Under the pieces are notes generated by a model. It was not told the DNA's origin. It was given only the letters and a program-made list of their open reading frames with translations, and did not search any database. The position numbers were made by a program, and so were the translations under genes. Of a stretch of 38,244 bases of DNA, positions 1 to 38,244 are shown one piece after another; position 1 is the first letter of the stretch; each line of letters starts with the position of its first letter. Origin of the DNA: Erythrobacteraceae bacterium (GTDB lineage: Bacteria; Pseudomonadota; Alphaproteobacteria; Sphingomonadales; Sphingomonadaceae); the NCBI GenBank assembly GCA_027489095.1, contig JAIYAL010000087.1, forward strand, positions 1 to 38,244. Reading direction: 5' to 3'.

Positions 1-1
1 C

Positions 2-694
2 CTCAACGACAACTCGGGCACCGACGCGATGTTCAAGGCCTTGAAGCGGGTTGGGGTGCGCCTTGCGCTCGACGACTTCGGCACGGGCTATTCCTCGCTC
101 GGCTACCTGAAGAAGGCGCCGTTCGACAAGATCAAGATCGACCGCAGCTTCGTGCAGGGCGCGACCGAGGAAGGCAGCCGCAACGGCGCGATCATCGCCT
201 CGATCACCAGCCTCGCCGAGGCGCTGCACATGGACACCACCGCGGAAGGCGTGGAGACCCTTGACGAGCTTGAACTGGTGCGTTTGCTCGGTTGCAGCCA
301 CATTCAGGGCTATATCTACTACAAGCCGATGAATGCCTCGGACGCGACCGCGCTGGTCTCGGGTGATCTTGTCGCCGAGGCCGACGGCCCGCAGTCCGCC
401 CGCGCGCCGCGCCAGAACCTGCTGCGCCGTGTGACCGTGGTCCACAACGGCAATCGTCTCAACGCAACGCTGCGCAACATCTCCGAAAGCGGGGCGATGA
501 TCGAAGGCCTGTGGAATATGCCGGCCGGAAGCTCCGTGAGGATCGAATTTGCGGCCGACAAGTCTATCACCGCGCAGGTGCGCTGGTCGCGCGAGAACCG
601 GGTGGGGATCGAGTTCCACGCCCCGCTCAAGCGCCGCGTCGACGGTTCCTTCGGGGTGCTCAAGGGCCAGCCCGCGGCAGCAGGGGCCAGGTAG
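2..694 (+). CDS. EAL-domain c-di-GMP phosphodiesterase C-terminus plus PilZ domain (5' end outside the window)
   Basis: Frame is open from the window edge (LNDNSGTDAMFKALKRVGVRLALDDFGTGYSSLGYL...IKIDRSFV...TAEGVET...IQGYIYYKPM). DDFGTG, K, AEGVE and QGY motifs are intact. C-terminal PilZ-like region carries RxxxR and NxSxxG (NISESG). Confidence 0.9.
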   Translation, partial: LNDNSGTDAMFKALKRVGVRLALDDFGTGYSSLGYLKKAPFDKIKIDRSFVQGATEEGSRNGAIIASITSLAEALHMDTTAEGVETLDELELVRLLGCSHIQGYIYYKPMNASDATALVSGDLVAEADGPQSARAPRQNLLRRVTVVHNGNRLNATLRNISESGAMIEGLWNMPAGSSVRIEFAADKSITAQVRWSRENRVGIEFHAPLKRRVDGSFGVLKGQPAAAGAR

Positions 695-862
695 GCGCTG
701 GTCTGCCCCGGCTGGTCTGTGAGCGACCATCTTGCGCCTCGCCGCAATCTTTGTGGGGCGCTTTAGCGGAAAAATAACCATCGGCCTTTACTCCTTGCGA
801 ACAAGGCCGGGACAGGTGTGCTGCACACCGTCCGAGCCGAGGTCAGGAGGTCGTTTCACGAG

Positions 863-3067
863 ATGTCCCTGAAGGGTCTCTTGTCTTCCCGCAACGGTAG
901 CGCCTCGCGCGGGGCGCCGGCTGCCGTCGCGCCGCGTCCTGCGGCCCCTCCGGCCACTTCCGCTCTTACCGATGGCGAGCGTCTGGCGATGCTCGACGAG
1001 CTTGAGCAGTCGGGGCTGGGGTGGTTCTGGGCGAGCGATGCGAGCGGCCATCTCACCTATCTTTCGGGCGCGATCGCCACGCGGCTCGACCTGCCGCTCG
1101 TCGACCTGCTCGGCCAGTCCCTGCCTGCGATCTTTACCGCCGCCGACCGTGAGGGGCGCGGCAAGTCACTTCCGCTGATGCTTGGCGCGCATAAGGCCTT
1201 TGGCGGCCTCGCCGTGCGCGCCGCGCGGCGGCCCGACGGCGCTGTGCTGCGCCTCTCGGGCCAGCCGGTGACGACGCCCGACGGCACGTTCGCCGGCTTC
1301 CGCGGCACCGGGGTCGACATCACCGACGAATATACCCGCGAGGAAGAGACGGCGCGCCTCGCCCGCTACGATTCGCTCACCGGGCTCAGCAACCGCCACC
1401 GCATGGCGCACCTCATCGAATCGACGCTGACGTCCTTCAAGGCCGCGCGCCGTAACTGCGCGGTGATGATGATTGACCTCGACCGCTTCAAGCACGTCAA
1501 CGATACGCTCGGCCACGCGGCGGGCGACGAGCTGTTGAAGCAGGTCGCTGCGCGGCTCCAGCGCGCGATCGACCGCGAGTGCGAGATTGGGCGGCTGGGC
1601 GGCGACGAGTTCCAGGTGATGCTTCCCGACATCGATGACCGCGGCGTGCTCGGAGAGCTAGCGGCGAAGATCATCACGATGCTGCGCCAGCCCTACAGCC
1701 TTGAGGAAGGGCGCTGCGTGATCGGCGCCTCGGTCGGTATCGCGATTGCCCCACACGACGGAGTAAGCCGCGACGAGATCGTGCGCGCCGCCGACCTTGC
1801 GCTCTATGCCGCCAAGAATGGCGGGCGGGCGCAGTACCGTTTCTTCTCGGGCGAGCTCGAGAACGAGACGATCTTCCGCCGCCGCCTTGAACAGGACCTG
1901 GGGCAGGCACTGCGCGAGGAGCAGTTGTTCCTGCGCTTCGAGCCGATCGTGGGCGCCGAGCAGGGGACCGTCTGCGGGCTTGAGGCGCATGTGTGCTGGA
2001 ATCATGACATCCGCGGGGTGATTGACGAGCAGGAATTCGTGCAGATCGTCGAGGGCTCGGCGCTGCTCGGCGACGTCGGTCGCTGGGCGATCGGGGCCGC
2101 CTGCCAGCAGGCTGCAGAATGGCCGGAGAGCGTGCGGGTCGCGGTCAATGTGCCGGTCGCCCTTTTCCTCGCCGACGATTTCGTGGCGCTTGTGGGCGAG
2201 GCGATCGATGGCGCGGGATTGAGCCCTGCGCGCCTCGTGCTGGAGATCAGCGAGGCGGTGTTCTTCGGCGAGGCCAGCGTCGTCGACCGCACGCTCGCCG
2301 CGCTGTTCAAGCTTGGGGTGCGGCTGACCCTCGACGAATTCGGCTCGGGCTATTCCTCGCTTGCCTACCTGCGCCGCGCGCCCTTCGATGCGATCAAGAT
2401 TGACCAGAAGCTGGTTGCCGAGGCCGAGCGGCACGACAGCCGGGAGATGGGTCTGGTACGGGCGATCGTGGCGCTCGCCGGCGCGCTGCAGATGGATACC
2501 GTCGCGAGCGGAATCGAGAGCGCGAGCCTGCTTGCTTCGCTCAAGGCTTGCGGAGTGCACTTTCTCCAGGGGCCGATCTTCAGCGAGCCGGTCGATACCG
2601 ATACGCTCACGCGCGAAATGGCTGGCGGTTCGTGGCGGATCGAGCCTGGCACCAGCCGCACGCGGCGTGCGCGGCGGCGCACATTGTTGCGCAAGATCCA
2701 AGTGATCCATGACGACTACGCTTACATGGTCACGCTGCGCAATCTCTCCAAGACCGGGGCGCTGGTCCAGGGCCTTGCCGATGTGCCCAAGGGCACGCAA
2801 TTCGTGGTCGATCTCGGCGGCGGGCAGCTCGCGGTCGCGACCGTGACCCGCTCCAACGGCGATATTCAGGGTCTGGAGTTCGAGCAGTCGCTGATCGAGG
2901 ACGGGTCGGGCGGGATGTGCACCCGCAACCGTGTCTCCCCCTATGCGCTGGCCGCCGCCGGAACGCCGCTGGCCGCGCTTGCGCCCGGCAAGTTCCTGGG
3001 GGTGGACATGGGCGGGGCGATACCCAAGTTCGGTTACGCGATGCCCTCGCGTTCAGAGGCGGGCTGA
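863..3067 (+). CDS. PAS-GGDEF-EAL-PilZ protein (diguanylate cyclase with degenerate EAL)
   Basis: RLGGDEF intact at about 1592-1612. EAL region degenerate (GLEAH, LDEFGSGYSS, ASGIES, LQGPIF). C-terminal NLSKTG PilZ-like motif. The ORF track starts at GTG 818; ATG 863 (MSLKGLLSSRNG) is an alternative start. Confidence 0.88.
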   Translation: MSLKGLLSSRNGSASRGAPAAVAPRPAAPPATSALTDGERLAMLDELEQSGLGWFWASDASGHLTYLSGAIATRLDLPLVDLLGQSLPAIFTAADREGRGKSLPLMLGAHKAFGGLAVRAARRPDGAVLRLSGQPVTTPDGTFAGFRGTGVDITDEYTREEETARLARYDSLTGLSNRHRMAHLIESTLTSFKAARRNCAVMMIDLDRFKHVNDTLGHAAGDELLKQVAARLQRAIDRECEIGRLGGDEFQVMLPDIDDRGVLGELAAKIITMLRQPYSLEEGRCVIGASVGIAIAPHDGVSRDEIVRAADLALYAAKNGGRAQYRFFSGELENETIFRRRLEQDLGQALREEQLFLRFEPIVGAEQGTVCGLEAHVCWNHDIRGVIDEQEFVQIVEGSALLGDVGRWAIGAACQQAAEWPESVRVAVNVPVALFLADDFVALVGEAIDGAGLSPARLVLEISEAVFFGEASVVDRTLAALFKLGVRLTLDEFGSGYSSLAYLRRAPFDAIKIDQKLVAEAERHDSREMGLVRAIVALAGALQMDTVASGIESASLLASLKACGVHFLQGPIFSEPVDTDTLTREMAGGSWRIEPGTSRTRRARRRTLLRKIQVIHDDYAYMVTLRNLSKTGALVQGLADVPKGTQFVVDLGGGQLAVATVTRSNGDIQGLEFEQSLIEDGSGGMCTRNRVSPYALAAAGTPLAALAPGKFLGVDMGGAIPKFGYAMPSRSEAG

Positions 3068-3135
3068 GCGACTCCCGAAGTGTTGCGTTTTTGGCGCATG
3101 ACAAGGCGCGGACCGGACGCTAAGTCGCTGGCCAA

Positions 3136-4953
3136 ATGACCGACCTCTCCCACATCCGCAACTTCAGCATCATCGCCCATATCGACCATGGCAAGTCGAC
3201 CCTCGCGGACCGGCTGATCCAGTTCACCGGAGGTCTCACTGCGCGCGAGATGTCCGAGCAAGTCCTTGATAATATGGACATCGAAAAAGAGCGCGGCATC
3301 ACCATCAAGGCGCAGACCGTGCGCCTCAACTACACCGCCAAGAACGGTGAGACCTATCAGCTCAACCTGATGGACACCCCCGGCCACGTTGACTTCGCCT
3401 ATGAGGTCTCCCGCAGCCTCGCCGCGTGCGAGGGCGCGCTGCTCGTTGTCGATGCCGCACAAGGCGTCGAAGCCCAGACGCTGGCCAATGTCTATCAGTC
3501 GATCGAGCACGATCACGAGATCGTCCCCGTCATCAACAAGATCGATCTCCCCGCGGCCGAGCCCGAAAAGGTCAAGGCCGAGATCGAGGAGATCATCGGC
3601 CTCGATGCGTCCAACGCGGTCCTCACCAGCGCCAAATCGGGCATCGGGATTGAGGACGTGCTCGAAGCCGTCGTTACCCGCATCCCCCCGCCGCAGGGCA
3701 AGATAGACGCGTCGCTGACCGCCAGCCTCGTCGATTCGTGGTATGACCCCTACCTTGGCGTCGTCATCCTTGTCCGCGTGATCGATGGCAAGCTCACCAA
3801 GGGGCTCAACATCCGCTTCATGCAGGGCGGCACGCAGCACCTCGTCGACCGCGTCGGCTGCTTCACCCCCAAGCGCACCGATCTCAATGAACTCGGCCCG
3901 GGCGAGATCGGCTTCATCACCGCCCAGATCAAGGAAGTGGAACAGGCCCGCGTCGGTGACACCATCACCACGGTCAAGGGCGGATCGGACGTGGCGCTGC
4001 CGGGCTACAAGGAAGTCCAGCCGGTGGTGTTCTGCGGGCTCTTCCCGGTGGACGCTGCCGACTTTGAAAAGCTGCGCGAAAGCATCGCCAAGCTGCGCCT
4101 CAACGATGCCAGCTTCAGCTTCGAGATGGAAAGCTCCGCCGCGCTGGGCTTCGGCTTCCGCTGCGGGTTCCTTGGCCTCTTGCACCTTGAGATCATTCAG
4201 GAACGCCTGACCCGCGAATATGATCTCGATCTCATCACCACCGCGCCTTCGGTGGTCTACCGCATCCATCTTGGCCACACCAAGAACGAGGACGCCAAGA
4301 CCATCGACATTCACAACCCCGCCGATTGGCCGGATGTGAACCGCATCGACACGATCGAGGAACCGTGGATCAAGGCGGTGATCTACACGCCTGACGAATA
4401 TCTCGGCGCGATCCTCAAGCTGTGCCAGGACCGCCGCGGCATCCAGACCGAGCTCACCTATGTGGGCGGCCGCGCGCAGGTGACCTATGAGCTGCCTTTG
4501 AACGAGGTCGTTTTCGACTTCTACGACAGGCTCAAGTCGATCTCTCGCGGCTACGCCAGCTTCGATTACGAGCAGATCGGCACGCGCGAGGGCGACCTTG
4601 TGAAGATGAACATCCTCGTCAACGCCGAACCCGTCGACGCGCTCAGCCTGATCGTCCACCGCCACGTCGCCGAAGAACGCGGCCGCGGCATGTGCGAGCG
4701 CCTTAAGGACTTGATTCCGCGACATCTTTTCAAGATTCCGATCCAGGCGGCCATCGGCGGCAAGGTGATCGCCCGCGAGACGATTGCGGCGATGCGCAAG
4801 GACGTGACCGCCAAGTGTTATGGCGGCGACATTAGCCGTAAGAAGAAGCTGCTGGACAAGCAGAAGAAGGGCAAGGCCCGGATGCGCGAGTATGGGAATG
4901 TGAGCATTCCGCAGGAGGCGTTTATCGCTGCCTTGCGGATGGGGGAGGAATAA
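3136..4953 (+). CDS. lepA: Elongation factor 4 (LepA) GTPase
   Basis: [43 protein letters not shown] and a LepA-type C-terminus; 605 aa. Confidence 0.98.
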
Positions 4954-4964
4954 CTTCACCCTCC

Positions 4965-5056
4965 GTTCGCCCTGAGCTTGTCGAAGGGCCGTTCTTCCTT
5001 TCAGCCTTCACGCGCAACCAAAGACAATACAGTCCTTCGACAAGCTCAGGACGAAT
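4965..5056. repeat. Inverted repeat of a roughly 24-bp palindromic repeat unit (TTCGYCCTGAGCTTGTCGAAGGRC)
   Basis: Left arm 4965-4989 (gttcgccctgagcttgtcgaagggc), right arm 5032-5056 (gtccttcgacaagctcaggacgaat). Arms are reverse complements apart from a few positions. Confidence 0.85.
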
Positions 5057-5189
5057 GGGTTTTGCGCAAGAGGCCGCATTCCGGCCGGCGGGTGCGCGCA
5101 GCGCCGCCCGTTCGGAAGCGAAGCTGGGCGAAGCCCACCCGACGGAGGCGGCTTTGCCGTGGCTAACCTTCTTCGATTGTGTGTTCCTA

Positions 5190-5236
5190 AAGCCCCCTCC
5201 TCTTGAGAGGAGGGGGTTGGGGGTGGTGCCTTCCTT
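5190..5236. repeat. Dispersed repeat module A, copy 1
   Basis: agccccctcctcttgagaggagggggttgggggtggtgccttcc. The reverse complement matches 16391..16433 (ggaaggcaccaccccccgaccccctccttgcaagaggaggggg). Confidence 0.8.
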
Positions 5237-5287
5237 AAGCCGAGACGCGGCGATGCCGCGCAACCACCCCTCGCTCCCGGATGCCTG

Positions 5288-5305
5288 TCCCGGCGAAGGC
5301 CGGGA
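5288..5305. repeat. Hairpin repeat module B (tcccggc-gaag-gccggga)
   Basis: Perfect 7-bp stem. The surrounding atgcctgtcccggcgaaggccgg resembles the reverse complement of sequence at about 16474-16496. Confidence 0.65.
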
Positions 5306-5355
5306 TTGAAAAGGAGGGGGACCCGCCGGCCGGCGTTCCGCCTCTCATGCCCAAG

Positions 5356-5393
5356 CCAAAAGTCTTGGGCATGGCCAAAAGTCTTGGGCATGG
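5356..5393. repeat. Perfect 19-bp tandem duplication (ccaaaagtcttgggcatgg x2), preceded by inverted catgcccaag
   Basis: 5356-5374 and 5375-5393 are identical; 5346-5355 is the reverse complement of their 3' part. Confidence 0.9.
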
Positions 5394-5445
5394 GGCGTCA
5401 CGCTTCACTTGGCGTTCAGCGCTCCCCTCGCTATAGCCCGCGGTC

Positions 5446-6240
5446 ATGCAAACCAAGCTCAGCACCCGTATCGCGCGCGCCGCGCTTGCCGCCGCCACCC
5501 TTGCCATGCTCAGCGCCTGTGGTGGGGGCGGTGGGGGCAAGGATCTCGCCTATGTCGCGCGCGACGTCGAAACCCTCTATGCCGAGGCGCAGCGGCGGCT
5601 TGACCGGGGCAACACGCTGCAGGCGGCCGCGCTGTTTGACGAGGTGGAGCGCCAGCACCCCTATTCGCCCTGGGCCCGCCGTGCGCAGCTGATGAGCGCC
5701 TTCAGCTATTACGTCGCGCGTGATTACAACAAGGCGATCCAGAACGCGCAGCGGTTCCTGTCGATCCACCCGGGCAACAAGGACGCCCCTTATGCCTATT
5801 ACCTGATCGCGCTGAGCTATTACGAGCAGATCAGCGACGTGAACCGCGACCAGAAGATCACCGAACAGGCGCAGACCGCGCTGCGCGAGGTCAACCGCCG
5901 CTTCCCGCAGAGCGAATATGCCGCCGATGCGCGGCTGAAGCTTGATCTTGTCTCCGATCACCTTGCGGGCAAGGAGATGGAGATCGGCCGCCATTACGAG
6001 CGGATGGGCCTGTGGCTCGCGGCCGACATGCGCTTCCGCAACGTGGTCGAGAAGTTCGACACCACCAGCCACACCCCCGAGGCGCTCTACCGCCTGTGCG
6101 AAAGCAGCCTCGCGCTCGGCCTGCCGCAGGAGGCGGTGAAATATGCCGCAGTGCTCGGCGCGAACTATCCGGGCACGGAATGGTACGAGAAGGCCTTCAA
6201 GCTGGTGAACAAGAACGCCGAGGGCGTGGTTGCTTCCTGA
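5446..6240 (+). CDS. bamD: Outer-membrane assembly lipoprotein BamD (ComL/YfiO family)
   Basis: Lipoprotein signal (LAMLSACGG); LYAEAQRRLDRGNTLQAAALFDEVERQHPYSPWARRAQLMSAFSYY is typical of BamD TPRs. Confidence 0.95.
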   Translation: MQTKLSTRIARAALAAATLAMLSACGGGGGGKDLAYVARDVETLYAEAQRRLDRGNTLQAAALFDEVERQHPYSPWARRAQLMSAFSYYVARDYNKAIQNAQRFLSIHPGNKDAPYAYYLIALSYYEQISDVNRDQKITEQAQTALREVNRRFPQSEYAADARLKLDLVSDHLAGKEMEIGRHYERMGLWLAADMRFRNVVEKFDTTSHTPEALYRLCESSLALGLPQEAVKYAAVLGANYPGTEWYEKAFKLVNKNAEGVVAS

Positions 6241-6244
6241 ATTT

Positions 6245-6266
6245 CGCACCCGCCTCCGCGGGTGCG
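6245..6266 (+). terminator. Hairpin just after the bamD stop, possible terminator
   Basis: Perfect 9-bp stem cgcacccgc-ctcc-gcgggtgcg, 4 nt after the stop. No strong T-tract follows. Confidence 0.45.
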
Positions 6267-6382
6267 TCCTCGGTGCTGTTCCCTTCGCTTCGCTTCGGGG
6301 CACCTGCGGCTCGGCCGCGTGGCCTCGCGGCTGCGGTGCAGCCGGATCAGCGCGTGATTATCATTCCGGCAAGAAACCCAAT

Positions 6383-7759
6383 TCATGGAGCATCGGACGC
6401 AGCGCCGCTGTCGGCTCCCGCTGGAGACACCAGCCGGTATCCTAGCGCCGGTTCATTGACGATCAGCACCGGTGCTGCGGGATCATCCTCCAGCTTTTGC
6501 CGCAGCGCGCGGATCGCGACGCGCAGGTAATCGACATGATCCTCGTGCGCGGGGCCCCATACCGCGCGCAGCAGCTGGCGGTGGGTCAGCACCCGCCCCG
6601 CATGGCGCGCGAGTTCGGCAAGCACCGCGAATTCCTTGGGCGTCAGATGCACCGCCTCGTCCGCGCGGCTCACCTGATGGCGGAACAGATCGATCAGGAG
6701 CGGCCCGCACATAATCGGTTCCTGATCCTCCCCCGGGCCCAGATCGACCAGATTGTCGACATAGCGCTGAAGCATCGCCGCCTCCGCCGCCACGGCGCCC
6801 GCCGCTGCCGTATCTCCCGGATTGCGCCTGAGGCTCCTTGCCCCCGTCTGGATCGCGTGGAGACGCGGCTTCACGTCTTCCCCGATCGAGGCGAGCAGCA
6901 CCGCGCGCATCCGGTCACGCTCGCGCGCCGCGATCCCCGCCGCAGCCTCCGCCTCGAGCCGCGCGCGCTCCAGCGCCAGCGCTGCCTGATCGAGCAGGTT
7001 GGCGAGCAGCTCGCGCGTCGCCTCGGTCACGGGCGAGCGGCCATCGGGGCGCGCAAGACCAACCGCGGCGTGGACCTTGCCTTGCCCGACCACGGGGTGG
7101 AACTGCCAGTCGGTCGGGCTCACATGCAGCATCCCGCGCCCGGTCACCCGCCCCTGTTCGAGCGCGCCGGCCAGCGAAGCGTGATCATTGGGGGCAAGCA
7201 CAGGGACGGGGGGCAGGGCGGCGAGGATTGCGGGAGGTTCCTCGTTCGCGGCAAAGACCACATGGCAATCGAACAGCCGCGCAAGATCCTCGGTCACGAC
7301 CTGCGCCACTGCCGCGCGATCGGTGCAGGGGATAAGGCGGCGCGCAAGACCGGCGATGGTTGCATTGCGCGCGGCGCTGGCGGCGGCCAGCTGCGTCTGG
7401 ACGCGCATCGCACTGGCGAGCTGGCTGGTGACCACCGCCACCAGAAACAGCGCAGCCACCGTCAAGAGGTCCGCCGGGCTGCTGATCTGCAGCGTGCGGA
7501 AGGGATGGGTGAAGAAGAAGTTGAACGCCAGCGTCGCCAGCACCGAAACGCCAAGCGAGGGCCATAGCCCGGCATAGCGCGCCGTTACCAGCACGGGCGG
7601 GAGATAGAGAAGCACGATCGCCCCCGATCCCCAGCCGGGGGCGAGCAGCAATCCGGTGAGTGTTGCGGCCAGCGTAAGCAGCAGGCCAAGCGCAAGGCCG
7701 ATGGCGCGCGAACCCGTGCTGGGTGCAGCCGCGAGGGTGGGGGAAGGAAGGTCTGTCAT
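6383..7759 (-). CDS. Membrane-anchored hybrid regulator: KdpD-type DUF4118 TM module + GAF + degenerate DHp + KdpE/OmpR-type winged helix
   Basis: Translation from MTDLPSPTLAAAPSTG to the stop at 6383. Contains several TM segments (AIVLLYLPPVLVTARYAGLWPSLGVSVLATLAFNFFFTHPFRTLQI), a GAF region, LLASIGEDVKPRLHAIQ (H-box lacking His) and VHLTPKEFAVLAELARHAGRVLTHRQLLRAVWGPAHEDHVDYLRVAIRALRQKLEDDP (KdpE-like wHTH). Confidence 0.9.
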   Translation of the reverse strand: MTDLPSPTLAAAPSTGSRAIGLALGLLLTLAATLTGLLLAPGWGSGAIVLLYLPPVLVTARYAGLWPSLGVSVLATLAFNFFFTHPFRTLQISSPADLLTVAALFLVAVVTSQLASAMRVQTQLAAASAARNATIAGLARRLIPCTDRAAVAQVVTEDLARLFDCHVVFAANEEPPAILAALPPVPVLAPNDHASLAGALEQGRVTGRGMLHVSPTDWQFHPVVGQGKVHAAVGLARPDGRSPVTEATRELLANLLDQAALALERARLEAEAAAGIAARERDRMRAVLLASIGEDVKPRLHAIQTGARSLRRNPGDTAAAGAVAAEAAMLQRYVDNLVDLGPGEDQEPIMCGPLLIDLFRHQVSRADEAVHLTPKEFAVLAELARHAGRVLTHRQLLRAVWGPAHEDHVDYLRVAIRALRQKLEDDPAAPVLIVNEPALGYRLVSPAGADSGAASDAP

Positions 7760-7864
7760 GCCCCGGAAGATGCGCTCCAATGCCCCGCGCGCCAAGCCTC
7801 GCGATGCCTCCCATGCTGCAATCCACATGGAAACTTTATGCCCATCAGGCGCACATGAAGCGTC

Positions 7865-9787
7865 ATGGACACGACCAAGCCCGGCGCATCTGCCGCCACT
7901 ATCGCCGACGCTTCCCATACTGGCCCCCGCGATCCGCTGCCCGTGCTGATGCTTGGCGCGATCGGCGTCGTCTATGGTGATATCGGCACCTCGCCGCTCT
8001 ATGCGCTCAAGGAAAGCTTTGTCGGGCCGCACCCCCTTACGGTTGATCGGCTCCATGTGTTCGGCGTGCTCAGCCTCATCTTCTGGTCGCTGATGCTGAT
8101 CGTGACGCTGAAATATGTGCTGGTGGCGATGCGCGCCGATAATCGCGGCGAGGGCGGTTCCTTTGCCCTGCTCGCGCTGATTTCGCGTCATGTCGAAGGT
8201 CGGCGGCTGAGCGCCATTCTGGTGGTTCTGGGCGTGCTTGCCGCATCGCTGTTCTATGGCGATGCGATGCTCACCCCGGCGATCTCGGTGCTTTCGGCGG
8301 TCGAGGGGCTGACGATCGTCAACCCCGCGCTGGAAGCGCTGGTGCTGCCGATTGCGGTCGTCATCCTGATCGGCCTGTTCCTGATCCAGAGCCGGGGGAC
8401 GGCCAAGGTCGGCGCGCTGTTCGGCCCGATCGTGCTGGTCTATTTCGCGACGCTCGCCGGTCTCGGCATCGTCAACATTGCCGAGAAACCTGAAATCCTC
8501 GGCATCCTCAACCCCGTCCATGCGGCCGCCTTCTTCGCCTATGATCCGCACCTGGCCTTTCTTGCGATGGGATCGGTGTTTCTTGCGGTGACCGGGGCCG
8601 AGACGCTTTATGCCGATATGGGCCACTTTGGCCGCCGCGCGGTGGCCTTCAGTTGGCTGGGGCTCGCCTACCCCTGCCTGATGCTCAATTACATGGGGCA
8701 GGGCGCGCTGCTGCTTGCCCATCCCGAGGCGGCCGAGAACCCCTTTTACCTGATGGCGCCTGAATGGGCGCGGCTGCCGCTGGTGCTGATTGCCACGGCG
8801 GCGACGATCATCGCCAGTCAGGCGGTGATATCGGGCGCTTTCTCGGTCACGCATCAGGCGGTGCAGCTGGGCTTCCTGCCGCGTTTCCGCACGCTCCAGA
8901 CCAGTGCCAAGGCGGCAGGCCAGATCTATATCCCGGCGATCAACTGGGGCCTCTTGGTGATGGTGCTGGTGCTGGTGCTGGGCTTCCAGCAATCGACCCG
9001 CCTTGCTTCGGCCTATGGCATTTCGGTGATCGGGACGATGCTGATCACCACGCTGATGCTCGCCTTCCTCGTCTTCAAGGTGTGGCGCTGGAACATCCTG
9101 GTGGCGGGGGCGACGATCGCGCTGTTTGGGGTGGTCGACGGCATCTATTTTGCCTCGAACATCGCCAAGATCCCCGATGGCGGCTGGTTCCCGCTGGCGG
9201 TGGCGGGGGTATTGTTCACGTTGCTCACCACCTGGTCCACCGGGCGGCGGATCATGCGCGAACGCATGGAAGAGGGCGATCTGACCCTTGCGCAGTTCAT
9301 CGCGTCGGTCGCGGGATCGGTGCACCGGGTCAAGAACACCGCAGTCTACATGGCCGCGGCAACCAGCGGCGTGCCATCGGCATTGCTCCATAACCTCAAG
9401 CACAATCAGGTGCTCCACGCGCGGGTGCTGATCGTGACGGTCGAGGTGGCAGAAGTGCCGCAGGTTGATCCGGCCCACCGCACTGAAGTGCACGACGAGG
9501 GTGAGGGCTTCTACCGCGTCATCATCCGCTATGGCTTCATGGAGGATGTCGACGTGCCGCGCGAGCTTGGCGCGCTCGATTGCATCGGGGGGACGGTGTT
9601 CGATCCGATGACCACAAGCTACTTCCTCGGCCGCCAGAAGCTGATCCCTTCGGAAGAACACCCCGGCATGGCGCGCTGGCGCGAGGGGCTGTTTGCGTGG
9701 ATGTCGAAGAGCTCCGAAAGCGCGATGGAAAGCTTCAAGCTGCCCACCAACCGGGTGGTCGAACTGGGGAGCCAGTTGCAGATCTGA
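7865..9787 (+). CDS. kup: KUP/HAK/KT family potassium transporter
   Basis: LMLGAIGVVYGDIGTSPLYALKESF and GDAMLTPAISVLSAVEGL; 640 aa with a typical C-terminal tail. Confidence 0.97.
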   Translation: MDTTKPGASAATIADASHTGPRDPLPVLMLGAIGVVYGDIGTSPLYALKESFVGPHPLTVDRLHVFGVLSLIFWSLMLIVTLKYVLVAMRADNRGEGGSFALLALISRHVEGRRLSAILVVLGVLAASLFYGDAMLTPAISVLSAVEGLTIVNPALEALVLPIAVVILIGLFLIQSRGTAKVGALFGPIVLVYFATLAGLGIVNIAEKPEILGILNPVHAAAFFAYDPHLAFLAMGSVFLAVTGAETLYADMGHFGRRAVAFSWLGLAYPCLMLNYMGQGALLLAHPEAAENPFYLMAPEWARLPLVLIATAATIIASQAVISGAFSVTHQAVQLGFLPRFRTLQTSAKAAGQIYIPAINWGLLVMVLVLVLGFQQSTRLASAYGISVIGTMLITTLMLAFLVFKVWRWNILVAGATIALFGVVDGIYFASNIAKIPDGGWFPLAVAGVLFTLLTTWSTGRRIMRERMEEGDLTLAQFIASVAGSVHRVKNTAVYMAAATSGVPSALLHNLKHNQVLHARVLIVTVEVAEVPQVDPAHRTEVHDEGEGFYRVIIRYGFMEDVDVPRELGALDCIGGTVFDPMTTSYFLGRQKLIPSEEHPGMARWREGLFAWMSKSSESAMESFKLPTNRVVELGSQLQI

Positions 9788-9840
9788 GCCCGCGCGCGGG
9801 GCTGGGGGATTCGCGGGCCTCACCGCAGGTGACCCGCCCC

Positions 9841-9945
9841 CGCTACGCTACTTGAGGCGTGTCTTGGTCGCCTACCGCTACGCTACTTGAGGCGTGGCCT
9901 GATCGCCTACCGCTACGCTACTTGAGGCGTGTCCTGATCGCCGAC
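9841..9945. repeat. 35-bp tandem repeat, 3 copies
   Basis: cgctacgctacttgaggcgtg at 9841, 9876 and 9911 (exact 21 bp), followed by similar 14-bp tails (tcttggtcgcctac / gcctgatcgcctac / tcctgatcgccgac). Confidence 0.95.
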
Positions 9946-10102
9946 CGCGTCGCTGCACTCCCCACCCCCGGATGGGTTCCCCGGATACGCAGCGTTCCCG
10001 AGGGCCGGGGCCAGACCGTCTTCAACTCCGCATGAGACACCGGCACTATCGGAGGGTGCCGCGTCGTGCGTTGCCCCCACTTCCCCTTGATTGGCGGGGT
10101 AC

Positions 10103-11362
10103 ATGGCTTTGCAACGGACCGCTAGAACAGTGCCTGCCATCACCATGCGCAGTTCCGCCTGCGCTGCTGCCTTGCTCGCCGCCGCGCTGCTGGGTGCCAG
10201 CCCTGCCAAGGCCGATGACACGCAGGAGGCTGCGCCCCCCACCGATGGTCCGGTCATCACGCTCACCGGAGAATACATCCTCGACGCGGTTGCTGTCGTC
10301 CGGGGCGCCGCCACGGGGGGCCGCTATGTCGACCTTGCCTCGCTTACCGCGGAAATCGATCTTGATGCCGCCGCCGGATGGCATGGCGCACAGTTCGTCG
10401 CGCAGGGCATCGCGGGCACCGGGCAGCGTCCCAATGATCTTGCCGGGACGATGCAGGGTATCAATAACAGCGAAGTGCCGCGCAACCGGGTCAAGCTGTA
10501 CCAGCTTTACCTTGCGCAGAAGCTCGCCGATTGGCCGGTGACCCTGCGCGCCGGGTTCATCGACCTCAACGCAGAATTCTACAGCAATGATGCCGCCGGC
10601 TTGCTGATCGCGCCCGCCTTCGGGATCGGCTCGGAGCTCGCGGCGACCGGCCCCAACGGCCCGGCCATCTTTCCCTCGACCGCGCTCACCGCCTCGGTCC
10701 GGATCGAGCCATCGGCCGACACCTATGCCGCCTTTGCCGTGGTCAATGCCGAAGCGGGCGTGCTCGGAGATGTCGGCGGGATGGCGCCGCTGCTTGCCGA
10801 AGGCGCGCTGCTGATCGGCGAAGCGGGATGGATGGGATCGGGCAAGGTCGCGCTGGGCGCATGGTCCTATACCCGCAGGCAGGACGATATCCGCCTGTTT
10901 GATGCCGCGGGCGATCCGCTGCGCCAGCGGGCGCGGGGCGCTTATGTCCTGCTTGAATGGCCCCTCGGCGCCGCCGTGGGCCCCGATCCCGATGCCCCCG
11001 GCAAGGCCGCGCTGTTCCTGCGCGCCGGGATCTCTGATGGTGACACCACGCCCTATCGCGGCGGGTGGCAGGCCGGCGTCCTGATCAACCGCGTGTTCGC
11101 CGCTCGTCCCGACAGCCAGCTTTCGATCGGCGCCAATCAGGCCTTCTTGTCGGACAAGTTCCGGCGCAACCAGACCGACAACGGCAATCCGATGCGCAGC
11201 GCCGAGACCGGGGTCGAAATCACCCTTGCCGACCGGGTCGCGCCGTGGCTGACGATGCAGGCCGACGCCCAATATGTCCGCACCCCCAGCCGCGAGGCGC
11301 AGGCGCGCGATGCGGTGATCCTGGGGGTGCGCTTCATCTTCGCCTTTTCGCGGGAGTTGTGA
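10103..11362 (+). CDS. OprB-like carbohydrate-selective porin
   Basis: Signal peptide (SSACAAALLAAALLGASPAKA). Body resembles OprB porins (AQGIAGTGQRPNDLAGTMQGINNSEVPRNRVKLYQLYLAQKL...LRAGFIDLNAEFYSNDAAGLL). Start uncertain: 10091, 10103 or 10145. Confidence 0.75.
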   Translation: MALQRTARTVPAITMRSSACAAALLAAALLGASPAKADDTQEAAPPTDGPVITLTGEYILDAVAVVRGAATGGRYVDLASLTAEIDLDAAAGWHGAQFVAQGIAGTGQRPNDLAGTMQGINNSEVPRNRVKLYQLYLAQKLADWPVTLRAGFIDLNAEFYSNDAAGLLIAPAFGIGSELAATGPNGPAIFPSTALTASVRIEPSADTYAAFAVVNAEAGVLGDVGGMAPLLAEGALLIGEAGWMGSGKVALGAWSYTRRQDDIRLFDAAGDPLRQRARGAYVLLEWPLGAAVGPDPDAPGKAALFLRAGISDGDTTPYRGGWQAGVLINRVFAARPDSQLSIGANQAFLSDKFRRNQTDNGNPMRSAETGVEITLADRVAPWLTMQADAQYVRTPSREAQARDAVILGVRFIFAFSREL

Positions 11363-11392
11363 GCGCCAGCTCGCCGTAAGGACTGCCAGATC

Positions 11393-13165
11393 ATGACCAT
11401 CAAACGCCGTGTTATCCTGATCGGATCGATCTTCATCGGTCTCATGCTGTTGCAGACGCTCTCGGCCGCGTGGAGCGACTACCAGCGCGCCAGAACCGAC
11501 GCCGAGGGCGAGGCGATCGTCGGCATGCTGCGCAACCACATGGTGGGCGACATGATGCACGATGCGGCCCGCGGCGCGGTCTTCGCGGCGCTCTATGGCG
11601 CGGCGATCGAGAACCCCGCCGTCGTGCAGAAGGCGAGCGATGACCTTGCCGAATACGCCAAGAATTACCGCGAGATCATGGCGGCGAATCGCAAGCTGGC
11701 GACCGATCCGGACCTGAAGGCGCAGCTCGAAGCGACCGATCGCGACGTCGAAGTCTATCTTACCACGGCCAGCACAATGGTCGGCGCTGCTGCAAGCGGC
11801 CGGGCCAATGCCGAAGGCCAGTTTCCCAAATTCAACGCCAGCTTCGACCGGCTTGAGGCATCGATGGAGAAAATCGGGCTCAGGTTCGAGGAACTGCTCG
11901 GCGCGCGCAACGCGGCCACCCGGGCTGGCAGCCTGTGGCTCCTGATCGCGCTGACGCTCGTCTCATTCGGGGTGCTGGCCGCAACCATGCGCCAGATCCA
12001 GAAGACCGTGGTGTTGCGGCTCTATGCGCTGGCCGAAAGGTTCAAGACGATGGCGCAGGGCGATTACACCAGCCCGGTCGAGGGCGCAGATGCCAGCGAC
12101 GAGATCGGCGAGATCGCCGATGCTGCCGAGAAGTTCCGCAAGGTCGCGCTGGCCAAGCAGGCTGCCGAGCAGGAACAGCAGATCGTCGTTGCCATGCTGG
12201 CCGGGGGCCTGCAGGGCCTCGCCGGCCGCGATCTCACCCAGCGCATCGACACCCGCTGGTCGCCCGAATACGAGACCCTGCGCGAGAACTTCAACCGCAC
12301 CGCGCATGAGCTTGGCGCGGTGATGCTGCAGGTTGCGGTTGCCGCCGAAGGCGTCTCGACCGGCGCGGAAGAAATCCACAGCGCCTCAAGCGACCTGGCA
12401 AAGCGCAACGAGCTGCAGGCGGCGCGGGTCGACCAGACCAGCAGCACGCTTGGCGAAGTTGCCGCCAATGTGAAGAGCACGGCGGCCAACGCACAGGAAG
12501 TCCAGCGCGTGATCGCCGCGGCCCGCAAGGAAGTGGTCGAGGGCGATGAGATCGTCCGCGAGGCGGTGACCACCATGGCGTCGGTCGAACAGTCCTCGCA
12601 GGAGGTCGGCAACATCATCGCCCTGATCGAAGGCATCGCTTTCCAGACCAACCTGCTGGCGCTCAACGCCGGGGTTGAGGCCGCGCGCGCGGGGGAAGCC
12701 GGCAAGGGCTTTGCTGTGGTCGCCAACGAAGTGCGCGCGCTCGCCCAGCGCAGCGCCGAGGCAGCCAACGAGATCGCGGCGCTGATCAAGGCCAGTGCCG
12801 ATCAGGTCGGCCGGGGTGTCGCACTGGTGGGCAAGACCGGCGAGGCCTTCACCGCCATCACCAGCAGCTTCAGCAACATTGACACCTTTATCCGCACCAT
12901 CGCCGAGGCTTCGCAAGGGCAGGCGGACAATCTCCAGCAGGTGAGCGCAGCGGCGAGCGATATGGGGCGCTCAACCCAACAGAACGCAGCCATGGTCGAA
13001 CAGGCGACCGCTGCTGCGAGCAGCCTTGCACGCCAATCGAGCGATCTGCGCTCGCTGGTGGCCGCGTTCCGGCTCGATAGCGCGCCCGGCGCTGTGCATT
13101 TCGTCGGCGATGCCGGCGGGATGAGCTTCGGCGGCGGGGGCCAGGCCGATCAATGGGCGGCCTGA
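11393..13165 (+). CDS. Methyl-accepting chemotaxis protein (TM, HAMP, MCP signalling domain)
   Basis: Signature [57 protein letters not shown]. Confidence 0.95.
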
Positions 13166-13364
13166 AACGGCGCGGGCATGACGCGGCGCCGCAGGGGTGC
13201 GGCGGATTTACGGGCCTTGCCGCGCCCGGCAGCGGCCAGCATCGCGGCCATCATCGCCGCGCCGCATAAATTGAGCCCACTGGCGGCGAAGGGTAACCCC
13301 AAGCTGCTGCGTTAACCCGGACACGGAAAAGCCGAGGCGCGGCGGTGCGAGGGGATGATCGAGG

Positions 13365-14645
13365 ATGAAGTTCAACACCGCAGTTGCGATCCTCCCGCTT
13401 CTGGCCATGGCGCAAGTGCTGACGGGTTGCGGGGGCGGCTCGTCCTCGGCGCCCACCCCGACGCCGACGCCGACCCCAACCCCAACGCCCACGCCCACGC
13501 CCACATCTTCTGTCGCGCTCACCGTGGTCAATGGCGTCGGCCCGGCAACAGCGGCGGCGGGCAGCCAGGTCGAGCTGTGGTCGACGATCCTGCCGCAATC
13601 GCAAGTCGTGATGAACTGGTCGGGCGGCAGCTTCACGCCGGATGATGAGGAATGGCACACCACGCTGACCGTGCCGTCGTCCAACGCGACGCTGACCGCC
13701 AACGTGCAGACGCTCAATATCACCTTCACCACGCGCAGTTACACCGCGCCGACCACCGCCGCCAAGACCGCGCGCTTCTGGGTGCCCGCCAGCCCGCGCG
13801 GGTTGATCCTGTTGCTGCACGGCACCGGCGGATCGAGCAATTTCATCGAGACGGTCGAGGGCCGCGCTTTCGCGCTCAAGGCGATCTCCAAGGGTTATGC
13901 CGTGCTCTCGCCCGAGGCCGAGGAAGTGGCGGCGGGCGACCTTGACGCAGATGACAAGATCCGGTGGGACATCGCCCTCAATCCCGCCAATACCGATTTC
14001 CGCGCGCTCGACACGCTGCTCGGCTCGCTGGTGTCGACGTCCGTGATCCCGGCGGGCCTGCCCACCTATGCTGTTGGCATGTCGAACGGCGGTGCGATGG
14101 CGATCTCGCTCGGGTCGATCGCGGCGACCAGCGCGGCTGCGAGCTTCCCGAACCTCAGGTTCAAGGCCGTGATCAGCTATTGCGCGCAAGGAAGCCCGGC
14201 CGCGGTCAGCATCACCACCACGCCGAGCGCGTTTTATCTTTGCGCCAATGACGAAAACGAGAATGTCAGCAACACGCAGGCCCTCGCCAACAGCCAGACT
14301 TTGGTGGGGCGCGGGGTGCCCACAGTCGGCATCCTGCACCCGGCCACGCCGCTGTATAATCAGCGGTTCATCCGGGTCTCCGGGGTGAGCGCAGCGCAAT
14401 CACTGGGAATCGCCAATGAGCTGCGCGCGGGCGGCTTTGTCGATGCGAACGGGTTCTTCACGGCCTCGACCACGACGATGAGCAACGCGATCACCGCATC
14501 GCCCGCCAGCTTCCCGACGATTTCAGGGTTCACCCTGGGCCAGCGGCTCGCGCTGCTCGGCCAGATCGCCGTGATGCGCGCCGAGCATCAGTTCTTCTCC
14601 GACTGGACGTCGCGTTCGTTGCGGTGGTTTGCAACCTACCCCTGA
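13365..14645 (+). CDS. Lipoprotein alpha/beta hydrolase with (Pro-Thr)n linker
   Basis: Lipobox VLTGC, then GGGSSSA(PT)9SS; LILLLHGTGGSSNF and GMSNGGAM nucleophile elbow. Confidence 0.75.
   Translation: MKFNTAVAILPLLAMAQVLTGCGGGSSSAPTPTPTPTPTPTPTPTPTSSVALTVVNGVGPATAAAGSQVELWSTILPQSQVVMNWSGGSFTPDDEEWHTTLTVPSSNATLTANVQTLNITFTTRSYTAPTTAAKTARFWVPASPRGLILLLHGTGGSSNFIETVEGRAFALKAISKGYAVLSPEAEEVAAGDLDADDKIRWDIALNPANTDFRALDTLLGSLVSTSVIPAGLPTYAVGMSNGGAMAISLGSIAATSAAASFPNLRFKAVISYCAQGSPAAVSITTTPSAFYLCANDENENVSNTQALANSQTLVGRGVPTVGILHPATPLYNQRFIRVSGVSAAQSLGIANELRAGGFVDANGFFTASTTTMSNAITASPASFPTISGFTLGQRLALLGQIAVMRAEHQFFSDWTSRSLRWFATYP
13452..13505 (+). repeat. (Pro-Thr)9 coding repeat
   Basis: Nine CCN-ACN codon pairs with varied third positions. 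Confidence 0.9.
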
Positions 14646-14717
14646 AGCGGTTCTGGGGGATTGCTCCGTGCTTGCGGCGTGACGGCGCCGCTTGGCTCGG
14701 CTAAACCGCTCCCGCCC

Positions 14718-16385
14718 ATGCTGACGCGCCTGTCCATCCGCAACATCGTCCTTATCGAAGCGCTCGATCTCGATTTCGCGCGCGGGCTGGGTGTGCTGAC
14801 GGGGGAGACGGGGGCGGGCAAGTCGATCCTGCTCGACGCGCTGGGCCTCGTGCTGGGTGACCGGGCAGAGACATCGCTGGTGCGCGCCGGGGAAGACAAG
14901 GCGAGCGTCACCGCCAGCTTCGAATTCGCCGCGCTCCCCGCCGCCGTGGCCGCTGCGCTGGATGAGGCCGAGATCGCCATCGAACCGGGCGAGCCGCTGA
15001 TGATCCGGCGGCAGGTCAAGGCTGACGGCGGCTCGAAGGCCTTTATCAACGATCAGCCCGCCAGCGTCGCCCTGCTGCGCGAACTCGCGCCCGCGCTGGT
15101 CGAACTCCACGGCCAGCACGATGATCGCGGGCTGGTGAACCCGCGCGGGCACCGCATGCTGCTTGATCGTTATGCCGGGACGGATGTGGCGGGGCTTGAG
15201 CGCGCCTATGCCGCATGGGCGCGGGCCGAAGCGCAGCTGGCCGAAGCGCGCGGCGCGGTCGATCAGGCCAAGGCCGATCAGGACTTGCTGATCGCGCACC
15301 TTGCAGAACTCGCCGCGCTTGAGCCGGTCGCGGGCGAGGAAGCGCGGCTCGCGGGCGCGCGCTCGGACATGCAGAAGGGCGAGAAGCTGTCGGGCGATCT
15401 GGAGGATTTGCGGCACCTGTGGGAAGGCTCGGATTCGCCGCTCGCGGCCTTGCGGGTTGCCGCAAGACGCCTTGATCGGATCGCCGAACAGCATCCGATG
15501 CTGGCAGACGCGCTCGCCGCCCTCGACCGCGCGGTGATCGAGGCGAGCGAGGCCGAGGACAAGCTGCGGCTCGCCGCCGAGGCGCTGGTGCACGATCCGA
15601 TGGCGCTGGAGCGCGCCGAGACCCGCCTGTTCGAACTGCGCGCCGCCGCGCGCAAGCACCGCTGCGAAGTCGATGAGCTGCCCGAATTGATGCGCACCAT
15701 GCGCGCGCGATTGGACGCGATCGAGGGCGGGGAGGCGCAGCTGGATGCGCTCGAAGCCGCCGCCAAGGAAGCCCGCGCGGCCTATGTCGCAGCGGCCGAA
15801 AAAGCTCACGCCGCACGCCTCGCCGGGGCCGAGCGGCTCGATGCGGCGGTGGCGGCGGAATTGGCACCGCTAAAGCTCGATGCCGCCCGGTTCCGCACCT
15901 CTGTTACGCCGCTGCCCGAGGAACGCTGGGCGGCCTCGGGCATGGACGCGGTCGAATTCCTGATCTCGACCAACCCCGGCGCGGATTTTGCGCCCTTGAA
16001 CAAGATTGCTTCGGGGGGCGAGCTGTCGCGCTTCATCCTCGCGCTGAAGGTCGCGCTGGCCGAAAAGGGCGGGGCGGCGACGATCATCTTCGACGAAATC
16101 GACCGCGGCGTGGGCGGGGCGGTGGCCTCTGCCATCGGCGAACGTCTGGCGCGGCTGGCGTCGCGGGAGGGCCAGTTGCTGGCAGTCACCCACTCGCCGC
16201 AGGTCGCCGCGCGCGGGGCGCAGCATTACTTCATCGCCAAGGCTTCCAGCGGCACGGTGACGCGAACGAGCGTGGTGTTGCTCGACCACCCTGGGCGGCA
16301 AGAGGAGATCGCCCGGATGCTCTCCGGCGCCGAAGTGACGCCCGAGGCAAGGGCGCAGGCGGATCGGTTGCTGGAGGGGGTGTGA
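14718..16385 (+). CDS. recN: DNA repair protein RecN
   Basis: MLTRLSIRNIVLIEALDLDFARGLGVLTGETGAGKSILLDALGL; GGELSRFILALK; IFDEIDRGVGGAVASAIGERL. Start ATG 14718 preferred over 14661. Confidence 0.96.
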   Translation: MLTRLSIRNIVLIEALDLDFARGLGVLTGETGAGKSILLDALGLVLGDRAETSLVRAGEDKASVTASFEFAALPAAVAAALDEAEIAIEPGEPLMIRRQVKADGGSKAFINDQPASVALLRELAPALVELHGQHDDRGLVNPRGHRMLLDRYAGTDVAGLERAYAAWARAEAQLAEARGAVDQAKADQDLLIAHLAELAALEPVAGEEARLAGARSDMQKGEKLSGDLEDLRHLWEGSDSPLAALRVAARRLDRIAEQHPMLADALAALDRAVIEASEAEDKLRLAAEALVHDPMALERAETRLFELRAAARKHRCEVDELPELMRTMRARLDAIEGGEAQLDALEAAAKEARAAYVAAAEKAHAARLAGAERLDAAVAAELAPLKLDAARFRTSVTPLPEERWAASGMDAVEFLISTNPGADFAPLNKIASGGELSRFILALKVALAEKGGAATIIFDEIDRGVGGAVASAIGERLARLASREGQLLAVTHSPQVAARGAQHYFIAKASSGTVTRTSVVLLDHPGRQEEIARMLSGAEVTPEARAQADRLLEGV

Positions 16386-17404
16386 TCTTGGGAAGGCACC
16401 ACCCCCCGACCCCCTCCTTGCAAGAGGAGGGGGCAATGATGTTCGGCCCTGATAGCCCCCTGCTCTTTAGCACCGGCCTGCGCCGGGGCGGGCATCGGGG
16501 TTGGGGGTGGTGGAGTCCCCTCCTCATCCTCGCCGCAGCCTGCACCCCTGCCACGCCCGCGCCCGAGGAGGCCCCCGCCGCCGTGCAGCCCAACAACGCC
16601 ATGTACGGCACCGACGCCGCCCTCGCGCCGTCCACCCCCGATGCTACCTTACGCTATGCCGACCACCCGCGCGGGTTTGCCGAGCTGCGTCTGCCGGAGG
16701 GCAAGGGCCCGTTCCCGCTGGCGGTGATCTATCACGGCGGGTGCTGGAAGACCGGGATCGCATCGCAGGCCTATATGGCCCCGCTCGCCACCCGCTGGCA
16801 GAGCCTCGGCATCGCGACGCTCAATGTCGATTACCGCGAGGTCGGGGACGGGGGCGGCTGGCCGGGCTCGTTCACCGACTGGGCAGCATCCGCGAAGCTG
16901 ATCGAGGAGGCCGCCGCGCGCTATCCCATCGACCGCGAGGGTGTCACGCTGGTCGGCCATTCGGCGGGCGCGCTTCCGGCGCTGTGGCTGGCATCTGCGC
17001 AAGGGCAGGGCGGCCCGGTGGGCAAGCGCAAACCGCACAAGGCGCGCGCGGCGATCGTGCTCGACGGCCCCGGCGATGTCGGCGTGGAGCAGCCTGCTTT
17101 CGATGCGCTGTGCCAGTTCTCGGCGGTCGCCCCGTTTATGGGCGATAGCCCCGCCGCGAACCCTGCACGCTATGCTGCGATCGCTCCCGCCGCCGCCGCG
17201 CCGCAGCTGGCCGCGCTCTTGTTCGTGCAGGCGAAGCTTCCCGCGCCGTCTGTCGCCACGCAAGCCGCGCTGGCAGCGGGCGGGGCCAAGGTCACGGTGC
17301 GCGAGAATGCGGGCGCGAGCCACTTTGCGATCATCACGCCCGGCAACCCCGTCTACACCGCCAACGAGGCGGCAATGCTCGCGGTCTTGAAGGCCGAGCG
17401 CTGA
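16382..17404 (+). CDS. Alpha/beta hydrolase (esterase/lipase-like), probable lipoprotein; N-terminus overlaps the dispersed repeat
   Basis: LPLAVIYHGGCWKTG-type oxyanion motif, LVGHSAGALPALWL, SPLLILAAAC lipobox. Start uncertain: GTG 16382 overlaps the recN stop; ATG codons near 16436-16439. Confidence 0.75.
   Translation: MILGRHHPPTPSLQEEGAMMFGPDSPLLFSTGLRRGGHRGWGWWSPLLILAAACTPATPAPEEAPAAVQPNNAMYGTDAALAPSTPDATLRYADHPRGFAELRLPEGKGPFPLAVIYHGGCWKTGIASQAYMAPLATRWQSLGIATLNVDYREVGDGGGWPGSFTDWAASAKLIEEAAARYPIDREGVTLVGHSAGALPALWLASAQGQGGPVGKRKPHKARAAIVLDGPGDVGVEQPAFDALCQFSAVAPFMGDSPAANPARYAAIAPAAAAPQLAALLFVQAKLPAPSVATQAALAAGGAKVTVRENAGASHFAIITPGNPVYTANEAAMLAVLKAER
16391..16512. repeat. Dispersed composite repeat, copy 2 (module A inverted, hairpin module B, terminal ggttgggggtgg)
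   Basis: ggaaggcaccaccccccgaccccctccttgcaagaggaggggg (module A, inverted relative to 5190-5236), a hairpin caccggcctgcgccggggcgggcat, and ggggttgggggtggtgg complementary to the left end. Confidence 0.7.
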
Positions 17405-17466
17405 AGCCGTTGCCCCGGGCCGCTCTGCCGCGCTATGCTTGGCCGAAACGTGGGGGGATATCGACA

Positions 17467-18369
17467 ATGAAACACGCCGCTGCTGCACTTGCGCTCTGTG
17501 CCGCGCTTGCCGCCTGCGTGCCGGCGTCCACGCCGCCCGCGACTTTCGCGGTCACCGATACGCGCGACTATGATCCCATGTCGGTCAACTCTGCCCCTTC
17601 CGATCCGCCCACCGCGCGCATCGCCTATGGCAGTGCTTCGGCGCGGCAATATGGCGAGCTGCGCATCCCGAAAGGGAAGGGCCCGTTCCCGCTCGCGGTG
17701 CTTTATCACGGCGGGTGCTGGGCGGGGATGGGGGGCACCTCCAACCTCGCCGCGCTCGCCAGCTTCCTCACCCAGAACGGCATCGCCACCTGGACCCCGT
17801 CGTACCGCGAGCTTGGATCAGACGGGGGCTGGCCCAACACCTTCGCTGACTGGGCGCAGGGGCTCGCCTATGTGAAGACCCTTGCGAAGTCCTATCCGCT
17901 CGATTTGTCGCGCCTGACCTTGATGGGCCACTCGGCAGGCACGACGCCTGCGGTCTGGCTTGGGTCGGGGAACCATGGCGATGCGGTGATTGATCGCGAT
18001 CTGCCCAAGGCCCGCGCGGCGGTGATGATCGACGGCCCGCTGCGCACCGCGCCGTTTGTCGGGGTTGACGCGATGATCTGCGGCCGGCCGGTGATCGCGC
18101 CGCTGATGGGCGGACGCCCCGATGAGGTTCCGGCGCGCTACGCGATGCTCGATCCGCTGGTGAACAAACCGCTGGTCAAGCGGATGCTGGTGGTCGACGG
18201 CGCGCTGCCCGATCCCGAGCCGGAGGTGATCGCAGGATTGCGGGCGCAGGGCATCGCGGTCGAGGTGATCCGCGTCAGCCAAGAACAGCATTTCAACATG
18301 CTGGTGCCCGGCACCCAGGATTTTGCCGCCATCGGCCCGGCGCTGCTGGACATCGCCAAGGAGCGGTGA
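17467..18369 (+). CDS. Alpha/beta hydrolase lipoprotein, tandem paralogue of the preceding gene
   Basis: MKHAAAALALCAALAACVP lipobox; LRIPKGKGPFPLAVLYHGGCWAGM and LMGHSAGTTPAVWL parallel the upstream gene. Confidence 0.8.
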   Translation: MKHAAAALALCAALAACVPASTPPATFAVTDTRDYDPMSVNSAPSDPPTARIAYGSASARQYGELRIPKGKGPFPLAVLYHGGCWAGMGGTSNLAALASFLTQNGIATWTPSYRELGSDGGWPNTFADWAQGLAYVKTLAKSYPLDLSRLTLMGHSAGTTPAVWLGSGNHGDAVIDRDLPKARAAVMIDGPLRTAPFVGVDAMICGRPVIAPLMGGRPDEVPARYAMLDPLVNKPLVKRMLVVDGALPDPEPEVIAGLRAQGIAVEVIRVSQEQHFNMLVPGTQDFAAIGPALLDIAKER

Positions 18370-18379
18370 AAAAGCTTAA

Positions 18380-20524
<2,145 letters not shown>

Positions 20525-20541
20525 AGCAGCGAAAGGGCAAG

Positions 20542-21726
20542 ATGCGCAAGACAGGAACAAGGCTCGCACTTGTGGCCGCGCTTGCCGCGCTCGCCACGCT
20601 GTTGGCCTGGGCGACATCGCCCGATCCCAAAGGCAATCCGGCGAGTTTTGAAGAAGCCGCGCTTGATCCGGGCCTTGCCCCGATGGCGCAAGCGCTGACG
20701 CTGGCGCGGTTTGCAGGCGGTGATGGAAAGCCGGTCACGCTTTTGGTCACCGGGTTTGACCAGGCGGGCGTGACTGGCATCGCCCTCACCAATCTGGGGG
20801 CAGCGCAAACCGGCGATCCCTTGCGCGATCTGGCCTCGCTCGAACGCCTGCCAACCGCGCTTCCCGCCGGGCCGCGGGTGACCGTGCCGATCCAGAGCCT
20901 GCTGCCGTCCGGCCCCGATGGCGCGGTGCATATCGGCACAGGCACCAATTTCCCCGAACACGCCGCAGAAGCCAGCAGCAAGGCGGTGTTCCAGTTCCCC
21001 AAGTTCGGCACTGCCACCCCGGCCCGCACGACGATCCGCGCGCGCCCCGGTATCCTCCTCGATTACGAGGTCGAATTGTGCATGCGGTTTGACCGCGACA
21101 TCGCAAGCCTCGCGGATTTCGATGCGGCGGTGAAGGGCGTTTTCCTGTGCGGCGATTTCACCAACCGCAATGCGCTGGTGGCCATGGCCGATCCCGACAA
21201 TCTTGATTCCGGCTTCGGTTTTTCCGATTCCAAAAGCGGGCCGGGACACTTTCCCACCGGCCCGTTCATCGTTGTGCCGCGCGACTGGAAGGCTTTTTCC
21301 GGGCAATTGCGCATGACCACCAGCGTCAATGACGAACCCCGGCAGGATGCGCGCGGCAGGGAAATGACGCTCGATTTCCGGCAATTGGCCGAACACGCGC
21401 TGGCGGACATGGACCGCGCGCGCTTCCAGTATCGCGGCGCCTTCTACCCGCTTGCGCCTGATCGCAGGATCGGATCGGGAATGACGCTGATGTCGGGCAC
21501 ATCGGAAGGGACAATCTTCACGCCCCCGGCGCGGGCCGATTATATCGAGGGGGTGATGGCCTATCTCTTGGCGGGCGGGCCGTTTTCGGCGACCGGGCTG
21601 GTTGATCACGTCAAACAGAAGTTCATCGCCAATGAGCTCAAAAGCGGTCACTTCCTGAAACCCGGAGACCGCGTCCGGCACGGATCGAACATGCTGGGCG
21701 ATATCGTGGTGGAGGTGATCGAATAG
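20542..21726 (+). CDS. Fumarylacetoacetate hydrolase (FAH)-family protein with N-terminal signal/anchor
   Basis: LDYEVELCMRF, GDFTNRN and DSKSGPGHFPTGPFIVV are FAH-like; N-terminus RLALVAALAALATLLAWATS is hydrophobic. Confidence 0.75.
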   Translation: MRKTGTRLALVAALAALATLLAWATSPDPKGNPASFEEAALDPGLAPMAQALTLARFAGGDGKPVTLLVTGFDQAGVTGIALTNLGAAQTGDPLRDLASLERLPTALPAGPRVTVPIQSLLPSGPDGAVHIGTGTNFPEHAAEASSKAVFQFPKFGTATPARTTIRARPGILLDYEVELCMRFDRDIASLADFDAAVKGVFLCGDFTNRNALVAMADPDNLDSGFGFSDSKSGPGHFPTGPFIVVPRDWKAFSGQLRMTTSVNDEPRQDARGREMTLDFRQLAEHALADMDRARFQYRGAFYPLAPDRRIGSGMTLMSGTSEGTIFTPPARADYIEGVMAYLLAGGPFSATGLVDHVKQKFIANELKSGHFLKPGDRVRHGSNMLGDIVVEVIE

Positions 21727-22230
21727 ATGGATCAGGCCGATCTCTTGCGCGAACTCGCGCCCCAAGCCCTGCGCATCGCTGCGCTGCTGCGCGCCCGCAG
21801 CGAAAAGGTCGCGGTGGCGGATGGCGCGACCGGGGGCCTGATCGCCGCCAGCCTGCTCACCGTTCCCGGCGCGCTCGATTTCTTCGTCGGCGGGGGCGTG
21901 GTCTATTCGCTGCGCGCGCGCGATGTACTGTTCGCTCTCCCGCGTGAGGCTTACAAGGGGATGCGCGGCGCGACAGAGGATTACGCGCTGCTCCAGGCGC
22001 GCGCGATCCGCGATAACTTCGGCGCGGAATGGGGGCTGGCCGAGAGCGGCTCGGTTGGCGGATCGACACATCCCAGCGGCGCGCCCGCCGGGCGCAGCGT
22101 GGCGGCGCTGGCGGGGCCGGGCGGCGCGCACACCCGCGTGATCGAGACCGCCAGCGACGACCGCATCGCCAACATGGCCGCCTTTACCCGCAACGCGCTC
22201 GCATTGCTCGAAAGCGCGCTTGGCGAATAG
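21727..22230 (+). CDS. CinA C-terminal-domain-like protein (divergent)
   Basis: VAVADGATGGLIAASLLTVPGALDFFVGGGVVYSLRARDVLF aligns by eye to the CinA/PncC pattern (AESCTGG...VTYSNEAK); begins immediately after the upstream stop. Confidence 0.7.
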   Translation: MDQADLLRELAPQALRIAALLRARSEKVAVADGATGGLIAASLLTVPGALDFFVGGGVVYSLRARDVLFALPREAYKGMRGATEDYALLQARAIRDNFGAEWGLAESGSVGGSTHPSGAPAGRSVAALAGPGGAHTRVIETASDDRIANMAAFTRNALALLESALGE

Positions 22231-22333
22231 GTTTCGCGCGATAAATTTCTGGGCCCCTGTCGAATCCCGCTTGGCATCCGCGTCTCCCTGTCAGAGCCTC
22301 GCCATTCCGGTGCGGCCCAAACGGAGACGTGAC

Positions 22334-22687
22334 ATGCAATTCGTGCTGATGATCAACGAGGACGAAAGCGCCTATGCCGGCCCCGATGGCGGCGCGCTGC
22401 TGGAGGCGACAATCGCCGGGCACATGAAGCTCGCCGAGGATCTGGTCGCCGCCGGCGTGCCCTTTTCGGGCGAGCGGCTGAAGCCCGCCTCAACCGCCAC
22501 CACGGTCCGCTCGGACAACGGCACCGTCACGATCCATGACGGGCCCTTCGCCGAAACCCACGAGGAGTTGGGCGGTTTCTACGTCATCGATGTCGCCACC
22601 CTCGACGAGGCGCTTGCCTGGGCCAGGCGCATCCCGGTGCCCAAGGGCGGGATCGAAGTGCGCCCGGTCTGGCAGATGGGAAGCTGA
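22334..22687 (+). CDS. YCII/DGPF-domain protein
   Basis: MQFVLMINEDESAYAG...TIHDGPFAETHEELGGFYVIDVATLDEALAWA...EVRPVW. Confidence 0.93.
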   Translation: MQFVLMINEDESAYAGPDGGALLEATIAGHMKLAEDLVAAGVPFSGERLKPASTATTVRSDNGTVTIHDGPFAETHEELGGFYVIDVATLDEALAWARRIPVPKGGIEVRPVWQMGS

Positions 22688-22716
22688 ACCTGGACGCGGC
22701 GCTTGCGCCTGCGATC

Positions 22717-23904
22717 ATGGCGGCGCGGCCCCGGGTGGTGGCCGCGCTTGCCGCGCAATTGCGCGATCTGGACGCGGCCGAGGAGGCCTTCGCCGAAGTC
22801 GCCGCGCGCTGCCTTGCTCTGCCCGCCCCCCCGCGTGACATCGCCGCATGGCTGTTCGTGGCGGGCAAGCGCCGCGCGATTGATGCGATCCGCAGGGCCC
22901 GCGCCGAAACGCGCACCGCAGATGCTCTTGCGGAGGTTTCCGATATGGCCGCGATCCTGACCCTGCCCGAGCCAATCCCGGATGAACGCCTGCGCCTCTT
23001 GTTCATCTGCTGCCACCCGGCGCTGGGTGCCGAGGTGCGCGCCGCGCTCGCGCTGAAGGTGATCTGCGGCCTGCCGGTCGGGAGCATCGCGCGCCTGTTC
23101 GTGGTCAGCGAACAGGCCATGTTCCAGCGCATCACCCGCGCCAAGGCCAAGGTGCGCGAGGCCGGGATCGCCTTCGAACTGCCGCCGCGCCGCGACTGGC
23201 CCGAGCGGCTGGGCGCGGTGCTGCTCGCGCTCGAACTCGCCTTTACCGCCGCCTATGCCGATGCGGGCGGCGAGCTTTCGGCCGATGTGGGCGAGGATCT
23301 GGGCGCGGAGGTCGAGCGGCTCGCGCTGCTGGTCGCCGAACTTCTGCCGGGGGAGCCCGAGGCGCTGGGGCTGGCCGCGCTGGTGCTGCTGGCGCGCTCG
23401 CGGACAGGCGCGCGGCTGGACGCGGGCGGCGCGATGGTGCCGCTCTCGCAGCAGGACACCCGCCTGTGGGACTATGCGCGGATCGAGCGGGCGAGGGGCC
23501 TGATGGACCGCGCGGGCCTGCTCGCACGTTCGGGCCCCTGTCAGGTGATGGCGGCGATCCAGCTCACCCATGCGCGCCGCGCCTTCGATGGCGTGACCGA
23601 TTGGGGCGCGGTGCTGCGGCTTTATGATGTGCTGCTGACGCTGCGGCCCGGCCCGATGGTGGCGCTGCCGCGCGCGCTGGCGCTGGCGCAGGTCGAGGGA
23701 GCCGAGGCCGGGCTGGCGGCGCTTGAAGCGCTTCCTGCGGAGCGGCTTGCGCTGGCCCGGCCGTGGCACGCCGTGCGTGCTGATTTGCTGGCGCGGGCCG
23801 GGCGGGCAGGGGAGGCGGCCGCCGCGCTTGACGCTGCGCTCGCACTCGGCCCGCCGCGCGCCGAACGCCTGTGGCTCGAAGCGCGGCGGGCGGGGCTGGG
23901 GTGA
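22717..23904 (+). CDS. ECF RNA polymerase sigma factor with C-terminal extension (DGPF-linked type)
   Basis: LFICCHPALGAEVRAALALKVICGLPVGSIARLFVVSEQAMFQRITRAKAKVREAGI; C-terminal helical extension; directly after a DGPF gene. Confidence 0.9.
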   Translation: MAARPRVVAALAAQLRDLDAAEEAFAEVAARCLALPAPPRDIAAWLFVAGKRRAIDAIRRARAETRTADALAEVSDMAAILTLPEPIPDERLRLLFICCHPALGAEVRAALALKVICGLPVGSIARLFVVSEQAMFQRITRAKAKVREAGIAFELPPRRDWPERLGAVLLALELAFTAAYADAGGELSADVGEDLGAEVERLALLVAELLPGEPEALGLAALVLLARSRTGARLDAGGAMVPLSQQDTRLWDYARIERARGLMDRAGLLARSGPCQVMAAIQLTHARRAFDGVTDWGAVLRLYDVLLTLRPGPMVALPRALALAQVEGAEAGLAALEALPAERLALARPWHAVRADLLARAGRAGEAAAALDAALALGPPRAERLWLEARRAGLG

Positions 23905-23907
23905 GGC

Positions 23908-24744
23908 TTATTCGGCGGGCTCGAGGGCAGGCTCAGGCTCGCGCTGGCGGGTCGTGACAGCCCGAAAGGCCTCACGGTAGCGGGGGTGCTCGGTGCCCAT
24001 CCAGCGGTCCCACCAGGTGAAGTAGAAGCCGAAATTGTGGCCCGAGGAATGGTGCAGATCATGGTGCGTGGTCGTCGCGATCCAGTCGGTCCACGGATTG
24101 TCCACCCACCCGGCCGGGAACAGCTCGCTGCCCGCATGCGCCATCACATTGCGGATCATCTGGTGCCAGATGAAGTACAGGATCGCGAAGCCCGCATAGG
24201 CGATGCCGAGCTGGCTGGTGATGAGCAGAAAAAGCGGCACAAAGGCGACCTCGATCACCGCCTCGGTCATGGTGAAGCTGTAGGCGGTCCACGGCGTCGG
24301 GGTGCGCGATTTGTGATGGTGGAGGTGGGTGGCCCGGAACAGCCGCTTGCTGTGCATCGCCCGGTGCGCCCAATAGAACCAAGCATCATGCGCGAGCACG
24401 ATCAGCACGAATTGCCAGGCGATGGTCCACAGCGACGCCTGCTGGAGCTTCATCAGGATCACCCCGGTCTCGCGCCCGACCAGGATCGCCAGCGTGACAA
24501 AGGCATAGACGACCACTGTCCGCATCGAGGACAAGAGCTCTCGCGTGTAATCGGCGCGCGATGCGCGGCGGCCCTGCTGGATCCGGCGGGTTTCGGCAAA
24601 GCCGCGGAAGATCAGCAGCAAGGCCGTCAGCGCGCCCGCCGCGATCAGATACCGGCTGAGATCGAAATAGATGCCGAACATGAAATGGTCCGCAACGCGG
24701 GCCATGGCGTAGTCGAGCGTGGATGGATCGGCGGGAATGAGCAT
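23908..24744 (-). CDS. Sterol desaturase/fatty acid hydroxylase family membrane protein
   Basis: His motifs HDAWFYWAHRAMH, HLHHH, HHDLHH. ATG at 24744 (MLIPADPS) preferred over TTG 24750. Confidence 0.9.
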   Translation of the reverse strand: MLIPADPSTLDYAMARVADHFMFGIYFDLSRYLIAAGALTALLLIFRGFAETRRIQQGRRASRADYTRELLSSMRTVVVYAFVTLAILVGRETGVILMKLQQASLWTIAWQFVLIVLAHDAWFYWAHRAMHSKRLFRATHLHHHKSRTPTPWTAYSFTMTEAVIEVAFVPLFLLITSQLGIAYAGFAILYFIWHQMIRNVMAHAGSELFPAGWVDNPWTDWIATTTHHDLHHSSGHNFGFYFTWWDRWMGTEHPRYREAFRAVTTRQREPEPALEPAE

Positions 24745-24752
24745 GTGCAAAA

Positions 24753-24803
24753 AGCCTTTGTCAGCGATGGCTTATGTCATGACATCGACGCCCCGCAAAG
24801 GCT
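24753..24803 (-). promoter_or_regulatory. Nested inverted repeats upstream of the desaturase gene (operator or attenuator/terminator candidate)
   Basis: Outer AGCCTTTG (24753-24760) / CAAAGGCT (24796-24803) around an inner perfect 12-bp palindrome ATGTCATGACAT (24774-24785). On the minus strand the outer stem is followed by TTTTT. Confidence 0.55.
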
Positions 24804-24851
24804 CGTCGCTTGCGGAAAAAGCTGAAGGATTCCGAAAATGAGCGCGTTTTT

Positions 24852-25907
24852 TCAGTTCTGACCGGCGGTTTCGCCAAAACATTGCCGACGATAATCGCTC
24901 GGCGTGGTGCCCGTCTCGGCGCGAAACGCGCGGTTGAACGGGGGCAGCGAATTGTAGCCGAGGTCCATGGCGAGGGTCAGCACCGGCAGATCGACCCGCG
25001 CCCGGTCGGCGAGGGCCGCCTTGGCTTCGGCGATGCGATAGCGGTTGAGGAAGGCGGAGAAATTGCGGTGCCCGAGCCGCTGGTTGATCAACGCGCGCAA
25101 GCGGTGTTCAGGCGTGCCGAGATGGTCGGCGAGCCCGGCGATGGAGAGGCCGGGGGTGCGGTAGAGACCCTCATTCATGGCCGCCTCGAGCTTGTCCCGC
25201 AGCACCAGCTCGCTGGGCGAGAGTTGCAGCGCGGGCGGATCGGTCGGAGGGGCGGCCGGGTTCTCGCTGCGCAGTAGCAGCTCCGGCTCGGTCCGCAGCA
25301 AGGCCTTGCCCGCGAACAGCGTCAGCGCGAGGATCAGCAGGGCATTTGCAAGCTGAATGCCGGGATCGGCGCCCGCGCTCCCTTCGCCGGTGACAAGTTC
25401 ATAGGCCAGAATGCCGCCGGCCTGCGCCGCCACCAGCACCGGCAGCCACAGCCGGAAGGCGCGGCGCTGTTCGACCAGATCGTCCGCGCGGCCTGCAATC
25501 GCGGTGCGGAACAGGTCGGCGACGAGCGCAAGCCCGGTCAGGTGGATGGCATAGAACCCGATAAGCAAGTGCGGCAGTGCGAAATGGCCGATCATCCACG
25601 CGGCCGCCAGGACAATCGCCGCGCCCCACGCCGCCACCCAATGCGGTTCGCGTTCGAACACCCGCAGCGCGAACAGCCATGTGAAATAGGGCGTGAAGAT
25701 TGAGGCGAGATCGGCCCAGGGTTGCGCCGGGGTGTCGTTGAACAACTGTGAGGAGGAATTCAGCAGGTAGCCGATCGACCCCACCAGCAGCCCCGCCAGC
25801 GGCAGTTTGAGCCCGCGCCGAACTTCGCCTGAAAGCAGCAGCACCAGCAGCAGCAGGCTTGCCCCGCAGGTCACGAGCCGCACGACAATGTCGATCCGCT
25901 CGATCAT
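24852..25907 (-). CDS. AraC-family regulator with N-terminal multi-pass membrane domain
   Basis: Multiple hydrophobic segments, then LSIAGLADHLGTPEHRLRALINQRLGHRNFSAFLNRYRIAEAKAAL...LDLGYNSLPPFNRAFRAETGTTPSDYRR (AraC HTH; exact text LAMDLGYNSLPPFNRAFRAETGTTPSDYRR). Confidence 0.9.
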   Translation of the reverse strand: MIERIDIVVRLVTCGASLLLLVLLLSGEVRRGLKLPLAGLLVGSIGYLLNSSSQLFNDTPAQPWADLASIFTPYFTWLFALRVFEREPHWVAAWGAAIVLAAAWMIGHFALPHLLIGFYAIHLTGLALVADLFRTAIAGRADDLVEQRRAFRLWLPVLVAAQAGGILAYELVTGEGSAGADPGIQLANALLILALTLFAGKALLRTEPELLLRSENPAAPPTDPPALQLSPSELVLRDKLEAAMNEGLYRTPGLSIAGLADHLGTPEHRLRALINQRLGHRNFSAFLNRYRIAEAKAALADRARVDLPVLTLAMDLGYNSLPPFNRAFRAETGTTPSDYRRQCFGETAGQN

Positions 25908-25911
25908 CGCA

Positions 25912-26820
25912 TCAGCGCCCCCGCCGTCTCCGCAGCCACAGGATCGCCCAGTCGCCGCGCTGGAGCCTTGCCGCCATGCGGAATCCGGCGCGTTGCATCG
26001 CGCGCTTGACCGCCGCTTCCTGTTCGCCTGCGAGCAACCCGGCGAGCAGCAGGCTGCCGCCCGGCGGCACGGCCTTGGCGAAATCGGGGGCGAGGCTGAC
26101 CAGCGGGCCGGCGAGGATGTTGGCGATCAGCAGGTCATAGGGCCCGCGCATTTGCAGCAGCGGATCGTCCATTCCGTCGGCGATGATCATCACCGCTTCG
26201 CCCGGCTTGGGGCCGAGGGTGAGGCCGTTGAGGCGGGCGTTTTCCTCGACCACGCCGGTGCAGACCGCGTCGATATCGGTGAGGGTGCACAAGGCGCGCG
26301 GCCACAGCGCGAGCGCCGCAAAGCCCAAGAGCCCGGTGCCGGTGCCGATATCGGCGACATTGCGCGCCACCACGCCGCTCGCCTTCATCGCGCCCAGCAT
26401 TTCCAGGCACCCGGCGGTGGTCTTGTGCTGGCCGGTGCCGAAGGCTTGGGAGGCGGGGATCACGAAGTCGATCGCGTCCGGGTCGGCGGGATAATCCGGG
26501 GTATGGACATGGAACCGCCCGGCGCGGATCGGGGGGGCATTGTGCTGGCTGAGGGTCACCCAATCTTGCGGAGCGAGTTCCTCGACGGTGATCTTCGGGG
26601 CCTTGCCCTCGAACAGCCCGGCGAGCGCGGCTTTCTCGGGTTTGCCGGGCTTGCGGGGATACCAGCCTTCGAGCACCCAGTCGTCGGGCCGATCCTCGGC
26701 CTCCTCGCGCCCGGCGATGACGAGTTCGTAATCCCAGTCGTCGATCAGGTCATGCGCCAGCAGCGCGGCCTGCACGACGGGTTTGGGGGCATGGGCGGTG
26801 AGTTTCCAGGTGGTGCTCAC
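25912..26820 (-). CDS. prmA: Ribosomal protein L11 methyltransferase
   Basis: VADIGTGTGLLGFAALALWPRA; AFGTGQHKTTAGCLEML. Start GTG 26820 (VSTTWKLTAHAP) overlaps the upstream stop by 4 nt. Confidence 0.92.
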   Translation of the reverse strand: MSTTWKLTAHAPKPVVQAALLAHDLIDDWDYELVIAGREEAEDRPDDWVLEGWYPRKPGKPEKAALAGLFEGKAPKITVEELAPQDWVTLSQHNAPPIRAGRFHVHTPDYPADPDAIDFVIPASQAFGTGQHKTTAGCLEMLGAMKASGVVARNVADIGTGTGLLGFAALALWPRALCTLTDIDAVCTGVVEENARLNGLTLGPKPGEAVMIIADGMDDPLLQMRGPYDLLIANILAGPLVSLAPDFAKAVPPGGSLLLAGLLAGEQEAAVKRAMQRAGFRMAARLQRGDWAILWLRRRRGR

Positions 26821-27755
26821 TTGGCCGCGAATTCCTTGGAAAGTCGCATCGTCAGCGCCTGTTTCTGTTTGCTGGCATAGCCTGCGCAGGCGAAGTTCGG
26901 CAGGCCATCGCGCGAACGCCGTTCGAGCAGCGACAAGGTCAGCGGCAGATTGCCTGCAGTGGGATGGGGCGTGAGAAGCACGTCGCACCGCGTCGCCGCG
27001 ATTCGTTCGAATGATACGAAGAATTCCGCCACGTAACGCGTGTGATCGCTGAAGCGGTAATCGTCGCGGCTGACGGCGGAAAGGCTGTCAGCATAAAGGA
27101 TGTTCAGGCAATCTTCGCCCTCGCAGGCCCGCCACGTCCAGCTCATCGCGCCGGGGGTGTGGCCGGGCGTGCGGATCGGAGAGATTCCGAAGCCTTGCAG
27201 AAGTGCCGGTGCGTCGCCTTCGCCATAGGCGAGCCCGCGGGTAATCCGCGCCATCGGCTCATGCATGCCAAACTGGGGGTCGTCGGGGTGCGCCTTGCCC
27301 GTCAACATCGTTTCGACTGCGATGCCGGAGGACACGAAGGGTGCCCCGGTCGCTTCCTGCAGCTTGGCCATCCCCCCGACATGGTCGAAATGCTCATGGC
27401 TACCCAGCAGCAGCTTGATGTCCTTGGGGTCGAAGCCGAGCTTGCGGATATTGGCGAGCACGATGTCCGCCCCCGCTGCGGTGCCGGAATCGATCAGCGC
27501 GTGACCATCCTTGCCGGTGATCAGAATCGCGGAAATGCCGCAGGTGCCGACATAATACGTGTTGCCGTAGAGCTTGATCGGCGGGCCCGGCTTGTCCCAC
27601 TCGTCCCATTCCTGGCAGGCCTGCACCCACGGGTGCACTGGCCCCGGCACCGCGTCGGTTGCGACCACGGTGACCGTTTCTTGGGGCGCTGCGCCCAGCA
27701 GCGGGAGCGCGAGTACAAGCGCGCGCAATGCCTTACCTAACAAAGCTCGCTCCAT
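26817..27755 (-). CDS. Subclass B3-like metallo-beta-lactamase
   Basis: Signal peptide; GSHEHFDHVGGM (HxHxDH), TPGHTPGAMSW, LLTPHPTA; B3-type sequence pattern. Confidence 0.85.
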   Translation of the reverse strand: MERALLGKALRALVLALPLLGAAPQETVTVVATDAVPGPVHPWVQACQEWDEWDKPGPPIKLYGNTYYVGTCGISAILITGKDGHALIDSGTAAGADIVLANIRKLGFDPKDIKLLLGSHEHFDHVGGMAKLQEATGAPFVSSGIAVETMLTGKAHPDDPQFGMHEPMARITRGLAYGEGDAPALLQGFGISPIRTPGHTPGAMSWTWRACEGEDCLNILYADSLSAVSRDDYRFSDHTRYVAEFFVSFERIAATRCDVLLTPHPTAGNLPLTLSLLERRSRDGLPNFACAGYASKQKQALTMRLSKEFAAK

Positions 27756-28458
27756 TGGCGTCGATCACCGCGCCCGTCATGCTCGCCGGAGCATCCAGCG
27801 CGCAGAAGGCGATGATGGCCGCGATTTCCTCCGGAGTCGCCACCCGGCCCAGCGGAATATCGGCCAGCAGCCCCGGCCCGCCGCGGCTGGCGAGGTAATC
27901 GTCCGCCATCGAGGTGTCGGTAAAGCCGGGGGTGACGGCAAAGCTCAGGATCCCGTCCTTGGCATAGGCGCGCGCAATGGTCTTGTGCATCCCCACCATC
28001 CCGCTTTTGGCCGCCGCGTAATGCCAATGCGCCGGGCTGTCCCCGCGATAGGCGGCGCGGCTCGCCACGTGGACCAGCCGCCCGGCGAAGCCGCGCTCCT
28101 GCCAGTGCAGCACCGCAAAGCGCGAAAGCTGGGCGGCGCTGGTGAGGTTGACCCGCAAGGTGTCCTCCCACGCATCGAGCCATTCGATGTCCGAACGCTC
28201 CAGCCGGTTCGCCTCGAAGCGCCCGGCATTGTTGACCACCACGTCGATCTCGCCATGCGCGATGTCGAGCGCCTGATCCCACAGCGATTGCACCGAGAGC
28301 GGATCGCCGAAATCGGCCGCGATGATCGGCACGCCGTCTGATGAAGGCGCAATGGCCCTTGAGCCGTGGCCGATGACCTGCGCGCCGCGTGAGGCCAGCG
28401 CGTCCAGCGCCGCCCTGCCGATTCCGCGGCTTGATCCGGTTACCAGAATGTATCCCAT
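27733..28458 (-). CDS. Short-chain dehydrogenase/reductase
   Basis: MGYILVTGSSRGIGRAAL; VVNNAGRF; YAAAKSGMVGM. Confidence 0.92.
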   Translation of the reverse strand: MGYILVTGSSRGIGRAALDALASRGAQVIGHGSRAIAPSSDGVPIIAADFGDPLSVQSLWDQALDIAHGEIDVVVNNAGRFEANRLERSDIEWLDAWEDTLRVNLTSAAQLSRFAVLHWQERGFAGRLVHVASRAAYRGDSPAHWHYAAAKSGMVGMHKTIARAYAKDGILSFAVTPGFTDTSMADDYLASRGGPGLLADIPLGRVATPEEIAAIIAFCALDAPASMTGAVIDANGASFVR

Positions 28459-28568
28459 GCATGTCCCTATCCGAAACTTTGCAAGCCATGTCCACCATGT
28501 CGCGGCTTGCCTCATGCGTCAGCCGCGCTAAGTGGGATGGCCTTGAATAGGGACCAAACGGGATCATC

Positions 28569-28949
28569 ATGAACGAAAGACCGCTCTCTCCCCACCTCGC
28601 AATCTGGCGCTGGGGGCCGCATATGCTGGTGTCGATTCTCCACCGCGCGACCGGCGATGGCATGGCACTGATCGGCCTGCCGCTGCTCGCCTGGTGGCTG
28701 GGCGCGCTCGCCAGCGGGCCGGAAGCCTATGCCAGTTTTCAGGACGTGATGGGCTCATGGCCCGGCATGGTGGTGCTGGTCGGCGTGTCGTGGGCGTTCT
28801 TCACCCACATGACGAGCGGCCTGCGCCACTTCGTGCTCGATATCGGCGCAGGTTACGAACTTGACACCAACCGCATGTGGTCAGTCGCCTCGCCGATCAT
28901 CGGCATCCTCCTCACCGCCGCCTTCTGGGCGGCCGTCCTGCTGAAGTAA
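28569..28949 (+). CDS. sdhC: Succinate dehydrogenase cytochrome b556 subunit
   Basis: RPLSPHLAIWRWGPHMLVSILHRATG; THMTSGLRHFVLDIG. Confidence 0.95.
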   Translation: MNERPLSPHLAIWRWGPHMLVSILHRATGDGMALIGLPLLAWWLGALASGPEAYASFQDVMGSWPGMVVLVGVSWAFFTHMTSGLRHFVLDIGAGYELDTNRMWSVASPIIGILLTAAFWAAVLLK

Positions 28950-28962
28950 GGGATCACTCAAC

Positions 28963-29349
28963 ATGGGCAACGGCACCCCCATCGGCCGCGTCCGCGGTCT
29001 GGGCACCGCGCATGAAGGCGCGCATCACTGGCTGCTGCAACGCTTCACCGCGATCGGCAACCTTGTGCTGATGAGCTACCTTGTCGTCAGCTTCGCGCTG
29101 CTCGGCGACTATGGCTATGCGACCTGCGTCAAATGGCTGCAACAGCCGGTCGCGGCGACGGCGGTCATCCTGCTCGTCATCTCGGTGTTCTGGCACGCGC
29201 GCCTCGGCTTGCAGGTGCTGATCGAGGACTACATCCACGAGCCCGGCTCGAAGTTCGCAAGCATCGCGGCGCTCAATCTGGCAATCATCGGCGGCGGCGC
29301 GTTTGCGATCTTCAGCGTCGCCGCACTCGCATTCGGAGGTAAGGCCTGA
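28963..29349 (+). CDS. sdhD: Succinate dehydrogenase hydrophobic membrane anchor
   Basis: Position between sdhC and sdh[24 protein letters not shown]. Confidence 0.93.
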
Positions 29350-31217
29350 TGGCAACGTCGGCAGCAAAGGGAACCGCGAACGACGTTGGAGGCGCGCACC
29401 TGACGGGCGCCTATACGATCGTCGATCACACCTATGACGTGGTCGTGGTGGGCGCGGGCGGATCGGGCCTGCGCGCGACGATGGGCGCCGCGGAAGCGGG
29501 GCTGAGGACGGCGAACATCTCCAAGGTGTTCCCGACCCGCAGCCACACGGTCGCCGCGCAGGGCGGGATCGCCGCCAGCCTCGGCAACAATTCGCCCGAT
29601 CACTGGACCTGGCACATGTACGACACCGTCAAGGGATCGGACTGGCTGGGCGATCAGGACGCGATCGAATATCTCGCGCGTGAGGCGCCGGCGGCGGTCT
29701 ATGAACTCGAACACGCAGGCGTGCCCTTCAGCCGCAATGATGACGGGACGATCTACCAGCGGCCCTTTGGTGGCCACATGCAGAACATGGGCGCCGGCCC
29801 GCCGGTGCAGCGCACCTGCGCTGCGGCTGACCGCACCGGCCACGCGATGCTCCACGCGCTGTATCAGCAGAGCCTCAAGTATGATGCGGATTTCTTCATC
29901 GAATACTTCGCGCTCGACCTCATCATGAGCGATGTGGGCGGCGAGAAGAAGTGCGTCGGCGTGATGGCGATGTGCCTTGATGACGGGAAGATCCACCGCT
30001 TCCGCGCGCAGTCGGTCGTGCTGGCAACCGGCGGCTACGGCCGCTGCTACTATACCGCAACCAGCGCCCACACCTGCACCGGCGACGGCGGCGGGATGGT
30101 GCTGCGCGCAGGCCTGCCGCTGCAGGACATGGAGTTCGTCCAGTTCCACCCCACCGGCATCTACGGCGCGGGCGTGCTGATCACCGAAGGCGCGCGCGGG
30201 GAGGGGGGCTACCTGACCAATTCCGAAGGCGAGCGCTTCATGGAGCGTTACGCGCCTTCCGCCAAGGATCTCGCCTCGCGCGATGTCGTATCGCGCTCGA
30301 TGGCGCTGGAAATGCGTGAGGGGCGCGGTGTGGGGCCGGATGGCGACCACATCTTCCTCCACCTCGATCACATTCCAGCCGACGTGCTGGCACAGCGCCT
30401 GCCGGGGATCACCGAGAGCGGCAAGATCTTCGCCGGGGTCGATCTCACCCGTCAGCCGCTGCCCGTCACCCCGACGGTGCATTACAACATGGGCGGCATC
30501 CCGTGTAACTACCACGGGCAGGTCGTCACGCTGGGGCCGGACGGCAATCCCGATACCGTGATCCCCGGGCTCTATGCCGTGGGCGAGGCGGCCTGCGTTT
30601 CGGTGCATGGGGCCAACCGCTTGGGCTCGAACTCGCTGATCGATCTCGTGGTGTTCGGCCGTGCGACCGGCCATCACTTGCGCGACAATATCAAGGGCGG
30701 GGCGAGCCAGCCCGAACTGCCCGCCGACAGCGCCGATTTCGCGCTGACCCGGCTCGATCACTTCCGCTACGCCAGCGGCGGCTCACCCACCGCGCAGATC
30801 CGGGCCGAAATGCAAAAGGCGATGCAGAAGCACTGCGCCGTGTTCCGCGATCAGAAGCTGATGGACGAAGGCGTCGCCAAGCTGGCCGAGCAGAACAAGC
30901 GGATGGAGGACATCCACGTCACCGATAAATCGCTGATCTGGAACTCTGACCTGATCGAGACGCTGGAGCTCGACAACCTCATGGCGCAGGCGAATGTGAC
31001 GATGGCGTCCGCTGCCAACCGCAAGGAAAGCCGCGGCGCCCACGCCCACGAGGACTTCCCCGATCGCAACGATGCCGAATGGATGAAGCACACCATCGCC
31101 TGGTTCGATGGCTGGGGCGGCAAGGGCGGCACGATGAAAATCGATTACCGCCCGGTGCACGAGTATACGCTGACGGATGATATCAAGTATATCGAGCCCA
31201 AGGCGCGCGTGTATTGA
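29349..31217 (+). CDS. sdhA: Succinate dehydrogenase flavoprotein subunit
   Basis: [49 protein letters not shown]; 622 aa. Confidence 0.98.
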
Positions 31218-31228
31218 GGCCATAGTCA

Positions 31229-31954
31229 GTGCCGAGAAACCAGATCGGGCAAGCGGAATTTGAGGCGTCTTACGCGCTTGCCCGAGACTGGCTGTCTGGA
31301 AAGTTGTCGAGGTCGGAAGCTGTCTCGCGGCTTCACCTCGACTTCGGTGTCAATCGAGTTTCGGCTGGTGATTTGCTGCAAGCCATTTCGGCGATCCTGA
31401 AGGGCGAGGGTTTCACACGCTCGATCAGCGCCGCCGCAGCGGAGTTCTACGTCAAGCAAATCGCTCACGACGATGGTCTCGAGGCGGCGAAACTAGCTGT
31501 CGCTTCGATAGAAAAACACGTCGAGTATTATGAAGGTGTTCAGCCCAGCAAAATGCACAAAATGCGGGCTACGCTTGCGAGCCTGGGTGCATCACTTGCG
31601 CAATCCGAGCAGTCTGATCGTCGGCTTGAATTTGATGCAGAGATTTCCCGTTTCCTGATGATGTCGCCTGAGCAGCGATTTAAGGCTCTGCCGCCGGAGG
31701 GTCACAAGCCTGACGTGACCTTCGTATTGACCAAGACTTACAAGCGAAGTGCTGCCGTGGTCGCGCATGTGCTGTCACGTGCAAACGGGATTTGCGAAAC
31801 CTGTCGGACACCCGCTCCGTTTAACCGTTCATCGGATGGAGCGCCGTTTCTGGAGGTTCATCACCGGATTCAACTCGCCGCCGGCGGTGACGACACCGCC
31901 GAGAACGCAATCGCTGTTTGTCCTAACTGCCACCGCAAGCACCACTTCGGTTAA
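31229..31954 (+). CDS. HNH endonuclease
   Basis: GICETC...LEVHHRIQLAAGGDDTAENAIAVCPNCHRKHHFG. Visibly lower GC and different codon usage from its neighbours. Confidence 0.9.
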   Translation: MPRNQIGQAEFEASYALARDWLSGKLSRSEAVSRLHLDFGVNRVSAGDLLQAISAILKGEGFTRSISAAAAEFYVKQIAHDDGLEAAKLAVASIEKHVEYYEGVQPSKMHKMRATLASLGASLAQSEQSDRRLEFDAEISRFLMMSPEQRFKALPPEGHKPDVTFVLTKTYKRSAAVVAHVLSRANGICETCRTPAPFNRSSDGAPFLEVHHRIQLAAGGDDTAENAIAVCPNCHRKHHFG

Positions 31955-32099
31955 TCGCGCATTGGGCGCAGATCCTAAGCCCACCGCCCCAGACTATTTG
32001 CCCCGTGTGCGGCGTGTCTCGGCGGCAATTCGCCAAGCCCCTGATGGCCCTTGACCTGCCTGGAACACGCGGGCAGCCTCTGCGCCAAAGGGGGCGGCG

Positions 32100-32627
32100 A
32101 TGTTAGCAGGTGGTCGGGTCGCCGAGCGGCTGACGTGGTATTGGCAGGCCGAAGTTGCCAATGCCGTATTTGTCCCAGCCTCTTTCATCGCTCTGGCCTA
32201 CCTTTCCGGCGGGTCGTTAGGCTGGCCCACCTATACAGCGCTTGTCCCGGTCTGCGGATTGCTGGTCGTTGGCGGGCTGTATTGGCGCGGCAAGCTGCAC
32301 GCCTTGAAGGGCGACCGGGCCGCGCTTGATACCGCGCTGGCGCTTGCCGATCGCGGCGATCGGCCGCTGCTGGCGGTGACGCTGGCTGCGCTGGGAGTAG
32401 CCTTTGCGGGTTTCATCATGGTCTTGCCGGGCAGCACTGACGCCGACCGGTGGGGGGCACTCGCTGCGGCACTGCTCGCTGCGGCGGAATATGCGAATTA
32501 CTACTGGCGCCAGCTCCAGCATTTCGACAATCGCGCGGATTTCGTGCGGCTGGTGCGGGGCGAGGGGTTTCGGCCTGCCAAGCTCGCGCTGGATCTGCGC
32601 GCATGGCGCGCGGCGAGGCGGACGTGA
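32100..32627 (+). CDS. Hypothetical membrane protein
   Basis: ORF with several hydrophobic segments (LLAVTLAALGVAFAGFIMVLPG); no family recognised. Confidence 0.65.
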   Translation: MLAGGRVAERLTWYWQAEVANAVFVPASFIALAYLSGGSLGWPTYTALVPVCGLLVVGGLYWRGKLHALKGDRAALDTALALADRGDRPLLAVTLAALGVAFAGFIMVLPGSTDADRWGALAAALLAAAEYANYYWRQLQHFDNRADFVRLVRGEGFRPAKLALDLRAWRAARRT

Positions 32628-32691
32628 TCGTCCGCTTGACGGCTCGCCTGCGCGCAGGCAGCTTGGCCAAGCAATGAGCAGGGGCGCAATC

Positions 32692-33672
32692 ATGGGGAAG
32701 CTTTGGGCAGGCGCGCTGGTGGCGCTCGCCGCTGTGCCCGCGCTCTCGCAATCCTCCGCGCCCGCCAACCCCGCCCAACCCCCGGAGCACACGCTGCCCT
32801 GGCCCGATCTTGCCACCGGCACCAGTGAGGGTGAGCGGCGCAAGAGCTACGAGCTTGGCCCCGAGCTTCGCCGCGGGGTTTCGGCTGCCGCGATGCGGCT
32901 CCAGCAGCGCCGGCTCGATGCCGCGCTGGCCGCGCTGGCGCCGCAACAGCCCGGCACGGCGGAGGCCTATGTGCTTTCCATCGCGCTCGACAGCGATCCG
33001 GTGTTTGCCCGCGAGGCGCGTGAGGCGGGGCGGGTGCTGGCGGCGCGCTACGGCGCCACGGCGCGCAGTTTGACGCTGGCGGGGCCGGACGGCGTCTCGG
33101 ACGATCTGCCCCAAGGCTCGATCTCTGCGCTGTTGCAGGCGATCAGCCACCTCGGCACGGTGATGGACACCAAGGAGGACGTGCTGGTGCTCTACACCAC
33201 CAGCCACGGCGCCGATATCGGCCTTGCCTACCACTATGGCGATGTCGGTTATGGCATCCTCTCCCCCCAGCGCTTGAAGGCGGCGCTGGCGGAGGCGGGG
33301 ATCGCGCGGCGGGTGCTGATCCTTTCGGCCTGCTACTCCGGCGTGTTCGTGCCGGTGCTGGCGAGCCCCGACACCGCGATCCTCACCGCTGCGGCCAGCA
33401 CCCGCTCCTCGTTCGGCTGCGTGGCGGAGAACGACTGGACCTATTATGGCGACGCGCTGATCAACCGCGCGCTGCGCCAGCCGGTCGGGCTGGAGGAGGC
33501 GGCGCGCACGGCGGGACGCTCTGTCGCGGAATGGGAGGCGAAAGCGAAATACCTCGCCTCGCTGCCGCAGGTGAGCATCGGGGCAGGGGCCAGGACATGG
33601 CTGCCAGCGATCGAGGCGGCCATGCCGCAGCAGGCCAGCAAGCCCGTGGGCCGCCCGGCGGCTGCCCAATAG
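32692..33672 (+). CDS. Secreted peptidase C13 (legumain/caspase-clan)-like protein
   Basis: Signal peptide MGKLWAGALVALAAVPALSQ; VLYTTSHGADIG (catalytic His-Gly) and LILSACYSG (catalytic Cys). Alternative start ATG 32674. Confidence 0.85.
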   Translation: MGKLWAGALVALAAVPALSQSSAPANPAQPPEHTLPWPDLATGTSEGERRKSYELGPELRRGVSAAAMRLQQRRLDAALAALAPQQPGTAEAYVLSIALDSDPVFAREAREAGRVLAARYGATARSLTLAGPDGVSDDLPQGSISALLQAISHLGTVMDTKEDVLVLYTTSHGADIGLAYHYGDVGYGILSPQRLKAALAEAGIARRVLILSACYSGVFVPVLASPDTAILTAAASTRSSFGCVAENDWTYYGDALINRALRQPVGLEEAARTAGRSVAEWEAKAKYLASLPQVSIGAGARTWLPAIEAAMPQQASKPVGRPAAAQ

Positions 33673-33789
33673 GGCGAGCCCACCGGCCAGGGCCAGCGCA
33701 AGCCGCCTCGCCATGCCGTTCGTCCGCCTCGTACGGCGGTATATCGAATGACACAGGGGGGCAGGGTTCGTTCACCCGCGCGCAAGGTT

Positions 33790-33820
33790 TACATCTGTAA
33801 TCGATATGACTACAGGTGTA
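33790..33820 (+). promoter_or_regulatory. Double BlaI/MecI-type operator
   Basis: TACATCTGTA (33790-33799) and TACAGGTGTA (33811-33820): two TACAnnTGTA dyads 21 bp apart, each followed by ATC, just upstream of the BlaI-like gene. Confidence 0.8.
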
Positions 33821-33846
33821 ATCAAGTGCAAGCGGAGGTGCATCCC

Positions 33847-34236
33847 GTGAACCCGTCCGACGAAAATTCAGGCGAACGCATCACCGATGCCGAGCACGCG
33901 GTGATGGAAGTGCTGTGGGATCGCCCGCGCCAGACCGCCGCCGAAGTGTGCGAGGAGGTCTGCGGGAAGCGCGGCTGGAGCCTCGCCACGGTCAAGACGC
34001 TGCTCTCACGGCTCGTCCAGAAGGGCGCGATTGCCGCCGAGCCTGATGGGCGGCGCTTCCTCTACACACCGCTGATCGCGCGCGACGCCTATGTCGGGGG
34101 CGAGAGCCGCCGATTGGTCGAGCGCCTGTTCGGCGGCCGCGCCGCATCGCTGGTCGCGCACCTCGCTGAGACCGAGGCGCTGTCCGAGGCCGATCTCGAC
34201 GCGATCGAGGCGCTGCTGAAGGAGCTGCGGCCATGA
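33847..34236 (+). CDS. BlaI/MecI/CopY family transcriptional repressor
   Basis: ITDAEHAVMEVLWDRPRQTAAEV...WSLATVKTLLSRLVQKGAIAAEPDGRRFLYTPL. GTG 33847 has a good ribosome-binding site (agcggaggtg). Confidence 0.93.
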   Translation: MNPSDENSGERITDAEHAVMEVLWDRPRQTAAEVCEEVCGKRGWSLATVKTLLSRLVQKGAIAAEPDGRRFLYTPLIARDAYVGGESRRLVERLFGGRAASLVAHLAETEALSEADLDAIEALLKELRP

Positions 34237-35960
34237 CCGACATGCTGCTGCATACGCTGGTCTGGACTGGCGTGTTGATCGCGCTGGTGCTGGTGCTGCG
34301 CCGTCCGGTGTCGCGCCATTTCGGGCCCGAGGCGGCCTATGCGCTATGGGCGCTGCCGCTTTTCCGCCTGATCCTGCCGCCGCTGACCCTGCCCGCATGG
34401 ATGTCGCCCGAAGCGGCCGCGCCCGCTACCGCTCCGGCTCCGACCGATGTGCTCGCTGCCGCGTCGCCGCCATCCGATGCGGTGATCTGGCAGGCCGCAA
34501 CACAGGCCCCTTCCGGGGCTGTGCCCCCGCCTTTGGCCGTGCCGATGGAAGCGGCGACGCCTGCCGGGTTCGACCTTCTGGCGATGCTCGCCGCTGTGCC
34601 GTGGCTGGAACTGGTGCTGTTCGTCTGGCTGGCGGGGGCGGCTGTCACCGTGTGGCTGCGCTTTGCCGCCTATTTCGCCCTGCGCGATGAATTGCTGGCC
34701 GATGGGCGCGAGGTTGGTCGGGCCAGAGGCAGGCTCGGCAAGGTGCGCCTTGTTGAGACCCCGGCGACCCATGCCCCGCTGGCGATGGGCGTGCTCGATC
34801 CCGTCATCGCCCTGCCGCCCGGTTTCATGGCGCTGCCCGATCGGCCGGCGCGCGATCTGGCGCTGGCGCATGAACTTGCCCATCACCGCGGCGGCGACCT
34901 GCTGGTCAACATCCTCGTCCAGCCGCTGTTCGCGCTGCACTGGTGGAACCCGCTGGGTCGCTATGGCTGGCTGGCGCTGCGCCGCGATCAGGAGGCGGCC
35001 TGCGACGCGCGGGTCATGGCCTGCCGCCAGCCGCACGAGCGCGCCGCCTATGCCGCGCTGATTGCCCGCTTTGCCGCCACACCCGGCGGCGCTGTCACCA
35101 ATGCCGCCCTGACCGCGCCGATGGCCTGTCCGGTGCTCGGCGAGAAATCGATCATCCACCGTTTGAGGAGTCTTGCCATGTCCGATCTTTCCCCCCGCCG
35201 CCGCATGGCCGGCCGCGTGCTGCTTGGCGCGGGTCTGCTGGCGCTGCCGCTGACCGCTTCGATCAGCTTTGCCGCGAGCGATGCCGTGCTCGAAGCGCCC
35301 GAGCCGCCCGAGCCCCCGGCGCCGCCCGAAGCGCCCGAAGCGCCCGAAGCCCCTGATGCACCCGACGCCCCCGATGCGCCCAAAGTCATGATCATCGACA
35401 CCCGCACCGGCGAAGTGATGAGCGACGGCGACAGCGCGGTCACCGAACGGGTGTGGCGCGATGCCGATGGCAAGGAACGGCGCGTCAAGATCGTGATGCG
35501 TGAACGCCCGGACGCGGAGTCGCTCGCCAAGCATCTCGAAGGTCTCGAAGAGCTCGAAGATCTCGAAGGCCTCAAGGGTTTGGCCGCAGCCGATCGCAAG
35601 GCGATGCTCGTTGAACTGCGCGCTGGGCTTGCCGAAGCCGACGCGGCGCTCGCCGATCTGCCGCGGGTGATTGCCCTGGCGCATGCCGATGCCGCCACGG
35701 CCCGCGCCTCGGCGCCGCGCGTCATGACCATTCAGGGTTGCCGCCCGGGCTCCTCGGAAGCGGTCGAGACCACCGAGGGCAAGGACGGCAAAATCAAGGT
35801 CATGATCTGCCAGTCGCGCGTGATGGCCTCGGCGCGTCAGGGCCTCGAGGAAGCCCGCGCCGAGATCGCCAAGGACAAGGAGATCCCCGAGGAGACCCGC
35901 AAGACGGTGCTCCAGACCCTCGATGCGCAGATTGCGCGCTGGAAGGACAAGGAAGGCTGA
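34233..35960 (+). CDS. M56 (BlaR1-like) membrane metallopeptidase with Pro/Ala/Glu-rich linker and non-PBP C-terminal domain
   Basis: LALAHELAHHRGGD (HExxH); HWWNPLGRYGWLALRRDQEAACDARV; 4-nt overlap with the upstream repressor. Confidence 0.92.
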   Translation: MTDMLLHTLVWTGVLIALVLVLRRPVSRHFGPEAAYALWALPLFRLILPPLTLPAWMSPEAAAPATAPAPTDVLAAASPPSDAVIWQAATQAPSGAVPPPLAVPMEAATPAGFDLLAMLAAVPWLELVLFVWLAGAAVTVWLRFAAYFALRDELLADGREVGRARGRLGKVRLVETPATHAPLAMGVLDPVIALPPGFMALPDRPARDLALAHELAHHRGGDLLVNILVQPLFALHWWNPLGRYGWLALRRDQEAACDARVMACRQPHERAAYAALIARFAATPGGAVTNAALTAPMACPVLGEKSIIHRLRSLAMSDLSPRRRMAGRVLLGAGLLALPLTASISFAASDAVLEAPEPPEPPAPPEAPEAPEAPDAPDAPDAPKVMIIDTRTGEVMSDGDSAVTERVWRDADGKERRVKIVMRERPDAESLAKHLEGLEELEDLEGLKGLAAADRKAMLVELRAGLAEADAALADLPRVIALAHADAATARASAPRVMTIQGCRPGSSEAVETTEGKDGKIKVMICQSRVMASARQGLEEARAEIAKDKEIPEETRKTVLQTLDAQIARWKDKEG

Positions 35961-35990
35961 TCGGGAGCCTCGCGGCGGGGACGGGGAGGG

Positions 35991-36485
35991 CTACTTCCCG
36001 CCCGCTGTCGGCCGGGGCCGCGCAGGATAGGCGCAGCCCCGGCCTTGCCCCCAGCCCTTGAGATAGGCGCGGCGCGCCATCCCGGCGGTATAGGCGGCGC
36101 GCAAGTTCCGGTCCGCCTCGGCCGCGCCCGTCACTTCGCGCAGGATGCCGCGAAACGGGATTACCGATCCGACCACGCTCTGCCCGATTCGTCCCTCGCT
36201 GATGCGGTCGCGATTATCGCCTTGGGCGATGTCATAATCCGCCCCCAGCACGCCATCGAGCGCGGCGATTGCGCTGACCAGCGCGTTGCACTTGCCCATG
36301 CCCTTGGTCGCATAGGGATCACGCGCCGCAGCTTGCAGAACCTCGGGAATGTCGCGCGCGTCGATGTTGAAATCGCGCAAGGGAGTCTTGCCGACCTCCG
36401 TTACATCGGGCTCGGGCATCACTTGCGCCCCTGCGGGATGCGCCAAGGCGAGCGCCAGGGCGGCAAGCGATGCGGGACGGATCAT
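35991..36485 (-). CDS. Hypothetical secreted protein
   Basis: MIRPASLAALALALAHPAGAQ signal peptide; start near the downstream end of the YpfJ-like gene. Confidence 0.6.
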   Translation of the reverse strand: MIRPASLAALALALAHPAGAQVMPEPDVTEVGKTPLRDFNIDARDIPEVLQAAARDPYATKGMGKCNALVSAIAALDGVLGADYDIAQGDNRDRISEGRIGQSVVGSVIPFRGILREVTGAAEADRNLRAAYTAGMARRAYLKGWGQGRGCAYPARPRPTAGGK

Positions 36486-36489
36486 CGGT

Positions 36490-37371
36490 TCAGGTTCCTT
36501 CGAAGAAGACGTTGCAGGCGGCGTCGTTGGTGCTGTCCAACCCGAGCTTGAGCGCCGCCATGCGCTGGCGGCTGGTGCCGTGGGTGAAGCCTTCGGGACG
36601 GACTTCCTGCCCGGCATTGCGCATCAGCGTATCGTCGCCGATCGAACTTGCTGCCTGCATACCTTCCTCAAGATCACCCGGTTCCACCTTGTCGCGGTTT
36701 TTTCCCGCCCACATCCCGGCATAGCAATCGGCCTGCAGTTCCATCGCCACCTGCAAGCGGTTGGCGGCGGCCGGGTTGCGCTGCTGTTCCTGCCGCACCT
36801 GCGCGGCAAGGCCGGTGATGTTCTGGATGTGGTGGCCATATTCATGCGCGATCACATAGAGCCGCGCGAAATCGCCCCCGGTGCCCGACATTTGTGCGAG
36901 CTGGTCGTAGAAAGTGGTGTCGATGTAGATGCCCTTGTCGGCCGGGCAGTAGAACGGCCCCGCTGCCGAGGTCGCGCTGCCGCAGCCATCGGTGGTGACC
37001 TTGCCATTGCGGAACAGGTCGAGGAAGGGCTGCTCGAACGCCATCCCGCTCCGCGCAAAACTCGCCTTCCACGTCGCATTGAGGCTGGCAAGCGCCGCGC
37101 AGGCCTCGGTTGCATAGGCGCTGGTGGCGCAGACCTGTTCTTCGCTCATGTCATTGCTGCCCGAGCCGCTGCCCGCGGCTGGCGCGGTCTGCTGCTGGAC
37201 GCTTTCGACCATGCCGATCGTCTGGCGCGGGTCGATCCCGAACACCACCGCGCCGATCAGCGCGATCACCAGCGTGCCGCAGCCCAGCCCGCCTGCGCGG
37301 CCCATGCCGCCGCCGCCGCCGTCGCTTGAGCGGACATTGATCTGGGAGGTGTCGAATGGGCCCAAACGCAT
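36490..37371 (-). CDS. ypfJ: YpfJ-family neutral zinc metallopeptidase
   Basis: MRLGPFDTSQINVRSSDGGGGG...VIAHEYGHHIQNITG...QLELQADCYAGMWA-type region. Confidence 0.92.
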   Translation of the reverse strand: MRLGPFDTSQINVRSSDGGGGGMGRAGGLGCGTLVIALIGAVVFGIDPRQTIGMVESVQQQTAPAAGSGSGSNDMSEEQVCATSAYATEACAALASLNATWKASFARSGMAFEQPFLDLFRNGKVTTDGCGSATSAAGPFYCPADKGIYIDTTFYDQLAQMSGTGGDFARLYVIAHEYGHHIQNITGLAAQVRQEQQRNPAAANRLQVAMELQADCYAGMWAGKNRDKVEPGDLEEGMQAASSIGDDTLMRNAGQEVRPEGFTHGTSRQRMAALKLGLDSTNDAACNVFFEGT

Positions 37372-37477
37372 CAGTGTTTCCCCTTTGAATTGGCCCGCAA
37401 AGCAATTTGCTGGACAGGCGCGATAGGCGCGGCAAAAGCGATTGCCGAATAGGTCGATCGTGCAGGAGTTGCGGCGA

Positions 37478-38230
37478 ATGCTCAAGGACAGGCGCGCTCT
37501 CGTCACCGGCTCGACGTCGGGGATCGGCCTCGCGATTGCGCGGGCGCTGGCAGCCGAGGGCGCCGAAGTGATTCTCAACGGGCTGGGCGACGCGGACGCC
37601 ATTGCGCTATTGTGCAAGGAACTGGGCGCGGCCTACAACGGCGCGAACCTGATGGATGCGGGCGCCATCGCCGCGATGATGGCGGAGATCGGCCCCATCG
37701 ACATCCTCGTCAACAATGCCGGGATGCAGCACGTTGCCCCGATCGAGGATTTCCCGCCGGAGAAGTGGGACGCGATTATCGCGCTCAACCTTTCGGCCGC
37801 GTTCCACACCACGCGCCTCGCGGTGCCGGGGATGAAGGCGAAGGGCTGGGGGCGCATCATCAACACCGCCAGCGCGCATTCGCTCGTCGCCTCGCCGTTC
37901 AAGAGCGCCTATGTCGCGGCCAAGCATGGCCTCGCCGGCTTCACCAAGACCATCGCGCTGGAGCTGGCGACGCATGGCATCACCGCCAATTGCATTTCGC
38001 CCGGCTATGTCTGGACGCCGCTGGTGGAAAACCAGATCCCCGATACGATGGCCGCGCGCGGGATGACCCGCGAACAGGTGATGAACGACGTGCTGCTCGC
38101 CAAGCAGCCGACCAAGAGCTTCGTTCTGCCCGAGGATGTGGCGGCCATGGCGGTGTTCCTGTGCAGCGATGCGGCGCGCAACATCACCGGCGCGAATTAT
38201 TCGATCGACGGGGGCTGGACCGCGGAATGA
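37478..38230 (+). CDS. bdhA: 3-hydroxybutyrate dehydrogenase (SDR)
   Basis: RRALVTGSTSGIGLAIARALAAEGAEVILNG; NNAGMQHVAPIEDFP; AHSLVASPFKSAYVAAKHG; SPGYVWTPLVENQI. Confidence 0.92.
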   Translation: MLKDRRALVTGSTSGIGLAIARALAAEGAEVILNGLGDADAIALLCKELGAAYNGANLMDAGAIAAMMAEIGPIDILVNNAGMQHVAPIEDFPPEKWDAIIALNLSAAFHTTRLAVPGMKAKGWGRIINTASAHSLVASPFKSAYVAAKHGLAGFTKTIALELATHGITANCISPGYVWTPLVENQIPDTMAARGMTREQVMNDVLLAKQPTKSFVLPEDVAAMAVFLCSDAARNITGANYSIDGGWTAE

Positions 38231-38244
38231 GGCTTTCCTCGCGC

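Follow-up and report, generated by a model that had tools for sequence, protein, structure and literature searches.

The data reported here describe a single-chain regulator, encoded beside the K+ transporter gene kup, which we consider likely to be a membrane one-component regulator derived from a collapsed kup-linked KdpD/KdpE system, with the target and operator kept and with activation of kup at low K+ as its probable role. In its sequence, the ATPase domain, the receiver and, in all but one of the fusions, the phospho-accepting His have been lost, and the sensor, the helix pair and the DNA-binding domain have been kept. The gene lies in a stretch of 38,244 nucleotides from an Erythrobacteraceae bacterium (hereafter the window). 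A sequence-only reading of the window had already described the fusion and suggested a link to kup. Additional features found here are the replacement of the His, the candidate operator, the presence of a second kup, the usual absence of kdpFABC, and likely two-component precursors that are themselves linked to kup.

Domain composition and the phospho-accepting position

The fusion gene (6383..7759, minus strand, ATG at 7759) is a single open frame of 458 aa that is conserved in 40 loci, and all of its parts lie on the minus strand. A DUF4118/KdpD-type four-helix membrane module (residues 23-126; 7382..7693; Pfam PF13493, E 3e-24) is followed by a KdpD-like GAF domain (residues about 143-265; 6965..7333), recognized by a weak Pfam GAF match and by Foldseek (4y2f), and by a DHp-like helix pair (residues about 266-338; 6746..6964), defined by alignment with 20 kinases and by the helices of the model. 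A short linker (residues 339-348; 6716..6745), which is a loop in the AlphaFold2 model and of similar length among the fusions listed, marks the place where HATPase_c and the receiver are absent, and the KdpE-like winged-helix DNA-binding domain (residues 349-446; 6422..6715; PF00486, E 1e-21; 3zq7 by both sequence and fold) completes the protein, with Trans_reg_C covering residues 368-443 of the 458 (Pfam, E 1e-21). The best NCBIfam matches were KdpE over residues 352-444 and KdpD over residues 21-312; the winged helix is of the OmpR/PhoB type and closest to that of KdpE. An AlphaFold2 model built on a 34-sequence alignment gave the same order, with four N-terminal helices (residues 15-142), a GAF fold and a helix pair (246-312 and 317-338), followed by a loop and the winged helix, and in Foldseek it matched the KdpE DNA-binding domain (3zq7, TM 0.91) and the E. 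coli KdpD GAF domain (4y2f, TM 0.79); because the mean pLDDT was 81.5 and the pTM 0.50, the folds of the single domains deserve more confidence than their mutual arrangement. Pfam, NCBIfam, AlphaFold2 and Foldseek thus agree with the sequence-only reading that one continuous minus-strand frame joins a KdpD-like membrane and GAF region, a DHp-like pair and a KdpE-like winged helix.

That reading had also claimed that HATPase_c, the receiver and the N-terminal KdpD/Usp domain are missing, and this was borne out: in Pfam, up to E=1, the window fusion has no HisKA, HATPase_c, Response_reg, KdpD or Usp match. DUF4118 and Trans_reg_C are both present in all 34 aligned homologues, HATPase_c or Response_reg in none of them (Pfam), and KdpD-N/Usp is absent from the Pfam families listed for these 34 members, nine of which retain a HisKA match. 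By membership, the fusion is neither a KdpD nor a KdpE, as the defining features of each were tested and are missing. The DNA-contact residues of KdpE are R193 and R200 (PMC3264566), and these align with R413 and R420 of the fusion, both invariant in the 34 fusions; R413, W401 and G402 are invariant among the aligned fusions.

In the alignment, the column of the phospho-accepting His reads E19 D7 Q7 N2 T1 A1 R1 H1 in 39 fusions and H20 in 20 related two-component KdpD kinases, and the window fusion has Glu at this H-box position (Glu294, codon 6878-6880). The sole His-bearing fusion, that of locus L111, is also without HATPase_c and receiver, so the His position was probably freed after the kinase and receiver domains had been lost. 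L111 is not basal in the fusion tree, and its His could be a reversal. Glu or Asp stands in place of the phospho-His in 26 of the 39 fusions; such acidic replacement is possibly commoner than neutral drift would give, and the acidic residue could serve as a phosphate mimic or as a stabiliser of the helix pair.

These observations also bear on the idea that the fusion is a non-autonomous partner subunit of another sensor kinase or of a phosphorylated response regulator. The persisting DHp-like helices could make mixed dimers, and the genome has other OmpR-family regulators (G000:C87); against this, the His position varies freely, the receiver domain is absent, most fusion genomes are without kdpA and no KdpD/KdpE pair was found in genome G000, and we regard a partner role as improbable.

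The kup neighbour and the candidate operator

The presumed target, kup (7865..9787, plus strand), encodes a K+ transporter of 640 aa (PF02705, E 3.5e-183) and starts 106 bp from the divergent fusion gene. The link to kup, which had been proposed as a mere possibility, is now strongly supported, since the two genes lie head-to-head in 40/40 loci and share a near-invariant intergenic site that is unique to fusion genomes. At least two kup genes are present in all 37 whole genomes carrying the fusion, and one each in four checked genomes of the same genus without it. kdpA occurs in two of these 37 genomes (G286 and G607) and is lacking in the other 35; in the family sample it was found in 1/23 fusion genomes versus 101/358 others (Fisher p 0.013, uncorrected for kinship). 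Thirty-five of the linked kups group together in a single clade (support 0.99); the kups at L049, L050, L089, L109 and L111 belong to another type, with the regulator and site retained, an apparent in-place replacement of the target gene. As fusion, kup and site travel together, the counts of their co-occurrence do not represent independent events.

The candidate operator, AATCCACATGGAAACTTTATGC (7820..7841, plus strand), is near-invariant and kept in 40/40 intergenic regions. It contains the half-sites CACATG (7824-7829) and TTTATG (7835-7840), which are 11 bp apart from start to start with a 5-bp spacer, and its 18-bp core, CCACATGGAAWCTTTATG (7823-7840), has no mismatch in 29 of the 40 loci and one to three in the remainder. 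Over the 40 loci, AATCCACATGGAAWCTTTATGC carries at least 1.1 bits in all 22 columns, and the surrounding intergenic sequence is mostly below 0.8. Allowing at most one mismatch, the site was found once in each of 9/9 fusion genomes and in 0/105 other genomes of the genus, where the reversed control pattern was never found; allowing at most two, it was found in 27/28 family genomes with the fusion versus 0/18 others, with three extra two-mismatch matches elsewhere. The possibility that the site belongs ancestrally to kup leaders in general was rejected: because it is absent near four kups of fusion-less genomes and retained beside kups of the other type, it follows the regulator and not the transporter.

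The E. coli KdpE site consists of TTTATA and TTTACA with starts 11 bp apart (PMC3264566), and the candidate site of the fusion can likewise be read as two hexamers with a 5-bp spacer. The KdpE-type spacing is present (CACATG-N5-TTTATG), but CACATG deviates from the T-rich KdpE half-site, and TCCA-N2-TGGA may mark the sequence as an inverted repeat instead of a direct one. Among about 60 offsets scanned for extra upstream half-sites in 11-bp phase, only offset -22 was prominent (z 4.5), and as it occurs in 7/40 loci it is a minority feature. Downstream, a candidate -10-like element, CACATG (7852..7857, plus strand), is predicted from its conserved CAC, whose three letters carry 2.0, 1.8 and 1.1 bits in turn; a simple scan of the region found no sigma-70 consensus and no terminator. 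Near the fusion start, GTCGAG and AAGATGCGC-like elements are common to many loci (at about 7760-7800 in the window, where they are weaker), and these are perhaps the fusion gene's own -35 and -10.

Regulator genes that diverge from their targets are often autorepressors. With the same anatomy, the fusion might instead repress kup, and perhaps itself too, at high K+ and release the promoter as K+ falls; the divergent layout would suit this, and so would the position of the site 24 bp upstream of the kup ATG, a distance that would fit a repressor and at which the site could overlap the core promoter. We consider repression rather unlikely, since KdpE is known as an activator (PMC11018627), the spacing between the site and the candidate -10 resembles that of PhoB-type activated promoters, and the sigma-70 consensus is absent, as would be the case at an activator-dependent promoter. 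Activation of kup is thus favoured on the basis of KdpE ancestry and of the spacing between the site and the candidate -10.

Spread, selection and likely precursors

The 40 distinct fusion loci encode proteins with 49-88% identity to that of the window. Full-length fusions were found in 9/114 genomes of the window's genus, in another 22 from a family sample of 401 genomes and in six added by an order sample, as well as in named records such as those of Erythrobacter colymbi, E. oryzae, Alteraurantiacibacter buctensis and two Sphingomonadales MAGs; a class-wide sample of 395 genomes yielded none except the window's own and none beyond the order. The fusions fall into a single clade (ultrafast bootstrap 100), and comparison of the window with five relatives gave dN/dS values of 0.03-0.28 across all domains, indicating purifying selection, with GAF the fastest-evolving domain in 5/5 pairs (0.15-0.28). 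Within one genus, the fusions are split over three branches of the fusion tree (L076, L077 and the L069-L075 clade), which suggests horizontal movement of the fusion-kup cassette.

An assembly or frameshift artefact is ruled out by the 40 loci. The sequence-only reading had named three outcomes as speaking against it, and none of them was found: the product has no HATPase_c or receiver domain, and since the fusion and its junction are kept in the 40 loci, the junction does not stem from a sequencing deletion in this one genome and the fusion is not missing from relatives. The loss of the kinase and receiver domains might in principle mark a functionless, decaying kdpDE remnant, or the locus might be artefactual after all; with 40 loci of one clade in named isolates and assembled genomes, low dN/dS, invariant R413, W401 and G402, and a conserved candidate operator, we give this almost no credence.

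Candidate precursors of the fusion were found among two-component systems adjoining kup. In Aquisediminimonas sediminicola (L051, 6324-10462), kup is followed by a 497-aa KdpD, which is without its N-terminal half but has an intact His and HATPase, and then by a full KdpE. Eleven further genomes (L120-L130) have a short KdpD and a KdpE with kup adjoining or nearby, several of them in divergent orientation. The upstream regions of kup read in these precursors contain repeats of the TTTAYG-N5-YTTAYG type on either strand (mostly by eye), and relatives of the fusion site proximal to kup are present in L051, L123 and L129 (CACATGGCAATTTTACG; CCATGGCATCTTAACGG; likewise mostly by eye). These pairs resemble the fusion in having kup as a neighbour, in the 11-bp repeats upstream of kup and in an often divergent layout, and the short KdpDs that were checked are also without KdpD-N/Usp; unlike the fusion, they consist of two proteins, in which His and HATPase are intact (L051, L120) and a receiver domain is present, and they belong to several lineages. 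The short KdpDs are not monophyletic, and L120, which lies divergently to kup, is recovered as sister of the fusions at a bootstrap of only 67; the ancestor of the fusion was therefore probably, but not certainly, a kup-linked divergent KdpDE. In Sphingomonadaceae, short KdpD and KdpE pairs adjoining kup are widespread, and because they fall in several KdpD lineages, they suggest that KdpDE captured kup regulation repeatedly.

One-component systems are usually viewed as ancestral to two-component systems, as reportedly argued by Ulrich, Koonin and Zhulin in 2005. The fusion would represent the reverse case, with a single origin, living precursor forms and a traceable operator. Our comparisons make it reasonably likely that a two-component system reverted here to a one-component one, with the kup-linked KdpDE precursor, a His-holding fusion and His-drifted mature fusions coexisting, and with the target gene and operator kept throughout.

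Proposed mechanism and comparison with known regulators

We propose that the KdpD membrane and GAF modules of the fusion continue to sense K+ outside and inside the cell (or turgor), and that the DHp-like helices hold it as a dimer. A signal would alter the geometry of the helix pair and thereby bring the winged helices of the dimer onto the two tandem half-sites, with the protein remaining membrane-bound while on DNA. The bound fusion would recruit RNA polymerase to the kup promoter, where the site would substitute for the -35 box and the candidate -10 lies about 11 bp downstream, in the style of a PhoB-type promoter, and one extra K+ uptake gene would come under K+ control without phosphotransfer. 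In E. coli KdpD, K+ sites have been assigned to the transmembrane region (extracellular) and to GAF (intracellular) (PMC11018627), and KdpDs truncated of their N-terminal domain respond to K+ limitation but do not bring about full repression at high K+ (PMC2714519); because such truncated proteins are not turned off when K+ is high, K+ control by the fusion may likewise be incomplete.

The signal may be a different one, and a kup regulator that senses membrane tension, ionic strength or a GAF ligand is a possibility to be taken seriously, if still an unlikely one. GAF is the domain that evolves fastest in all five pairs, and the K+ sensing sites have been mapped in the E. coli kinase only; conversely, the presumed target transports K+, and the membrane and GAF modules that were kept are those to which K+ sensing has been assigned in E. 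coli KdpD (PMC11018627). If the fusion does respond to K+, as in our preferred reading, sensing must reside in the membrane, GAF and helix module and be readable without phosphate. In the fusion, the part of KdpD assigned to K+ sensing stands apart from the chemistry of kinase and phosphatase, and, if the reading is true, a KdpD sensor could drive its DNA-binding domain by conformation alone. With one predicted site per genome, the fusion likely provides dedicated transcriptional control for a Kup transporter.

The DUF4118 module, GAF domain, DHp-like helices and KdpE winged helix of the fusion are homologous to those of E. coli KdpD/KdpE. In contrast to that system, the fusion is one polypeptide without ATPase, receiver, KdpD-N or Usp domain, has lost the His in all members but one, and is linked to kup and not to kdpFABC. 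We infer from its architecture that it works like a membrane one-component regulator of the ToxR/CadC type, in which a single protein likewise carries an OmpR-type winged helix and a membrane anchor, with no phosphorelay. The ToxR/CadC style assigned to it by the sequence-only reading holds for the presence of membrane helices together with a winged helix in the same polypeptide and for the absence of receiver and kinase domains, but not for the layout. ToxR/CadC-type proteins have an N-terminal winged helix, a single transmembrane segment and a periplasmic C-terminal sensor; the fusion has the reverse order, with its winged helix at the C-terminus behind GAF and the DHp-like helices, a four-helix anchor and no periplasmic sensor domain, and its ancestry lies in a two-component system.

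A survey of KdpD architecture in 5495 Kdp-bearing species found that the protein is often split or shortened, with the N-terminal domain almost always kept (PMC11018627). Unlike these variants, the fusion keeps the opposite half and occurs mostly in genomes without a Kdp pump, and the survey would miss most of its carriers because it was restricted to Kdp-bearing species. In the literature searched, in which coverage of subscription journals was incomplete, we found no DUF4118-winged-helix fusion and no such regulator of kup. A stand-alone DUF4118-GAF protein of 286 aa, without kinase or DNA-binding part, is encoded at L137 (11861-12721, minus strand; genome G678); it lies upstream of kdpFABC, with no kup adjoining, in a genome that has a full KdpD/KdpE.
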